Origin: an uncultured Fusobacteriaceae bacterium
GTDB lineage: Bacteria > Fusobacteriota > Fusobacteriia > Fusobacteriales > Fusobacteriaceae
Length of the DNA: 64,000 bases
Direction: 5' to 3'
NCBI GenBank assembly: GCA_947072665.1
Contig: CAMTIW010000001.1
Coordinates: 1 to 64,000 of the forward strand
Of the stretch, positions 1 to 64,000 are shown piece after piece (positions within the stretch are counted from its first letter, which is position 1; each line of letters begins with the position of its first letter). A model generated the notes under the pieces. The model saw only the letters and a program-made list of their open reading frames with translations. It made no database searches and was not told the DNA's origin. The position numbers were made by a program, and so were the translations under genes.

Positions 1-248
1 TCCTAATATAAAATAACAAATTAAACATATCAATATATTCTCCATTCTTTTATTCATTCCTTTTTTTACAAACTTTATCATCTATTACTTCTTTTATAAA
101 ATTACAAAAGTATGTGTATTTTTTCTAGACGTATCGATTAATAATAAGACTTCTATAAATATATGTTTTTTATAATTAATAGTAAGATTAAAGATTATAT
201 TTTAAAACATAAATACAAAAAATATAAAAATAGAATATAATAAAATAA

Positions 249-275
249 GAGAGTAGCTAAGACTCTCCTATTTAT
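249..275 (-). terminator. Intrinsic terminator behind aqpZ
   Basis: On the minus strand GAGAGT and ACTCTC arms close a small loop just after the aqpZ stop, followed by a T-rich run. Positions 1-248 are A+T-rich and hold no gene or other element I can support. Confidence 0.6.
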
Positions 276-288
276 TATACTTTATTTT

Positions 289-975
289 TTATTCATTATT
301 TAAAATTTTATAAGTTATCCCTCCAATAATAGCCCCAACAATAGGTGCTACCCAGAATAACCAAAGTTGAGATACTGCCCAACCTCCTACAAATATCGCT
401 ACTGCTGTACTACGTGCAGGGTTTACAGAGGCATTTGTTACTGGTATACTAATCAAATGAATTAAAGTTAACGCTAATCCAATAGAAATTGGTGCAAAAC
501 CTTTAACCGCATCTTTTTTAGTTACACCCATTATAACAAAAATAAATCCAGCTGTTAATGTTATTTCTAGAACTAAGGCTGATAAAAGACTATATCCACC
601 AGGTGAGTGTAATCCATAACCATTAGATGCAAAACCATTATCTAAAGAAAAACCAGGTACACCACTAGCAATAACATATAAAATAGCTGCCCCAAAAATT
701 CCACCTAAAACTTGAAATATTATATAAGGAACCAATTCTTTTTTATCAAAACGTCCACCAACTGCTAAGCCTACAGAAACTGCTGGATTTAAATGACAAC
801 CTGATATATCTCCAATTGCATAAGCCATTGTAAGAACCGTTAATCCAAAAGCTAGCGCAACACCTGTAAATCCAATTCCTAACTCAGGAAATCCTGCAGC
901 TAGAACAGCACTTCCACATCCTCCTAAAACTAACCATGCAGTTCCTATAAATTCTGCAAATAATTTTTTTTTCAT
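289..975 (-). CDS. aqpZ: Aquaporin Z-like water channel
   Basis: A 228-residue MIP-family integral membrane protein that lets water cross the inner membrane. Two NPA boxes are visible (Asn63 in HLNPAVS and Asn185 in SVNPARS). The selectivity-filter positions read Phe43, His173 and Arg188, the pattern of water-selective AqpZ rather than glycerol facilitators. Length is normal for AqpZ (about 230). The ATG start has a GGAGG ribosome site about 5 bases upstream. It is monocistronic: its own promoter lies at 1029-1057 and a hairpin follows the stop. Family assignment is very safe; the water-only selectivity is inferred from the filter residues. Confidence 0.95.
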
Positions 976-1028
976 GTTTCCTCCAAGTAATTTTTTATGT
1001 GTAGAATATCTAAAATATTCAAGAGATT

Positions 1029-1057
1029 ATTCTATCATAAAAATACAAAAGAAACAA
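1029..1057 (-). promoter_or_regulatory. Predicted aqpZ promoter
   Basis: Minus strand: -35 TTGTTT (1052-1057), 17-base spacer, -10 TAGAAT (1029-1034) preceded by TGA, an extended -10 feature. Confidence 0.5.
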
Positions 1058-1104
1058 TAACTATTTTAACTTAATTATAAAATTATAATTGCAACATCTG
1101 TTAT

Positions 1105-3489
1105 CTAATCTATTTTTTGTGGTTCAATATGCCATATTTCTTTTGCATATTGAGCAATTGTTCTATCAGATGAAAATTTACCTGCATTACATATATTTAA
1201 CCATGCTTTTCTAGCCCAACCAAGTTTATCTGCATAAGCTAAATTAGCTCTATTTTGTGCTTTTCTATACTCTTCAAAGTCTTTTAATATATAGTATTCA
1301 TCAGCACTATGCCAATCAGTTCCATTCATTAGTGATTCATATATTTCTCTAAACATACCTGTACCATCATCTGAAAAAGTACCATCTATAAGAGAATCTA
1401 TTACTACTTTTAATCCTTCCACATTATGATAACTATCCCATGGAGTATATCCTTCTATCTTTATTCTTTTTATATCTTCCACTGTAAGTCCAAAAATGAA
1501 ACTATTTTCTAATCCTGCCTCTTCTACTATTTCCACATTTGCCCCATCTAATGTTCCTAGAGTTAACGCTCCATTTAACATAAACTTCATATTCCCTGTT
1601 CCAGAAGCCTCTTTCCCTGCAGTTGATATTTGTTCAGAAATATCTGCTGATGGGAATAGTTTATGTGCCACAGACACTCTGTAGTTTTCGATAAAAATAA
1701 CTTTAATTTTATCTCTCACTTGTGGGTCATTATCAACTTTTTTGGCTACTTCATTTATAAGTTTTATTATAGCCTTAGCTCTTCTATATCCAGGAGCAGC
1801 CTTTGAACCAAATATATATGTAACTGGTTCCATTTGAATATTGGGATTAGATTTTATCTTATTGTATAAATCAATAATCTGAAATACATTTAAAAGTTGT
1901 CTCTTGTATTCATGCAATCTTTTAACTTGAATATCAAAAATTGAATCTGTATTTATCTTTATATTTTGTTCTTCTTTTAGATATTTTGCCAATTGATTTT
2001 TTTTAATTTTTTTAATGTTAAGGAATTTTTTTAAAATATCTTCATCATTAGAATATTTTTCTAATTTTTTTAGTTCTGTTAAATCTAATATCCAATCTTT
2101 ACCTATAAGTTTTGTTATCAATTCTGAAAGTTCTGGATTTGAAAGCAGTAACCATCTTCTTTGTGTTATTCCATTTGTTTTATTTTGGAATTTTTCCGGA
2201 TATAATTCATACCAATCTTTTAACTCTTCTGTTTTCAAAATTTCAGTATGAATAGCTGCAACTCCATTTACATATGAACTTCCATAGATAGCAAGCCATG
2301 CCATATGAATAAGTTCCCCTTGAATAATAGACATTCTATTTTGTTTCTCATAATTATTAGGATATTTTTCTTCAAGAATATACTTCAGTTGATTATTTAT
2401 ACCTACAATTATCTCATAAATTCTTGGCAGTATCTCTTTATATAGTCCAATCCACCATTTTTCTAATGCCTCTGCAAGTATTGTATGATTGGTATAAGCA
2501 AAAGTTTTAGTGACTATTGACCACGCTAAAGTCCACTCAACTCCTTCTACATCACAAAGTAATCTCATTAATTCTGGGACAGCTATGGTAGGATGTGTAT
2601 CATTTAATTGAATTATAGTAAATTCTGGTAGTCTAGTAAAATCATGTCCATGAAGTTTTTTGAATTTTCTTAATATATCTTGTAAAGAAGCAGATACAAA
2701 GAAATATTGTTGACGTAATCTTAGTAATTTCCCTTCGTTTGTAGAATCATTTGGATATAGCACTCTTGAAATATCTTCAGATCGATTAGCCTTCCAAAGA
2801 GCTTTATTATAGTCTTGAGCATTAAATGCTGCATAGTCTAAATCTTCCATTGGAGCAGCTTCCCATAGTCTTAAAGTATTCACATTATTTGTTCCATATC
2901 CAATTATTGGAGTATCGTAAGGTATTGCTCTCACAGAGAAGTCTTTAAAATCTACTCTTACTTCTTCACTGATTTTTTTCACTGACCAAGGGTCACCGTA
3001 CTTCAACCAAGTTTCTGGCTCTTCTACTTGGAAACCATTTTCTATCTTTTGATTAAATATACCATTTTTATATCTGATACTGTATCCTTTCCCTGGTAAA
3101 TTTAAAGTAGCTAAAGAATCTATAAAACAAGCAGCAAGTCTTCCTAGTCCACCATTTCCTGTTCCAGCATCCTCCTCTTCTTCCTCTATTAAATTATAAT
3201 CTATTTCAAGTTCCTCAAATGCTGATTTTATACTTTTCATAATTCCTAAATTTATCAAGTTATTACCTAGAGCTCTTCCCATTAAAAACTCAGAAGAAAG
3301 ATAATGTGCTTGTTTTACCTCTTCATATTTTTCTGATGTTTCTAACCATTTCTCACTGATTGCTCCTACCACGGTCTTAGCTAAAGCAAGATATATATCA
3401 TGTTGTTCTGCATCTTCAATTCTTTTCCCTGCATCTAGTAAAAGATGTTTTTTTATTCCATCTTTTATTTGTTTTTTATTTAATTTCAT
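1105..3489 (-). CDS. glgP: Glycogen/maltodextrin phosphorylase
   Basis: GT35 phosphorylase (about 794 residues) that releases glucose 1-phosphate from glycogen or maltodextrin. The C-terminal PLP region SGTGNMKFMLNG is present with the Schiff-base lysine near residue 635, followed by TLGTLDGANVEI; the N-terminal EEEDAGTGNGGLGRLAACF block is intact. An in-frame TTG at 3501 extends the frame, but the GGGAGGGG ribosome site lies inside that extension, so ATG 3489 is the real start. It is the last gene of the unit malQ - trmB-type regulator - glgP, consistent with maltodextrin/glycogen breakdown. Glycogen versus maltodextrin preference cannot be read from the sequence. Confidence 0.95.
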   Translation of the reverse strand: MKLNKKQIKDGIKKHLLLDAGKRIEDAEQHDIYLALAKTVVGAISEKWLETSEKYEEVKQAHYLSSEFLMGRALGNNLINLGIMKSIKSAFEELEIDYNLIEEEEEDAGTGNGGLGRLAACFIDSLATLNLPGKGYSIRYKNGIFNQKIENGFQVEEPETWLKYGDPWSVKKISEEVRVDFKDFSVRAIPYDTPIIGYGTNNVNTLRLWEAAPMEDLDYAAFNAQDYNKALWKANRSEDISRVLYPNDSTNEGKLLRLRQQYFFVSASLQDILRKFKKLHGHDFTRLPEFTIIQLNDTHPTIAVPELMRLLCDVEGVEWTLAWSIVTKTFAYTNHTILAEALEKWWIGLYKEILPRIYEIIVGINNQLKYILEEKYPNNYEKQNRMSIIQGELIHMAWLAIYGSSYVNGVAAIHTEILKTEELKDWYELYPEKFQNKTNGITQRRWLLLSNPELSELITKLIGKDWILDLTELKKLEKYSNDEDILKKFLNIKKIKKNQLAKYLKEEQNIKINTDSIFDIQVKRLHEYKRQLLNVFQIIDLYNKIKSNPNIQMEPVTYIFGSKAAPGYRRAKAIIKLINEVAKKVDNDPQVRDKIKVIFIENYRVSVAHKLFPSADISEQISTAGKEASGTGNMKFMLNGALTLGTLDGANVEIVEEAGLENSFIFGLTVEDIKRIKIEGYTPWDSYHNVEGLKVVIDSLIDGTFSDDGTGMFREIYESLMNGTDWHSADEYYILKDFEEYRKAQNRANLAYADKLGWARKAWLNICNAGKFSSDRTIAQYAKEIWHIEPQKID

Positions 3490-3529
3490 AACCCCTCCCA
3501 AATATTTTTAATATTTTTAAAATTATAAA

Positions 3530-4327
3530 TTAATTTTGATCTGACAATTCTTGCATTGAATGGAGATTTATATCTTTCCAAAAATCACCCTTAAAATTTT
3601 CAGCAAGTTTCATTATGTAAATATCGTTATGAATGTGTTCTGCTACTATATAGATAAGAAGTTTATTTTCAGAATATGTGCCACTAAAAGTTCCACTATA
3701 GTTACTTGCTATTATAGCTTTTTTCATATCCGAAACAATTAATATTCTTTTATTTTTTTGAGTTTCTTCCTCTTTAATTTCATCTCTATAATAGACTTCT
3801 ATTCCTAATTCTTTATAATCAACTTTTTTAAAACTAAAAAGAATGATTCGTACACCTCTTTCCTTTAAAATTTTAAAAATATCTTTAAATTTTCTTAGAT
3901 CCCAGTTGGTATTTATATATACTTCTTTTTCACTACTATTTAACATTTGGGAAATTCTTTCTACCACTCCTGCTTCAGAGTTTAAATTATAAAATTGAGT
4001 TTCAATGGAACTTTTATCCACTTCTTTAAATTCCTTCTCTAAAATTTCAGTAGCATTTTCCATCTCTTTTTTTACTCTTTTAAGAAGTAGCTCTGGATCA
4101 ACTGCTACATAAGAAGTTATCTCTCCTTCTTGTAAAGATAAAATATAACCCTTAGATAATAACTTAGATAATACATCATAAACAGAAGTTCTAGGATACC
4201 CTAACTTTTTAGCTATTTTTGAGCCATTACATGATGGACATTTAACTAATTCATAATAAATTTCACTTTCTTTTATAGATAGTCCCAATTTTTCCAAATT
4301 ATCTATAATCTTTTGTCTCTTCTCCAA
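3530..4327 (-). CDS. TrmB-family sugar-responsive transcriptional regulator
   Basis: A 265-residue protein with an N-terminal winged helix (about residues 10-80, including SKIAKKLGYPRTSVYDVLSKL) and a C-terminal region resembling the TrmB effector-binding domain. TrmB proteins bind sugars such as maltose or glucose and repress or activate sugar genes. The start is TTG at 4327; its AGGAGA ribosome site is formed by the last codons and stop of malQ, so the two genes are translationally coupled. It sits between malQ and glgP, so control of this maltodextrin module is a reasonable inference; a candidate operator is given at 5857-5878 and 8394-8415. Confidence 0.85.
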   Translation of the reverse strand: MEKRQKIIDNLEKLGLSIKESEIYYELVKCPSCNGSKIAKKLGYPRTSVYDVLSKLLSKGYILSLQEGEITSYVAVDPELLLKRVKKEMENATEILEKEFKEVDKSSIETQFYNLNSEAGVVERISQMLNSSEKEVYINTNWDLRKFKDIFKILKERGVRIILFSFKKVDYKELGIEVYYRDEIKEEETQKNKRILIVSDMKKAIIASNYSGTFSGTYSENKLLIYIVAEHIHNDIYIMKLAENFKGDFWKDINLHSMQELSDQN

Positions 4328-4331
4328 TATT

Positions 4332-5822
4332 TTATCTCCTATTTTCTTTAGTTATTTTTTTTAGTCTTTTTGCTAACTCTAATGTTAAATCCTCACTACT
4401 AAATCTCCAATTCCAATTTTTAGAAGAAGTAGATGGAGTATTCATTCTTGAATTATTATCAAGTCCTAATAAATCCTGAACTTGTGTCAATGCCATTACA
4501 GATTTTGTACTCCAAACTGCTTCTATAAATTTCCAATTTATTTCTTCTGAAACAACAGAATTCATTTCTTCTAAATATTCATCGCATTTTCTTTTATCTG
4601 ATTTTTTTATATTTTTATACCAACCTACAACAGTTTCATTATCGTGAGTTCCAGTGTATGCAACTGAATTTTCTGTGTATTTATGTGGTAAATAATCACT
4701 TTCTTCTTTGGAATCAAAAGCAAATAATAAAATCTTCATTCCTGGGTAACCACTTTCTGTTAATAGCTCCTCTACTTCTGGTGTTAAAAACCCTAAATCT
4801 TCTGCTATTATAGGCATATCTCCCAATACTTTTTTTATTGTGTTAAACAACTTCATTCCTGGGCCTTTTTCCCACTTTCCTTCTGCTGCTGTTTTTGCAT
4901 TGGCTGGAATAGACCAATAAGATTCAAAACCTCTAAAATGATCAATTCTTACAATATCATGAAGATTAAAACAAGCTTTTATTCTCTCAATCCACCATAC
5001 GTAGTTATTTTTCTCTATATTATTCCAATCATATAGAGGATTTCCCCACAACTGTCCATCAGCACTGAAATTATCTGGTGGACAACCTGCCACTCTTGTA
5101 GAATTTTTATTTTCATCAAATAAAAACATCTCACTTCTCGACCAAGCGTCACTACTATCTGGTGATACAAATATAGGTATATCTCCTATGATTTTGATAT
5201 CTTTTGAATTGGCATACTTCTTTAGCTTTTTCCACTGTTTAAAAAATATATACTGTAAAAAAATATAGAAATCAATCTCATTTTTCAGTTCTTTTTTTAT
5301 TCTATTCATAGATTCTTTTTCTCTGTTTTTATATTCACTAGGCCATTCATGCCAGTTTTTTTCATTAAATTTTTCTTTTAATGCCATAAATAAGCAATAA
5401 TCCTCTAACCAGTATTTTTCTTCTTTTTGAAAATTTAATGTTTCTTTTAATCTATCCTCTTTTATAAAATGTTCATAAGATTTTTTTAAAATAGGAAATT
5501 TATGCATATAAAGATTGCCATAATCTATAGTATTTTTCTCATTTATTTTTTCCAAAGACACTAAATCATTTTTTTGTAAAAGACCTTCTTCAACTAAATC
5601 CTCCATATCAATAAAATATGGATTTCCTGCAAAAGCAGAAAAAGATTGATATGGTGAATCACCATACCCAGTTGGACCCATGGGAAGTATTTGCCATAAT
5701 TTTTGACTTGCGCTTTCTAAAAAATCTATAAATTCATATGCATTTACTCCAAAATCTCCAATTCCATACTTACTAGGGAGAGAACTTATATGTGCCAATA
5801 TTCCACTTTTTCTTCCAAACAT
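4332..5822 (-). CDS. malQ: 4-alpha-glucanotransferase (amylomaltase)
   Basis: GH77 enzyme of 496 residues that transfers maltodextrin segments between chains and releases glucose, feeding GlgP. Signature blocks: LPMGPTGYGDSPYQS near residue 46, nucleophile Asp294 in VRIDHFRGF, acid/base Glu341 in IIAEDLG, and Asp394 in GTHDNETVVGW. Length fits the bacterial short-form family (about 500). ATG start with GAGGGG about 7 bases upstream. First gene of the unit malQ-regulator-glgP, with a good promoter at 5882-5910 and an operator-like inverted repeat between promoter and start. Confidence 0.96.
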   Translation of the reverse strand: MFGRKSGILAHISSLPSKYGIGDFGVNAYEFIDFLESASQKLWQILPMGPTGYGDSPYQSFSAFAGNPYFIDMEDLVEEGLLQKNDLVSLEKINEKNTIDYGNLYMHKFPILKKSYEHFIKEDRLKETLNFQKEEKYWLEDYCLFMALKEKFNEKNWHEWPSEYKNREKESMNRIKKELKNEIDFYIFLQYIFFKQWKKLKKYANSKDIKIIGDIPIFVSPDSSDAWSRSEMFLFDENKNSTRVAGCPPDNFSADGQLWGNPLYDWNNIEKNNYVWWIERIKACFNLHDIVRIDHFRGFESYWSIPANAKTAAEGKWEKGPGMKLFNTIKKVLGDMPIIAEDLGFLTPEVEELLTESGYPGMKILLFAFDSKEESDYLPHKYTENSVAYTGTHDNETVVGWYKNIKKSDKRKCDEYLEEMNSVVSEEINWKFIEAVWSTKSVMALTQVQDLLGLDNNSRMNTPSTSSKNWNWRFSSEDLTLELAKRLKKITKENRR

Positions 5823-5856
5823 TTTTTAACCCCTCTTTTATTTTATCTTATTTTTT

Positions 5857-5878
5857 AATGTTGTATCATTAAAACAAC
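5857..5878 (-). promoter_or_regulatory. Operator-like site downstream of malQ promoter
   Basis: Contains TGTTGT and ACAACA arms 9 bases apart (5859-5879) right after the -10. Eighteen of 22 bases match the site at 8394-8415 in the same position in front of the PTS gene. Candidate binding site for the TrmB-type regulator (inference). Confidence 0.5.
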
Positions 5879-5881
5879 ACC

Positions 5882-5910
5882 ATTATAATACTTTTTAATT
5901 TTATTTACAA
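5882..5910 (-). promoter_or_regulatory. Predicted malQ operon promoter
   Basis: Minus strand: -35 TTGTAA (5905-5910), 17-base spacer, -10 TATAAT (5882-5887). Confidence 0.6.
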
Positions 5911-5929
5911 GTTCTTCCAATGAGTATTT

Positions 5930-6718
5930 TTATATACTTACCTCAATACCGTAATGGTCTGATATTTTATCTTTATTCTTCCCATTAAAAATAACTTTAC
6001 TCTTTTTAATTTCTATTTTTTTATTTGTAAAAATAAAATCTATTCTTTTTTCTTCTGTATTATTTTTTTCCCAACCATCTATTTTACCAACTACTGTTAT
6101 TCCATTATCCTTTTCATTTGCTAGATTATATGTATCAAATATGTTATTATTTAATATAAAATCATAACCTTGGTTTCTAATAGCTGAAATATTATTAAAA
6201 TCACCCATTAAAAAACATCTATTTCCTCTTTTATTAATATTTTCTAAAAGAGTCTTAATTTGTTCTTGAAAAGAATTTTCAACATCACACCACCAACCTA
6301 AATGACATGAATAAAAATCAATTTTTTCTCCCTTATTTTCAATGGTAGCTCTTATGACTTTTCTAGTTTTCCAATAATTTGTATTTTCACTAGTTCCTAT
6401 AAAAAATTCAGAACTATCTTCAATTTTTAATCTAGTTAAAATAGCCACTCCTTCTTCATAAATATCATACCCTATATGGTTAAAGCCCCATATAAATTTA
6501 TATTCACAATTTATCTCTTTTAAATATTCACATAATTTATATGCATAGTTACTATTTTTTATATTTTTATATACAATTTTATCTTTTATTTTTTGACTTA
6601 CTTCTTGCAAACAAATAACATCATATTCTTTTTCTTTAATAGTTTTTGCTAGGTATTTTAATTTTTCAACTTGTCCTTCTTCTTCACAAGAATCACAATT
6701 TAATGTTAATATTTTCAC
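5930..6718 (-). CDS. Endonuclease/exonuclease/phosphatase (EEP) family hydrolase
   Basis: A 262-residue cytoplasmic protein of the EEP fold (DNase I/AP endonuclease/inositol phosphatase superfamily). Metal and catalytic residues are in place: Asn7 (LTLNCDS), Glu39 (CLQEV), His139 (CHLGWW), Asp173 and Asn175 (GDFNN), and Asp254-His255 (SDHYG). No signal peptide. It follows the PTS EIICB gene with only two bases between, so it is co-expressed with the sugar transporter; similar pairings occur in other bacteria but the substrate is unknown. It could be a sugar-phosphate or phosphodiester hydrolase; the fold does not say which. Confidence 0.85.
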   Translation of the reverse strand: MKILTLNCDSCEEEGQVEKLKYLAKTIKEKEYDVICLQEVSQKIKDKIVYKNIKNSNYAYKLCEYLKEINCEYKFIWGFNHIGYDIYEEGVAILTRLKIEDSSEFFIGTSENTNYWKTRKVIRATIENKGEKIDFYSCHLGWWCDVENSFQEQIKTLLENINKRGNRCFLMGDFNNISAIRNQGYDFILNNNIFDTYNLANEKDNGITVVGKIDGWEKNNTEEKRIDFIFTNKKIEIKKSKVIFNGKNKDKISDHYGIEVSI

Positions 6719-6720
6719 TC

Positions 6721-8358
6721 TTATCTCCCTAAAATTGTTAAGATATCATTTTTTATATTATCTGCTTTTGGTCCATAAACAGCTTGTACTCCACTATCTT
6801 TTGTTATTAATCCAATTGCACCTGTTTTCTTCCACTCTTTTAATTCTCTAACTAATGAATTATCTTTTACAGTAACTCTAAGTCTTGTCATACAAGCATC
6901 CACATCAACTATATTATCTTTTCCACCTAATAGAGATATAATTTTATTAGGTATCCCATCCCCTTTATTAGCTAAAGAATTATTTTCTCCAGTTCCTTCT
7001 TCTTCATCTTCTATGTAATTTCCCTTTCTTCCAGGAGTTGGTAAATCAAATTTTTTAATTATTATATTAAATAAAGTATAATTTAAAAAGAAAAATACTA
7101 CACAAACAATTGCAAAATTTATTAAATCTTTTATTAGTCCAGCATTTACCATAAGTGGAACCCTTGATAAAAATTCTAAAAATCCAAAAGAATGAACTCT
7201 TAAAGATATGACATCTACCAAAGCAAAGGCAACTCCTGTTAAAAGAGCATATACAACATATAATATAGGTGCTACAAACATAAACATGAACTCTATTGGT
7301 TCTGTTACACCTGTTAAAAATACTGCTAACATAGCTGAAAAAAATATTGTTTTATATTTTGCCTTTTTATCTTTATCTACATTATTTAACATAGCAAAAC
7401 CAATCCCTAATAAGGAAGCAGTAGATAATATTACTTGTCCTGCTTTAAATCTTGCAGGAACAACAGTAAGTAACAAATGTTTATATCCTTCTGTATCTCC
7501 AGCTATTTTTAGATTATTTAAATCTGTAATCCATGCTAACCATATAGGGTCTTGTCCTGCTATTATAGTCCCTATACCAGTTCCTGTTAACACTTTATAT
7601 GTCCCACCTAAATCTGTATAATTCATTGGAATTGTTAACATATGATGAAGACCAAAAGGAAGTAATAATCGTTCTAAAGTTCCATATATAAATGGAGCAA
7701 TAATTGGTGCTGTATTTCTAGATGCTGCTATCCACTGCCCAAAAGTATTTAATCCCCACTGGATAAATGGCCAGAAGATAGAAAGTAACATAGCTACAAT
7801 AACAGATGCAAATATTACTACAAAAGGAACAAATCTTTTTCCATTGAAGAAATCCAATGACTTAGGTAATTTATTATAGTTATAATACTTATTAAAAAGT
7901 ACTGCTCCTAAAAATCCTGACAGTATACCTACAAATACTCCCATATTTAAAGCTGGTGCTCCTAAAACCATAGTAAAATAATTTTTAACTAAAAGTTCCT
8001 GACCAGTAAAAGACTTAACCAATGTTGTTCCATCAGACAACATCCCTGCATTTACTGAAAAAAGACTTCCAGATATTCTATTTATAAGAATAAATGCCAT
8101 TACCCCTGCAAAAGAACCGCCTGCTTTCTCTTTTGCCCAAGAACCACCAATAGCAGCTGCAAATAGTATATTTAAATTCACTATTATAGCCCAACCCATA
8201 TCTTCCATAACTCTACCAATTATACCAATATCTGTTCCACCTATTAATTTCCCAATGGAAACCATAAGTCCTGCAGCTGGCATAACTGCTATTACAACAA
8301 TTAAAGCTTTTCCAAATTTTTGCCAAAAATCAAATGATATTAATTTTTTCCCTTTCAC
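6721..8358 (-). CDS. PTS EIICB permease, maltose/glucose type
   Basis: A 545-residue phosphotransferase permease of the glucose/maltose superfamily: EIIC membrane domain (about 1-430) with the LPFGLHHMLTIP block and VTEPIEFMFMF, then a linker and a C-terminal EIIB domain carrying the phospho-cysteine (Cys489) in VDACMTRLRV. No EIIA domain is attached, so it must take phosphate from a separate EIIA-Glc-like protein. Start is GTG 8358 with GGGAG about 9 bases upstream. It leads a two-gene unit with the EEP hydrolase and shares an operator-like site with malQ, pointing to maltose or a related glucoside as substrate, as for the MalB permease known in Fusobacterium mortiferum. Glucose remains possible. 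Confidence 0.88.
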   Translation of the reverse strand: MKGKKLISFDFWQKFGKALIVVIAVMPAAGLMVSIGKLIGGTDIGIIGRVMEDMGWAIIVNLNILFAAAIGGSWAKEKAGGSFAGVMAFILINRISGSLFSVNAGMLSDGTTLVKSFTGQELLVKNYFTMVLGAPALNMGVFVGILSGFLGAVLFNKYYNYNKLPKSLDFFNGKRFVPFVVIFASVIVAMLLSIFWPFIQWGLNTFGQWIAASRNTAPIIAPFIYGTLERLLLPFGLHHMLTIPMNYTDLGGTYKVLTGTGIGTIIAGQDPIWLAWITDLNNLKIAGDTEGYKHLLLTVVPARFKAGQVILSTASLLGIGFAMLNNVDKDKKAKYKTIFFSAMLAVFLTGVTEPIEFMFMFVAPILYVVYALLTGVAFALVDVISLRVHSFGFLEFLSRVPLMVNAGLIKDLINFAIVCVVFFFLNYTLFNIIIKKFDLPTPGRKGNYIEDEEEGTGENNSLANKGDGIPNKIISLLGGKDNIVDVDACMTRLRVTVKDNSLVRELKEWKKTGAIGLITKDSGVQAVYGPKADNIKNDILTILGR

Positions 8359-8393
8359 TTTTCACATCTCCCTTGAATCTAAATACATTAATA

Positions 8394-8415
8394 AATGTTG
8401 TATAATTATTACTAC
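8394..8415 (-). promoter_or_regulatory. Operator-like site downstream of PTS promoter
   Basis: Eighteen of 22 bases identical to 5857-5878 and in the same place, just after the -10 hexamer. The second half-site is less perfect here. Candidate TrmB-type regulator site (inference). Confidence 0.45.
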
Positions 8416-8420
8416 TTTTT

Positions 8421-8449
8421 ATTATAGTTCTTTATATTTTAATTTTCAA
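8421..8449 (-). promoter_or_regulatory. Predicted promoter of PTS-EEP unit
   Basis: Minus strand: -35 TTGAAA (8444-8449), 17-base spacer, -10 TATAAT (8421-8426). Confidence 0.6.
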
Positions 8450-8513
8450 GCTTTTTTTGTAAAAAAACAAAGTTTAATGAATAATAATAATACAAATGCT
8501 ACAAATAAAACAT

Positions 8514-8553
8514 AAAGAGAGCTCTATGGAAACTTTCCATATACGCTCTCTTT
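8514..8553 (-). terminator. Terminator behind BMP-family gene
   Basis: Nine-base arms AAAGAGAGC / GCTCTCTTT enclose an inner TATGGAAA / TTTCCATA pairing. It follows the BMP gene stop and closes the thiamine unit. Confidence 0.7.
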
Positions 8554-8564
8554 TAACTTATGAA

Positions 8565-9545
8565 TTATTCTTTTACCACTATTTTACCATTTAATATTTC
8601 TTCTTTAATTTTTTCTAATTTTAACAAATTATTTTTTCCTATTTGCTCTTTAGTATATTTGAAATCTGTCAAGGAAACTCCTTTTGTTTTTAAATCAGCT
8701 AATACATGACCTGAAACAAATTCTCCTTTTTTTAAATTTTCTACCAATGTAACTACTGCATTGTCTATTCTAACTCTTACAGATGTCAATATAGTTCTAG
8801 GTATTTTAAAATCTTCATCTTCATCACAACCAATAGCAAAATATCCTCTGTTTTTAGCTGACTCAAAAACTCCACTTCCAGTTCCTTCTGCAACATGTAA
8901 AATAACATCTGCACCTCTATCATTTAAAGAATCTGCAATGTTTTTTCCTGTTACCGGGTCACTAAAAGGATTGGCACTTGAGGTTGGCATATAAGCTACT
9001 AATACTTTAATATCTTTATCTACATATTTAGCTCCTGCTGTATAACCATTTGTAAATTTATTAAAAGATTTATTATCCATGGCTGGAATTATTCCTATAA
9101 TTTTCGTTTTGCTCACCATAGCAGCTAAAGCACCTGCTAAATATGCTGCTTCATGCTCTTTAAAATTAATAGTAGTTGTATTTGGTATTTGAGGTGAACC
9201 ACCTACCAAAGCGTATTTTTGATTTGGATATTTCTTTTGTATCTCTTTTAATGATTCTGCAACCACACTTCCCATTCCAATAATTAAATCAAAGTTTTCT
9301 TTCCCTGAAAAATCATCTAAAAATTGATAATCTTCACTTACATTATTAGGCTCGATATATTTATAACTCTCTATTGTTCCATTTTCTTTCAACTCTTCTA
9401 AAGCATCATAAGCCATCCTATTAAAACCACTTCCTAATCCACCAGTGGACATAACTAATCCAATATTTAACTTTTCTGCCTTTTTTTCTCCCAATACTGT
9501 AAATGACAATAATAAAATTAAAAATGATGTAAATATTTTTCTCAC
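8565..9545 (-). CDS. BMP-family (PnrA-like) ABC transporter substrate-binding protein
   Basis: A 326-residue exported binding protein of the Bmp/PnrA family, whose known members bind purine nucleosides. N-terminal signal peptide (about residues 1-18, ending near VLG) without the lipobox cysteine usual in the family, so it may be soluble in the periplasm. Family blocks: NIGLVMSTGGLGSGFN, DLIIGMGSVV, FKEHEAAYLAGALAAMVSKT and a GxGSGVFE segment. GTG start with GGGGG about 7 bases upstream. It lies 37 bases downstream of thiP inside a unit headed by a TPP riboswitch and before the terminator, which is odd for a nucleoside receptor; a thiamine-related ligand or service to the NupOPQ-type permease at 21216-24666 are both possible. 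Confidence 0.85.
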   Translation of the reverse strand: MRKIFTSFLILLLSFTVLGEKKAEKLNIGLVMSTGGLGSGFNRMAYDALEELKENGTIESYKYIEPNNVSEDYQFLDDFSGKENFDLIIGMGSVVAESLKEIQKKYPNQKYALVGGSPQIPNTTTINFKEHEAAYLAGALAAMVSKTKIIGIIPAMDNKSFNKFTNGYTAGAKYVDKDIKVLVAYMPTSSANPFSDPVTGKNIADSLNDRGADVILHVAEGTGSGVFESAKNRGYFAIGCDEDEDFKIPRTILTSVRVRIDNAVVTLVENLKKGEFVSGHVLADLKTKGVSLTDFKYTKEQIGKNNLLKLEKIKEEILNGKIVVKE

Positions 9546-9582
9546 CCTAAGCCCCCTTAAATATTTTATTTTCTTAAGTTCT

Positions 9583-11124
9583 TTAATCCTCTTCTAATAT
9601 TTTTTGAGAAAAATAAAAGATTAACATTAAAAAAATTAAAGTTACTGTATTCAATGCTGAACTTTCTAAAAATTTCTTCTCAGATATTAAAGAATAATTA
9701 ACCAAAGGAATAGTAGGTAAAACACGTGCTATTTGCATTGTATAACCAATTGTAAACTCTCCGAAAAGAATTGCAAATATCTGCATAAATACCCATAAAA
9801 ATACCCTCTTTAATAGTGGGAATTCAATATAAATAAAATTAGTAAAATAATTTACTCCATCTAACTGTCCAGCCTCTAAAATCTCCTTATTAAAATTTTT
9901 AATATAACTATACATAAAAGAATAACCAATTGGAAGTGAAATTAATATATAACCCTGTATTAAAATTACAGATAATGGAATATTAAAAGAGATATTTAAA
10001 TAAATTAATGTTATAGCTAAAAAACCACTGGATATTCCAAAAGTTGAATATACAATAAAGTTAGTGAATTTATTGTATGATTTTATCATGAAGTATGAAA
10101 GAATAGTTACTACAAAACTCCCTATAAAAGATAAAAAAGTTGAATTTAATACTCCTCTAATAATGGGATAAGTTTCATTAAATTTAGATGAAAATATGGT
10201 TTTATAATGCTCAATAGATATTTCACCTGTATAAAAATTAAAAAAACTAAAAACCAAACTAACCAATACCACTAAAAATAAAATTACAAAATATAGAATA
10301 GAAATATATTTAAGTAACCTAGGTGTCTTCTTTAAATATTGACTTCCATTTAGTTCATATTCATATATTTTTATGCTTAATGTATTTATTAAAATTAAAA
10401 TTAAAGCTTGAATTCCGCCTAGCACCATAACTTTTGTGAAGTCAAAGCTTCCCACTAAAGTTGTAGCAATCTCAGCTTCCATAGTTGTATATCTAGCTCC
10501 GCCCAAGGCTAAAACTAAAATAAAAGATGTAAAAGAATAAAGGAAAACTAAAAATGCACCTCTGAAAATTTGTGGTAGTATCAAGGGTAATTTTATTTTT
10601 AAAAATATAATATAATCTTTTGCTCCTGCAATCTGAGCCTCTTCTTCTAATTCTTTAGGAATAGATTTTAAAGCTTCTGCAATATATTTTAAAAAAATAG
10701 GGGAATTATAGAAACAATTGGCTATGAGAATACTAGTTAAACTATAATTTATTCCACTATCTTTTATAAATGGTAAATTAAAAATAATACTAAATGATAC
10801 AATTGCTGCTATCGGTGGAAACATAAAGGGTATAAAAAATAATTTATCCAGTAATCTAGTTAAAATATTTTTATTATACGCCATATAATAAGCAGGTATT
10901 ATTCCTATAAGAAAAGAAAATATAACTGTTAATACCCCTTGTTCAAAAGAGTTTTTCAAAGTAAAAAAATCAAACTCTCCAGAAGTAAAAAAAGTCATAA
11001 AATCTTTCCCTACAAAAAAATCTTTTATAAAAATATATAATGGTACTATCCATATAAAAAAATAAAAAAAGTTAAATAAATTATTTTTCTTTTTCTTTTT
11101 CTTTTTATTTATTAAATCAAACAT
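9583..11124 (-). CDS. thiP: ThiP-like thiamine ABC transporter permease
   Basis: About 513 residues with two fused binding-protein-dependent permease domains and roughly twelve membrane segments, the architecture of ThiP and of iron(III) permeases. Two EAA-loop motifs for ATPase contact are visible (around SIPKELEEEAQIAGAKD and FNKEILEAGQLDGVN). The frame runs up to 11196 inside thiB, but ATG 11124 with AAAGGG upstream gives a normal start followed by a basic lysine-rich cytoplasmic tail. Second gene of the TPP-riboswitch unit. No thiQ ATPase follows; the ATPase must be encoded elsewhere. Thiamine is assigned from the riboswitch and the ThiB-like neighbour. Confidence 0.85.
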   Translation of the reverse strand: MFDLINKKKKKKKNNLFNFFYFFIWIVPLYIFIKDFFVGKDFMTFFTSGEFDFFTLKNSFEQGVLTVIFSFLIGIIPAYYMAYNKNILTRLLDKLFFIPFMFPPIAAIVSFSIIFNLPFIKDSGINYSLTSILIANCFYNSPIFLKYIAEALKSIPKELEEEAQIAGAKDYIIFLKIKLPLILPQIFRGAFLVFLYSFTSFILVLALGGARYTTMEAEIATTLVGSFDFTKVMVLGGIQALILILINTLSIKIYEYELNGSQYLKKTPRLLKYISILYFVILFLVVLVSLVFSFFNFYTGEISIEHYKTIFSSKFNETYPIIRGVLNSTFLSFIGSFVVTILSYFMIKSYNKFTNFIVYSTFGISSGFLAITLIYLNISFNIPLSVILIQGYILISLPIGYSFMYSYIKNFNKEILEAGQLDGVNYFTNFIYIEFPLLKRVFLWVFMQIFAILFGEFTIGYTMQIARVLPTIPLVNYSLISEKKFLESSALNTVTLIFLMLIFYFSQKILEED

Positions 11125-11156
11125 AATTGAAACCCTTTCTTTTTTTATTTTTTTTC

Positions 11157-12119
11157 TTACTTTGTTCTTAAAATTTCTAAAAGTTCTTTTTTCCATTTTT
11201 CTAAATTTAGCATAACATCTTTACTATTTAATGTAACTATCTTATTGGATTTTGGAATATATGCAAATTCTTTTTCTAATTTAATATCTGTTACTGGTAA
11301 CATATAATTTTTTTTCACTATTTTATCTTGAGCTTCTGGTGTCAAAAGATAATCTATAAATTTTTTAGCACCGTCTTTCACATTTTTTTTCTTTGTTAAT
11401 CCTGCTCCTTCTAAATACACATAAGCTCCTTCTACTGGTATTATTGTATCATATTTAGGACTCTTTTCATCATAAAAATAAGCATTACTTGTAGCATATC
11501 CCATCATCATAGGAGCTTCTCCTGTTTGAAATTTTGCAAAAGAATCATCCCAACTGGAAGTTGTAGTTAATATTCCAGGGGATAATTCCTTCCAAAACTC
11601 TTGCCATTTATCACCATAAACTGCAATTGTCCAAAGCATTATTTCCTGACCTGTAGATGAACGTGGATCTTGAACTAAAAGTTGTTTCTTATAATTTTTT
11701 AACTCTTCTAAAGACTTAGGAGGATTTTTTAATAAAGTTTTATCATAATTTATTCCCATTAATCCATAATCAAAAGGAGTTATATATCCTTCTTCATCCA
11801 TTATGAATTCAGGTTTTGCTATAAGTTTAATATTTGATGCTGTATATTTTTCTAATAAATTTTCAGATTTAGCCAGTTCTCCACTGACCAAAGTTAGTCC
11901 CAAAACTACATCTGATTGAGGATTATTTTTCTCTAACTTCATTCTCGGAACTATCCCTTTCATTCCTATAAATTTTATTTCATCACCTGTTTTTTCTTTA
12001 AAATCTTCTTTAAATGCTTTTTCTAACCACTTCATAGATTCTGGTGCATAAATAACAATAGTTTCAGCAAAAAGATTTAAAGAAATTAAAATACCCATAA
12101 ATAATATTAATTTTTTCAT
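11157..12119 (-). CDS. thiB: Thiamine/TPP-binding periplasmic protein ThiB
   Basis: A 320-residue periplasmic substrate-binding protein with a cleavable signal peptide (about residues 1-18, ...NLFA|ETIV). Strong family blocks: IVIYAPESMKW, LGLTLVSGELAKS, FDYGLMGINYDK, LLVQDPRSSTGQEIMLWTIAVYG and TTTSSWDDSFAKFQTGEAPMMMGYATS, all typical of ThiB. It captures thiamine or thiamine phosphates for ThiP. It is the first gene after a TPP riboswitch and its expression-platform terminator, so expression should rise when TPP is scarce. Length matches the family (about 325). Confidence 0.93.
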   Translation of the reverse strand: MKKLILFMGILISLNLFAETIVIYAPESMKWLEKAFKEDFKEKTGDEIKFIGMKGIVPRMKLEKNNPQSDVVLGLTLVSGELAKSENLLEKYTASNIKLIAKPEFIMDEEGYITPFDYGLMGINYDKTLLKNPPKSLEELKNYKKQLLVQDPRSSTGQEIMLWTIAVYGDKWQEFWKELSPGILTTTSSWDDSFAKFQTGEAPMMMGYATSNAYFYDEKSPKYDTIIPVEGAYVYLEGAGLTKKKNVKDGAKKFIDYLLTPEAQDKIVKKNYMLPVTDIKLEKEFAYIPKSNKIVTLNSKDVMLNLEKWKKELLEILRTK

Positions 12120-12152
12120 TTTCTACTCCCTTAAATATTTATAAAATAAAAT

Positions 12153-12183
12153 AAAAAAAGCTGTAATTTTCACAACTACAGCT
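12153..12183 (-). terminator. Expression-platform terminator of TPP riboswitch
   Basis: Minus strand: AGCTGTA / TACAGCT arms followed by an uninterrupted T run, lying between the aptamer and thiB. Expected to form when TPP is bound. Confidence 0.75.
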
Positions 12184-12187
12184 CAAT

Positions 12188-12272
12188 GAGTATTCCGTTA
12201 CATTCTTCCAGTTCTAGAATTACCTAGCAGGTTAAAACGGTATAATCTCAGCACAAGGCACCCGTGAATATC
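12188..12272 (-). ncRNA. TPP riboswitch (THI element)
   Basis: On the minus strand the aptamer shows the conserved CACGGGTGCC, CTGAGATTATACC and ACCTGCTAGGTAAT segments. Outer arms GATATTC and GAATACTC can form P1. It sits directly upstream of thiB with a terminator hairpin between, so it most likely controls thiB, thiP and the BMP gene by transcription attenuation. Confidence 0.93.
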
Positions 12273-12279
12273 TATTTAT

Positions 12280-12308
12280 ATAGTATCAAGTTATATTTAT
12301 TCTGTCAA
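12280..12308 (-). promoter_or_regulatory. Predicted promoter of thiamine unit
   Basis: Minus strand: consensus -35 TTGACA (12303-12308), 17-base spacer, -10 TACTAT (12280-12285); transcription would begin just before the TPP aptamer. Confidence 0.75.
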
Positions 12309-12330
12309 GAATTTCATCCATACTCAACAC

Positions 12331-12882
12331 CTACTTTTTCACTGTGCACTCTTCTATAATTTTATTAACATTTTCTATACTGGTAACTTTTGCAAATCTA
12401 TCTTTAAAAATTTTATAATTATGATATAGGTATAATTTCTCTCCTGTTATATATTCATTTCCAAAAGTTGTGTTTGTTTCTTCTGGAATTATTATTTTAA
12501 ATCCAAATTCAAACCCAACTCTACAACTAGTATCAATACAATAATTTGTTTGTAACCCTGTCATTATGAGAGTTGAAATCCCTTTTTCTTCAAGGTAAGC
12601 TTTTAGTTTTGTGTCTTTAAATATAGAATTATAATTTTTATCTATAATTTTCTCATTTAATTTAGGAGTTAATTCTTTACAAATTTCCCATCCTGGAGTA
12701 TTAATTTCAAATTCACTACCTTTCTCTTCGCAATGTCTAAAATGTATTATCTCTATATTGGATTTTCTACAATTTTCAGCTAATATATTTATGTTTTTTA
12801 TAACTGTTTCCATATTAAAAGGATTATTTTTTACCAGTCCATATTGAACATCAATTATCAATAATGCTATTTTATTACTCAC
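12331..12882 (-). CDS. Isochorismatase-like cysteine hydrolase
   Basis: A 183-residue member of the isochorismatase-fold hydrolases (nicotinamidase/ureidoacrylate amidase relatives). The catalytic triad can be placed as Asp11 (LLIIDVQ), Lys82 (DKNYNSIF) and Cys115 (GLQTNYCIDTSC); the cis-peptide TGLQ stretch is also typical. No signal peptide. It follows the truncated GNAT gene by a few bases with a GGGGAGGG ribosome site, so the two are one unit. Substrate cannot be deduced; nicotinamidase-specific metal ligands are not evident. Confidence 0.85.
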   Translation of the reverse strand: MSNKIALLIIDVQYGLVKNNPFNMETVIKNINILAENCRKSNIEIIHFRHCEEKGSEFEINTPGWEICKELTPKLNEKIIDKNYNSIFKDTKLKAYLEEKGISTLIMTGLQTNYCIDTSCRVGFEFGFKIIIPEETNTTFGNEYITGEKLYLYHNYKIFKDRFAKVTSIENVNKIIEECTVKK

Positions 12883-12893
12883 TTATCCCTCCC

Positions 12894-13223
12894 CTAATTT
12901 ATTTGTTTTATACTTATTTCCATTCTAACATTCCTTATGTCAAATCCCAATATTTCTATGGATAATACTTTTTTCCCTAACATTAAACTGGATTTCTCCA
13001 AAGAAACAATTTTAAAATACACAAGTCCAATTGTTTGATTTTTAGTTTTTTCTAAAAATAAAAAATTATCATCTATCATAGTTTTATATTCTTCAAATGA
13101 TAATATATCATTATTTTTTCTAAATACCAAAGGTCTATTTTCAACATGAAAATCATGAATTTCCATCATTATATTTTTACAATCAAGATAATCTTCTAAC
13201 TCTGCTTTTTTCACATTATTCAT
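12894..13223 (-). CDS. Truncated GNAT-type N-acetyltransferase
   Basis: A 109-residue reading frame matching only the first part of a GNAT acetyltransferase: an N-terminal ALEDYLDCKNIMMEIHDFH start and a beta-strand core ending in VLSIEILGFDIRNVR. Full-length GNATs (about 150 residues) continue here with the acetyl-CoA loop RxxGxG/A and the C-terminal half; both are missing, and the frame stops 12 bases before the next gene. Probably a decayed, non-functional gene or a 3' deletion. The AGGAGG site is unusually far (about 15 bases) from the ATG. Confidence 0.65.
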   Translation of the reverse strand: MNNVKKAELEDYLDCKNIMMEIHDFHVENRPLVFRKNNDILSFEEYKTMIDDNFLFLEKTKNQTIGLVYFKIVSLEKSSLMLGKKVLSIEILGFDIRNVRMEISIKQIN

Positions 13224-13270
13224 ATTGTCAATTACTACCTCCTAAAATTTCTTCACATTAATATTTTTTC

Positions 13271-13299
13271 TTGCTTTTTAAAATAAAAACATATAAAAT
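13271..13299 (+). promoter_or_regulatory. Predicted promoter of CAP-domain gene
   Basis: Plus strand: TTGCTT (13271-13276), 17-base spacer, TAAAAT (13294-13299), in the divergent intergenic region. Confidence 0.4.
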
Positions 13300-13329
13300 T
13301 ATAAAATCAAATATAAAAAAGGAGCTAAA

Positions 13330-13761
13330 TTGAAAAAACAAATTATTTTATTTTTATTATTATCTCTCTGCTCATTAGGAGGTACTAAAGAACAGATTCT
13401 TATTTTAAATCTCATCAATAAAGAGCGAACTAGTACAGGAGTCAAACCATTAATATTAAATAAAAAACTTAATAAATTAGCAAAAATTAAGTCAAATGAT
13501 ATGTCTCAAAATAATTATTTTGGTCATAACTCCTCCACATTGGGCTCACCATTTAATTTAATAAAAAAAAACAATATCAAATACCTAACTGCTGGAGAAA
13601 ATATTGCTAAGGGACAAAAAACACCTCTAGAAGTTGTTAGTTCTTGGATGAATTCTTCAGGACATCGAAAGAATATCTTAAACCCTAAATTCCAAGAAAT
13701 GGGTATTGCAAGAGATTCTTCAAATAAAAATATATGGACTCAATTATTTATTGGAAACTAA
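13330..13761 (+). CDS. CAP/SCP-domain secreted protein (YkwD-like)
   Basis: A 143-residue exported protein made almost entirely of one CAP (SCP/PR1/YkwD) domain. Family landmarks are all present: LINKERTSTGVKPL, the FGHNS histidine, the GENIA glutamate and the GHRKNILNPKFQEMGIA block. A hydrophobic leader of about 18 residues sends it out of the cytoplasm; Cys14 is not in a canonical lipobox. The start is TTG with AAGGAG 5-6 bases upstream. It stands alone on the plus strand among minus-strand genes. The biochemical role of bacterial CAP proteins is unsettled; a cell-envelope role is an inference. Confidence 0.88.
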   Translation: MKKQIILFLLLSLCSLGGTKEQILILNLINKERTSTGVKPLILNKKLNKLAKIKSNDMSQNNYFGHNSSTLGSPFNLIKKNNIKYLTAGENIAKGQKTPLEVVSSWMNSSGHRKNILNPKFQEMGIARDSSNKNIWTQLFIGN

Positions 13762-13763
13762 AA

Positions 13764-14789
13764 TTATCTATTTTTCAATTCTAATAGTTTACAAATAAAG
13801 GTATCCACATCTTCTTTATTACTATCAAATGAGGTAACTAATCTTATTTCTTTTTTTTCAACATTCCAAATATAAAAATGGCAAAACTCTTGTAATGGCT
13901 CTATTATTTCATTGGGTAGAGTTGCAAATACAGTATTTCCTAATACTTCATTCGTAATTTCTACTCCAATATTTTTTAATTGTTGTTCTAAATACTTTGC
14001 AATATCATTGGCATTTTTAGCACATTCATACCATATATTATCTTTTAAATAAGGAATAAATTGTGCAGATAAAAATCTCATTTTAGATAACAGTTGTAAA
14101 TTCTGTTTTCTTATCCACTTAAAATCTTGAGCTAACGATTTATTAAAAAAAACTATTGCTTCTCCATACATAAGTCCATTTTTAGTTCCACCAAAAGATA
14201 GTACATCCACTCCTAGATCCCCTGTCATCTCTTTAAAAGAGCACCCTAAAGATACTGCAGCATTGGCTAATCTAGCACCATCCATATGCAAATACATATC
14301 ATTTGCTTTGGCAAATTCTGATATTTCTTTTATCTCTTCCAGTGAATATATTGTTCCAGACTCTGTTGCTTGACTAATTGATATTATATCTGCATTAGGT
14401 TTATGAAACGTATCTTTAAAACTCAGCCATTTTTTAGCTAGTTTTAAATCTAATTTCCCATCTGTACTTGGAACACTAAGTAGTTGCATCCCAGTTATTT
14501 TACTAGGTGCTCCAGTTTCATCTTGTAATATATGGGCACTCTCTGGACAAATAACTGCTGAAACTTTTCTTTTCATTCCTTCCAATGAAAGGACATTCGC
14601 TCCAGTTCCATTAATTACAAAATAAACTTCTATATCATTACCAAAATACTTTTTGAATTCATCAATCGCTTCTCTTGTTATCTCATCATATCCATAAGCA
14701 GCTACATGACCAGTATTTACTTCTATTATTTTTTCTAAAATTTTAGGATGAACTCCACTATAGTTATCACTTGCAAAAGTTTTCTTCAT
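13764..14789 (-). CDS. ltaE: Low-specificity L-threonine aldolase
   Basis: A 341-residue PLP enzyme of fold type I that cleaves threonine (and allo-threonine) to glycine and acetaldehyde. Visible motifs: FASDNYSGVHPKI at the N-terminus, LHMDGARLANAAVSLG, and the PLP lysine near residue 203 in SFGGTKNGLMYGEA. A TTG at 14804 would add five residues but falls on the GAGGAGG ribosome site; ATG 14789 is preferred. It has its own extended -10 (14820-14825) immediately after the terminator of the upstream gene, so it is probably monocistronic. Fits an amino-acid-fermenting lifestyle. Confidence 0.93.
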   Translation of the reverse strand: MKKTFASDNYSGVHPKILEKIIEVNTGHVAAYGYDEITREAIDEFKKYFGNDIEVYFVINGTGANVLSLEGMKRKVSAVICPESAHILQDETGAPSKITGMQLLSVPSTDGKLDLKLAKKWLSFKDTFHKPNADIISISQATESGTIYSLEEIKEISEFAKANDMYLHMDGARLANAAVSLGCSFKEMTGDLGVDVLSFGGTKNGLMYGEAIVFFNKSLAQDFKWIRKQNLQLLSKMRFLSAQFIPYLKDNIWYECAKNANDIAKYLEQQLKNIGVEITNEVLGNTVFATLPNEIIEPLQEFCHFYIWNVEKKEIRLVTSFDSNKEDVDTFICKLLELKNR

Positions 14790-14819
14790 AAAAATCCTCC
14801 TCAATACTTTGATAAAATC

Positions 14820-14827
14820 ATTATATC
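14820..14827 (-). promoter_or_regulatory. Extended -10 for threonine aldolase gene
   Basis: Minus strand TGATATAAT just upstream of ltaE; no convincing -35 hexamer. It overlaps the end of the preceding terminator region. Confidence 0.4.
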
Positions 14828-14829
14828 AT

Positions 14830-14875
14830 AAAAAAAAATGAAAATTATTTTTTCATTTATAATTTTCATTTTTTT
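14830..14875 (-). terminator. Terminator behind Spy-like gene
   Basis: Long A/T stem with AAAAATGAAAATTAT and ATAATTTTCATTTTT arms and a flanking T run, between the small secreted protein and ltaE. Confidence 0.65.
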
Positions 14876-14888
14876 ATGATATTTATAT

Positions 14889-15272
14889 TTAATTTTGTAT
14901 TTTATTAGCTTCTACAGGAGGCATATTTAAAGCTGTATGTCTTAGCTTCATCATTTCAGTTTTATTTTTTGCATGTAATTGAGCTATTTCTAAATTAATT
15001 TTTTCAATTTGATTCCATTCAATGTTTTCATTTAACATTAATTTTTTTATTGCTATTTTTTTCTCTTGAATTTCTATGTTATTTTTTATTTCTTCTTTTG
15101 ATTTAATTCTTTTTTTCCCACTCATTGATTTATTAAAGTTATTACCTTCCATATTTTTCATTACACATTCTTCATGTCTTGTATTTCTTTTATGACCTTT
15201 TTGATTTTCATGACTATTAGCAAAAGTCATTGTTCCTAAAGCTAACATACCTACTATTAATATTTTTTTCAT
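14889..15272 (-). CDS. Small exported helical protein, Spy/CpxP-like
   Basis: A 127-residue protein with a signal peptide (about residues 1-18, ...MTFA|NSHE). The mature part is highly charged, has a His/Lys/Arg-rich start and then two predicted amphipathic helices (roughly 58-115, including KKLMLNENIEWNQIEKINLEIAQLHAKNKTE). That helical hairpin pattern resembles periplasmic Spy/CpxP/ZraP stress chaperones and metal sensors, but no LTxxQ motif is present, so the link is only suggestive. Monocistronic with a GGAGG ribosome site and a terminator behind it. Confidence 0.6.
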   Translation of the reverse strand: MKKILIVGMLALGTMTFANSHENQKGHKRNTRHEECVMKNMEGNNFNKSMSGKKRIKSKEEIKNNIEIQEKKIAIKKLMLNENIEWNQIEKINLEIAQLHAKNKTEMMKLRHTALNMPPVEANKIQN

Positions 15273-15350
15273 TTTTATTACCTCCTGAGTTTTATGTTAC
15301 TACTTATATAATTATAATATCATTCAACTGTGTCAGAGATATGTCAAATA

Positions 15351-15498
15351 TTAATATTTTTTTAATTTTTCTATAAAATTAAAAAATCCTATTTCTTCAA
15401 AAAATAACTGCTCTTTTACTGATGGAATTTCTTTTTTTACTATTGATTCTACTATTTTTTTTTCAAATGGTATTTTTAATCCCACTTCTATTTTTTTT
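15351..15498 (-). other. Out-of-frame C-terminal continuation of the Fe-S ATPase gene
   Basis: After the A-run at 15491-15498 the -1 frame continues without a stop for about 46 codons to a TAA at 15351, reading IEVGLKIPFEKKIVESIVKK and then ending in EKLKKY. This is just what the family has after the point where the main frame stops. The run directly precedes the TAG of the main frame, so either a one-base indel (mutation or sequence error) or slippage on the A-run separates the two parts. Confidence 0.7.
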
Positions 15499-16204
15499 CA
15501 TTACAATAACTCTCTATTAATTTCGTATGTTCCAAGGATATATCCCACTTATTAATAACAACATATACCTTTAAATTAAATTTTTGAGTCAATTCATAAA
15601 CTCTTTTTAAATCATGAATTCCTGAAAATGTTGGCTCTGTTACTATCACTATTTTTTTCGCACCAGTTATTGAACTTATAACACTACAAGCAATTCCTGG
15701 TGAGCCATCTACTATTATATTTTTTAAATTTTTTGAAACAGCTAATTCTTTTGCTATTTTTCTTACCTTGGAAACTAATTTCCCAGAAGCTTCCTCCCCA
15801 GGTATTAATCTAGCATGAACCATATCACCATACTTAGTTTTTGATACAAATAAATCCCCTATACTTCTATCTTTCATTTGTATTGCTAAAACTGGACATA
15901 TATATTCACAAACACCACAACCTTCACATTTTATGATATTAATCTTAATGTCTGGTTCTATAGCAGTGAATTTGCAAACATCATAGCATTTCCCACATTT
16001 AATACATAGTTCTTCATCTAAAAAAGCTTTTTTAAGTCCTATGAATTCCTCTTGTGCAATGGGTTCTAACTCAAATAAAATATTTAAATCTGGTGCATCT
16101 ACATCACAATCTGCTATTACTAATTCTTCAAAATAAGGAATAAGGGAAGCTGTCAATGTAGTTTTTCCAGTTCCACCTTTTCCACTTAAAATAGCTATTC
16201 TCAT
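15488..16204 (-). CDS. MinD-superfamily P-loop ATPase with inserted ferredoxin domain (frameshifted 3' end)
   Basis: COG1149-type ATPase: Walker A GKGGTGKTT at residues 9-17, then an inserted 2[4Fe-4S] ferredoxin module with cysteines 67/70/73/77 and 93/96/99/103, then the rest of the MinD/NifH-like fold (DGSPGIACSVI, VTEPTFSGIHDL, VINKWD). The main frame ends after 238 residues (CNEKK); relatives are about 285 long and the missing tail lies in another frame at 15351-15498. Relatives accompany NifX-like and DUF134 proteins, as here, and are linked to Fe-S or metal-cofactor assembly and to the orange-protein complex of Desulfovibrio. Many clusters have two such ATPases; only one is here. Confidence 0.88.
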   Translation of the reverse strand: MRIAILSGKGGTGKTTLTASLIPYFEELVIADCDVDAPDLNILFELEPIAQEEFIGLKKAFLDEELCIKCGKCYDVCKFTAIEPDIKINIIKCEGCGVCEYICPVLAIQMKDRSIGDLFVSKTKYGDMVHARLIPGEEASGKLVSKVRKIAKELAVSKNLKNIIVDGSPGIACSVISSITGAKKIVIVTEPTFSGIHDLKRVYELTQKFNLKVYVVINKWDISLEHTKLIESYCNEKK

Positions 16205-16243
16205 ATTTTACTCCTATACTCTTCTCAAAACTGAACCTTCATT

Positions 16244-16588
16244 TTAAATTTTAAAATCAACCTCTTCTAACTCATTATTTTGAAAAGCTTTTAATACATC
16301 TTTTACTATTTTAAAATCACCTTTTTTATATACTTTAATTTCAAAAGCTTGTACTGCAGTTACTGCTTTTGGACCTAGTTCTGGAGATATTATTGCATCT
16401 ACTTTTTTATTAAATAATGCTCTTACCGTATTTCCTCCTGCACCACTTGATTCATTTTTAGAAATATTTTCTATTGTTTCCTCTTCTAATGTATCCAAAT
16501 CAATTATAACAAAATATTCAGCTCTTCCAAATCTATCATCTATTTCTGAATTCAAACCCTTTCCTTTTGACGCTATTGCTACTTTCAT
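16244..16588 (-). CDS. NifX/NafY-like (COG1433) metal-cofactor binding protein
   Basis: A 114-residue single-domain protein of the dinitrogenase iron-molybdenum cofactor biosynthesis family. Landmarks: MKVAIASKGKGLNSEIDDRFGRAEYFVIID at the start (split here by function: a beta strand then the DRFGRA loop), SGAGGNTVRALFNKKVDAIISPELGPKA, and a short tail. In known members this fold carries Fe-Mo or Mo-Cu clusters; no nif genes are in the window, so a nitrogenase role is not implied. It lies 39 bases upstream of the ferredoxin ATPase and below an internal terminator, so it may be expressed apart from the first two genes. Confidence 0.85.
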   Translation of the reverse strand: MKVAIASKGKGLNSEIDDRFGRAEYFVIIDLDTLEEETIENISKNESSGAGGNTVRALFNKKVDAIISPELGPKAVTAVQAFEIKVYKKGDFKIVKDVLKAFQNNELEEVDFKI

Positions 16589-16614
16589 TTTTCCTCCAAA
16601 TAAAAATTTAACAA

Positions 16615-16638
16615 AAAAAACCGGATAACCGGTTTTTT
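16615..16638 (-). terminator. Intrinsic hairpin between the two NifX-like genes
   Basis: Perfect ten-base arms AAAAAACCGG / CCGGTTTTTT around ATAA. It is symmetric and T-flanked on both strands and lies inside the cluster, so it may partly terminate transcription after the first two genes. Confidence 0.75.
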
Positions 16639-16642
16639 ATAA

Positions 16643-17023
16643 TTAATTTTTACAATCATGCCCACCATGATGTTCTCCATGGTCATGAGTACAAGCTGAA
16701 CCTGTTGAATAAAGTTCTCCTTCCATGTATACTTTTAATATTTCTGATATATCCCCAGAAGCTCCTAATATTACATCGACATTTTGTCCTTTAAATAAAT
16801 CTATAGCTCTTTCACCCATCCCACCAGTAATTATTACATTAACTTTTAACTCTCCTAAAAATTTAGGTAATACTCCTACTGCATGAGGTGGTGCATCTAC
16901 TACTTCTTTTTTTAATATAGATTCTCCATTAACTGTATAAATTGTAAATTTTTTACAATGACCAAAATGTGATTCTACCATGATTTCATCATTTGTTGGA
17001 AATGCGATTCTCATATTATTCAT
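16643..17023 (-). CDS. NifX/NafY-like (COG1433) protein with His-rich tail
   Basis: About 126 residues: the COG1433 core (MRIAFPTNDEIMVESHFGHC, VVDAPPHAVGVLPKFLGEL, IITGGMGERAIDLFKGQNVDVILGASG) followed by a C-terminal tail CTHDHGEHHGGHDCKN with five His and two Cys, a likely metal-binding appendix. An open frame extends to 17065, but the GGAGG ribosome site sits 7 bases before ATG 17023 and the family starts there. It follows the DUF134 gene closely and is separated from the second COG1433 gene by a strong hairpin. Confidence 0.87.
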   Translation of the reverse strand: MNNMRIAFPTNDEIMVESHFGHCKKFTIYTVNGESILKKEVVDAPPHAVGVLPKFLGELKVNVIITGGMGERAIDLFKGQNVDVILGASGDISEILKVYMEGELYSTGSACTHDHGEHHGGHDCKN

Positions 17024-17070
17024 TTTTATTCCTCCAGTTTTTTGATTACAGAAAATTATACACACTTTTA

Positions 17071-17373
17071 CTACTTTTCTTCAGAAATATTTTCAAAATT
17101 ATTTTTAATAACTATTGCCTTATCATAAAGTAATGCATCCAATATTTTTTTTCTACCTGATTGTAATAACCTTTGAATAGTTCCCCTAGAGAGTCCAATA
17201 CTTTCACTTGCCTCTATTTGATTTTTCCCTTCATAATCACATAACCTAATTGCTTCAAATTCATCAAGTTCTATCTGAACAGAGTCCATTTCACACATTT
17301 TAATCCCTACAGGTTTAAATATTTTTTCTCCATTAAAAGCTCTACAACATCTCTTTTTTTTCAAACGTGGCAT
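17071..17373 (-). CDS. DUF134 (COG1342) helix-turn-helix protein
   Basis: A 100-residue protein of the DUF134 family: PRLKKKRCCRAF near the start, then DEFEAIRLCDYEGKNQIEASESIGLSRGTIQRLLQSGRKKI, a sigma-70 region 4-like helix-turn-helix. The two adjacent Cys and further Cys (RCC, MCEM) suggest a metal or Fe-S sensing element. First gene of the cluster with the COG1433 and COG1149 proteins, behind a good promoter and a perfect palindrome, so it probably regulates its own cluster (inference). ATG with GGAGG about 6 bases upstream. Confidence 0.88.
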   Translation of the reverse strand: MPRLKKKRCCRAFNGEKIFKPVGIKMCEMDSVQIELDEFEAIRLCDYEGKNQIEASESIGLSRGTIQRLLQSGRKKILDALLYDKAIVIKNNFENISEEK

Positions 17374-17394
17374 AGATCCTCCAAATCTTTATTA

Positions 17395-17408
17395 TGTGCA
17401 TATGCACA
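17395..17408. promoter_or_regulatory. 14-bp perfect palindrome, putative operator
   Basis: TGTGCATATGCACA is fully self-complementary and lies just downstream of the DUF134 promoter -10, where a repressor would block transcription. It is also upstream of the divergent gene at 17521. Confidence 0.5.
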
Positions 17409-17413
17409 ATTAC

Positions 17414-17442
17414 ACTATACTCTCTTCTTTTTTATTTGTCAA
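17414..17442 (-). promoter_or_regulatory. Predicted DUF134 cluster promoter
   Basis: Minus strand: -35 TTGACA (17437-17442), 17-base spacer, -10 TATAGT (17414-17419). Confidence 0.7.
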
Positions 17443-17478
17443 ATTTTTTTAAGTAAAAAATAAATTTTTCTAAAAATA

Positions 17479-17487
17479 TGGTATAAT
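17479..17487 (+). promoter_or_regulatory. Extended -10 of AlbA_2/ATPase gene
   Basis: TGGTATAAT on the plus strand, 34 bases before the start; no clear -35. Confidence 0.45.
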
Positions 17488-17520
17488 TTTATTAAAAACT
17501 TCATAAAGGAAAGTGGAAGT

Positions 17521-18891
17521 ATGAACGTTAAAGAGAATCAAAATATTGAATGGAAAGAAATTTGGAAAGATGAGTATATTAAATGGATTTGTGGTTTTGC
17601 TAATGCACAAGGTGGTAAAATTTATATAGGAAAAAATAATGACGGAAATATTACTGGAATTTTAAATGCAAAAAAACTTTTAGAAGATATTCCTAATAAA
17701 ATAAGAGATGTACTTGGAATAATTATTGATATTAATTTATATCATGAAGAAGATAAAGACTATCTCGAAATCATTATTTTGCCAAGTTCATACCCTGTTA
17801 ATTATAAGGGTGAATATCATTATAGAGCGGGAAGTACAAAACAACTTTTAAAAGGTTCTACTCTTACTCAATTTCTTTTTGAAAAAACAGGAATAACTTG
17901 GGATAGTATTCCAATTGACAATATTTCTATTAATGAATTTTGGAGAGAAAGTTTTGATATTTTTAGAAAACAAGCTGTTTTAAGTAAAAGAATGGATGAA
18001 AAAGATTTAAGTATGACAAATGAACAACTTCTAGACAGTTTAGGACTTATCAAAAATAAAAGAATTTTAAGAGCAGGTATAATGTTGTTTCATCAAAATC
18101 CTGAAAAGTGGATTAATGGATCATATATAAAAATAGGATATTTTGAAAGTGATTCTGAAATCAGCTATATGGATGAAATACATGGTTCATTAATTATGCA
18201 GGCAGATAAAGTTATAGATTTAATTTTTACAAAATATTTGAAAGCTCATATAAGTTATGAAGGAGTGACAAGAATAGAATCTTATCCTTTTCCAAAAACT
18301 GCTATAAGAGAAGCTGTCTATAATGCAATTGTTCATAAAAATTATGCTACACAAATCCCCATTCAAATAAGTATATACGAAGATAAATTATATATTTCTA
18401 ATGATTGTATTTTTCCAGCCGGTTGGACAGTTGAAACTTTAATGGGAAAACATCGTTCAAAACCTTTTAATCCTAATATAGCTAATGGATTTTTTAGAGC
18501 AGGTTTTATAGAAACATGGGGAAGAGGTATTGAGAAAATATGTGAAGTATATAGAAAACATGGAACCAAACTGCCTGAATATACTATTCATCCTGAGGAT
18601 ATAATGATAAAATTTGACTCTTTAGAGAATACCGCCAAGAATACCGCCAAGAATACCGCCAAGAATACCGCCAAAATTAGAGAAAAAGAAAATAAAATAG
18701 AAGCAAATATTGATAATGTCCTAAAATATTTAAAACAATATCCAAATACAAAACAGAAAAATATATTAGATGATTTGCATTTGAGTAAAAGAACATTAGA
18801 GCGAATAATAGCTTTTTTAAAAGAAAAAAACTATATAGAAAGAATAGGAAATAATCGTTCAGGATACTGGAAAATTTTAAAAGAATTATAA
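17521..18891 (+). CDS. AlbA_2 (Schlafen-like) and HATPase-domain putative transcriptional regulator
   Basis: A 456-residue protein with an N-terminal AlbA_2/Schlafen-type nucleic-acid binding domain (about 8-125; NIEWKEIWKDEYIKWICGFANAQGG, HYRAGSTKQLL), a central-to-C-terminal GHKL-type ATP-binding domain (N-box EAVYNAIVHKNY, GRGIEKI), a linker of four NTAK repeats and a C-terminal winged helix (about 400-456; KNILDDLHLSKRTLERIIAFLKEKNYIERIG). Such proteins are annotated as ATP-dependent regulators; their targets are unknown. It is on the plus strand, and the tail end of an unrelated glucosidase gene follows directly, suggesting that this gene arrived by insertion. Confidence 0.82.
   Translation: MNVKENQNIEWKEIWKDEYIKWICGFANAQGGKIYIGKNNDGNITGILNAKKLLEDIPNKIRDVLGIIIDINLYHEEDKDYLEIIILPSSYPVNYKGEYHYRAGSTKQLLKGSTLTQFLFEKTGITWDSIPIDNISINEFWRESFDIFRKQAVLSKRMDEKDLSMTNEQLLDSLGLIKNKRILRAGIMLFHQNPEKWINGSYIKIGYFESDSEISYMDEIHGSLIMQADKVIDLIFTKYLKAHISYEGVTRIESYPFPKTAIREAVYNAIVHKNYATQIPIQISIYEDKLYISNDCIFPAGWTVETLMGKHRSKPFNPNIANGFFRAGFIETWGRGIEKICEVYRKHGTKLPEYTIHPEDIMIKFDSLENTAKNTAKNTAKNTAKIREKENKIEANIDNVLKYLKQYPNTKQKNILDDLHLSKRTLERIIAFLKEKNYIERIGNNRSGYWKILKEL
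18628..18675 (+). repeat. Four tandem 12-bp units encoding NTAK
   Basis: AATACCGCCAAG is repeated four times in frame (last unit one base different). It is G+C-richer than its surroundings. Unit-number change would lengthen or shorten the linker by four residues without a frameshift. Confidence 0.85.
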
Positions 18892-18897
18892 CTTAAA

Positions 18898-18931
18898 AAT
18901 GACGAGCCAATTTTATTTTTGACTCGTCATT
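18898..18931 (+). terminator. Hairpin terminator behind AlbA_2/ATPase gene
   Basis: Nine-base arms AATGACGAG / CTCGTCATT with further pairing inside, seven bases after the stop; the following tract is T/A mixed. Confidence 0.65.
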
Positions 18932-18948
18932 AATAATATTATTATCCT

Positions 18949-19365
18949 TTTGAGAAAGGAACTCCCATACAGTGGAATAATAGTTTAAATGCAGGTTTTT
19001 CCACAGGAAAACCATGGAGTATAGTAAATGAAAATTATAAAGAAATCAATGTAGAAAAATCATTAAATAACAAAAAATCGTTATTTTATACCTATAAAAA
19101 ATTAATAGATTATAGAAAAAATATAGATGTCATAACAAATGGAACTTTTGAATTAATATTAAAAGACAATAAAAATATTTTTGCCTACAGAAGAAAAAAT
19201 TCAAAAGAAGAAATTTTAGTAATCTCAAACTTAACAAGTCAAATACTAAAAATAAAAGATATGGAAAAAGAAATTAGAGGTGAAGTTCTCATCTCTAATT
19301 ATGAACAAAACAATATAAAAGAATTACAACCTTATGAAACTATTGCATTTTATAATATTTTTTAA
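18949..19365 (+). pseudogene. C-terminal remnant of a GH13 alpha-glucosidase/trehalose-6-phosphate hydrolase
   Basis: From about 18949 an open frame without a start reads PFEKGTPIQWNNSLNAGFST, then GKPWSIVNENYKEINVEKSL, and ends FYNIF at 19365. TP-QW-NS-NAGF-TG-PW and the NY-EINVEK block are diagnostic of the end of the catalytic barrel in oligo-1,6-glucosidases and TreC; the following part is the C-terminal beta domain. About 135 of some 550 residues remain, with no N-terminal part nearby, so this is a dead 3' fragment. The breakpoint lies directly behind the terminator of the AlbA_2 gene. Together with the two hairpins this explains the 18892-19418 gap. Confidence 0.85.
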
Positions 19366-19376
19366 CCCTCTCACAT

Positions 19377-19417
19377 AAAAAAGACCCTGATAGTTTTATT
19401 TCTATTAGGGTCTTTTT
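19377..19417. terminator. Bidirectional terminator (GH13 remnant / minE)
   Basis: Sixteen-base arms AAAAAGACCCTGATAG / CTATTAGGGTCTTTTT with one G-T pair; T runs on both strands. It terminates minE on the minus strand and formerly the glucosidase on the plus strand. Confidence 0.85.
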
Positions 19418-19418
19418 C

Positions 19419-19682
19419 TTATTTTTTTTTCAAACTTTTAATAGGTATATTAACTACTAATGCTGTTTTTCTATCCGCTTCAGCTAAATTAGAAATTTCA
19501 ATATTGAACTCTCCAGAATCTATTACTACGTATTTAGAAATAACTTGAATTATTTCATCTCTCATTCTATTCATCATCTCTTCTGGAATAATTGCTCTAT
19601 CATGAATTAGAACTAATTTTAATCTATCTTTTGCTATGTTTTTTGATTTATTTCCTCCAAATAACGAATTAAATATTCCCAT
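19419..19682 (-). CDS. minE: Cell division topological specificity factor MinE
   Basis: About 87 residues. The N-terminal membrane/MinD-binding helix region (IFNSLFGG, KNIAKDRLKLVLIHDRA) and the dimerisation part (VISKYVVIDSGEFNIEI) are clear. MinE drives pole-to-pole oscillation of MinD so that the FtsZ ring forms at mid-cell. The frame opens at GTG 19691, but AGGTGA lies over that codon, so ATG 19682 is preferred. Last gene of minC-minD-minE, close behind minD and in front of a strong terminator. Confidence 0.93.
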   Translation of the reverse strand: MGIFNSLFGGNKSKNIAKDRLKLVLIHDRAIIPEEMMNRMRDEIIQVISKYVVIDSGEFNIEISNLAEADRKTALVVNIPIKSLKKK

Positions 19683-19691
19683 TTTTTTCAC

Positions 19692-20483
19692 CTATCTCTT
19701 AAACATATTTTTTAGTTTTGATATAAATCCTTTTTTTGTATCTAAATCTAAAAATGGAATTTCTTCTCCAATAGCTCTTTTAGATATATTTCTATAAGCT
19801 TGAGCTGCTAAAGATTCCCCTTTAAGAACTACAGGTTCACCTCTATTTGTAGAAATTACTATATTCTCATCATCAGGAATAATCCCAATAATTTCAATAG
19901 CTAAAATATCAACAATATCATCAACACTAAGCATATTTCCTTCTTTAACCATATTCATTCTTATTCTATTAATTATAAGTTTTGGATTTTTAATATCATT
20001 TGCTTCTAAAAGTCCAATTATTCTATCTGCATCTCTAACTGCTGAAACTTCAGGTGTAGTTACAACATAAGCTTCATCTGCTGCTATTATTGCATTTTTA
20101 AATCCTTGCTCTATTCCTGCAGGACAGTCTAAAATAATATAATCAAAATCATCTTTCAGAGAATCTACCAATTCTTTTACTTGTTGTGGTGTTACATCAT
20201 TTTTATCCTTGGATTGAGCTGCTGGTAAAAGATACAGTGAAGGACATCTTTTATCTTTTATCATGGCAGATTTTGCCTTACAACGCCCTTCTATCACATC
20301 GACTAAGTCAAATACTATTCTATTTTCTAATCCTATTACTACATCTAAATTTCTAAGTCCTATATCCATATCTACCAGTAAAACTTTTTTTTGTAACATT
20401 GCAAGACCTGCACCTAGATTTGCTGTTGTTGTTGTTTTCCCAACCCCACCTTTTCCCGATGTTATCACTAGTATCTTTCCCAT
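19692..20483 (-). CDS. minD: Septum site-determining ATPase MinD
   Basis: A 263-residue ParA/MinD ATPase with the deviant Walker A GKGGVGKTT (Lys11 and Lys16), VDMDIGLRNLDVVIGLENR and DCPAGIEQGF, and a C-terminal amphipathic membrane-targeting helix (FISKLKNMFKR, about 253-263). ATP-bound MinD coats the membrane, recruits MinC to block FtsZ and is released by MinE. It is flanked by minC (8 bases upstream) and minE. Presence of the full Min set indicates a rod-shaped diderm with oscillating Min proteins. Confidence 0.97.
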   Translation of the reverse strand: MGKILVITSGKGGVGKTTTTANLGAGLAMLQKKVLLVDMDIGLRNLDVVIGLENRIVFDLVDVIEGRCKAKSAMIKDKRCPSLYLLPAAQSKDKNDVTPQQVKELVDSLKDDFDYIILDCPAGIEQGFKNAIIAADEAYVVTTPEVSAVRDADRIIGLLEANDIKNPKLIINRIRMNMVKEGNMLSVDDIVDILAIEIIGIIPDDENIVISTNRGEPVVLKGESLAAQAYRNISKRAIGEEIPFLDLDTKKGFISKLKNMFKR

Positions 20484-20491
20484 AAATCCCC

Positions 20492-21181
20492 CTAATAACT
20501 AAAGTTTTTATCTAAAAAATCTATTATTATTTGTTCATTTTTTATATATGCTACTTCAAAACCTATAGTTTTGTCAACTTTTTTATTTGCTACAATTCCT
20601 TGATTAGGATTTTTAGCAATATGACTTGCTATTCTAAGTTGAATTGGATTTAATGCTATTCCAGCTATAATAGCTTTTTCATCTCCATCTTTTCCTGCTT
20701 GAACAACTCCAGAAATTTTACCAATTACAATAACATTTCCTTTTGCCTCTACAACAGCACCAGGATTTATATCTCCAAAAATAACTACATGTCCTTGAAA
20801 AGATATAACTGCTCCTGATCTTAAAGTTCCCCTATGAAATTTTGTTAATCCTTCTTTAATAGAAAAACTTTCAATTTTTTCTTCAATTTTTATTTCTTCT
20901 ATTATATTAATTTTTTCTTTTACTTCATTTTCTTGATTGTAATAGAGATAAGTTATTTCAATTGAAGTAGCTCTCTTTAAAGCACCTACTAATTTACTCT
21001 TCTCTCTTTCTAAAAGCTTTCTTCCTTTAAATTCAACTTCTATTTTTGAATTTTTTACCATATTTTCAAGTTCTAATATTTTTTTTACAAATTCTTTTTG
21101 TAAAAGTTTAAATTCTATCTCATTATCTAGTATAAATATAAGTCTTTGATTTTTAAACTTTAGAATTATTGGACTATCCAT
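20492..21181 (-). CDS. minC: Septum site-determining protein MinC
   Basis: A 229-residue FtsZ inhibitor. The N-terminal domain is weakly conserved, as usual; the C-terminal beta-helix (about 115-215) is clear: FHRGTLRSGAVISFQGHVVIFGDINPGAVVEAKGNVIVIG, here seen as RSGAVISFQGHVVI, GDINPGA, GNVIVIGKISGVVQAG and IAGIALNPIQLRIA. It starts the minCDE group; 34 bases separate it from the nucleoside permease gene upstream with no terminator, so read-through is likely. AAAGGAG ribosome site. Confidence 0.93.
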   Translation of the reverse strand: MDSPIILKFKNQRLIFILDNEIEFKLLQKEFVKKILELENMVKNSKIEVEFKGRKLLEREKSKLVGALKRATSIEITYLYYNQENEVKEKINIIEEIKIEEKIESFSIKEGLTKFHRGTLRSGAVISFQGHVVIFGDINPGAVVEAKGNVIVIGKISGVVQAGKDGDEKAIIAGIALNPIQLRIASHIAKNPNQGIVANKKVDKTIGFEVAYIKNEQIIIDFLDKNFSY

Positions 21182-21215
21182 AACAGACTCCTTTAGTTAC
21201 AATTATATTGTGAAA

Positions 21216-22097
21216 CTATAAATCATTTTTGTCATATGGTTTTCCTGCTGAACTAGGTGCTACAGCTTTTCCTACTACTCCAGCTAAGGCAAGTAAAGTA
21301 AGGACATATGGTGTCATTTGAATAAATTGTGGTGGTATAAAAGTGAAATATTGTTGTATTAAAACTTGGACTGCATCTGCAAAACCGAATAATAAACTAG
21401 CAAAAATTACTCCCTTAGGTTTCCACTTTCCAAAAACAAGAGCTGCTAATGCAATAAAACCTCTTCCTGCTGACATTTCTTTAGTAAATTGACTTAAAGC
21501 ACCTATTGAAAGATATGCTCCTCCTAATCCTGCTAACATTCCTGATAAAATAACTCCAATATATCTTATTTTATAAACATCTATTCCAACTGTATCTGCT
21601 GCTAATGGATACTCTCCCACAGCTCTCATTCTAAGACCAGTAACAGTTTTATACATAAATAAACCAGCAAGTATAACAATTATATAAATTATATAAACTA
21701 CAATTGAAACTCCTAAAATTCTCGGTGCTCCTGGAACTATAGGTGTATTACTAGACTGTTGAAATAAAACCCTTAGCATGAACACTGTAAAACCAGATGC
21801 AAAAAGATTAATTGCTACTCCTGATACTACCTGATTTCCTTTATATCTTATACTTATTAAGGCATGAATAAAAGCTATAAATCCTCCACCTATTATTCCA
21901 CCTAGAAGTCCTAAAATCCAACTTCCAGTATAGTAAGATGTTATAGCTGTAAAAAATGCTCCCATTAACATCATACCTTCTAAACCAATATTTACAACTC
22001 CTGAAACTTCAGAAAACATACCACCTATTGCTGTTATCATAATAGGTGCTGCTTGTCTTAATGTTGCCATTAATAAACTTATTATAATAGATATCAT
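21216..22097 (-). CDS. nupQ: Nucleoside ABC transporter permease (NupQ-like)
   Basis: A 293-residue inner-membrane permease of the BMP-associated branch of the branched-chain-type family. Hallmarks: GGMFSEVSGVVNIGLEGMMLMGAF, GVAINLFASGFT, and GRGFIALAALVFGKWKP near the C-terminus, with about eight to nine membrane segments. It pairs with the larger permease just upstream (3 bases apart) and the double ATPase before it. Its periplasmic receptor is not in this unit; the BMP protein at 8565-9545 is the only candidate in the window. Confidence 0.9.
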   Translation of the reverse strand: MISIIISLLMATLRQAAPIMITAIGGMFSEVSGVVNIGLEGMMLMGAFFTAITSYYTGSWILGLLGGIIGGGFIAFIHALISIRYKGNQVVSGVAINLFASGFTVFMLRVLFQQSSNTPIVPGAPRILGVSIVVYIIYIIVILAGLFMYKTVTGLRMRAVGEYPLAADTVGIDVYKIRYIGVILSGMLAGLGGAYLSIGALSQFTKEMSAGRGFIALAALVFGKWKPKGVIFASLLFGFADAVQVLIQQYFTFIPPQFIQMTPYVLTLLALAGVVGKAVAPSSAGKPYDKNDL

Positions 22098-22100
22098 GGA

Positions 22101-23147
22101 CTACACCACCTTTTTTCTTTTTATTGCAAATCTAAACATATTTTCTGCTGCTATAAGTAGAATTATAATAGCTTGAATCATTATGATTATTTGACTAGGA
22201 ATGGAAGTATTAAATTGCATAGCTCTTCCTCCAACCCGTAGACCTGCAAATAAAATTGCCGCTGCTAAAGCACCAAAAGGATTGTTTTTCCCTAAAAGTG
22301 CAACTGAAATACCATCAAAACCAAAGGTGGCCATAAGACCTTGTTTATATGTATATTGTCCTACTCCTCCTAAAACTCTTTCTGCTCCTGCAAATGCTGC
22401 TAAAGCTCCTGAAATACCTAAAGAAAGAGCCATTATTAATTTAACATTTATTCCTGCATTTTCTGATGCCGTTGGGTTATAACCTACAGCTTTTATCTCA
22501 TAACCTAAAACAGTTTTTTCAAAAATAAACCAGACAATCACAACCATTACAAGAGCTATGATAAAACCGTAATTAAGAGCTTCATTAGTCCATGGCATAA
22601 GCTGTTGTAACTTCGCTGAATCAAAAACTGGTGGTGTTTGAGGATTAGGACCATTTGGTCCTCCTTGCTTAAGAGGATAATTTATCATATATTGTTCCAC
22701 ATTCATAGCTATATAATTTAACATTATCGTTGATATAACCTCATGAATTCCTAACTTGGCTTTTAATATTCCCGCTATAAGTGCCCATAAAAAACCACCT
22801 AAAACTGCTAATAGTATAACTACAAAAACATTATTTATAAAAGTATTTGCTACAAAAGCTCCAACGCCAGCAGCCACAAGACCAGCTATTGTTATTTGTC
22901 CTTGTGCCCCTATATTAAACATACCACCTTTAAAAGCAAATAATACAGCAAGTCCTGTGAAAATCATAGGAGTTGCTTCTAACAATGTTCTCGCTATTGC
23001 TTTTTGTGTAGAAAAAGCTCCTGTAAACAAATAGTAATAAGCAGTTACTGGATTTTCTCCCAAATATGCTATAATCACTCCACCTATTAAAAGAGCTATT
23101 AATACAGCTGTTATAGGTATTAATATATTTTCTAATTTTTTATTCAT
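22101..23147 (-). CDS. nupP: Nucleoside ABC transporter permease (NupP-like)
   Basis: A 348-residue membrane protein, the longer partner of the two-permease BMP transporter. Visible: TPMIFTGLAVLFAFKGGMFNIGAQGQITIAG (only part cited: FKGGMFNIGAQGQ), LGIHEVISTIMLNYIA, AVGYNPTASENAGIN and MATFGFDGISVALLGKNNPFG, all characteristic of NupP/YufP. Its start overlaps the end of the ATPase gene by 8 bases, so the three genes are tightly coupled. Likely imports purine or other nucleosides into the cytoplasm. Confidence 0.9.
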   Translation of the reverse strand: MNKKLENILIPITAVLIALLIGGVIIAYLGENPVTAYYYLFTGAFSTQKAIARTLLEATPMIFTGLAVLFAFKGGMFNIGAQGQITIAGLVAAGVGAFVANTFINNVFVVILLAVLGGFLWALIAGILKAKLGIHEVISTIMLNYIAMNVEQYMINYPLKQGGPNGPNPQTPPVFDSAKLQQLMPWTNEALNYGFIIALVMVVIVWFIFEKTVLGYEIKAVGYNPTASENAGINVKLIMALSLGISGALAAFAGAERVLGGVGQYTYKQGLMATFGFDGISVALLGKNNPFGALAAAILFAGLRVGGRAMQFNTSIPSQIIIMIQAIIILLIAAENMFRFAIKRKKVV

Positions 23148-24666
23148 TTATCTTTCCACCTGCCATTAATATTCCTATTTTTTCTTCTGTTGCTTCTGCT
23201 CTATCTAAAATTCCAGATATTCGTCCTGCACACATAACAGCTATTCTATCTGATAAATTCATTATTTCTGAAAGTTCAGAGGATACAACCAATAATGCCT
23301 TTCCTTTTTCTTTTTCTAAAAGTAACATCTTATGTATCGATTCAATAGCTCCAATATCTACTCCTCTAGTTGGTTGAGCAGCTATTATAAATACATTTTT
23401 TTTCTCTAATTCTCTTGCAACTATTACTTTTTGCTGATTTCCACCTGAAAACTTACCAAACTTAAGTTCTGGTTCAATAGGTCTTACATCATATTTCAGT
23501 ATATATTTCATTGTTGCATTTTTTATTTTTTCAAAATTTATTAAAAATTTATTTTTAGAATATATGGTAGCATGTTGACCTAGTGCAAAATTTTCCATAA
23601 GATTATACTGAGATATAGCTGCTCTTTTATGTCTATCTTCCGGAATATGTGCTATACCAGCATCATTTAGTTTTCTTCTACTTACATTGGAAATTATATT
23701 TCCGTTTAATTTTATTTCTCCACCTTTTTCTGACTTCATAAGCCCAGTTAAAGCTTCTATAAGTTCTGTCTGCCCACTTCCTTCTACTCCTGCTAATCCC
23801 AATACCTCTCCTTCTCTAATTGAAAAAGAAACATTTTCTACTTTCATAACTCCAAAATTATTTTTAACTGATATATTTTTAACTGTTAAAATCTCTTTTC
23901 CAATTTTTACTATTGGTCTTTTTGTAGTAAAAAGTACTGCCCTTCCAACCATGGCATTAGCAATCATTTCTTTTGTCGCTTTAGATGTTTTAAAATTATC
24001 TACATCCTTACCCCTTCTAATAACCGTTATATTATCAGAAATAGCTAAAACTTCTTCTAATTTATGAGAAATAAATATAATAGTTTTTCCTTCTGATATT
24101 AAATTATCTATAATTTTATATAATTCCTTAGTCTCTTGTGGAGTTAAAACTGCAGTTGGCTCATCAAATACTAAAAGATTCGCACCTTTAAATAAAATTT
24201 TTAAAATTTCTATTCTTTGTTGCATTCCAACTGATAAATCCTTTACAAGAGCATTGGGATCTATATCAAGTCCATATTTATGAGAAACATTAATTACATC
24301 TTGTCGAGCTTTATTTAGATCTAAAAGCAACCCTTTTTTAGGTTCAACTCCTAATATCATATTCTCGGCCACTGTTAATGTAGGAACTAACATAAAATGT
24401 TGGTAAACCATTCCTATTCCTAATTCTGCTGCAATACTTGGTCCATCTATTATTATTTCTTTTCCATTAAAAATTATTTTGCCTGATGTGGGTTGATATA
24501 ATCCATTTAATATCTTCATTAAAGTAGATTTCCCTGCTCCATTCTCTCCAACTATTGCATGTTTTTCACCTTTAAGGATATTAAGATTTATGCAATCATT
24601 AGCAACAACTTTTCCTCCTGCAAAAGTTTTCCTAATATTTTCCATTCTTAATATATATTGGTCCAC
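23140..24666 (-). CDS. nupO: Nucleoside ABC transporter ATPase with two ABC domains (NupO-like)
   Basis: A 508-residue sugar/nucleoside-type double ATPase. Domain 1 (about 5-240) has Walker A GENGAGKST (40-48), signature LSVGMQQRIEI and LLVFDEPTAVLTP. Domain 2 (about 255-505) has a degenerate Walker A (GVEGSGQTE), signature FSGGNQQKVIVAREL and IAAQPTRGVDIG, as in RbsA/MglA-type proteins where only one site is fully catalytic. It drives the two permeases encoded immediately downstream. It begins 29 bases after the PP2C phosphatase gene with no terminator between. Confidence 0.93.
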   Translation of the reverse strand: MDQYILRMENIRKTFAGGKVVANDCINLNILKGEKHAIVGENGAGKSTLMKILNGLYQPTSGKIIFNGKEIIIDGPSIAAELGIGMVYQHFMLVPTLTVAENMILGVEPKKGLLLDLNKARQDVINVSHKYGLDIDPNALVKDLSVGMQQRIEILKILFKGANLLVFDEPTAVLTPQETKELYKIIDNLISEGKTIIFISHKLEEVLAISDNITVIRRGKDVDNFKTSKATKEMIANAMVGRAVLFTTKRPIVKIGKEILTVKNISVKNNFGVMKVENVSFSIREGEVLGLAGVEGSGQTELIEALTGLMKSEKGGEIKLNGNIISNVSRRKLNDAGIAHIPEDRHKRAAISQYNLMENFALGQHATIYSKNKFLINFEKIKNATMKYILKYDVRPIEPELKFGKFSGGNQQKVIVARELEKKNVFIIAAQPTRGVDIGAIESIHKMLLLEKEKGKALLVVSSELSEIMNLSDRIAVMCAGRISGILDRAEATEEKIGILMAGGKINE

Positions 24667-24695
24667 TTTTTCCTCCTATTAACACTTTTTTTATT

Positions 24696-26207
24696 TTAAC
24701 CTTCTATATTTTTCATTATTACAAATGTCAAGTCATCTACTTGTTCATGTTCTTTTTCAAATTCTATCAATCTTTCTAATAAACTTATTCTTATATTCTC
24801 AGAAGTCTCATATCTATTTTCATAAATAATATCCTTTAGTCTATCTATACCAAAAAGTTCTTTTTCCTTATTTTCTGCCTCTGTTATTCCATCTGTATAA
24901 AGTATAACAATATCACCTTGATCAAGTTTTATTTCTGATTGATTATATCTATAATCTTTTATAAATCCAATAGCTACTCCTTTTACTGTATGAAGTTCTA
25001 TCTTATCTGTTTTTGCCCTATAAACTATAATTGGATTATGACCAGCATTGGAATATGATAAAATTTTTGTCTTATAATCAAATTTACAGTGCATAATAGT
25101 AATAAACATATCTTCTGCTATATCTGGATAAATAATTTTATTTAAAGCGTTTAAATCTTGTCTTGGTGCAATTCCTCTTGTACTTAATGTCTTTAATATG
25201 GACCTAGCTATAGCCATTAAAAATGCTGCTGGCATGCCTTTTCCACTTACATCTGCCATTGTCACATAAAGATTTTCTGCCTCATGAATATAATAATCAT
25301 AATAATCTCCACCTATTTCTTTAGCTGGTTCAAAATAATTGGCAATATCTAAGCCAAAAACTGATTTAACATCTTGAGGAATTATTTGCTTTTGCATTTT
25401 AGAAGCTAACTCTAATTCACTTGAAATTCTTTCCTTTATCAATAAATCTGCATAAATCTGAGCATTATTTATTGCAATGGATATCTGAATCACTAAAGCT
25501 GATATTGTTTCTTCATCTAAATCAATTAACTTATCTTTATCTTCAATAACAAAAATAACTCCTAATTCTTTTCCTTTTACAACAAGAGGTGAAATTATAA
25601 CAGTTTCCTCTTCTTCTAATAAAAAATTTTCAGATAAACTTTTGTATATTTTCGAAAATTTTTCTCTTTTAAATTTTTTCCAATCATCTATATCATAAAA
25701 TACTTCACCTGTATAACTGATATTCCCCTTTATTCTTTTTCTTTTTAACTCTCCATTTTCCCAGAGATATAATGAAATTCTTTTAGCTCCAGTTAAAACA
25801 AAATAAGCATCTAAAATAATATCAACAGTTTTCTCCAGCTCTATTACAGATAGAACCGTTCTAGCAAGTGCATTTAAATTAGATAGATTCGCCACTCTTT
25901 TTTCCAATGCTTGATTACTATATTTAAGTTGATTTGATTTAGTCACAAGTGCATTATAAGTTATTTCCAGCTCTGATCGATATTCCCGCAACTCTCCAAT
26001 AGAACTATCTAATTCATTTTTTTGTTTTCTTAAATCTTTAAATAAGTCACGATATTTTTCTTTAATATTTTCTGGAATATTTTTATATTCTCTATTAGTT
26101 CTAAAACTTTCCATTATCTTTTCTATCATAACTCTTTGCTCTTTTTCATGTCTTTTTAATAAATAAACAAAACCAATAAAAAGAAAAAATATTATACTTA
26201 AACTCAT
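24696..26207 (-). CDS. GAF and SpoIIE/PP2C-type serine phosphatase (RsbU-like)
   Basis: A 503-residue protein: one N-terminal membrane helix (about 1-16), a long coiled coil (about 50-115; KNELDSSIGELREYRSELE), a GAF domain (about 125-255) and a SpoIIE-type PP2C phosphatase (about 280-500; EIGGDYYDYY, VTMADVSGKGMPAAFLMA, SNAGHNP, LYTDGITEAENKE, QVDDLTFVI). Such enzymes dephosphorylate anti-sigma-factor antagonists in partner-switching cascades or other Ser/Thr phosphoproteins. No anti-sigma or STAS protein is nearby, so the target is unknown. It lies between uvrC and the nucleoside transporter, probably in one transcript. Confidence 0.9.
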   Translation of the reverse strand: MSLSIIFFLFIGFVYLLKRHEKEQRVMIEKIMESFRTNREYKNIPENIKEKYRDLFKDLRKQKNELDSSIGELREYRSELEITYNALVTKSNQLKYSNQALEKRVANLSNLNALARTVLSVIELEKTVDIILDAYFVLTGAKRISLYLWENGELKRKRIKGNISYTGEVFYDIDDWKKFKREKFSKIYKSLSENFLLEEEETVIISPLVVKGKELGVIFVIEDKDKLIDLDEETISALVIQISIAINNAQIYADLLIKERISSELELASKMQKQIIPQDVKSVFGLDIANYFEPAKEIGGDYYDYYIHEAENLYVTMADVSGKGMPAAFLMAIARSILKTLSTRGIAPRQDLNALNKIIYPDIAEDMFITIMHCKFDYKTKILSYSNAGHNPIIVYRAKTDKIELHTVKGVAIGFIKDYRYNQSEIKLDQGDIVILYTDGITEAENKEKELFGIDRLKDIIYENRYETSENIRISLLERLIEFEKEHEQVDDLTFVIMKNIEG

Positions 26208-26272
26208 AATGTCTCCTATCAGTTATTTTTTTGATATTAACCATATATAGTATACTCTATTTTTCAATGTTT

Positions 26273-28048
26273 TTAAACCTTTTTTTCATGCTTTTTTATT
26301 GCTAATGCTACCTTTAAGGGAACTATTTTTTTTAGCTGTTCTAAATCAGCTTGAAATATATTTTTTATACTATCAAACTTACTGATTAAAAGCAGTTTTC
26401 TCTTTTCTCCAATACCTTTTATTACATCTAATTCGGAACTTAATACCCTTTTATTTCTCAATTTTCTATGATAAGTTACACCAAATCTATGTGCTTCATC
26501 TCTTACTCTTTGGAATATTTTTAAAGCTTCTTTGGAAAAATCAAAAATATAAGGTGTAGGTTCTCCGTACTTAAATATTAATTCTTCTTTTTTAGCCAAA
26601 CTTAATAAATCTATTAAATGTAATTTACCTAATTTTTCTAAAATTTTTCCAACTATATTTATTTGCCCCATTCCTCCATCTATTAATATCATATCAGGAA
26701 ATTCACTTTCTTCTAATTTTGAATATCTTCTTATAATTACTTCTTCCATCATTGCAAAATCATCTGGTGTATCCTTACAAGTTATTTTATATTTTCTGTA
26801 TTCACTTTTTTTTGCTACTCCTTCAATAGCAACACTCATAGAAGCAACTGCATCTTTTCCTGAGATATTAGAAATGTCAAAGCACTCTATCCTTCTAGGG
26901 TACTTTTTAAGAGTTAATTCTTTATATAGTTGTAAAAGACCCTCTTCTACAACTGATTTTTTCTTATAGTAAGATTCTATATCTTTTTCTAAATTTAAAT
27001 TTGCCATATGTAAACTCTCTTGTTTTCTACTCTTTATTTTTGGGAAAAATAGTTCTATATTTTTCTCTGAATATCTATTTAAATACCCTTCTATCAGCTC
27101 TTTATATTTTTCCAGTGAGCTATCTAACACTATATTTTTAGGTATAAAATTTTTAGAGTAATACGTTGTAATTATCATTTCATTTAAATCCTCATAAATT
27201 TTTCCCTTCAAGGATATTGTCACACTATTTTTCCCAATAATTTTACCCTCTCTATAACTTAGGACTAATATAAAAATATTTTCATCAATTTTTTTATACA
27301 CAAAAGAATCTTCGTCAATATAATTCTTTAATTCTGTTATTTGAGAAATAGTGCTATTTTTAAGTTCTTCTATTTGATTTCTTAAAATAAGTGCTTCTTC
27401 AAACTTCATTTTCTCGGAATAACTTAACATTTTATATTGAAGTTCTGTAATATACTCTTTTCCATTCCCTTTTAAAATTTTTTTTATTCCTTCTATCTTA
27501 AAACTATACTCATCTTCTATATCTTTATAAACGCAGGGTCCTATACAAAAATGCATATAGTATTTTAAACAAGGTTTTAAATATTTCTTATTCATGTCTC
27601 TATTGCAATCTCTAATATTAAATATTCTTAATAATGTTTTTTTTAAGTTCCAAGCTCCATGAGGATAAGGACCATAATAAGTTCCTTTTTTATCATCTAA
27701 ATATCTTGTGCTTCTTACAATTGTCAAAGATGGAAATTTTTCATTTCCAATTTTTATATATGGATATGTTTTTTGGTCTTTTAAAGCAATATTATATTTA
27801 GGAGAATATTGCTTTATTAAATTATTTTCCAGGACAAGTGCATCTAATTCACTGTTACAAAGTATATATTCAATATCATCAATATTTTTAACTAACTCTT
27901 TTGTTTTTGCATTTTCGTGCTCTCTATTAAAATATGACAAAACTCTATTTCTAAGATTTTTAGCTTTTCCTACATAAATTACGATTGATTTTTTTTTCAT
28001 GATATAAACACCTGGATTTTCAGGGATATCTATAATATTTATACTCAT
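26273..28048 (-). CDS. uvrC: UvrABC excinuclease subunit C
   Basis: A 591-residue nucleotide-excision nuclease. N-terminal GIY-YIG domain (IPENPGVYIMK... YVGKAKNLRNRVLSYF, 8-40), a Cys-containing region, UVR/UvrB-binding motif (about 200-235), RNase H-like 5' incision domain (ECFDISNISGKDAVASMSV, ILIDGGMGQINIV) and C-terminal helix-hairpin-helix pair (VIKGIGEKRKLLLISKFDSI). Follows rapZ by 5 bases. uvrA is about 10 kb upstream in the same orientation. Confidence 0.96.
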   Translation of the reverse strand: MSINIIDIPENPGVYIMKKKSIVIYVGKAKNLRNRVLSYFNREHENAKTKELVKNIDDIEYILCNSELDALVLENNLIKQYSPKYNIALKDQKTYPYIKIGNEKFPSLTIVRSTRYLDDKKGTYYGPYPHGAWNLKKTLLRIFNIRDCNRDMNKKYLKPCLKYYMHFCIGPCVYKDIEDEYSFKIEGIKKILKGNGKEYITELQYKMLSYSEKMKFEEALILRNQIEELKNSTISQITELKNYIDEDSFVYKKIDENIFILVLSYREGKIIGKNSVTISLKGKIYEDLNEMIITTYYSKNFIPKNIVLDSSLEKYKELIEGYLNRYSEKNIELFFPKIKSRKQESLHMANLNLEKDIESYYKKKSVVEEGLLQLYKELTLKKYPRRIECFDISNISGKDAVASMSVAIEGVAKKSEYRKYKITCKDTPDDFAMMEEVIIRRYSKLEESEFPDMILIDGGMGQINIVGKILEKLGKLHLIDLLSLAKKEELIFKYGEPTPYIFDFSKEALKIFQRVRDEAHRFGVTYHRKLRNKRVLSSELDVIKGIGEKRKLLLISKFDSIKNIFQADLEQLKKIVPLKVALAIKKHEKKV

Positions 28049-28053
28049 AATTT

Positions 28054-28953
28054 TTACCAGTGTCCTTTTTCTTGTTCTCTATTTGATGTATATACCCTTA
28101 TATTTTTTATTTTTGAAAGTTCTTCACTAAATAGCTCTACAAAAGTTACTGATCTATGCTTTCCACCACTACATCCAAAACCAACAGAAAGATGTTTTTT
28201 TCCTTCTTTAATGTAATTAGGTATTAAAAACTTTAACATATCTAATAATTTATTATAAAATTCTTGTGATATTTCACTGTCCATAACATAGTCTCTAACC
28301 TCTTTAAATTTTCCAGTTTTATCTTTTAATTCTTTTATATAATATGGATTAGGTAAAAATCTCACATCAAAAACTAAATCTAAATCTATAGGCATTCCAT
28401 ATTTAAAACCAAAAGATTGAAGATGAATATTTAACTCTTTTAATTCCTTGTTTTTTAAATAGTAGTTTTCCTTGATTTTTTCACCTAATTGTTTTGTAGA
28501 AAGATAGGATGTATCGATTATTTTTGTAGCTCTTATTCTTATTTTATACATAATATCTCTTTCTTTTTTTATACTCTCTAAAAGTGTAGAAAATTCAAGT
28601 GGATGTTTTCTTCTTGTTAAATTATATCTATTTAAAATTGCTTCATCTGAAGCTTCTAAAAATATTATTTCATTATTAGGAATTACTTTTTTTACAAAAT
28701 CTAAAAAATCTAGATACTCTGTTATTTTTTCAAATGACCTTATATCTAACCCTATAGCTATTTTATTTATTTTTTCTTTTTTTCTTTTTATATCTTTATG
28801 GTTGACACTATATTTTTCAATTATAAATTTTCCTAAAATACAGGGAAGATTATCCATAGTTAAATAGTCCATATCTTCTAAAAAATTTAAAACTGATGTT
28901 TTTCCAGCTCCACTTAATCCTGTAACAATAACTAAACTTTCTATGGCTATCAT
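28054..28953 (-). CDS. rapZ: RapZ/YvcJ nucleotide-binding protein
   Basis: A 299-residue P-loop protein with Walker A GLSGAGKTS near the N-terminus and the C-terminal family block FGFKYGMPIDLDLVFDVRF (LPNPYY) and SVGFGCSGGKHRSVTFVE. RapZ in enterobacteria is an RNase E adapter controlling glmS; in Firmicutes YvcJ affects competence, and UDP-sugar or small-RNA binding has been reported. Its role in this phylum is untested. It starts after the argS terminator and is followed closely by uvrC. Confidence 0.95.
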   Translation of the reverse strand: MIAIESLVIVTGLSGAGKTSVLNFLEDMDYLTMDNLPCILGKFIIEKYSVNHKDIKRKKEKINKIAIGLDIRSFEKITEYLDFLDFVKKVIPNNEIIFLEASDEAILNRYNLTRRKHPLEFSTLLESIKKERDIMYKIRIRATKIIDTSYLSTKQLGEKIKENYYLKNKELKELNIHLQSFGFKYGMPIDLDLVFDVRFLPNPYYIKELKDKTGKFKEVRDYVMDSEISQEFYNKLLDMLKFLIPNYIKEGKKHLSVGFGCSGGKHRSVTFVELFSEELSKIKNIRVYTSNREQEKGHW

Positions 28954-28977
28954 AAGCTTCCTCCAAATTTCAAAAAA

Positions 28978-29007
28978 TAAAAAGCTGCTTAATAGCAGCC
29001 TTTTTTT
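28978..29007 (-). terminator. Terminator behind argS
   Basis: GCTGCT / AGCAGC arms around ATTA, flanked by A and T runs, overlapping the argS stop region. Confidence 0.85.
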
Positions 29008-30730
29008 ACATTCTTTCTAAAGTTTTTATTCCTAAAAGTGATAACCCTATTTTTATTGTTTCTGAAGTTAAGCTTGCTAGTAAAAGTCTTGAATGTAGAA
29101 TATTATCTTCTTGATTTAAAATAGGACAACTATTATAAAAACTATTGAATTTTTTCGAAAGTTCAAAAAGATAGTCTGCTATTAAATTTGGCTTGCATGT
29201 TTCAGCAGCTTTTAATACTAAGTTATTAAATAGTAGTAACTGATGAGCAAGAGTTCTTTCTTCTGAATTTCTAAAAATAATAGGGTGGTTCAAATCTATT
29301 TCCTTCCCTTTTTCTTCTGCTTTTCTTATAATTGATTTTATTCTAGCATAAGCATATTGTAGATATGGAGCTGTATTTCCTTCAAAACTTAATACTTTAT
29401 CCCATTCAAAAACAATTGCACTCTGTCTATTTTGTGAAAGATCAGCATATTTAATTGAACCTATTCCTACTATTTCTGCTATCATATTTTTTTCTTCTTC
29501 AGATAAAGTGGGATTTTTTTCATTTACAACTGCATAAGCTCTAGTCTTTCCTTCATCTAAAAGTTGTTCTAATCTTATTACATTTCCTTTTCTAGTTGAG
29601 AATACTCCATCAGCAAACCTCATGATTCCAAACCAAATATGTTGTTTTTCCACTTCCCAACCTAGTTTTTCTGTTATTTTAAAAAACTGTTTAAAGTGAT
29701 CTTGTTGTCTCTCATCTGTTAAATATATTAATTTATTTACATCATAAGTCCCAAGTCTATATTTTATTGTAGCTATGTCTGAAGTTGCATATAAAAATGC
29801 TCCATCACTTTTTTGTACCAAACATGGATTAAGTTTTTTCTCTTCTGAAAACATTACTACTTTTGCTCCATCACTTTCAACAGCTATTTTTCTTTCCAAT
29901 AATTCAGTTATAACCCCTGGCATTATATCATTATAGAAAGATTCTCCATTATAAGTATCAAACTTTATATCCATTCTATCGTACATTTTATTATATTCAT
30001 TTAATGAAACATCAATAAACTCTTTCCATAATCTATTATTTTCAATATCACCATCTTGAAGCTTCTTTAATTCTATTCTAGCTTGTTCTTCTAGCTCAGG
30101 TTCTTGTTCTGTTCTGTTAGAAAACTCCACATAAACTCTTTCTAATTCTTCTATTGGATTTAATTTATAAGCATCTTTATTCAACCAATTTCTATACCCT
30201 ATTATAAGTTTTCCAAACTGTGTTCCCCAATCTCCAATATGATTATCTGCCACTGTTTTATAACCTAAATAGTTATAAATTCTTTTTACTGAATCTCCTA
30301 TAATTGTTGATCTCAAATGTCCTATATGCATTCTTTTAGCTATATTTGGTGAAGAATAGTCTATTATCACTTCTCCTTTTCTATTAAGAAATGAAAAATC
30401 TGCTCCTTCTATTATAATTTTTTTTACATATTCACCTAAAAATTTATCTTTTAAAAATATATTAATAAAACCAGGTCCAGCTATTTCTAACTTTTCTATA
30501 ATATCATTTTCCACTAAATTCTTAACTACTTCTTCAGCTATAGCTCTTGGTGATTTTCCTAATATTTTAGTATTCATCATGGCAAAATTTGTTTGAAAAT
30601 CTCCAAATTTTTCATTTGTTGCAACTGTTATTTCCACTGGTTTTAACACCGATTCTGGATAGGTATTTCTCATTGTTATTTCAAATATCTCAGCAATTTT
30701 TTTATCTATTAATTTAACCAAATCATTCAC
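29006..30730 (-). CDS. argS: Arginyl-tRNA synthetase
   Basis: A 574-residue class I synthetase. N-terminal Add-1 domain (ITVATNEKFGDFQTNFAM), HIGH signature in SSPNIAKRMHIGHLRST, no canonical KMSKS but the usual ArgRS substitute around FSTRKGN, and the C-terminal DALR anticodon domain ending SLLGIKTLERM. The start is GTG (30728-30730) with GAGG just upstream. It lies about 50 bases after the terminator of the structured RNA at 30780-31011 and before its own terminator. Confidence 0.96.
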   Translation of the reverse strand: MNDLVKLIDKKIAEIFEITMRNTYPESVLKPVEITVATNEKFGDFQTNFAMMNTKILGKSPRAIAEEVVKNLVENDIIEKLEIAGPGFINIFLKDKFLGEYVKKIIIEGADFSFLNRKGEVIIDYSSPNIAKRMHIGHLRSTIIGDSVKRIYNYLGYKTVADNHIGDWGTQFGKLIIGYRNWLNKDAYKLNPIEELERVYVEFSNRTEQEPELEEQARIELKKLQDGDIENNRLWKEFIDVSLNEYNKMYDRMDIKFDTYNGESFYNDIMPGVITELLERKIAVESDGAKVVMFSEEKKLNPCLVQKSDGAFLYATSDIATIKYRLGTYDVNKLIYLTDERQQDHFKQFFKITEKLGWEVEKQHIWFGIMRFADGVFSTRKGNVIRLEQLLDEGKTRAYAVVNEKNPTLSEEEKNMIAEIVGIGSIKYADLSQNRQSAIVFEWDKVLSFEGNTAPYLQYAYARIKSIIRKAEEKGKEIDLNHPIIFRNSEERTLAHQLLLFNNLVLKAAETCKPNLIADYLFELSKKFNSFYNSCPILNQEDNILHSRLLLASLTSETIKIGLSLLGIKTLERM

Positions 30731-30778
30731 CTCTTATATAAATTTAGAATATATTCCATAAGTCAAAATCTTAAAATA

Positions 30779-30803
30779 AAAAAAAATGGGCATAGAGCCC
30801 AAT
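30779..30803 (-). terminator. Intrinsic terminator of the structured ncRNA
   Basis: TGGGC / GCCCA arms with a five-base loop followed on the minus strand by eight or more T residues. Confidence 0.7.
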
Positions 30804-31011
30804 AAAGAATAAATCCAACTTACCGCCTTCAGTATAGTTTTAGTCGCCAGTACTATACGGTGGTAACCAGTTACTATCTATATACAGGGTCCGTAAACCA
30901 AAGGGGTTTCGTGACAGAACTGGGATATAAATAACAGCGCCAGTTCCAGTGACGACATTAGGCCCAAAACCTCGTGAAAATAGCGTATAAGCCAGATTTT
31001 TCTTATTCTTT
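30780..31011 (-). ncRNA. Structured non-coding RNA, possible 6S RNA
   Basis: About 230 bases with their own -35/-10 and a terminator. The ends pair (AAAGAATAA with TTATTCTTT, continuing through AAATC/GGATTT, CTTA/TAAG and CGC/GCG), giving a long closing stem. Inside are a GAACTGG/CCAGTTC stem and, on the 3' side, a GTATAGT/ACTATAC hairpin within TTACC/GGTAA. It is clearly richer in G+C than the flanks and has no reading frame. A long closing stem, internal bubble, 200-nt length and position next to aspS (as for 6S RNA in Bacillus) suggest 6S RNA; an argS leader is the alternative. No T-box, SRP or RNase P motif was found. Confidence 0.6.
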
Positions 31012-31017
31012 AATGGA

Positions 31018-31046
31018 TTATAGCATTAAAAAAAAATTTTTTCAAC
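31018..31046 (-). promoter_or_regulatory. Predicted promoter of the structured ncRNA
   Basis: Minus strand: -35 TTGAAA (31041-31046), 17-base spacer, -10 TATAAT (31018-31023). Confidence 0.75.
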
Positions 31047-31077
31047 CCTATTTTTATTTTTTTTATTTTTTTGTTTT

Positions 31078-32865
31078 TTATATTTTATTTTTATCTTCAT
31101 CTAATGTAACTTTTAGAGAAAGTTCCATCAATTGTTTTGTATCTACTTTTCCAGGTGCTTCTGTCATTAAACATTGACCTTTATTTGTTTTTGGGAATGG
31201 GATTACATCTCTTATAGAAGTTTCTTTTAGCATTACCATAAGCCATCTATCAATTCCAAATGCTAGTCCTCCATGTGGTGGAGCACCGTATTTAAATGCA
31301 TCTATAAAGAATCCAAATTTTTCCCTAGCTTCCTCTTCTGAAAGTCCTAATTTTTCAAAAACTCTAGCTTGAACTTCAGGATTGAATATTCTAATAGAAC
31401 CTCCTCCTATTTCAGAACCATTTAAAACCATATCATAAGAATTAGTTCTAATATCTTCCATTTCTCCAGACATAAACATATCCATGTCCTCTGTTTTTAT
31501 AGATGTGAAAGGGTGGTGTTGTGCTTGATATCTTCCTTCTTCTTCAGAATATTCAAACATTGGAAAATCTACTATCCATAAGAATTTAAATTCATCATTA
31601 TTTATAAGATTTAATTCTTTTCCTATTCTTAATCTCAAAGCTCCTAAAGCTCCAAATACAACTTTTTTTACATCTGCTATAATAAGTATTATATCTCCTA
31701 CTACTGCACCACTTCTTTTAATAATAGCATTCATCTCTTCTTCTGTAAAAAACTTTGCCAAAGGAGAATTTACTCCCTCTTCAGTTATTTTTATATAAGC
31801 CATTCCTTTTGCATTAAAATAAGTTTTAGCGTAATCTTCATATTCTCCAATTATTTTTCTACTAAATTTTTCTGCTGCACCTGGTGCAACAATACATTTA
31901 ACTACCCCACCATTTGCTACACAATTTTTAAATGCTGTAAAACCTGCATCTTTAACTATATCTGTTAAATCTTTTAACTCAACATTAAATCTTACATCTG
32001 GTTTGTCCGAACCATATCTTTCCATTGCTTCAAAATATGGCATTCTTTCAAAAGAATAATTAACTTCTTCACCTGTTACATTTTTAAATACTCTTTTAGC
32101 TAATCCTTCTATTGTATCCATTATATCCTCTTGAGTTACAAAAGACATCTCTATATCCAATTGAGTGAACTCTGGTTGTCTATCTGCTCTTAAATCCTCA
32201 TCTCTAAAACACTTAGCTATTTGAAAATATTTCTCTATTCCTCCTATCATAAGTAGTTGCTTAAATAGTTGTGGTGACTGAGGTAGTGCATAAAATTCAC
32301 CCTGTGAAATTCTACTTGGAACTAAAAAATCTCTTGCTCCTTCTGGTGTAGATTTTGTTAGAATCGGAGTATCTATATCTAAAAATCCTTGTTCGTCCAT
32401 ATAGTTTCTTATTGCCATAATCATTTTATGTCTCATTTTAAGATTATTTAACATCTGAGGTCTTCTCATATCTAAATATCTGTATTTTAATCTCATAGCT
32501 TCACTTACATTCTCAGTTCCCGAAACTTGAAAAGGTAAAACATCACATGTATTTAAAACTTCTAACTCTGTTGCAAATATTTCTATTTCACCTGTTGGAA
32601 TATTCATATTTTTACTATATCTCTCTTTTACAATTCCTGAAATTTTAATAACAGATTCATTTTTTAACTTTTGTGCTAATTCTACAATCTCTTTATCTGC
32701 TACATCTATATCAAAAATTATTTGAGTTCGTCCTTCTCTATCCCTTAAATCTATAAAAGTTAATCCACCTAAATCTCTTTTTGTATCTATCCAACCTGAT
32801 AAAGTAACTTTTTCTCCTATGTTACTAATCCTTAATTCTCCTAAATTATGTGTCTTATAAATCAT
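31078..32865 (-). CDS. aspS: Aspartyl-tRNA synthetase
   Basis: A 595-residue class II synthetase of the long bacterial type: N-terminal OB-fold ([26 protein letters not shown]), motif 2 ([18 protein letters not shown]), the bacterial GAD insertion (about 290-410) and motif 3 near the C-terminus ([14 protein letters not shown]). Its start overlaps the end of hisS by four bases, so hisS and aspS are co-translated. Discriminating versus non-discriminating specificity (tRNA-Asn) cannot be decided from sequence alone. Confidence 0.96.
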
Positions 32866-34100
32866 ACCAATCTCTCCTTTATCTCTTCTAATGTAAGTTC
32901 AAACTGCTCCCTATTTCTAAAATCCTTTAAAATATATTTATTATTAGCTATCTCATTTTCTCCTATTAAGATAGTATAATCAACACCTAATTTATCAGCT
33001 TTTTTCATATGTGCTTTCATACTTTTCTCTGAGTATTCCACTGCTGTTTTTACTCCAGCAACTCTCAAATCATTAGCTACTTTCATACCAACTTCCATGG
33101 CTTCTTTTCCTATCCAAGCTACATATACCTTGGGTAAATTTAATGGGAAATCATCTAACAACATCATAATTCTCTCAACTCCTGCAGCATAACCAAAAGC
33201 TGGAATATCTTTATCTCCTAATTGTTTTAACAAATTATCATATCTTCCCCCACCTAAAACAGTTCCTTGGGCTCCTAATTTATTAGTTATAATTTCGTAA
33301 ACAGTACCTGAGTAGTAGTCTAATCCCCTTACAAGTCTGGAATCTTCTCTATAATTCACACCAAATATTTTTAAATATTTTTTTAACTCTTCATAATGTC
33401 TTCTTTCTTCTACATTTAAAGAATCAATTATACTAGGAGCTTCTTTTGTAAGAGATTTACATTTTTCAACTTTACAATCTAATACTCTTAGCGGATTATT
33501 TTCTTTTCTATTTTTACAATCTTCACATAATTCTTCTTCCAAGGGTTGTAAAAACTTTAAAAGTTCATCTCTATATCTAGAACGAGATTCATTTCCTCCA
33601 ACAGAGTTAATTACAAGTTCTAAATCTGTTATTTTTATTTTTTCTAGGAACTTATAACTCATGGCTATAACTTCAGCATCTAGTATAGGAGAGCTCTCTC
33701 CCAATACTTCTACACCTATTTGATTAAACTCTCTCTGTCTTCCAGCTTGAGGTCTCTCATATCTAAACATAGAACCAATATAATAAAATCTACTGACATC
33801 TTCTTGACCATAAATTTTATTTTCTAAATATGCTCTTACTACAGCTGCAGTTCCTTCTGGTCTCAATGTTATACTTCTATTTCCTTTATCCATAAAAGTA
33901 TACATTTCTTTATCTACAACATCTGTTCCTTCCCCAATACCTCTTTTGAATAATGCTGTTTCTTCAAATATTGGAGTTTTTATCATTCCATAACCATAAT
34001 TATCAAAAAATTTAGCTGCATTTTCTGTAATATAATTATATTTTATACTTGTCATTCCATAAATATCTTTAGTTCCTCTAACTCCTTTTATAAGTTCCAT
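32862..34100 (-). CDS. hisS: Histidyl-tRNA synthetase
   Basis: A 412-residue class II synthetase: motif 1 region [28 protein letters not shown], motif 2 [12 protein letters not shown] and [19 protein letters not shown] (given in pieces), histidine motif [14 protein letters not shown], and the C-terminal anticodon-binding domain ([10 protein letters not shown] onward). Sits between rarA (5 bases upstream) and aspS (overlap), the usual hisS-aspS pairing seen in many bacteria. Confidence 0.96.
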
Positions 34101-34105
34101 CTCTC

Positions 34106-35347
34106 TTACCTCTCTTTATTTATTTTCCAAAGCTTTTCTTGTTTTTCTTTTATTAATTTTTCATTTCTATTATCTCCAGGTATATAATAATAACCAAATT
34201 TTTCAGAATATTTTTGTATAACAAAATTATTTGAATAATCATGAGGATATTTATATCCATATGCAGTTGAATCTATATGTTTTGGTACTTTTTCAATCAC
34301 ACCATTTTTCAAATCTTCCAATACTTTATTGATAGCATTATAACATGAAGCACTTTTAGTAGATATAGCTAAATATATTACCACCTGTGATAAAATTATC
34401 CTAATTTCAGGCATTCCTATTTTTTCACTGGCTGTAAGAGCTGAAGTAGCTATTAGTAAAGCTTCTGGATTTGCCATTCCAATATCTTCACTGGCTAAAA
34501 TGGTCAATCTTCTAGCTATGTATCTAGGGTCTTCTCCACCATTTAAAAGTTGTCCCATCCAGTAAACCGAACTATCAGGATCACTTCCTCTTATACTTTT
34601 TATCATGGCTGAAATTATATTATACTTATCTTCTTCTTTATGAAAATTATTTTTCCTTTCAGAAAAAATTTCTAAAAGCTCTTCTTTATCCAATTCTTTT
34701 CCTATATTTCCATATAACTCTAAATAGTTTATGGCTATTCTACTATCACCTTTAGATATTGAAACTATTATTTCTATTAAATCCTCTGGTATATTATCTA
34801 ATTTTAAATATATTATACCTCTTTTTAATATTTCTTCTATATTTTTATTGGTTAAGGGTTTAAATTCAAAAACTAAGACCCTTGAAAGGAGAGCATTATT
34901 CAAATTATAATACGGATTTTCTGTAGTAGCCCCAATTAATATTATAGTTCCAGATTCTGTACTAGAAAGGAGTGAGTCTTGTTGTAATTTATTAAATCTA
35001 TGAATTTCATCTAAAAATAATATTGTTTTCTTTCCATAATATTCTAAATTTTTTTTAGCCTTCTCTATTACTAACTTTAAATCACTAACTCCTGCTGTTG
35101 TTGCATTTAAAGTTTCAAAATTATATGATAATTCTTTAGATATAATCTCTCCTAAAGAAGTTTTTCCAACTCCAGGCGGTCCGTAAAATATGGTGTTAGT
35201 TAATTTTTTATTTTCTATAAGTTTTCTCAATATTTTTCCAGCACCTAAAATTTTCTCTTGTCCTACAAATTCATCTAGAGAGGTAGGTCTCAATTTCAAA
35301 GCTAGTGGCTGAGAATTTTCATAATTATCACTAAATATACTTTTCAT
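34106..35347 (-). CDS. rarA: Replication-associated recombination protein RarA/MgsA (AAA+ ATPase)
   Basis: About 413 residues. AAA+ clamp-loader-like protein: LALKLRPTSLDEFVGQEKIL, Walker A GPPGVGKTS, Walker B LFLDEIHRFNKLQQD, sensor ATTENPYYNLNNALLSR, and the C-terminal tetramerisation part (SDPDSSVYWMGQLLNGGEDPRYIARRL). It acts at stalled replication forks. The frame extends to 35389 but that part overlaps the secG terminator; ATG 35347 has GAGGGGAG upstream. First gene of rarA-hisS-aspS. Confidence 0.94.
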   Translation of the reverse strand: MKSIFSDNYENSQPLALKLRPTSLDEFVGQEKILGAGKILRKLIENKKLTNTIFYGPPGVGKTSLGEIISKELSYNFETLNATTAGVSDLKLVIEKAKKNLEYYGKKTILFLDEIHRFNKLQQDSLLSSTESGTIILIGATTENPYYNLNNALLSRVLVFEFKPLTNKNIEEILKRGIIYLKLDNIPEDLIEIIVSISKGDSRIAINYLELYGNIGKELDKEELLEIFSERKNNFHKEEDKYNIISAMIKSIRGSDPDSSVYWMGQLLNGGEDPRYIARRLTILASEDIGMANPEALLIATSALTASEKIGMPEIRIILSQVVIYLAISTKSASCYNAINKVLEDLKNGVIEKVPKHIDSTAYGYKYPHDYSNNFVIQKYSEKFGYYYIPGDNRNEKLIKEKQEKLWKINKER

Positions 35348-35360
35348 TTCTCCCCTCTCT

Positions 35361-35394
35361 AAAAAACAAAAAAGCGCATTGACTCGCAATACGC
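35361..35394 (-). terminator. Terminator behind secG
   Basis: Arms GCGTATTG / CAATGCGC around CGAGT followed by a T run on the minus strand. Confidence 0.85.
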
Positions 35395-35402
35395 CTTCTA
35401 CA

Positions 35403-35639
35403 TTATTTTATAATATATAGAACAAGTGCAGAAACTATAAATATTATTGCGGTTACTGTTGTTGCTTTAGCCAGAGGTCCGCCATCTTTTGATATTCCAA
35501 AAATTGTTGTAGAAGCTCCTGTTCCCATACTAGATGTCATTCCATTTGTTCTATCTGGTTGGACTAGAACTAATCCAATTAAAACTATAGCTGATATAAA
35601 AAGTAATCCTGTTACTAAACTTTCCATAATTTCCTCCAT
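35403..35639 (-). CDS. secG: Protein translocase subunit SecG
   Basis: A 78-residue membrane protein with two hydrophobic helices (about 5-24 and 54-77) joined by a loop that holds the family motif VLVQPDRTNGMTSSMGTGAST. SecG is the accessory subunit of the SecYEG channel. Monocistronic between a weak hairpin and a strong terminator; GGAGG ribosome site before ATG 35639. Confidence 0.93.
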   Translation of the reverse strand: MEEIMESLVTGLLFISAIVLIGLVLVQPDRTNGMTSSMGTGASTTIFGISKDGGPLAKATTVTAIIFIVSALVLYIIK

Positions 35640-35673
35640 ATTTTATATTATGATACATTATATAATAAAACCG

Positions 35674-35719
35674 TAAAAATTAAAAGAAAAATTTACTTTA
35701 ACAAGACTTTTTAATTTTT
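35674..35719 (-). terminator. Possible weak terminator behind phoH-like gene
   Basis: A/T-only arms AAAAATTAAAA / TTTTAATTTTT with a loop of about 20 bases and a T-rich tail; thermodynamically weak. Confidence 0.35.
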
Positions 35720-35731
35720 AAATTTAAACTT

Positions 35732-37036
35732 CTATAATAATTTAGACCCTATTTCTGCAAGAGCTGATCTTTCTCCTTTTTTTAATGTTATATGACCAGA
35801 TATTGCTTCTGTTTTTAATTTTTCTGCCATATAGGTTAAACCATTGGTATTAGCATCTAAATATGGACTATCAATTTGATAGGGATCTCCTGTAAAAACT
35901 ATCTTAGTATTTTCTCCAGCTCTAGTTACTATTGTTTTTACTTCTAAAGGAGTCAAATTTTGAGCCTCGTCAATTATTATAAATCCACTGGGAATACTTC
36001 TTCCTCTTATATAAGTTAATGCTTCTATTTTTAAAAGACCCATGGCCTCCAAGCCTTCTACAACTTTTTCACCAGCTTTATCACCTTTTGACTCACTTAA
36101 AAAATCTATATTATCATATATAGGTTGCATCCATGGTCTTAACTTTTCCTTTTCACTACCAGGAAGAAAACCTATATCATTCCCCATGGGAATAACTGGT
36201 CTAGCTATTAAAAGTTTTTTATATAATTTTCTTTCTACAACTTGTTCTAATCCTGCTGCAACTGCTAGTAAAGTTTTTCCTGTTCCAGCTCTTCCAACTA
36301 AACTTACAACTTTTATTTTTTCGTCCATTAAAAGCTCCATGGCATATCTTTGTTCATCATTTCTTGAACGAATTCCCCATGCACTTATATCTCCAAATGA
36401 AAGTTTTCTAATTTTTCCCTCTGAGTGTTTTCCCATTGAAGTATTTGTATTATATTTTAATTTAATAAACGTGTTAGGAAATATTTCTTGATTTACTTCT
36501 ATCTCAGAAATAGAAATTTTCCCACTCTTTTCATATTTATCAAAAAGTTCTTTAGTCACTTCAATTTCTAAACTTCCTTCATATAGCTCTGAATATTCAA
36601 CCATATCTGACTCATAATCTTGAACCTCTATATCCAAAGAATCGGCTTTTATTCTCATATTTATATCTTTTGTTATCATTATTACTTTTTTATCAGGATT
36701 ATCTTTCTTTATTCCTAAAGTTGTAGATATTATGTTATTATCCATAAGGTCTTTTCTCAAAGAAGTTGGTAATAATGATAGGTCATTTTTTATTTCAACT
36801 CTGAATAATATATCTCCATCTAACTGCACTCCTCTTACTAAACTACCTTTTTTTCTAATATCATCTAAAACTCTAGATACTATTCTAGCTTGAATAGCTG
36901 TTGTGGTGTTTTTTTTTAATTTGTCTATTTCTTCTATCACATAGATAGGAAGAACTACATCATTATCAATAAAATTATAAATACAATGTGGATCATGAAT
37001 TAAAATATTAGTATCCAAGACATATATTTTCCTCAT
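35732..37036 (-). CDS. PhoH-family ATPase with PIN domain (YlaK/PhoH2 type)
   Basis: About 434 residues. N-terminal PIN ribonuclease-like domain (MRKIYVLDTNILIHDP with the first catalytic Asp) and C-terminal PhoH helicase-like ATPase (Walker A GRAGTGKTLLA, Walker B FIIIDEAQNLTP, KIVFTGDPYQID). Such fusions are RNA helicase/nucleases thought to act in RNA turnover. An upstream ATG at 37045 is directly abutting the GGAG site, so ATG 37036 is preferred. It follows ruvA by about a dozen bases and probably ends the kdsB-to-phoH unit. Confidence 0.93.
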   Translation of the reverse strand: MRKIYVLDTNILIHDPHCIYNFIDNDVVLPIYVIEEIDKLKKNTTTAIQARIVSRVLDDIRKKGSLVRGVQLDGDILFRVEIKNDLSLLPTSLRKDLMDNNIISTTLGIKKDNPDKKVIMITKDINMRIKADSLDIEVQDYESDMVEYSELYEGSLEIEVTKELFDKYEKSGKISISEIEVNQEIFPNTFIKLKYNTNTSMGKHSEGKIRKLSFGDISAWGIRSRNDEQRYAMELLMDEKIKVVSLVGRAGTGKTLLAVAAGLEQVVERKLYKKLLIARPVIPMGNDIGFLPGSEKEKLRPWMQPIYDNIDFLSESKGDKAGEKVVEGLEAMGLLKIEALTYIRGRSIPSGFIIIDEAQNLTPLEVKTIVTRAGENTKIVFTGDPYQIDSPYLDANTNGLTYMAEKLKTEAISGHITLKKGERSALAEIGSKLL

Positions 37037-37048
37037 AATTATCATCTC

Positions 37049-37648
37049 CTATTTTTTATCTCTAATTTTCTTTAAAACAAATTTTATAGCACTTTCTATA
37101 TCTTTTAATTCTCTTATCTCTTTTTTACTAATTAGTTTATCAATTTCTTTTTTATTATATCCTAAACTTTCCAATGCTAAATATAATTCCTCTTCTAAAA
37201 TAACATTTTCATCTATTTCTTCATATGATTCTAAAGATATTATATTAAGTGCCGTCATTTTATTTTTTAAATCTAATATAATTTGTTTAGATTTCTTTTC
37301 ACCTAATTTAGGAACACTTTTTAATGTTTTAAAATCCTCTTCTATAACAATCCTCTTTATCTCTCTAATTTCAAATGATGATAATATAGAAAGTGCCAAT
37401 GAAACACCAATTCCAGATACACTTAACAACATTTCAAAAATAGTTCTATCTTTCTCTTCAATAAATCCAATAAGTTTAAAAGCATCTTCTTTTATATAAT
37501 TATATATGTATAATTTTTCTTCTTTTTCCAGTTGTATTTTTTCATAAGTTTTAAAAGATATAAAAATTTTATATCCTACTCCATTTACATCCAATGCTAG
37601 ATATTCTGGTTTCTTACACTGCACCATTCCTCTTAAATATTCGAACAT
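37049..37648 (-). CDS. ruvA: Holliday junction branch-migration protein RuvA
   Basis: A 199-residue protein with the N-terminal OB-fold (MFEYLRGMVQCKKPEYLALDVNGVGYKI), central helix-hairpin-helix pair (SVSGIGVSLALSILS; SVPKLGEKKSKQIILDLKNK) and C-terminal RuvB-binding domain (YLALESLGYNKKEIDKLI). It binds four-way junctions and recruits RuvB; ruvB is not in the window. Its start overlaps the last codons of uvrA by 16 bases. Confidence 0.95.
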   Translation of the reverse strand: MFEYLRGMVQCKKPEYLALDVNGVGYKIFISFKTYEKIQLEKEEKLYIYNYIKEDAFKLIGFIEEKDRTIFEMLLSVSGIGVSLALSILSSFEIREIKRIVIEEDFKTLKSVPKLGEKKSKQIILDLKNKMTALNIISLESYEEIDENVILEEELYLALESLGYNKKEIDKLISKKEIRELKDIESAIKFVLKKIRDKK

Positions 37649-40500
37649 ATTTCCCTCTTTTTAATATTTTTTTTGCTACTTAAAACTTTTTTTAAATATT
37701 TACCTGTATAGCTTTTTTTGTTTTTTGATATTTCCTCAGGAGTTCCTATGGCAACTACTTTTCCACCCATATCTCCACCTTCAGGACCTATATCAATTAT
37801 ATAGTCTGCTGATTTTATTACATCTAAATTATGTTCAATAATTATAACTGTATTCCCTTTTTCTACTAATCTATTGAGAACACCTAATAATTTATTAATA
37901 TCTTCAAAGTGTAAACCAGTAGTAGGTTCATCTAATATATATACAGTTTTCCCTCTGGATGTTTTAGAAAGTTCACTTGCAAGTTTTATTCTTTGTGCCT
38001 CTCCACCAGAAAGAGTTGTAGCTGGTTGTCCTAATTTTATATAATCTAATCCCACGTCTATTAATACCTTTAATTTTTTTTCTAAACTTGGTATAGCTTG
38101 AAAAAAATTATAGGCTTCTAAAACTGTCATTTCTAAAACTTCAGCTATATTTTTATTTTTATACTGAGCTTCCAAAGTATCTCTATTATATCGTTTTCCT
38201 TTACAAACCTCACATTCTACATATACGTCTGGAAGGAAATTCATCTCTATTTTGATTATTCCAGCACCTTGACAAGCCTCGCATCTTCCCCCTTTTACAT
38301 TGAAAGAAAATCTACCTTTATTCCAGCCCTTAATTTTTGAATCTCTAGTTTCAGCAAAAATATTTCTAATTTCATCAAAAATTTTAGTATAGGTTGCTGG
38401 ATTTGACCTCGGAGTTCTTCCTATTGGATTTTGGTCTATATCTACAACTTTTTCTAAACCATCTAATCCTTCTAATGATTTATATTCCAAGGGATAAACT
38501 TTACCACCATTTAACTTATTAAAAAGTGCTGGAAATAAAGTTTGATTTATAAGTGTTGATTTCCCACTTCCACTTACACCTGTTACAACAGTCATAACAC
38601 CTCTAGGTATTTTTACACTTATATTTTTCAAATTATTTCCAGATGCCCCTTGAATCTCTATATATTCTTTAGGTTCTCTTCTTTTTTTAGGGGTTTTTAT
38701 CTCTAATATTTTATTTAAATATTGTCCTGTTACTGATGTTTTAGACTCTAACATCTCAGTAGGAGTGCCTTTAAAAACTACATATCCTCCATTTATTCCA
38801 GCACCAGGTCCTATATCTATTATGTAGTCTGCTTGCCTCATTGTATCTTCATCATGTTCTACTACTATCAATGTATTTCCTAAATTTTTTAATTTAGAAA
38901 GAGTAAGTAATAGTTTATCATTATCTCTTTGATGGAGTCCTATACTGGGCTCATCTAAAACATATAAAACTCCAGTTAATCCTGATCCAATTTGAGTTGC
39001 CAATCTTATTCTTTGAGATTCACCACCAGATAGAGTTTTTGTTCCTCTAGATAAACTAAGATAATCTAAGCCAACATTTAACATGAAATTTAATCTTTCT
39101 TTTATCTCTTTTAATATTTCCTTTGATATTTTTTCTTGTTTTGATGTTAAATTTAAACTCATAAAAAAATCTAAAGATTTCCTTATACTTAACTCGCAAA
39201 TTTGCATTATATTTAATTCTCCAACAGTTATGGATAAAACTTCTGGTTTAAGTCTTTGCCCATGACAAACTTTACATATTTTCTCTATCATATATTTATT
39301 TTCAATTTCATCTTTCATAGCCTCAGAAAAACTTTCCATATAACGTCGCTCTAAATTTACTACTATACCTTCAAAATCTTTAAGCCCATGAAAACTATAC
39401 TCACCATCATAATCTACACGGAATTTTTTTCCTGATGTACCTTTAAATATTATATTTTTTTCATTTTCTGATAATTTTTCAAAGGGTTTGTTCATATCAA
39501 TTTTAAAATTTTCACACATGGATTTGAATATTTCCCAAGAATAACCTTTTCTAGCCGAAGCTCCTGGAACATAGAGTGCACCATCATTTAAACTAAGTTT
39601 TCTATCTAAAATTAATCTATTTTCATCTACTTCCATCTTTTTTCCAATCCCTTTACACTCAGGACAAGCTCCATAAGGAGCATTAAAAGAAAAAAGTCTA
39701 GAATTTAGCTCAGGTATACTCACACCTTCATGATAGGGACAACTTAAATTCTCGCTATATGGATAATCTATATCATCTACATTTAATATTATTTTCCCAT
39801 TGGAAAGTTCTGAAGCATGTTCCAAACCTTCTGTTAATCTTCCTAAAAAATCTTCCTCTTCTTTTTTTATTACTAATCTATCAATTATAACCTCTATATT
39901 ATGTTTTTTATTTTTATCTAATTCTATTTCATCTTCTAAATACAGAATTTGACCATTAACCCTAGCCCTTACAAAACCTTTCTGTAATAAGTTTATAAAT
40001 AAATTTTTATGTGTTCCTTTTTTATCTTTTATCACAGGTGCTAAAATAACTAATTTCTGACCTGATTTAAATTTTTCTAAAACACCGTTATAAATTTCTT
40101 CAATTGTTTGTTTTTCTACTGGAGTATTACATATAGGACAATGAGGAACCCCAATATGTGCAAATAGAAGTCTCATATAATCATAAATTTCTGTTATTGT
40201 TCCCACTGTTGAACGAGGATTTTTATTTGTAGTTTTTTGCTCTATAGAGATAGCTGGAGACAATCCTTCTATACTATCCACATCTGGTTTATCCATCTGC
40301 CCTATAAACTGTCTTGCATATGCTGATAAACTCTCTACATATCTTCTTTGACCTTCTGAATATATTGTATCAAATGCCAATGACGATTTTCCACTTCCAC
40401 TAACTCCCGTTATTACTACAAAACTATTTTTAGGTATTTCTATATTTATATTTTTTAAATTATGTTGTCTTGCACCTTTAATTATAATTTTATCTAACAT
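37633..40500 (-). CDS. uvrA: UvrABC excinuclease ATPase subunit A
   Basis: About 955 residues; two ABC ATPase halves with Walker A GVSGSGKSSLAF and GVSGSGKSTLIN, signatures TLSGGESQRIRLATQIGSG and TLSGGEAQRIKLASELS, and zinc modules with paired cysteines (CPICNTP, CPYHEG...CPEC, CEACQGAG...CEVC). It recognises bulky DNA damage with UvrB. An open frame runs to 40533 but AAGGAGA is 6 bases before ATG 40500, and MLDKIIIKGARQHNLKN is the family N-terminus. Confidence 0.97.
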   Translation of the reverse strand: MLDKIIIKGARQHNLKNINIEIPKNSFVVITGVSGSGKSSLAFDTIYSEGQRRYVESLSAYARQFIGQMDKPDVDSIEGLSPAISIEQKTTNKNPRSTVGTITEIYDYMRLLFAHIGVPHCPICNTPVEKQTIEEIYNGVLEKFKSGQKLVILAPVIKDKKGTHKNLFINLLQKGFVRARVNGQILYLEDEIELDKNKKHNIEVIIDRLVIKKEEEDFLGRLTEGLEHASELSNGKIILNVDDIDYPYSENLSCPYHEGVSIPELNSRLFSFNAPYGACPECKGIGKKMEVDENRLILDRKLSLNDGALYVPGASARKGYSWEIFKSMCENFKIDMNKPFEKLSENEKNIIFKGTSGKKFRVDYDGEYSFHGLKDFEGIVVNLERRYMESFSEAMKDEIENKYMIEKICKVCHGQRLKPEVLSITVGELNIMQICELSIRKSLDFFMSLNLTSKQEKISKEILKEIKERLNFMLNVGLDYLSLSRGTKTLSGGESQRIRLATQIGSGLTGVLYVLDEPSIGLHQRDNDKLLLTLSKLKNLGNTLIVVEHDEDTMRQADYIIDIGPGAGINGGYVVFKGTPTEMLESKTSVTGQYLNKILEIKTPKKRREPKEYIEIQGASGNNLKNISVKIPRGVMTVVTGVSGSGKSTLINQTLFPALFNKLNGGKVYPLEYKSLEGLDGLEKVVDIDQNPIGRTPRSNPATYTKIFDEIRNIFAETRDSKIKGWNKGRFSFNVKGGRCEACQGAGIIKIEMNFLPDVYVECEVCKGKRYNRDTLEAQYKNKNIAEVLEMTVLEAYNFFQAIPSLEKKLKVLIDVGLDYIKLGQPATTLSGGEAQRIKLASELSKTSRGKTVYILDEPTTGLHFEDINKLLGVLNRLVEKGNTVIIIEHNLDVIKSADYIIDIGPEGGDMGGKVVAIGTPEEISKNKKSYTGKYLKKVLSSKKNIKKREICSNI

Positions 40501-40526
40501 AAAGTATCTCCTTGTATTATATGATT

Positions 40527-42011
40527 CTACCAAACCTCTCTTGGTGTAGCTGAGTGTCCTGAAGATGTAGAATAAAAATATGTTTCAATAGGCCGATTGT
40601 TATATAGTAATATTTTTCCCTTTGTTTCATTTACTGCTTTGTCTACAATAGATGCTCCATCTAAATTATTATATACCTGACTACTTACAGTATCATCCAC
40701 ATGAATTCCATATTTACTATATTTTTTACTTAAAAATCCACTTATAGCAAATGTTCTAGCTGCTATGGCCTGAGCTTTTAATGGTTCCAATCCAAAACTA
40801 ATAGGCATTTCACTGGATACAACTTTTTTCAAATAATCTTCTATATTAACTATATTTATCAATAGTAAAGATGAACCATAAATTTTAACTTCAAATTTCC
40901 CTTTATACGTTGGATATTTTTCTGCTCTTATATTTCTTTTAATAGATAAAACTTGAATATCTTTATTAGAACTTATCTCAATCGGTGCTTTAGATGTCAT
41001 AATAGTCTTTCCAAAAACCTTAGCAAGAGTATTATTTCCACTTTTCTCAAATTCAACTGTTCTTTTAGAACTTACTTTAGTTTTTCCACTACTTCCTTTT
41101 AATGTTATTGTTCCACTGGATAATAACTTTATATTTCTGTGTAAAAGAGATGAATTATTTGTTATTCCTACTCTTAATTCATTTTTAAAATTATTTATTG
41201 ACGAGGTTTTTCCAATCTCAGCACCATTATAGTATCTCATTAAGATATCTTTATAATTATATCCTTTATTTTTTGCTAAATCGTAAGCTGTCCATTGTGG
41301 CATTCCTACCCCGTGACCAAAACCACCACCATAAAAATTATAATTTTTCCCTTTTTTTTCTATGGCAAAAAATCCAGAGGGAAACATCCTCATATTATTT
41401 CCCAAAATTTTTCCATTTCTATTTTTTAAAGAAATTGTTTTTTTCTTTCCTAAACTTCCAGTGGAAAAATTTAAAACTCTCCTTATATTCCCTTCTTTTA
41501 CAACAACAAAACTTCCTTTAGTTCCTACGATTAATAGGTCCATTACTATCCCAGAATTTCCTCTTCTCATAATAACTATATCTTTTAATGTACCTATCGG
41601 ATTAGTTTGTAAATTTTCTAAAACCCATCTTCTATTTTTCAAAGTATATACAGATGTCCTTACATTTTTTTTCAGATTATATAAATTTTTATTTAACATT
41701 CTATTTATATCTTCATCTGAAAAACTAACAGACCATCTCCAATACCCTGAATTAGAACCATTTCCCTCAATTTTAGTATTCTTATAAAAATCTACATATT
41801 TTTCTTCTTTACAGCCGTCTATTTTCTTCCCATTTTCAGTATCATTAACTAAATTAAAATAAGGAACAATATTTCCAGAAGAGATCTCTCTAACTGGAAG
41901 TTTTCTCTCTATATAACAATTATTATCCAACTTTGAATCTTTTTCTATTTTTTTTTCAATACTACTACAACCCACAAGAAGAAGTAATATTATCCCTATT
42001 ATCCCTTTCAA
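40527..42011 (-). CDS. SpoIID/LytB-domain lipoprotein with apparently permuted domain order
   Basis: A 494-residue lipoprotein: signal peptide with lipobox LLVGC (Cys15). SpoIID-type proteins are peptidoglycan lytic transglycosylases or their activators. The usual order is SEMP and AQA-AAR-TYA near the start and GxGxGHGVGMSQ near the end. Here GGGFGHGVGMPQW (228-240) with its YYNG follow-up (260-263) comes first, and SSEMP (399-403), AQAIAARTFA (413-422), TVSSQVYNN and YFYSTSSGHSATPREVW come last; the protein stops right after REVW where normal members continue into the part that is N-terminal here. All pieces of the domain are present once, so it looks circularly permuted. TTG start with GGGGG upstream. 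Confidence 0.85.
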   Translation of the reverse strand: MKGIIGIILLLLVGCSSIEKKIEKDSKLDNNCYIERKLPVREISSGNIVPYFNLVNDTENGKKIDGCKEEKYVDFYKNTKIEGNGSNSGYWRWSVSFSDEDINRMLNKNLYNLKKNVRTSVYTLKNRRWVLENLQTNPIGTLKDIVIMRRGNSGIVMDLLIVGTKGSFVVVKEGNIRRVLNFSTGSLGKKKTISLKNRNGKILGNNMRMFPSGFFAIEKKGKNYNFYGGGFGHGVGMPQWTAYDLAKNKGYNYKDILMRYYNGAEIGKTSSINNFKNELRVGITNNSSLLHRNIKLLSSGTITLKGSSGKTKVSSKRTVEFEKSGNNTLAKVFGKTIMTSKAPIEISSNKDIQVLSIKRNIRAEKYPTYKGKFEVKIYGSSLLLINIVNIEDYLKKVVSSEMPISFGLEPLKAQAIAARTFAISGFLSKKYSKYGIHVDDTVSSQVYNNLDGASIVDKAVNETKGKILLYNNRPIETYFYSTSSGHSATPREVW

Positions 42012-42035
42012 TTGTATATTTCCCCCTGTTTAGAA

Positions 42036-42773
42036 TTAGATTTTAATATTATTATTTTTTATATATTCTCTAACTTTAAACAAATCTTGCTCAGTATCTA
42101 CACCTATTATTTCATAGGTTGTTTCTAATACTTTTATTTTATATCCATTTTCTAAAACTCTCAATTGTTCCAAAGACTCTGAAGATTCAAGTGGAGTTTT
42201 TTCAAGTTCTGAATATTCTTTCACAAAAGTTGATTTATAACCATATATTCCTATGTGTTTATAATAATTACATATATTTAAATTTCTAGGATAAGGTATT
42301 ATACTTCTTGAGAAGTAAATTGCATAATCATTTTTATCTGTTACTACTTTTACAACATTAGGATTTTCTATCTCATTCATAGTATGAAGCTTATGTTTTA
42401 ATGTTCCCATAATAAGAGATGGTTCTTTTTTAAAAGCTTCGATTAAAGAGTTTATCATACTAATTTCTATTAAAGGTTCATCTCCTTGAATATTTATTAT
42501 AACATCATAATCCTTATAATTTTCAACAACTTCTGCTATTCTACTCGTTCCATTTTCATGATTATTCCTAGTCATTGCAACTTCTCCACCAAATCTTTTT
42601 ACCTCTTCATAGATTCTAATATCATCAGTGGCTACCACAACTTTATCCAGTTGTGATTTTAAACTTCTTTTATAAACCCACTCTATCATAGTATGTCCTT
42701 CTATATTTTTCAATGGTTTTCCTTCTAATCTTGTAGATGCATATCTCGCAGGTATAACTCCTAAAAATTTCAT
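42036..42773 (-). CDS. kdsB: CMP-KDO synthetase (3-deoxy-manno-octulosonate cytidylyltransferase)
   Basis: A 245-residue cytidylyltransferase that activates KDO for lipid A core synthesis. Motifs: IPARYASTRLEGKPL at the N-terminus, VVATDD, NIQGDEPLI and PNVVKVVTDK, YKHIGIYGYK, and GVDTEQDL at the end. It demonstrates that the organism makes LPS. GGGGGAT ribosome site. It begins behind the glyS terminator and is followed by the SpoIID lipoprotein gene and uvrA. Confidence 0.96.
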   Translation of the reverse strand: MKFLGVIPARYASTRLEGKPLKNIEGHTMIEWVYKRSLKSQLDKVVVATDDIRIYEEVKRFGGEVAMTRNNHENGTSRIAEVVENYKDYDVIINIQGDEPLIEISMINSLIEAFKKEPSLIMGTLKHKLHTMNEIENPNVVKVVTDKNDYAIYFSRSIIPYPRNLNICNYYKHIGIYGYKSTFVKEYSELEKTPLESSESLEQLRVLENGYKIKVLETTYEIIGVDTEQDLFKVREYIKNNNIKI

Positions 42774-42794
42774 TCTATCCCCCTATTTTATACA

Positions 42795-42833
42795 AAGAAA
42801 AGCTCGAAGACAATTTGTCTTGAGCTTCTCTTA
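42795..42833 (-). terminator. Terminator behind glyS
   Basis: GAGAAGCTC-AAGACAA / (T)TGTCTT-GAGCTTTTC arms with two mismatches, followed by TTTTCTTT. Confidence 0.7.
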
Positions 42834-42841
42834 ATTCTTTT

Positions 42842-44914
42842 TTAAATATTTTCAACTAATTTTAAGTTTGCCATTTTATTAAATAAAATATCTAACATTT
42901 TCATCTGAGATAATCTATTATTTTTTATAGACTCATCTTTATCCATTATCATTACGTGATTAAAATATTCATCTATCAATTCTACTCCAGATAGTACATC
43001 ACTTATATACTGAGAATAATCTCTCTCTTCTAGATTCTTTGCAGTCCTTACTTCAAATGAATTTGTAAATTCATAAAGATTAACTTCAGCTTGAATTAAT
43101 AATAAATTTTTATTGAATTCTATTTCTTTACATTCTTTAGATATATTTCCTATTCTTTTTACAACTGTGATAAATTTGTCAAAATTTTCATTGGATTTAA
43201 ACTTCTCTAACGCCTCTACTTTTAATTTTATCTCCATTAAAGAAGTATTTTCAACATCTAAAACAGAAGCAACAATATCTCTTCTATAGCCTAAATCAGA
43301 AAATACATTTATTATTCTTTGTTTAAAAAATTCTATAAGATCCATATAAATTTCCACTCTAGGTTTTTTTAATAATCCTTTCTCTTCCAATGTATCTAAA
43401 GATACATTTATAACTTCAAAGATAGAAAATTCTAAACTTGAGTTTAATATTATATTTACAATTCCAAGAGCAGCTCTTCTAAGTGCAAAAGGATCCTTGG
43501 ATCCTGTTGGAATTAGTCCTACAGAAAAACATCCAACTAAAGTATCAAATCTATCTGCCAAGGCAATTATCATCCCTTCTTTTGTTATAGGGCAAATATC
43601 TCCTTGAAATTTAGGAAGATAATGCTCTCTAATTCCAATAGCTACATCCTTATTTTCACCAAATTTAAGAGCATAATCCTCTCCCATAAACCCTTGAAGT
43701 TTTGTAAATTCTTTCTCTCCAATCATATTAGATACAAGATCAGTTTTAGATAAATCTGCAGTTCTCATTATATTTTCTCTTTTCTCTTCTAAATTAAGAT
43801 CCAATATTAATTTTTCAGATATTTTCTTAACTCTTTCAATTTTATCATAAATAGTTCCTAAATCTTTTTGATATACCACTGTTTTTAGTTTTTCAATATT
43901 ATTTTCTAAATTATTTTTTAAATCTTCATTATAGAAAAATCTTGCGTCAGCAAGCCTAGCTGAAAGAACTTTTTCATTTCCTTTTCTTACATATTCAGAA
44001 TCTTCTATTCCGTTTCTTATAACAACAAACTTGGCTTGTAATTTTCCTAGCTTATTTAGAATCGGAAAATATCTTTGATGAACTTGCATACTTATAATTA
44101 GAACTTCTTGAGGAACTTCTAAAAATTCAGAATTAAAAGTTCCAACAATAGGATATGGATATTCTACTAAATTAGTAACTTCATCTAAAAGGTCCTCATC
44201 TATTAAAACTGTCTCATCTTCGTTTATACATTTTTCTTTTATAGTTTCTCTAATCATAGTTTTTCTTTCTTCAATATCAACTATAACATTATTTTCTCTT
44301 ATTTTTTCAAAATATTCTTCAATGGAATTTACTTGAAAATCCTTTCCAAAAAATCTATGTCCTCTTGATTTATTACTACTTCTTAATCCTTCTATTTCAA
44401 AATTAACTATATTCTCATCTAAAAGAGCTAAAAACCATTTTATAGGCCTTGCAAATTTCATTTTTTTGTCTGACCATTTCATTGATTTTTGAAAAGTAAG
44501 TTCTAAAATAGATGATTTTAATATTTCTGGTAATATCTCCTCTGTTTTTTTCCCCTCTATAAATTTTCTAACTGCAACATATTCACCTTTAGGAGTTTCT
44601 ATAATTTCTAAATTATTAACCTCAACTCCTTGAGATTTTAAGAATCCTAATCCTGCTCTAGAAATTTGTCCATTGGGGTCATAAGCCACTGCCTTTCCTG
44701 GTCCCATATTTAAAATATCTAAATCCTCTTGTTTTTCTGAAATATCTTCCATTACAAATACTAGTCTTCTAGGTGTTCCATAAGTTTTTGTTGAACTATA
44801 ACTTATTCTATTCTCATTAAATTTTCTCTCTATATTTTCCTTAAAATCTTTTAATGCAACATTTAAAAATCTTGCTGGTATCTCTTCCATTCCAATTTCA
44901 AAAAGTAATCTCAT
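42842..44914 (-). CDS. glyS: Glycyl-tRNA synthetase beta subunit
   Basis: About 690 residues, beta subunit of the bacterial alpha2-beta2 glycyl-tRNA synthetase. N-terminus MRLLFEIGMEEIPARFL is the family start; ARPIKWFLALL, SRGHRFFG, VEYPYPIVGTF, VLSARLADARFFYNEDL and SGSKDPFALRRAALGIV-type blocks follow, with an HD-like region and C-terminal DALR-like domain. GTG 44926 and ATG 44923 are in frame but sit on the GAGGGTG site, so ATG 44914 is preferred. It follows glyQ by about 30 bases. Confidence 0.95.
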   Translation of the reverse strand: MRLLFEIGMEEIPARFLNVALKDFKENIERKFNENRISYSSTKTYGTPRRLVFVMEDISEKQEDLDILNMGPGKAVAYDPNGQISRAGLGFLKSQGVEVNNLEIIETPKGEYVAVRKFIEGKKTEEILPEILKSSILELTFQKSMKWSDKKMKFARPIKWFLALLDENIVNFEIEGLRSSNKSRGHRFFGKDFQVNSIEEYFEKIRENNVIVDIEERKTMIRETIKEKCINEDETVLIDEDLLDEVTNLVEYPYPIVGTFNSEFLEVPQEVLIISMQVHQRYFPILNKLGKLQAKFVVIRNGIEDSEYVRKGNEKVLSARLADARFFYNEDLKNNLENNIEKLKTVVYQKDLGTIYDKIERVKKISEKLILDLNLEEKRENIMRTADLSKTDLVSNMIGEKEFTKLQGFMGEDYALKFGENKDVAIGIREHYLPKFQGDICPITKEGMIIALADRFDTLVGCFSVGLIPTGSKDPFALRRAALGIVNIILNSSLEFSIFEVINVSLDTLEEKGLLKKPRVEIYMDLIEFFKQRIINVFSDLGYRRDIVASVLDVENTSLMEIKLKVEALEKFKSNENFDKFITVVKRIGNISKECKEIEFNKNLLLIQAEVNLYEFTNSFEVRTAKNLEERDYSQYISDVLSGVELIDEYFNHVMIMDKDESIKNNRLSQMKMLDILFNKMANLKLVENI

Positions 44915-44946
44915 TTTCTTCATCACCCTCTATTTTATGAATTATT

Positions 44947-45816
44947 TTATTTTTTTAAAAGAGGATATCCCAACTCTTTTCTGTTTTGAATAAAAATTTC
45001 AGCACATCTTTTTGCTAAATTTCTAACTCTTAATATATAAGCCATTCTTTCTGTTGTGGATATTGCTCCTCTTGAATCTAACACATTAAATATATGAGAA
45101 CATTTTAATACATAATCATATGCAGGATAAACTAAACTATTATCCAACGCTAAAATTGCTTCACTTTCATAGTCATCAAACCATCTAAAATGTCTTTCTA
45201 AATTAGCTACTTCAAAAGAATATTTTGAATTTTCAAACTCGTATTGAAATCTCATTTCTCCATACTTAACACCTTTTGTCCATTCTAAATCATACACACT
45301 TTCCTTATTTTGAATGTATAAAGCTAGTCTTTCTAAACCATATGTCAATTCTGCTGGTATAACTTCTAGTTCAATTCCTCCAACTTGTTGAAAATATGTA
45401 AACTGTGTTACTTCCATTCCATCTAACCATACTTCCCAACCAAGTCCCCAAGCACCCAGTGTCGGTGATTCCCAATCATCTTCTACAAATCTTATATCAT
45501 GTTTCAAGGGATCTATACCAATTACTCTTAAACTTTCTAAATAAAGTTCTTGAATATCTAATGGAGATGGTTTCATTATTACTTGAAATTGGTGATGCTG
45601 ATAAACTCTATTTGGATTTTCTCCATATCTTCCATCTTTAGGTCTTCTAGATGGTTCAACATACGCTACGTTCCATGGTTCAGGACCAAGAGACATTAAA
45701 AATGTATTAGGGTTAAAAGTTCCTGCCCCTGTTTCTATATCATAAGGATTACCTATTATACACCCTTTTGAACTCCAATATTGTTGCAGTGCAAATATCA
45801 TTTCCTGAAAAGTCAT
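44947..45816 (-). CDS. glyQ: Glycyl-tRNA synthetase alpha subunit
   Basis: A 289-residue class II catalytic subunit: [61 protein letters not shown] and [25 protein letters not shown] (blocks given in part). It forms the heterotetramer with GlyS encoded next. Start overlaps the lspA stop by four bases, so the genes are translationally coupled. Confidence 0.96.
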
Positions 45817-46262
45817 TTTTGTTTCCTCCTAATAAAATAATCTACTATTAGTAAAAATACACCTATATTTATCCATACATCTGCTAAATTAAATACATAG
45901 TGCCAGATACCTCTAAAATCCATCATATCCACAACAAATTCTCTAGTTATACGGTCTATCATGTTTCCTAAAGCACCTGATAATATAAAAGAATATGCTA
46001 ATTTTTCACATACTGGTGCATTTTTTAATTCTTTATACATGTATATTGCGATACCTATAACTGCGAAAACAGTTATAATTGAAATTATTCTAGTTTTATC
46101 TTGAAAAAGTCCAAAAGCTATTCCCATATTCTTAACATAGGTAAAATGGAAAAACCCTCCTATAACAGGAAGAGTTTCTCCATACATAAACTTATCTACC
46201 ACAATATATTTACTTACTTGATCTAAAATTAAAAGTATTAAAATAAGTAAAATATATAGCAT
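45813..46262 (-). CDS. lspA: Lipoprotein signal peptidase II
   Basis: A 149-residue inner-membrane aspartyl protease with four membrane helices. Signature [21 protein letters not shown], and the two catalytic aspartates in [10 protein letters not shown] and [12 protein letters not shown]. It removes signal peptides from prolipoproteins such as the SpoIID-like protein at 40527-42011. Located between ileS and glyQ, as ileS-lspA often are. Confidence 0.96.
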
Positions 46263-46279
46263 TCTTTATCTCCTTGTTT

Positions 46280-49072
46280 TTATGCCATTACAGTTGTACA
46301 TCTTGGGCATAATGTTGGTTCTTCAGGATTAGTTCCTAAATCTTTAGAATATTTCCAACATCTTTCACATTTTTCACCATCAGCATGAGATACTTGTAAT
46401 AATAAGTTTGGCATCTCTTCCCCTTCTGTAAAAGTTTCATCAGAATTAGAAGATATTTTCACTTCTGAAACTAATGTAGCAAGTTCTATTAACTCTCTAT
46501 TTTCTTTTATGAAACTTAATAGTTCTGGATTACTAGTACTTATAGTTAGTTTTGCATCAAGTGCATTTCCAATTATTTTTACCTCACCCTGTCTAGCTTT
46601 TTCAAGAAGTTTATTACTATCTCTTCTTATTTTAAGAATTTCATCCCATTTAACAGCTAAAGAATCATCAATCCATTGATTATTTTCTGTATACCATTTT
46701 GTTAACAATACTGATTCTGCATCTTTCATTGATTCTGGTAAATTATCCCAAATCTCTTCTGCTGTAAATGAAAGAATTGGAGCTATCATTTTAGTTAAAG
46801 TAATCAATATTTCTGACATTACAGTTTGTGCAGATCTTCTCTCTCTTGAGTTTGTTTTTTCTGCGTATAATCTATCTTTTATTATATCTAGATAGAACGC
46901 AGACATGTCTATTCCTGCAAAATAATGAATTTCTTGGAAAAGATTATAAAATTCATACTTTTCATAAGCAACTGATACTTTTCTTTTAAGTCTTTCTAAC
47001 TTATCCAGTGCCCATCTATCCACTTCTAATAACTCAGAATATGGAAGTGCATCTATTTGAGGATTAAAATCAGCACTATTTCCCAATATATATCTAGCAG
47101 TATTTCTAACTCTTCTATAAGCTTCTGCCATTTGTTTAATAATATTATCTGAAATTTTAACATCTTCTGTATAGTCTACTGAAGCACACCATAGTCTTAA
47201 TATATCAGCACCATATACTTTTGTTATATCATCAGGTGAAACTACATTTCCAACTGATTTAGACATTTTTTTCCCTTTCCCATCATTTACAAACCCATGA
47301 GTTAATATAGTTTTATATGGAGCATCATGTGTTGAACCAATAGATGTTAACAGTGAAGTTTGGAACCAACCTCTATGTTGATCTGACCCTTCTAAATAAA
47401 GGTCTGCTGGTCTATGAAGTCCTCTTGGTTCAAGAACTGCTCTATGAGAAACACCAGAATCAAACCAAACATCCATTATATTTGTTTCTTTTCTCAGTTC
47501 TACACCTTTTAGATTATATTTAACCAATAGTTCTTCTCCAATTAGTTCTTCTGCTGAATATTTAACCCAAGCATTAGTTCCTTCTTTTCTAACTATCTCA
47601 ATAACTCTATTTAATATTTCTCTTTCAAATATCTCTGCTCCAGTTTTTTCGTTATAAAAAATAGGAATTGGAACACCCCATGTTCTTTGTCTAGATATAC
47701 ACCAATCTGGTCTTGACTCCAGCATAGAGCCAATTCTATTTCTTCCCCAAGCTGGAATAAATTCTACTGAATCTAAAGCTTTTAAAGCTTTTTCTCTTAA
47801 ATCTGAACCTTCAGCTTTTACAAACCACTGTTCTGTTGCTCTAAATATTACTGGAGTTTTAGATCTCCAGTCATGAGGATATGAATGTTCTATTTTAGCT
47901 TCATGTAAAATATGTCCACTTTCTGTTAAATCCGCACATATAAATTTATTTGCTTTTGCATAATATAATCCTGCATATTTACCTGCTTCTTCTGTCATAA
48001 CACCCTTGTTATTAACTGGTGAAATTACTTCTAATCCATATCTTGTTCCTGCTACATAGTCATCTTGTCCATGACCTGGTGCAGTATGAACACAACCTGA
48101 TCCAGCTCCTAATGTTACATGGGTTCCCAATATTACTGTTCCATTTTTATCTAGGAATGGATGCTTATAAGTTGTTCTTTCTAAAATATCTCCCAAGAAC
48201 TCTTTTATAAGCGTATATTCTGTTATTCCTATTTCAGCAAAAGCCTTTTCAGCTAATTCTTTAGCTAAAATTAAATTTCCTTTTTCTGTTTTATATATAG
48301 CATATTCAAATTCTCCATTTAACGCTATTCCAGTATTAGCTGGAAGAGTCCATGGTGTTGTAGTCCAAATTATAAAATCAGCATTAGGGACATCTAATTT
48401 TTCTAAAACATCTTGATTAGCTTGCATTTTTACATAAATAGCTGTAGAAGTATGATTTTTATACTCTATTTCTGCTTCTGCTAGAGCTGTTTCCGTAACT
48501 GGTGACCAATATATTGGTTTTAAACCTTTAAATATATAACCATTTTCATACAACTCTCCAAAAACTTCAAGTTGTTTTGCTTCATATTGAGGCTCTAATG
48601 TTAAATAAGGATTTTGCCAATCTGCCAATATTCCCAATCTTATAAATTGTTCTTTTTGAATTCCTACCCATTTTTTAGCATAAGCAGCACATTTTAGTCT
48701 TATCTCCTCTTGAGACATAGTCTTCATTACTTCCCCTAATTCTTCACTTACTTTTAATTCTATAGGTAATCCATGAGTATCCCAACCAGGAATAAAAGGA
48801 GCGTTATATCCTATCATTCTTTTATGTTTTAATATGATATCTTTTAATATTTTATTTAGTGCATGACCTATATGAAGATTTCCATTTGCATAAGGAGGTC
48901 CATCATGAAGAACAAATTCTTTTTTGCCCTCATTTTGACCCTTTTCATAAATTTTATTTTCAGTCCATCTTCCTATAAAAGCAGGTTCTTTTCCTGGTAA
49001 ATTAGCCTTCATTTGAAAACTTGTTTTTGGAAGATTTAGTGTCTTTCCATAATCTTTTTTTTCTTCTAACAT
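46280..49072 (-). CDS. ileS: Isoleucyl-tRNA synthetase
   Basis: A 930-residue class I synthetase: HIGH motif in [16 protein letters not shown], editing domain ([11 protein letters not shown]), [17 protein letters not shown] in [14 protein letters not shown], and a C-terminal zinc site ([12 protein letters not shown] ... CPRC). It is the bacterial type (IleRS1). The start overlaps the stop of the upstream sensor protein by one base (TAATG), an unusual translational coupling of a synthetase to a sensor gene. Confidence 0.97.
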
Positions 49073-51474
49073 TATTTTGTTTCCTCCTCATATGCATTTA
49101 AAGTTATTCTTACTTCTGTACCTTCTAGATATTTCGAGAAAAATTTAATAACCCCGAAATGCTCTTTAACTATTCTGTATACTAGAGATAATCCCAGTCC
49201 TGGAACTTCTCCATCTACACTTAAAAATGGTTGATATATCTTTGATAAAAGGTTTTCTTTCATCCCTATACCATTGTCAATTATAGTTATTTTTACTTTA
49301 TCTATATGTTTGTCTTTAGATACTATAATATTAATTTTTTTCTCTTTATTTTCAGATTTCAATAGTGCTAAATATGAATTTTTAATAAGCTCATAAAAAG
49401 CTTTTTTTAAAGATTGTCTATTCCCATAAACTTTACCTGTATAATTTATAAATAAAGAGAGTGTTATTTTGTTATCATCATAATTTTCTTTTTGTTCTTC
49501 TATTATTTCACTAAATATTGTTTCTATATCTATTAGTTCAAAATTATCTTTCATAATTTCAGAATATTCTTTTAATGTATGATTTTCTTTTTCTATTTTA
49601 TTTATCATGGGTTCTAAATTTGTAAACTCTTCTTTTAAATCTCTCACTCCTGATTTATATTTATTAATTATATCCATATAAACACTTAAAGTTTCATTTC
49701 TAGAGCCTAAGAACCTCTCTGTTAACTTAGTTATTGTAAGTTCTCTTTCTTTGTCAATTTTCTCTTCTTCAATTAATTTATTTCTTATCCTAATGGATAT
49801 ATTCATAGCTAAAAGAGTAGTCAACTCATATTCTTCATGAGTTATCATTTTATTTTTACCAAAATAATCTACTAAGATACAACCATAATTTCTAGTTTTA
49901 CTATATATTGGTATTATCATAAAATTATGAATCCCTAAACTCTTAAAAAGATCATTACCTAAATCATATTTATATCCCTTATGATTAAAAAACATTACCT
50001 TGGATTCTTTTAGTGATTTTCCAATAAGATTATCATTTTGGTAGGGTATTTTTATTGTTTTTATAAGTCTATCTAGCTCAGTTACTTGAAATTTAAATCC
50101 TTTATTTATAACATTTTCTTCCAAATCTAAGTTTCTATTTACAGAGGTTAAGTCTCCTAAAAAGCAATCTCTTTCTCTACTGTATCTAAAATACATTGCT
50201 CTACTATAACCTAGTCCCATATCTGATGTCAAAGCAGAAAGTAATGTTTTTATCGCCTGTGACATATCTGATTCTATATGTAAACCCATTAATAATCTTT
50301 CTATAGCTTCTATTCTAACTATATTTTCTCTTAACTCAAGATTTTGTTTCGTCATTCTATTATGAGTATATTTTATTTCTTTCATCATTTTTTTAAAAGA
50401 AGAAACAAGCTTGTGTACTTCACCCAATTCATTTGTATAAATATCTAAATTATAACTATAATTTCCATTTCCAATCTCTGTAGCTGCTTCTGTTACTTTT
50501 ATTAATGGTTTCAATAACCTTTTGAAAAATCTCGAAAATATATTTGTAACTAAGATGATAAATATTAAAAGTAATAACAATGTACCCATTATTGCTTTTA
50601 CCTTACTATTTATTAATTCCTCTCTAGAAATTGCAATTCCAAGTAGACCTTGATATTTACCATTATGATCCACTATTGAAGATACTCCCACATGATATCT
50701 AATACCCTCTATTTCTTTATCTCCATATCTATAAACCTCGGGAATCCTCTTAAAAAACTTTAAAAAATCACTATGTTTCATTTCTATATTGGCATTGTAA
50801 TAGAAATCACCAGCATAATAATTTTCTCCTGAAATAATAAAAATTTTATCTCTATTATAAAAAGATATAAATTTTTTCATCTTTTGAATAAATTGGTAAT
50901 CAAAAGGAATAGATACAACTATATAAAATTTTCCGGTTTCTAAATAATGTGGAAAAAAAGCTCTTATATAGTTCCTTCCTTGTATTGCTTCCACTGAATA
51001 ATTTTCTGAATCTAATTTTCCAGATAAAAATAAGTCTTTAAAAGCTTCACTTTTTTTTAGTGTTGACATTTTTTTTTCTTGAGCTAATCCTGATTCTGCA
51101 ACAATAAAACCATTTTTATCAACTATGGAAATCAATGTTTTATCATAGGCTTCAACATTTCTATTTAAAAGATTTTTTCTTATTTTTTCTGAAATTTCAA
51201 AATATCTTATTTTTTTTTCTACATTACTTTCATCAGTTGAAAAAGTAGATTCTGAAGCTGATATATATGTTTCCTCTCTCAACTTTAAAATATACCCATC
51301 AATAGCTTTATTAAGTAATTCCATTTTTTCTTTTGTCATATTTTTTATATTTTTCTCTCTTTCATTAAAATCTATAAAAATAAGAAAAAATGCTATAACT
51401 ACTGAAGATATTATAATTGCCAAATTATTGTAAAATACTATTTTAAAAACTAGAGAATCCTTTTTGAAACTCAT
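49072..51474 (-). CDS. Membrane sensor histidine-kinase-like protein (Cache-like, HAMP, GAF, HATPase)
   Basis: An 800-residue membrane protein: helix at about 10-31, a large extracytoplasmic Cache-like sensor (about 35-290), second helix (about 293-313), HAMP (about 314-366), GAF (about 390-565), coiled region and HATPase domain (about 680-795; N-box [11 protein letters not shown]1 DNGIGM, G2 GLGLSLV). No H-box of the form HExxxP is seen before the HATPase; the region reads [17 protein letters not shown] without a histidine. No response regulator is adjacent. It is sandwiched between tex and ileS in one unit. Confidence 0.85.
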
Positions 51475-51476
51475 TT

Positions 51477-53648
51477 TTAACTCCCTTTTCTTGTTAATCC
51501 AACTCTCTGTCTCTCTAAGTTAATGTCTTTTATCTTCACTTTTATTATTTGACCCACTGATAAAACTTTATTTGGATCTGAAACAAAATTATCAGAGATT
51601 TCTGATATGTGAAGTAAAGCATCATTTTTTAGTCCTATATCAACAAAGGCTCCAAATGCAATTACATTTCTAACGGTACCTTCAATTTCCATACCAACTT
51701 TTAAATCATTTATTTTTAAAATATCAGATTTTAGTAATGGCTTATCAAAATTTTCTCTTGGATCACGTCTATCTCTAAGTAACGCATTATACACATCTTT
51801 TGTTGTTTCTATTCCATAACACTTTTCTTTTATAAATCCATCTAAATTTATTCCTTCGATTTTTTTTCTTGATATTTCTCTATCTTTTTCATATTCTTTT
51901 AAACTACTTCCAGAAGCAAGTAAAATCTCTTCCGCAATATGATAAGATTCTGGATGAATTATAGTACCATCTAAAGCTTTTTCTCCATCTTGTATTACTA
52001 AAAATCCTGCCATTTGTTCATAGGCTTTAGCTCCTAATCCCTTTACTTTAAGAAGTTCTTTTCTATTTTTAAAATTACCATTTTCTTGTCTATAATCTAC
52101 TATATTTTTAGCTATATTTTTTTTAATTCCAGAAACATGAGAAAGCAATGCCCAAGAAGCTGAGTTTAAACTAGCACCTACTGTATTAACTACTCCTTCT
52201 ATTACATTATTTAAAGATTCTTCCAATTTTTTTTGATTTACATCATGTTGATACATTCCAATCCCTATGGATTTAGGATCTATCTTTACAAGTTCAGCCA
52301 TGGGATCTTGAATTCTCCTTCCTATGGAAATAGCTCCTCTCACTGTTACATCTAAGTCTGGAAACTCTTCAGCAGCTATTTTTGAAGCTGAATATATAGA
52401 AGCTCCAGCTTCATTTACTATTAAATATTTAACCTCTCTTTTTACTTCTTTTAAAATTCCAGCCACAAAACTTTCTGTTTCACGAGAAGCCGTTCCATTC
52501 CCAATTGCAATAATATCTATTTCATATTTATTTATATAGTCTACTATTTTTTTCTTAGCAACAGATAATTGATTGGGGTTGTGCATAGCTTCTACTAAAA
52601 AGAAAACATCATAGTGTTTATAAAAACCATTTTTGTCTATAATAGCTACTTTACATCCTGTTCTATATCCTGGATCAAGTGCCATTACAGCCATATTTTT
52701 TAATGGAGATTGCATTAATAAATTTTTTAAATTTAATTTAAATGAACCAATAGCTTCTATCTCAGCTTTTTCTGTCAAAATATTTCTAACTTCTCTTTCA
52801 ATTGAAGGAAATATAAGTCTTATTAAAGCATCTTTAACTATTTGTTTTTTTTCTTCTAATAAACTATTTCCTCTACCAAAAAAATCAACTAAAGTTCTTC
52901 CCTCTATAAAGCTTAATTTTTCTTCTGGAAAATTTATAGAAATATTTAAAATATCTTCATTATCCCCTCTATTAATGGCTAGTATTCTATGTGATGGCAT
53001 TTTTATAATAGGCTCGCTATATGAATAATAATCTATATATACTTTTTTTTCGTCTAATTCTTTAGATTTTTTGGTTTCTTTACATGTAAGTATCCCTAAT
53101 TTTAGCATCTCTTCCCTTATTTTTTCTCTATATTCAGGGATTTCTGAAATTTTTTCAGCTAATATTAGTCTTGCTCCCTCTAATGCTTCTTCTTTTGTTA
53201 ATACATCATCATTTAAAAACTTTTCACTTTCATCTTCTAAACTCTCCATATTCTCACTTGACATAAAAATAATAGAAAGAGGCTCTAGTCCTTTTTCTTT
53301 AGCAACATCAGCTTTAGTCTTTCTTTTTTTTCTATATGGAAAATAAATATCTTCTATCTCTTGCAATTTATTAGCGTTAGAAACTCTATTTTTTAACTCA
53401 TCTGTAAGTTTCCCTTGTTCTTCTATCAATCTCAGAACTTCTTCTTTTCTCTTATTTAAACCTCTTAAATAATTTATTTCAGTCTGAATGTTTTCAATAA
53501 CAATTTCATCTAAATTTCCAGTTACTTCTTTTCTGTATCTTGATATAAAAGGTATTGTTGCTCCTTCATCCAGTAACTCCATAGTTTTAGTTATTTGTTC
53601 CATTGACAGATTTAACTTTTTACTAACTATCTCAAAAATCTTATCCAT
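51477..53648 (-). CDS. tex: Tex family RNA-binding transcription accessory protein
   Basis: A 723-residue protein: N-terminal helical domain (ATIPFISRYRKEVTGNLDE), RNase H-like YqgF fold (MALDPGYRTGCKVAIID), helix-hairpin-helix repeats (LNSASWALLSHVSGI, KVKGLGAKAYEQMAGFL) and a C-terminal S1 domain (about 650-720; GTVRNVIAFGAFVDIGLKNDALLHIS). Tex binds nucleic acid and affects transcription. It has its own promoter and leads the tex-sensor-ileS-lspA-glyQS unit. Confidence 0.96.
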   Translation of the reverse strand: MDKIFEIVSKKLNLSMEQITKTMELLDEGATIPFISRYRKEVTGNLDEIVIENIQTEINYLRGLNKRKEEVLRLIEEQGKLTDELKNRVSNANKLQEIEDIYFPYRKKRKTKADVAKEKGLEPLSIIFMSSENMESLEDESEKFLNDDVLTKEEALEGARLILAEKISEIPEYREKIREEMLKLGILTCKETKKSKELDEKKVYIDYYSYSEPIIKMPSHRILAINRGDNEDILNISINFPEEKLSFIEGRTLVDFFGRGNSLLEEKKQIVKDALIRLIFPSIEREVRNILTEKAEIEAIGSFKLNLKNLLMQSPLKNMAVMALDPGYRTGCKVAIIDKNGFYKHYDVFFLVEAMHNPNQLSVAKKKIVDYINKYEIDIIAIGNGTASRETESFVAGILKEVKREVKYLIVNEAGASIYSASKIAAEEFPDLDVTVRGAISIGRRIQDPMAELVKIDPKSIGIGMYQHDVNQKKLEESLNNVIEGVVNTVGASLNSASWALLSHVSGIKKNIAKNIVDYRQENGNFKNRKELLKVKGLGAKAYEQMAGFLVIQDGEKALDGTIIHPESYHIAEEILLASGSSLKEYEKDREISRKKIEGINLDGFIKEKCYGIETTKDVYNALLRDRRDPRENFDKPLLKSDILKINDLKVGMEIEGTVRNVIAFGAFVDIGLKNDALLHISEISDNFVSDPNKVLSVGQIIKVKIKDINLERQRVGLTRKGS

Positions 53649-53688
53649 ATTTCCCCTTTTACTTATAAATTATAGTTTTTCAAACTAC

Positions 53689-53718
53689 ATTATATCATAA
53701 TAGGTAGAGCATTGTCTA
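53689..53718 (-). promoter_or_regulatory. Predicted tex operon promoter
   Basis: Minus strand: TAGACA (53713-53718), 18-base spacer, TATAAT (53689-53694) preceded by TGA. Confidence 0.6.
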
Positions 53719-53730
53719 ATTAAAGAAAAT

Positions 53731-53770
53731 AAAAAAATAGAATTTGAATTAACAAATCCTATTTTTATTT
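53731..53770 (-). terminator. Terminator behind DUF2325 gene
   Basis: Arms AAAAATAG-ATTTG / CAAAT-CTATTTTT with one mismatch and a T run. Confidence 0.65.
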
Positions 53771-53799
53771 CATATAAATCCTTATTATTGTTCTTTTTT

Positions 53800-54075
53800 T
53801 TATTTTAAAAACTCTATATTTTCTTTTAAGGCATTAACACCATTTGTTTTTAAATATAAAAGTTTTATATTTTTCTTTTTACAAATTTCATTACAACTTT
53901 TCACTAATTTGTGACTGACCACGTTAACAAAAACAACACAGGTTTCACAGGCTTCTATTTTTTTTTTAAAGTCAGGACACATAGTGTTAAAAACTTTACA
54001 TTTTATATTATCTTTTTTTAATAATTCAATATATTCTCTTTCACATTTCTTAACCCCACCAATAATTGCTACCAT
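53800..54075 (-). CDS. DUF2325-family small protein
   Basis: A 91-residue cytoplasmic protein starting MVAIIGGVKKCEREYIELL, with a VVFVNVVSHKLVKSC core and a LYLKTNGVNALKE end, the DUF2325 pattern (a small Rossmann-like fold of unknown function). It has seven cysteines, several in CxxC-like spacing (CETC; MCPDFKKKIEAC), suggesting metal or redox sensing. A GTG at 54084 is in frame but overlaps the GGGGTGGG ribosome site; ATG 54075 is preferred. Monocistronic, behind a consensus promoter and a 33-bp dyad that lies between promoter and start. Confidence 0.8.
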   Translation of the reverse strand: MVAIIGGVKKCEREYIELLKKDNIKCKVFNTMCPDFKKKIEACETCVVFVNVVSHKLVKSCNEICKKKNIKLLYLKTNGVNALKENIEFLK

Positions 54076-54103
54076 ATAACCCACCCCTATTATTATTATT
54101 TCA

Positions 54104-54136
54104 AATCAAATGTTTTGAATTTCAAAGTATTTGATT
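54104..54136. promoter_or_regulatory. 33-bp imperfect dyad, putative operator
   Basis: Outer arms AATCAAAT / ATTTGATT and inner arms TTTGAA / TTCAAA share one centre. It begins just after the -10 of the DUF2325 promoter, so a bound protein would block transcription; it could also fold in the mRNA leader. Confidence 0.6.
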
Positions 54137-54137
54137 A

Positions 54138-54166
54138 ATAGTATCAAGAAATTATTACTTTGTCAA
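54138..54166 (-). promoter_or_regulatory. Predicted DUF2325 promoter
   Basis: Minus strand: -35 TTGACA (54161-54166), 17-base spacer, -10 TACTAT (54138-54143). Confidence 0.75.
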
Positions 54167-54186
54167 CAATTAGTTTGAAATAAAAT

Positions 54187-54225
54187 AAAAAAACTAATAA
54201 TTAGTAAATAATTATTAGTTTTTTT
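54187..54225 (-). terminator. Terminator behind buk
   Basis: Perfect 17-base arms AAAAAAACTAATAATTA / TAATTATTAGTTTTTTT around GTAAA; T-flanked on both strands. Confidence 0.85.
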
Positions 54226-54247
54226 ATTTTATTAATTTCTATTAATT

Positions 54248-55318
54248 TTAATATTTTTTTACCTCTTCTTCCCCTCTTTCAACTCGAAGAGCACCAAATG
54301 TAAGAGCACTCATTTCATCTTCACCTGGATAAACTGTAATTTCTGATATAAATCCAACTTTCTCTCTTATGGCATCTATTACAAGAGTTGAATATGCTAT
54401 TCCTCCTGTTAATATTATTTGATTTATATCTCCAGAAACAACTGTTGCCATAGCTCCTATATCCTTAGCAATTTGATAAACCATAGCTTCAAATATTATT
54501 TTGGCTTTTTTATCTCCAGCTTCAGACATTTTTATTATATCCCTCATATCATTAGTATTAAGATAGGATACTACTCCTCCATTCCCCTTTAATCTTTTTT
54601 TTATAAATTCTTCAGAGTATTTACCTGAAAAACACATTTCTACTAAATCACCTGCTGGTAAAGTTCCAGATCTTTCTGGTGAAAAAGCTCCCTCTCCATC
54701 TAGAGCATTATTAACATCTACAACCCTTCCATTTTTATGAATTCCTGTAGAAATTCCTCCACCCATATGAGTTACAATTAAATTTATATCCTCGTACTTA
54801 AAATTATTTTCTTTACAATATCTCCTAGCTACCGCTTTTTGATTCAATGCATGAAATATTGATTTCCTTTCTATTTCAGGTATCCCAGAAATACGTGCCA
54901 CATCATCTAACTCATCCACTACAACTGGGTCTACTATATAAGCTTTCTTCCCTATTTTATCTGCTATTTCTTTGGCAATTACTCCCCCTAAATTTGAGGC
55001 ATGTTCCCCTAACACACCTTTTTTCAAATCTTCAATCATTTCTTCTGTAACTAAATAAGTTCCTCCAGAAATTGGCTTTAACAATCCTCCCCTTCCAACT
55101 ACTGCACTTAGTTTCTTTAAATCTATATTATTGTCTTCCAAAGTACTTAGAATTATCTGTTCTCTAAAAGCTTTTTGTGAATATATATTTTCAAATTTTT
55201 CAATTTCATCAGTAGAATGTCTTATAACTTTTTCCATTATTTCTTTTTCATTTTCATAAATAGCAATTTTGGTAGATGTAGAACCTGGATTTATAGATAA
55301 AATTTTAAATTTTTTCAT
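54248..55318 (-). CDS. buk: Butyrate (branched-chain fatty acid) kinase
   Basis: About 356 residues of the acetokinase family: KILSINPGSTSTKIAIYEN phosphate-binding loop, VGRGGLLKPISGGTY, THMGGGISTGIHKNGRVVD, DGEGAFSPERSGTLP and LTGGIAYS. It makes ATP from butyryl- or branched-chain acyl-phosphate. The frame opens at GTG 55327, but AGAGGTGAG overlaps that codon, so ATG 55318 is preferred. It follows ptb and leucine dehydrogenase, so isovalerate/isobutyrate formation from branched-chain amino acids is likely in addition to butyrate. Confidence 0.94.
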   Translation of the reverse strand: MKKFKILSINPGSTSTKIAIYENEKEIMEKVIRHSTDEIEKFENIYSQKAFREQIILSTLEDNNIDLKKLSAVVGRGGLLKPISGGTYLVTEEMIEDLKKGVLGEHASNLGGVIAKEIADKIGKKAYIVDPVVVDELDDVARISGIPEIERKSIFHALNQKAVARRYCKENNFKYEDINLIVTHMGGGISTGIHKNGRVVDVNNALDGEGAFSPERSGTLPAGDLVEMCFSGKYSEEFIKKRLKGNGGVVSYLNTNDMRDIIKMSEAGDKKAKIIFEAMVYQIAKDIGAMATVVSGDINQIILTGGIAYSTLVIDAIREKVGFISEITVYPGEDEMSALTFGALRVERGEEEVKKY

Positions 55319-55350
55319 TAAACTCACCTCTATTTTTATCTCTACTCAAT

Positions 55351-56244
55351 TTACAAAGATATTGCAAGTAGAATTGAATTAATTTTTGTTTCATTGGAAT
55401 CAGATCTAGAAGTTAATACTATAGGAGCTGAAGCACCTAATATTATTCCTGCACTATGAGATTTTGAAAAATAAATCATAGATTTATATAAAATATTTCC
55501 AGATTCTATTTCTGGAACCATTAAAATATCAGCATTTCCTCCCACTGGGTGAGTATACCCTTTATGCTTTGCTGCCTCTTGTGAAATAGCTACATCTAAA
55601 GCTATTGGACCAGCTATTAAACAATCCTTTATTTCCCCTCTTTCATTCATTGCTTGTAATTCAGCAGCATCTACTGTGGCTGGCATTTTTTCAGAAACTT
55701 TCTCCTTAGCGCAAAGACAAGCAACTTTTGGATTTTTATACCCCAGTTTTTTCATAACATCCACTGCATTTATTATAATTTTTCTCTTTTCATCTAAAGT
55801 AGGTGCGATGTTCATAGCTGAATCTGTTACTAAAAAAGGTCTACTATACCCATCAATATTAAACATTCCTATATGAGAAATAAGATTCTCTGGAACTCTT
55901 AATCCAATTTTAGGGTCTAACACAGCTTTTAATATAATAGAAGTATCCACTAATCCTTTCATAAGTACATCAGCTCTACCACTTGAAACTAATTCTACAG
56001 CTTTTCTAGCTGCTTTCACCATATCTGGAATATCTATAATTTGATATCTATATATATCTATATTTAAATTTTTAGCTATTTCTCTTATTTTTCGTTCATT
56101 TCCTACCAAAATACAGCTTACTACTCCAGTAACTCTAACCACTTCTAAAGCTTCCAAAACAACTTCATCTTCAGCACAAGCTACTGCTAAAATTTTGACT
56201 TTTTTCTTTTTAGCTTCTATCATTAAGTTCGAAAAAAATTTCAC
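55351..56244 (-). CDS. ptb: Phosphate butyryltransferase
   Basis: A 297-residue phosphotransacetylase-family enzyme that converts acyl-CoA and phosphate to acyl-phosphate for Buk. Blocks: ILAVACAEDEVVLEALEVV, GRADVLMKGLVDTSIILKAVL, SHIGMFNIDGYSRPFLVTDSAMNIAPTLDEK (cited in part) and VGGNADILMVPEIESGNILYKS. GTG start with AGGAG 7 bases upstream. It is preceded by a 36-bp perfect palindrome in the gap to the leucine dehydrogenase gene. Confidence 0.94.
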   Translation of the reverse strand: MKFFSNLMIEAKKKKVKILAVACAEDEVVLEALEVVRVTGVVSCILVGNERKIREIAKNLNIDIYRYQIIDIPDMVKAARKAVELVSSGRADVLMKGLVDTSIILKAVLDPKIGLRVPENLISHIGMFNIDGYSRPFLVTDSAMNIAPTLDEKRKIIINAVDVMKKLGYKNPKVACLCAKEKVSEKMPATVDAAELQAMNERGEIKDCLIAGPIALDVAISQEAAKHKGYTHPVGGNADILMVPEIESGNILYKSMIYFSKSHSAGIILGASAPIVLTSRSDSNETKINSILLAISL

Positions 56245-56272
56245 GTGTCCACTCCTTAATTTAATTCTTAAT

Positions 56273-56308
56273 ATAACCTAGAGAGATTATATAATCTCTC
56301 TAGGTTAT
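56273..56308. repeat. 36-bp perfect palindrome in the leucine dehydrogenase-ptb gap
   Basis: Arms ATAACCTAGAGAGATTAT and its exact complement meet with no spacer. It starts a few bases behind the dehydrogenase stop. No strong T run follows on the minus strand, so it may be a partial terminator, an mRNA processing/stability hairpin or a protein site. Confidence 0.8.
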
Positions 56309-56315
56309 ATTATAT

Positions 56316-57425
56316 TTATCTAGGTATATAAGTTGCTCTTACATTTTTCATAGTTTCAATTCTTCTCTCTGCAAATGTATCAGCTGCTTTAGAAACTGCT
56401 ATTCCTTCTTTTTTAGCAATGGAATAAATCTCTAATAATCTATCATAAATTAAATCTACATCATTCATTGCACTTTCAAAAACATAACCACCTTGTTTTA
56501 ATTCATGATAAACATTTATTAATCCACCAGCATTTATAACATAGTCTGGAGAATAAAGAATTCCTCTATCTTTAAGCATATCCCCATGACGAGCTTCTTT
56601 TAAAACATTATTAGCCGTTCCTGAAACTATTTTAGCCTTTATTGTAGGTATCGTTTCATCGTTTAATACAGCTCCTAATGCACAAGGACAGAAAACATCT
56701 ACATCCAAACTATAAATATCTTCTGGTTTAACAAACTCCACTTCTGGATACTCTCTTTTTAATCTTTCTATATAATCTTCATTTATTTCTGTAAAATATA
56801 TTTTTTTTACTTTTTCATCATACTTTTTCCAATTATTAACATCACTGTAATTTCCAAGTAAATATTTAATTAAATAATATCCTGTCTGTCCTGTTCCCTG
56901 TACAGCAAAACTTTTTCCATGAATAGAAGGAGAACCATAAACTTCTTTAAGAGCTGCTCTTACACCCATAAATGCTCCCCAAGCAGTAACTGGAGATGGA
57001 TTTCCTGATTTTCCAGGTAATCCAACTACATGATCCGTTTCCATTGATAAATATACCATATCTTTAGTCGCTGTATTTACGTCCTCTGCAGTTATATAAC
57101 GACCATTTAAACTTTGTACATATCTTCCTAAAGCTCTAAAATAAGCTTCACTTTTAACTTTTTTAGGATCCCCTATAAGAACAGTTTTTCCTCCACCTAG
57201 GTTTAATCCTGCACAAGCCGCTTTATATGTCATTCCTCTTCCCAATCTCAATGCATCTAAAACAGCATCTTCTTCTGTGGCATAATTCCAAAGTCTAGTT
57301 CCTCCAAGAGCCGGACCTAAAGTCGTATCATGGATGCAAGTTATACCTTTTAATCCTGTTGTTTCGTCATAAAAATAGATTAATTGTTCATGATTAAATT
57401 CTTTCATATACTCAAATTTGTTCAT
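56316..57425 (-). CDS. Leucine (branched-chain amino acid) dehydrogenase
   Basis: A 369-residue Glu/Leu/Phe/Val dehydrogenase that oxidatively deaminates leucine, valine or isoleucine to 2-oxo acids using NAD. N-terminal catalytic part: IHDTTLGPALGGTRLW, MTYKAACAGLNLGGGKTVLIGDP with the catalytic lysines; C-terminal Rossmann domain: SFAVQGTGQTGYYLIKYLL. Length matches LeuDH (about 365) better than PheDH. It heads the unit with ptb and buk, resembling the Bacillus bkd operon without the 2-oxoacid dehydrogenase, which must be elsewhere or replaced by a ferredoxin oxidoreductase. Confidence 0.92.
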   Translation of the reverse strand: MNKFEYMKEFNHEQLIYFYDETTGLKGITCIHDTTLGPALGGTRLWNYATEEDAVLDALRLGRGMTYKAACAGLNLGGGKTVLIGDPKKVKSEAYFRALGRYVQSLNGRYITAEDVNTATKDMVYLSMETDHVVGLPGKSGNPSPVTAWGAFMGVRAALKEVYGSPSIHGKSFAVQGTGQTGYYLIKYLLGNYSDVNNWKKYDEKVKKIYFTEINEDYIERLKREYPEVEFVKPEDIYSLDVDVFCPCALGAVLNDETIPTIKAKIVSGTANNVLKEARHGDMLKDRGILYSPDYVINAGGLINVYHELKQGGYVFESAMNDVDLIYDRLLEIYSIAKKEGIAVSKAADTFAERRIETMKNVRATYIPR

Positions 57426-57580
57426 TCACTTCCTCCTAAAATTTTATTTCCAACAAAACCCTTATTACAGTATTATATTACTACATTTAAAACTAAAAAA
57501 CAATATATTATTCTAAAAAAGAATATATAAAAATATTATAAACGAAATATAATAAAAGAATAGTTCAAAAAATAAGAAAA

Positions 57581-57621
57581 AAATAAGGAATTTAAACGAA
57601 ACAACATTAAATTCCTTATTT
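57581..57621 (-). terminator. Terminator behind mnmA
   Basis: Fifteen-base arms AAATAAGGAATTTAA / TTAAATTCCTTATTT (near perfect) followed by a T-rich run on the minus strand. The rest of 57426-57660 is A+T-rich leader of the dehydrogenase gene without another clear element. Confidence 0.75.
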
Positions 57622-57661
57622 ATATAAAAACACGATATAGTATTTATATAATATATCATAA

Positions 57662-58729
57662 TTATATTATAAAAGCACTTGCTACAACTTTATTTTCATT
57701 ATCATACAAAACAATCCCCTGGCCTGGAGTTACTGCTCTAACCATATTTTCTATCATTGTTACTTCTATTTTATTTTCACTTAAAACTCTAATTGAACAA
57801 CTATGAAGTATATCTCTTGATCTTGTCTTTGCAAAAAGTTCAAGTGTTTCTAATTCTTTAACATTATCCACTGTTAAAAGATTTAAATCCACTGCTATAA
57901 TTTTATTTTTAAATAATTCTTCATTACTTCCAACTACAACTTCATTTTTTTTAGAATCTAATGCAACTACATAAAGAGGTTCTTCTTGAGCAATCCCTAA
58001 CCCTTTTCTTTGACCAATTGTATAAAAAGAAATTCCATTATGTAAACCTAGTATTTTCCCTTCTTTATTTACTATATTTCCTTTTTTAGTGGCTTTTCCA
58101 GCTGATTTTTCATTTAAAAATTCTTTTAACATTCCATCCTCTACAAAACAAATTTCCTGAGAATCTTTTTTATCATGAACTCTTATACCTAATTCTCTTG
58201 CTAATTCTCTAACCACAGGTTTTTCTAATTCTCCTATAGGAAAAATTATATGCTGTAAATTCTCTTTTTTTATTTGTGATAAGAAATATACTTGATCTTT
58301 TTTTGAATCATTTCCCATGGCTAAAGTACCATCTTTCATTTTAGCATAATGACCTGTTGCCATAAATTTAGCTCCTAGAGATTTTGCAAACTCAAGTAAC
58401 TCTCCAAATTTAACATATCTATTGCAGACCATACAAGGATTAGGAGTTTTTCCTTCCATATATTCATCTACAAAATAATCCATTACAGTAGTTTTAAATT
58501 TTTCTGTTACATCACATAAATAATATTCAATTCCTAACTCTTCACAAACTTTTTTAGCATCTTTGTCTGCATCTTTACATGTTTTCATAGTTATTCCAAT
58601 AATCTCATAACCTTGTTTTTTCAATAGATAAGCTACAGTAGAACTATCAACACCTCCACTCATTGCCACTGCTATTTTAATATTTTTATTCTCTTCTTTA
58701 TATTTTGTTAATTCATTTATATTTATCAT
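57662..58729 (-). CDS. mnmA: tRNA-specific 2-thiouridylase MnmA
   Basis: A 355-residue PP-loop enzyme that thiolates U34 of tRNA-Lys, -Glu and -Gln. PP-loop IKIAVAMSGGVDSSTVAYLL, catalytic cysteines in TPNPCMVCNRYVKFG and DSQEICFVED, plus FYTIGQRKGLGIA and the C-terminal barrel (RAVTPGQGIVLYD). The ribosome site GGGGG is somewhat far (about 13 bases) from ATG 58729. It follows the LysE-type gene closely and is ended by a hairpin. Confidence 0.95.
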   Translation of the reverse strand: MININELTKYKEENKNIKIAVAMSGGVDSSTVAYLLKKQGYEIIGITMKTCKDADKDAKKVCEELGIEYYLCDVTEKFKTTVMDYFVDEYMEGKTPNPCMVCNRYVKFGELLEFAKSLGAKFMATGHYAKMKDGTLAMGNDSKKDQVYFLSQIKKENLQHIIFPIGELEKPVVRELARELGIRVHDKKDSQEICFVEDGMLKEFLNEKSAGKATKKGNIVNKEGKILGLHNGISFYTIGQRKGLGIAQEEPLYVVALDSKKNEVVVGSNEELFKNKIIAVDLNLLTVDNVKELETLELFAKTRSRDILHSCSIRVLSENKIEVTMIENMVRAVTPGQGIVLYDNENKVVASAFII

Positions 58730-58746
58730 AACTTATATTTATCCCC

Positions 58747-59430
58747 CTAACCTAACACTCCAAAATTATCTATACAATGTTTTATTGCAGTTATAAGTGT
58801 CACAATCCCAAAAATCAAAATCACAACTCCTGCTATCTTCGTTATTTTTACCAATGTTCCAGTATTTATTTTTTTTTTCCAATGATACAATATATATGTT
58901 GTAATGAACCAAAGAGTAGCCCCCCCTATAAATATTCCAGTAGCAAAAAAACATGCTGATAAAATCTTAGTTTCTAATTCTGTTGGAAGAGTTATCTTCC
59001 ATATTTCAGAAACTTTTAGCCATCTATCACTTATTGTATACACACCAATTATCACTAAAATACTAGTAATGTTTACCATGGAAACTAAAAATGTAGTAAT
59101 ATAATTTTGAAAGAGATTTCTTTCTTTCTTTTCTATCTTTGCTGCTGTAGGATTTTTAAAAAATTTTTTAACTCCAACAACTATTAAAAACACACCAATT
59201 CCACTAGTTAAAAACGGACCATATTTTTCAATATCTTCTCTTAAAATATTTATAAATAAAAAAGCTATTATACCATATATCAAATCCACTGTAACCATCC
59301 CTAATGCAGAAATATATCCTTCTTTCTCTCCTTCAACAAGAGTTTTTTCCATACAATATATTCCTATTGGTCCAAAAGGGAGTGATAAAACTAAACCTGT
59401 TACTATTCCTTTTAAAAAAAGTGTAAACAA
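58747..59430 (-). CDS. LysE-family amino-acid/efflux transporter
   Basis: A 227-residue membrane protein with about six helices. The N-terminus VTGLVLSLPFGPIGIYCMEKTLVEGEKEGYISALGMVTVD is typical of LysE/RhtB exporters (only the family pattern, not the substrate, can be read). TTG start with GGGGGT 7 bases upstream. It lies between udk and mnmA in the same orientation; no functional link is obvious. Confidence 0.85.
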   Translation of the reverse strand: MFTLFLKGIVTGLVLSLPFGPIGIYCMEKTLVEGEKEGYISALGMVTVDLIYGIIAFLFINILREDIEKYGPFLTSGIGVFLIVVGVKKFFKNPTAAKIEKKERNLFQNYITTFLVSMVNITSILVIIGVYTISDRWLKVSEIWKITLPTELETKILSACFFATGIFIGGATLWFITTYILYHWKKKINTGTLVKITKIAGVVILIFGIVTLITAIKHCIDNFGVLG

Positions 59431-59481
59431 AATTTTACCCCCAAATCAATTATTTTCTAGTCGTCAATTGTTAACTCATTT

Positions 59482-60120
59482 TTAAACACTCTCTACTACA
59501 TCTTTTTGGAGATATCTCTTCAACTTTGCAATTATCATACTTATTGCTATTTTATTTTCGCCACCTCTTGGAATAATAAGGTCTGCATATCTTTTACTAG
59601 GTTCACAAAACTCTAAATACATAGGCTTAACAGTATTCAAATATTGTTTTTTTACTGAGTCAAAACTTCTTCCTCTTTCTTTTATATCACGTTCTATTCT
59701 TCTCAGTAACATTTCATCAGCATCTGTATCCACAAATATTTTTACATCAAAAAGGTCTCTTATTTCTTTCACAGCAAAAATTAATATTCCTTCTACAATA
59801 ACTATTCTTGAAGGTTTTAACAACATATTTTCTCCACTTCTAGAATGTGTTTTAAAATCATAAGTTGGTCTTTCTATGGTTATATCATTTTTTAAATCAT
59901 TTAAATGTTGTCTCATTAATTCAAATTCGATTGCATTTGGATGATCAAAATTTGTTAAAGCTCTCTCATCTACTGTTAAATGTAACAATTCTTTATAATA
60001 AGCATCTTGTTCTACAAGAACTGCATCCTCTTCACTAAAAGCTTTTACTAGATTATGTGCTACTGTAGTCTTTCCACTTCCACTTCCACCAGCCACACCT
60101 ATAAAAATACAATTTTTCAC
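59482..60120 (-). CDS. udk: Uridine kinase
   Basis: A 212-residue P-loop kinase that phosphorylates uridine and cytidine (pyrimidine salvage). Walker A GVAGGSGSGKTTVA, EQDAYYK, NFDHPNAIEFELM, PTYDFKTHSR, VIVEGILIFAVKEIRDLFD and DADEMLLRRIERDIKERGR. GTG start with GGAGG about 9 bases upstream. Length is normal (about 210). May cooperate with the nucleoside importer at 21216-24666. Confidence 0.96.
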   Translation of the reverse strand: MKNCIFIGVAGGSGSGKTTVAHNLVKAFSEEDAVLVEQDAYYKELLHLTVDERALTNFDHPNAIEFELMRQHLNDLKNDITIERPTYDFKTHSRSGENMLLKPSRIVIVEGILIFAVKEIRDLFDVKIFVDTDADEMLLRRIERDIKERGRSFDSVKKQYLNTVKPMYLEFCEPSKRYADLIIPRGGENKIAISMIIAKLKRYLQKDVVESV

Positions 60121-60389
60121 CTTTTTTGACCTCCAAAATTATTCGTTTTACCCAGCACTGCCTTTTCTTTATCTATATTAACAAACATAAAACTAAACTG
60201 AACTTCTTCTATTATATATTAAAACAAAAAAAATATCAATAATTATACAACTTTATTCTTCTCTTGAAAATAGGCAAAAATTAATTTTATATTTTTATCC
60301 AAAACTATCTCTTTATCTTTATTGAAAAATTATGTATAATTAGAGGTAAAAAATTAATTAAAAAAATTATTTGTGAGGTGAATAAAATA

Positions 60390-60536
60390 ATGAATAGAAT
60401 AAATCTATCAGAAGAAGAAATTGATAAAAAAATTTTTAAAAGTTTGAATAAAATTCCTTTTGAAATGAAAAAAGTTAGAATTTATCTTTTCTTTTTAAAA
60501 TATTTTAATTCTCTAAAAAAAATTTTTAAAAAATAA
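60390..60536 (+). CDS. Small basic protein, 48 residues, unknown
   Basis: ATG at 60390 with GAGGTG 9 bases upstream opens a 48-codon frame: an acidic/polar start (MNRINLSEEEIDKKIFKSL) and a strongly basic, aromatic C-terminal half (YLFFLKYFNSLKKIFKK) that could be amphipathic and membrane-associated. It precedes the 98-residue gene by 36 bases on the same strand. No family is recognised. It is too short for length alone to prove coding; the ribosome site and the downstream gene are the evidence. Confidence 0.5.
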   Translation: MNRINLSEEEIDKKIFKSLNKIPFEMKKVRIYLFFLKYFNSLKKIFKK

Positions 60537-60572
60537 TTTTTATAAAAAAATATTTTTAAAGGAGCAAATATT

Positions 60573-60869
60573 ATGTTTACTGAAAAAACACTTGCAAGAA
60601 TAGGTAAAATTTCTGATGCATTTTCTAGAAGAGGTTATGACTATTTAAAAGAAGATATTACTGAATTATTAGAAGAACAGCCTGATTTAGTTGAAAAAAT
60701 TGATAAAATAAAATTCAATAATATAGAATTTTTTAATGATGATAAATTAAATTCTATTGGATTTACTTTGGAAGATACTCAAGTTGAATTTTTTATTGAA
60801 ATGGGTGAAGATGAAGATGGTCCTTGGTATGAAGCCACTGCGGAAGTTCTATATTTTGGTGGAGAATAA
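60573..60869 (+). CDS. Small acidic protein, 98 residues, unknown
   Basis: A 98-residue, strongly acidic cytoplasmic protein with AAAGGAG before ATG 60573 and a terminator behind it, so it is a genuine gene. Sequence FTEKTLARIGKISDAFSRRG, a central acidic helix (LLEEQPDLVEKIDKI) and a C-terminal beta-like part ending MGEDEDGPWYEATAEVLYFGGE. I recognise no family and propose no function. It forms a small plus-strand unit with the 48-residue frame. Confidence 0.75.
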   Translation: MFTEKTLARIGKISDAFSRRGYDYLKEDITELLEEQPDLVEKIDKIKFNNIEFFNDDKLNSIGFTLEDTQVEFFIEMGEDEDGPWYEATAEVLYFGGE

Positions 60870-60880
60870 TTTATTTATAA

Positions 60881-60921
60881 AAAAAAGGTAACCCTAGAAA
60901 TTTTTAGAGTTACCTTTTTTT
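60881..60921. terminator. Bidirectional terminator (98-aa gene / ptsG)
   Basis: Arms AAAAAAGGTAAC / GTTACCTTTTTT with inner CTA/TAG pairing, between convergent genes. Confidence 0.85.
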
Positions 60922-60925
60922 ATTT

Positions 60926-62407
60926 TTAAAGACTTTTTAAATCATTTGCAATAAATTGAGCTTTAGCTCCAAATATAACTTGAACTCCATTTTGTCCAAC
61001 TTTTAAAACACCAGCTGCACCTAATTTTTTAAGTTCAGAATCATTTACTAATGCTGTATTTTTTACTTCTATTCTCAATCTTGTGATACAAGCATCTATA
61101 TTTACTAAATTATCTTTTCCACCTAAAGCACTTTGAACTAAAATTGCTAAATCATGATTTTCAATAACAGTTTTTTCTTCATCTGCGTCAACACTCATAT
61201 CTTCTCTTCCTGGAGTCATTAAATTCCAAGTTCTAATAGCAAATCTAAATCCAAAGTAATAAACTACTGCTAAAACTAATCCCACTATTACAGCAATTGG
61301 CCAATTAGTTACAAAACCTTCTGAACCTGGTAATATTCCAAATACAGAGAAATCAATAGCTCCTCCAGAGAATGTCATTCCAATTCTAACATTGAACATA
61401 TTCATTAACATAAATGATGTTGCTGCTAAAAGACAGTGAATTCCATATAAAACTGGTGCTACAAATAAAAATGAAAATTCTAAAGGCTCTGTTATTCCTG
61501 TTAAAAATGAAGTTAATGCTGCTGAGAATAATAATCCTCCAACAATTTTTTTATTTTCTGTTTTTGCTTCATGGTACATTGCTAAAGCTGCTGCTGGTAA
61601 TCCAAACATCATAAATGGGAACTTACCAGTCATAAATTTACCTGCACCTTGATAAGTTGCAGATGAGAAAGTCTGAACGCCATCCTTTAACATAGCAAAC
61701 CAAATTGCTTGGTCTCCATTTACTACTACTCCTGCTTTATTTGTATATTCTCCAAACTGGAACCAGAATGGTGCATAGAATATATGATGTAATCCAAATG
61801 GTATTAAAGCTCTTTCCACTAATCCGAATAAAAATGTTGATACATTTGTATTTCCTTCGTTAGCAATTGAAGATAAAGATGCAAGTCCTGTTTGAACTGG
61901 TCCCCAAATTATTGGCATGGCAAGTCCTACTAAGAAAGCTACTACTGCTGTTACTATTGGTACTAATCTTTTCCCAGAAAAAAATCCTAAAAAAGCTGGA
62001 AGTTCTGTTTTATGGAAATAATTATACGATACTGCAGCTATTATACCTGCTATTAAACCACCAAAAACTCCTGTTTGAAGAGTTGGAACTCCCATTACAA
62101 GTGCATATTTTCCACCTGCTGCTGCCATTTCTGGTGTTATTCCAACTACCATTCCCATTGTTGTATTCATTATTAAAATAGCTACTACTGCTGCTAAAGC
62201 TGCTACTCCATCTCCACCTACTAATCCTATAGCTGAACCAACTGCAAATAACAGTGGTAAATTAGCAAATATTACTCCCCCTGCAGATTCCATCATAGGG
62301 ATACCTAATTTATTTCCAAAAGCTAAAAATAAACCTGCTGCTGGAAGTATGGCAATTGGCGTCATTAAAGCTTTACCAATTTTTTGAATTTGTGCAAAAA
62401 CTTTCAT
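60926..62407 (-). CDS. ptsG: PTS glucose permease EIICB (PtsG-like)
   Basis: A 493-residue glucose-family permease. EIIC domain: [109 protein letters not shown] (in part); EIIB domain with phospho-cysteine Cys440 in [12 protein letters not shown]. No EIIA domain. Overall closer to E. coli PtsG than the permease at 6721-8358. Monocistronic, with its own promoter and a GGAGG ribosome site. N-acetylglucosamine is a possible alternative substrate. Confidence 0.92.
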
Positions 62408-62489
62408 TTTTCCTCCTAAATATTTTTTTAATAATTAATTATTAGTAATAATATCAATCCTATAAATTAATTCTTTTCAACTATGTATA

Positions 62490-62518
62490 ATAATACCATA
62501 TTTGTTATTGTTCGTCAA
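62490..62518 (-). promoter_or_regulatory. Predicted ptsG promoter
   Basis: Minus strand: -35 TTGACG (62513-62518), 17-base spacer ending TGG, -10 TATTAT (62490-62495). Confidence 0.6.
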
Positions 62519-62616
62519 TTTTTTTTAAAAAATTCGTATACTATTTTATAGTAATTATTAAAATCAAAACATATTGTTTTAAATAGGAACTTTGCTATTT
62601 TCACATATCAAACATA

Positions 62617-62658
62617 TAAAAATGAGGCTTCTTCCAATTTTATGGAAAAATCCTCATT
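62617..62658 (-). terminator. Terminator behind porin gene
   Basis: AATGAGG / CCTCATT outer arms and TTCCA / TGGAA inner arms, then a T run on the minus strand. Confidence 0.75.
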
Positions 62659-62678
62659 ATATTTTACTACTTATTTAA

Positions 62679-63728
62679 TTAGAAAGAATAGTTAAGTCCT
62701 ACAAAAGTCCACCACATATCGATGTCTTGCTTTCCTTTATTAGCACCATTTTTTATATCTCTTGTTTGGTCGTCATAAGCTACACCTACGAAAGATGAAA
62801 GATTATCTTTAATTTGAATATTAGCCATAAGTTCATATCTGATTCTGTCCCCAGCATCTAAAGTCCATGCCTCTTCCTTTAAGTTATTTCTAAAAGTTTT
62901 TTCTATATTGTATCTAATTCTTGGCATAATTGTTATCTTATCTGTCGCTTTCCAAATTAACATTACTCTAGCTTGATAATCGTTCATTCTATAAGCATCT
63001 TTCCCACCATAGTTTTCACCTGTTACATATAATGTTGTATTTAAAGATAAAGTTTCTGTTAATTTAAATGTAGGTCCAAAATCTCCCTCATAGTAATTTC
63101 CATCAGATTTAGAAGTTACCCCTGTAACAGCATCTGAAGCTTTATCTTTATCATGACCTACTACAAACCAACCTGCAAATAAACCGTCAAAATGATTCCA
63201 ATCAGTTCCTAATTCAAATCTGTCTCTTTTTGAATCTTTATACCAAGTAGTCTGTGACCAATCTCTTGTTCTCTCTTCATTTCTATATTTTAAATTAAAA
63301 GCTTGGTTTGCAAATAATTGATACCTAACTTTCCAATCTACTCTTGTAGCTTCCCATTCAGCACTATCAGATTTTAAAGATATATCTCCACCAAATCTTC
63401 TTTCTACATTTAAATCTAAAGTCCATTTCCCTTTACTTGCAGATACTCCAGTTCCTATGAAAGTTCCATCTTCATTATCTCCACCAGTTAATTTAGATCC
63501 ATTATCAAAATCCTCTGTCTCTAAATATACTCTTGCCCCAAATTTCCATTCTGGTGATTTAGTTTCAGATATTAATTCAGGTATTCCTTCTTCTGAAGAC
63601 TCCTCTAACATTACTGGTGCTACTACTACAGGTTCTTGTATAGCTATTGGCTCTGCTATAACTTCTTTAGCTGATACAGTTGTTCCTACTATTAATAAAG
63701 CTCCTAAAAACAATGATAATTTTTTCAT
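62679..63728 (-). CDS. FomA/OmpG-like outer-membrane beta-barrel porin
   Basis: A 349-residue outer-membrane protein: signal peptide (about 1-20, VSA|KEV), a Pro/Val/Glu-rich periplasmic or plug-like stretch (20-58), then a barrel of alternating strands (WKFGARVYLETED, WTLDLNVERRFGG, FNLKYRNEERTRDW and so on) ending in the C-terminal strand TFVGLNYSF with terminal Phe, the BAM recognition signal. It resembles the major porins of Fusobacteria. Substrate unknown. Monocistronic, with a consensus promoter (63766-63794) and terminator. Confidence 0.87.
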   Translation of the reverse strand: MKKLSLFLGALLIVGTTVSAKEVIAEPIAIQEPVVVAPVMLEESSEEGIPELISETKSPEWKFGARVYLETEDFDNGSKLTGGDNEDGTFIGTGVSASKGKWTLDLNVERRFGGDISLKSDSAEWEATRVDWKVRYQLFANQAFNLKYRNEERTRDWSQTTWYKDSKRDRFELGTDWNHFDGLFAGWFVVGHDKDKASDAVTGVTSKSDGNYYEGDFGPTFKLTETLSLNTTLYVTGENYGGKDAYRMNDYQARVMLIWKATDKITIMPRIRYNIEKTFRNNLKEEAWTLDAGDRIRYELMANIQIKDNLSSFVGVAYDDQTRDIKNGANKGKQDIDMWWTFVGLNYSF

Positions 63729-63765
63729 TTTACTTCCCCCTGTTTAGTTTATTCGCTATGCATTA

Positions 63766-63794
63766 TTTATACTACTAGTTTCAAATAATGTCAA
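63766..63794 (-). promoter_or_regulatory. Predicted porin promoter
   Basis: Minus strand: -35 TTGACA (63789-63794), 17-base spacer, -10 TATAAA (63766-63771). The remaining 63795-64000 is A+T-rich with no gene; see the TAGACGAT repeats. Confidence 0.7.
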
Positions 63795-64000
63795 ATAACG
63801 CTAAAATAGGTCGTTTCATCGTCTAAATATAGCTTAAAATATAATTTGTATTGTGATATAACAAGAAAAAAAGCACTTTTTTTTTTACCTATGTTATTTT
63901 TTTACTTTTTTATCGTCTAGTTTTATACTTTTGGGTATTTTTTATTAACAAAATAATTTTATTTTTTATTTTATTTTTATTTTTTTTACTATTTTCCACA

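What the first reader, a model, noticed from the sequence alone, without database searches (positions are those of the whole stretch)
40527..42011. SpoIID/LytB lipoprotein with circularly permuted domain order
Seen: the block GGGFGHGVGMPQW...YYNG, normally at the C-terminal end of SpoIID domains, is at residues 228-263, while SSEMP, AQAIAARTFA and TVSSQVYNN, normally at the N-terminal end, are at 399-450, and the protein stops at REVW, exactly where the normal domain passes into the part that is N-terminal here. Each piece occurs once, behind an intact lipoprotein signal. Inference: a circular permutation of a peptidoglycan-processing domain, which would keep the fold while moving the termini and the membrane anchor.
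Basis: partly seen in the sequence, partly recalled or inferred. Interest (0 to 1): 0.8.

Follow-up and report, generated by a model that had tools for sequence, protein, structure and literature searches.

The report
Circularly permuted SpoIID cell-wall enzyme
A cell-wall-cutting enzyme of the SpoIID family has had its two halves swapped in sequence order while keeping its predicted fold and catalytic residues, and this form has replaced the ordinary version in a whole branch of fusobacteria; a second, differently cut permutation of the same domain turned up in actinobacteria.

Summary
The protein (494 aa, window 40527-42011, minus strand) matches the SpoIID/LytB profile and three SpoIID crystal-structure sequences in two stretches in swapped order. 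Nearly all invariant residues are kept, including the catalytic Glu (E401 = C. difficile E101). An AlphaFold2 model (pTM 0.84) has the secondary-structure elements of a canonical model, rotated.

It is not an assembly artefact. Among 98 Fusobacteriota genomes, 44 carry only the permuted form, 33 only the canonical form, 21 neither and none both. The permuted genera are one clade in an rpoB tree. The copy next to kdsB stops right after the same Trp codon in every genome inspected.

The permuted protein is not a simply rearranged native SpoIID. It groups with the longer SpoIID/LytB proteins of Bacillota and sits next to kdsB; the native gene before tilS-ftsH is gone from the eight permuted genomes checked. 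Acquisition from a Bacillota-like source is favoured, but an AU test does not exclude the alternative (p = 0.15).

A second permutation with a different cut point occurs in at least 27 of 120 sampled Actinomycetota.

Most likely function (inferred): a periplasmic lipoprotein that cleaves amidase-denuded glycan strands. No literature on permuted SpoIID was found in the library searched.

The parts
40527..42011 (-). Permuted SpoIID/LytB lipoprotein gene, 494 aa, TTG start behind GGGGG, TAG stop
   Evidence: TIGR02669 1.2e-50; PF08486 3.9e-24
41967..42011 (-). Lipoprotein signal, residues 1-15, lipobox LVGC; C15 invariant in 26 permuted proteins
41208..41864 (-). Half B, residues 50-268: the part that follows EVW and ends the canonical domain (YWRW region to YYNG)
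   Evidence: profile 145-269; HMM of both orders
41292..41330 (-). GGGFGHGVGMPQW motif, residues 228-240; G230, G232, H233, G234, G236, Q239 invariant in 26 of 26
41178..41222 (-). Linker, residues 264-278, joining the old C-terminus to the old N-terminus
   Evidence: alignments A1 and A6
40530..41177 (-). Half A, residues 279-494: N-terminal beta domain and first half of the SpoIID domain (PF08486 at 379-470), ending at W494
40809..40811 (-). Codon of E401, aligned with catalytic E101 of C. difficile SpoIID; Glu in 26 of 26
40530..40532 (-). Codon of the C-terminal Trp (W494); TGG directly before TAA/TAG in all kdsB-linked permuted genes read
42036..42773 (-). kdsB (CMP-Kdo synthetase), directly upstream of the permuted gene in every permuted genome whose locus was read
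   Evidence: PF02348 4.3e-61; synteny

Best explanation
The gene encodes a periplasmic lipoprotein whose whole SpoIID/LytB unit (beta domain plus catalytic domain) is circularly permuted. New termini were opened right after the invariant Trp of the EVW motif, and the old C-terminus was joined to the old N-terminus by a linker of about 15 residues. The chain refolds into the ordinary SpoIID fold with the active site intact, and probably works as an anchored lytic transglycosylase/muramidase on glycan strands stripped by an amidase. The permuted form arose once, from a long-type SpoIID/LytB protein like those of Bacillota. It was fixed next to kdsB in the ancestor of eight fusobacterial genera and took the place of the native canonical SpoIID. 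Shown by sequence: the permutation, its conservation, the replacement pattern. Supported by prediction: the fold. Inferred: enzymatic activity, anchoring, donor lineage.
For: Swapped-order matches to TIGR02669 and to three SpoIID crystal sequences. Census: 44 permuted only, 33 canonical only, 0 both, 21 none (full-length alignments). AlphaFold2 of the window protein: pLDDT 83.4, pTM 0.84, helix and strand order the rotation of the canonical model of Bacillus sp. EB01. The order-dependent Foldseek search finds SpoIID best for both models, but covers only 190 columns, TMt 0.36, E 2.6e-3 for the permuted one against 365-368 columns, TMt 0.66-0.72, E about 1e-12 to 1e-13 for the canonical one. E401 and most other checked residues are invariant in both orders. 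Permuted genera form one clade in rpoB (95*). The permuted proteins are a clade (99-100*) inside the long-type group (99*), apart from the native canonical proteins (99*). In eight permuted genomes tilS-ftsH is preceded directly by the radical-SAM or mltG gene, with no SpoIID between. Amidase_3 occurs in all 14 genomes tested.
Against: Activity is not shown. The model gives low confidence for residues 481-494, next to the new C-terminus. The AU test does not reject permuted plus native fusobacterial SpoIID as one clade (p 0.148), and two trees without outgroups left the placement open, so the donor is uncertain. No duplication intermediate was seen.
Confidence: 0.85

Rival explanations
1. Domain shuffling: the two halves are independent modules of different origin that were fused in the reverse order, not a permuted single fold.
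For: The halves are separable in profile searches, and the B-half tree did not recover the permuted group as one side of a branch.
Against: Both halves lie with the long-type proteins rather than with the native form by length and score; the A-half tree gives the permuted group 97*; the SpoIID crystal structures contain both halves in one chain; one compact model with pTM 0.84; actinobacteria cut the same domain at another point, which fits a closed fold better than two modules.
Confidence: 0.06
2. In-situ permutation of the native fusobacterial SpoIID followed by relocation, without transfer from outside.
For: The native form is missing wherever the permuted one is present; the AU test does not reject a joint clade (p 0.148).
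Against: The permuted proteins have the roughly 215-residue half B of the long type, the native ones a much shorter one; they nest in the long-type clade at 99* when outgroups are used; they lie at another locus.
Confidence: 0.15
3. Assembly or sequencing artefact.
For: The window's own genome is a draft in 228 contigs, 85% complete.
Against: The same order and end point occur in 44 genomes, several of them single-contig assemblies.
Confidence: 0.005
4. The permuted protein has lost enzymatic activity and serves as a peptidoglycan-binding or amidase-enhancing factor (LytB-like role).
For: LytB of B. subtilis is described as an amidase modifier (own knowledge); activity was not testable here; the loop before the new C-terminus is poorly predicted.
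Against: E401 and nearly all other checked invariant residues are kept in 26 of 26, including the catalytic Glu of the enzymatically active C. difficile SpoIID (PMC6221140).
Confidence: 0.15

Closest known systems
SpoIID/LytB domain proteins of Bacillota, long type (for example Brevibacillus L105, Bacillus sp. EB01 L107, Caloramator L096)
   Same: Same beta domain, catalytic half and long second half; same invariant residues; closest branch in the outgroup-rooted tree
   Different: Canonical order; longer N-terminal parts, in ORFs of about 600-1900 aa
Native canonical SpoIID of other Fusobacteriota (for example L057, L061)
   Same: Same family and phylum; TIGR02669 matched collinearly, 3-270
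   Different: Canonical order, short second half, mostly 370-402 aa in family f1, no lipobox in family f1, locus before tilS-ftsH
SpoIID of B. anthracis and C. difficile (4rwr, 5i1t, 5txu)
   Same: Catalytic Glu and GHGVGM motif aligned
   Different: Canonical order; sporulation protein; the window protein is below the cut-off of the spore_II_D equivalog (140.8 against 234.75 bits)
Permuted SpoIID/LytB proteins of Actinomycetota (L131, L132, L183, L189, L192, L194), found here
   Same: Also circularly permuted, with the old C-terminus joined to the old N-terminus
   Different: Cut just before the GHGVGM strand (profile about 195-220), not after EVW (profile 111)

Membership tests
SpoIID/LytB domain family (TIGR02669, PF08486) | Profile score above the curated cut-off | tested here: met
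   173 against 83.3 bits; 85.5 against 23 bits
SpoIID/LytB domain family (TIGR02669, PF08486) | Catalytic Glu and GHGVGM motif | tested here: met
   E401 = C. difficile E101, 26 of 26; motif glycines, His and Gln invariant
SpoIID/LytB domain family (TIGR02669, PF08486) | Collinear order along the whole profile (usual in the family; the profile itself is built on it) | tested here: not met
   2-111 at residues 384-494, 145-269 in the N-terminal half. Filed as a permuted variant, not as an ordinary member
Circular permutant | Both parts present once, in exchanged order, covering the whole unit | tested here: met
Circular permutant | Same fold with changed connectivity | tested here: inconclusive
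   Supported by prediction: and the order-dependent Foldseek contrast; no coordinates were available for a topology-independent superposition
Sporulation SpoIID (TIGR02870 equivalog) | Score above the equivalog cut-off | tested here: not met
   140.8 against 234.75 bits
Lytic transglycosylase on denuded glycans | Glycan cleavage | not testable with these tools
   Known for SpoIID of B. subtilis, C. difficile and Waddlia (PMC6221140, PMC6635528)
Bacterial lipoprotein | Lipobox with Cys behind a hydrophobic stretch | tested here: met
   C15 invariant in 26 aligned permuted proteins

The most novel reading that the evidence does not exclude
The SpoIID fold has been circularly permuted at least twice independently, with different cut points, in Fusobacteriota and Actinomycetota. 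In fusobacteria the permuted enzyme displaced the native one throughout a clade, and its new C-terminal Trp is held at the same residue because the terminus itself has a role at the active site or in regulation.
Probability: 0.35. Interest if true: 0.75.

Novelty: new variant of a known kind. Interest (0 to 1): 0.62.

Why it matters
Natural circular permutants that are fixed across a clade and can be placed on a species tree are not common, and none was found on record for this peptidoglycan enzyme family in the library searched. Here a permuted enzyme stands in for the native one in 44 of 98 fusobacterial genomes and none keeps both, so the permutation can be tested by exchange of genes. Annotation by PF08486 (97 positions) sees only one half and hides the rearrangement. 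Two different cut points in one fold bear on which breaks a fold tolerates.

Tried and rejected
Misassembly: rejected by the census. Descent of the permuted gene from the native one in situ: disfavoured by subtype, locus and rooted tree, but not excluded by the AU test (two earlier AU runs on the 118-row tree did not finish). Tandem-duplicated intermediate: none among the 121 collected SpoIID ORFs, and no in-frame remnant of half B after the stop was seen by eye, so duplication against fission-fusion stays open. A viral-contig scan found no relative. A first fragment alignment for structure prediction (A3) misplaced half B and was discarded; A5 was checked before use. Literature searches for SpoIID with circular permutation or permut* found nothing relevant. 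The JBC 2016 SpoIID structure paper is not held.

Full report
Observation. The ORF at 40527-42011 (-) encodes 494 aa behind a GGGGG ribosome-binding stretch and a TTG start. TIGR02669 (SpoIID_LytB) scores 173 bits in two stretches: 384-494 against profile 2-111, and the N-terminal half against 145-269. The SpoIID crystal sequences 4rwr, 5i1t and 5txu align in the same swapped order. Pfam sees only the half that PF08486 covers.

Anatomy. The protein reads: lipoprotein signal (C15 invariant in 26 permuted proteins); half B (about 50-268, the part after EVW in canonical proteins, ending GGGFGHGVGM...YYNG); a linker of about 15 residues; the beta domain that normally precedes SpoIID; half A (SSEMP, AQAIAARTFA, SSQVYNN, STSSG); stop after REVW. 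The catalytic Glu of C. difficile, E101 (PMC6221140), aligns with E401. Of 21 positions checked, 19 are invariant in 26 permuted proteins (the exceptions are Y260 and one Ile for W494), and 19 of the matching 21 in 28 canonical long-type proteins.

Structure. AlphaFold2 on an alignment of the window protein, two named permuted relatives and halves of canonical proteins gave pLDDT 83.4 and pTM 0.84. A canonical relative from Bacillus sp. EB01 gave 95.1 and 0.91. Read in rotated order, the helices and strands of the two models correspond (my comparison of the DSSP lines). Foldseek, which follows chain order, has SpoIID as best PDB hit for both, but over 190 columns with TMt 0.36 and E 2.6e-3 for the permuted model, and 365-368 columns with TMt 0.66-0.72 and E 2e-13 to 5e-12 for the canonical one. 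That contrast is what a permutation predicts. Residues 481-494 are modelled with low confidence.

Distribution. Among 98 Fusobacteriota genomes, 44 in eight genera of the window's family (g1-g7, g12) have the permuted form only. Another 33 genomes, in other genera of that family and in other families, have the canonical form only. None has both and 21 have neither. One contig of genus g3 agrees in length with a named Cetobacterium sp. UBA6069 contig, and the window's genus includes Fusobacteriaceae bacterium Go_Prim_bin_90 (identical rows). That Fusobacterium species are among g4-g7 is my inference from genome sizes. rpoB puts the permuted genera in one clade (95*) inside the canonical ones (the window's own draft genome has no rpoB hit). 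The gene stops right after the Trp codon (TGG-TAA/TAG) in every kdsB-linked locus read.

Origin. The permuted gene follows kdsB directly in every permuted genome whose kdsB locus was read. The canonical gene of other Fusobacteriota lies before tilS-ftsH and after a radical-SAM or mltG gene. In eight permuted genomes that locus has the radical-SAM or mltG gene directly before tilS. Re-ordered sequences put the permuted proteins (99-100*) among the long-type SpoIID/LytB proteins of Bacillota and Deinococcota, apart from the native canonical ones. Trees without outgroups were less clear, and the AU test does not reject permuted plus native as one clade (p 0.148). Displacement by a Bacillota-like gene is therefore favoured, not proven. 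The Bacillota sample was itself drawn by likeness to the permuted query. No duplication intermediate was found.

Second permutation. Two Solirubrobacter-group loci from the genome scan have GHGVGM...YYxGT directly behind the signal peptide, followed by the rest of the domain up to profile 195. A sample of 120 Actinomycetota genomes shows the same arrangement in at least 27 by my count of paired matches, and four further loci were confirmed with the half-domain HMMs. The cut point differs from the fusobacterial one, so the two permutations are most simply independent.

Mechanism. SpoIID enzymes cleave glycan strands stripped by an amidase, and a non-sporulating relative acts at the division septum (PMC6221140, PMC6635528). 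Amidase_3 is present in all 14 fusobacterial genomes tested. I infer that the permuted protein is a lipid-anchored periplasmic enzyme with that activity in septal or general remodelling. The Ser after the lipid-bearing Cys would suggest the outer membrane by the E. coli rule, which was not tested for fusobacteria.

Novelty. Circular permutation is a well-known kind of event (PMC3320104), and SpoIID/LytB is a known family. A permuted SpoIID is not described in the papers searched, which do not include most subscription journals.

Noticed in passing
L131:7905-9299, L132:7701-9131; also L183, L189, L192, L194: A second kind of circularly permuted SpoIID/LytB in Actinomycetota, cut before the GHGVGM strand; at least 27 of 120 sampled genomes.
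   Followed up: partly
L035:8314-9921 (-) (own genome, contig C49) and L036:6096-7700 (+): A second, divergent permuted paralogue in the window's genus, next to an HD-domain (YfbR-like) gene; the L036 copy ends IIK instead of W.
   Followed up: partly
L225-L232: In eight permuted genomes the native SpoIID gene between the radical-SAM or mltG gene and tilS-ftsH is absent, with those genes adjacent.
   Followed up: yes
Genomes G065, G066, G068-G081, G084-G086 (family f4): These genomes of one family show no SpoIID of either kind at the thresholds used; looks like a family-specific loss.
   Followed up: no
L055, L063, L070-L072 against L056-L069: Some canonical SpoIIDs of family f4 carry a lipobox, whereas those of the window's family f1 that were read have none.
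   Followed up: no
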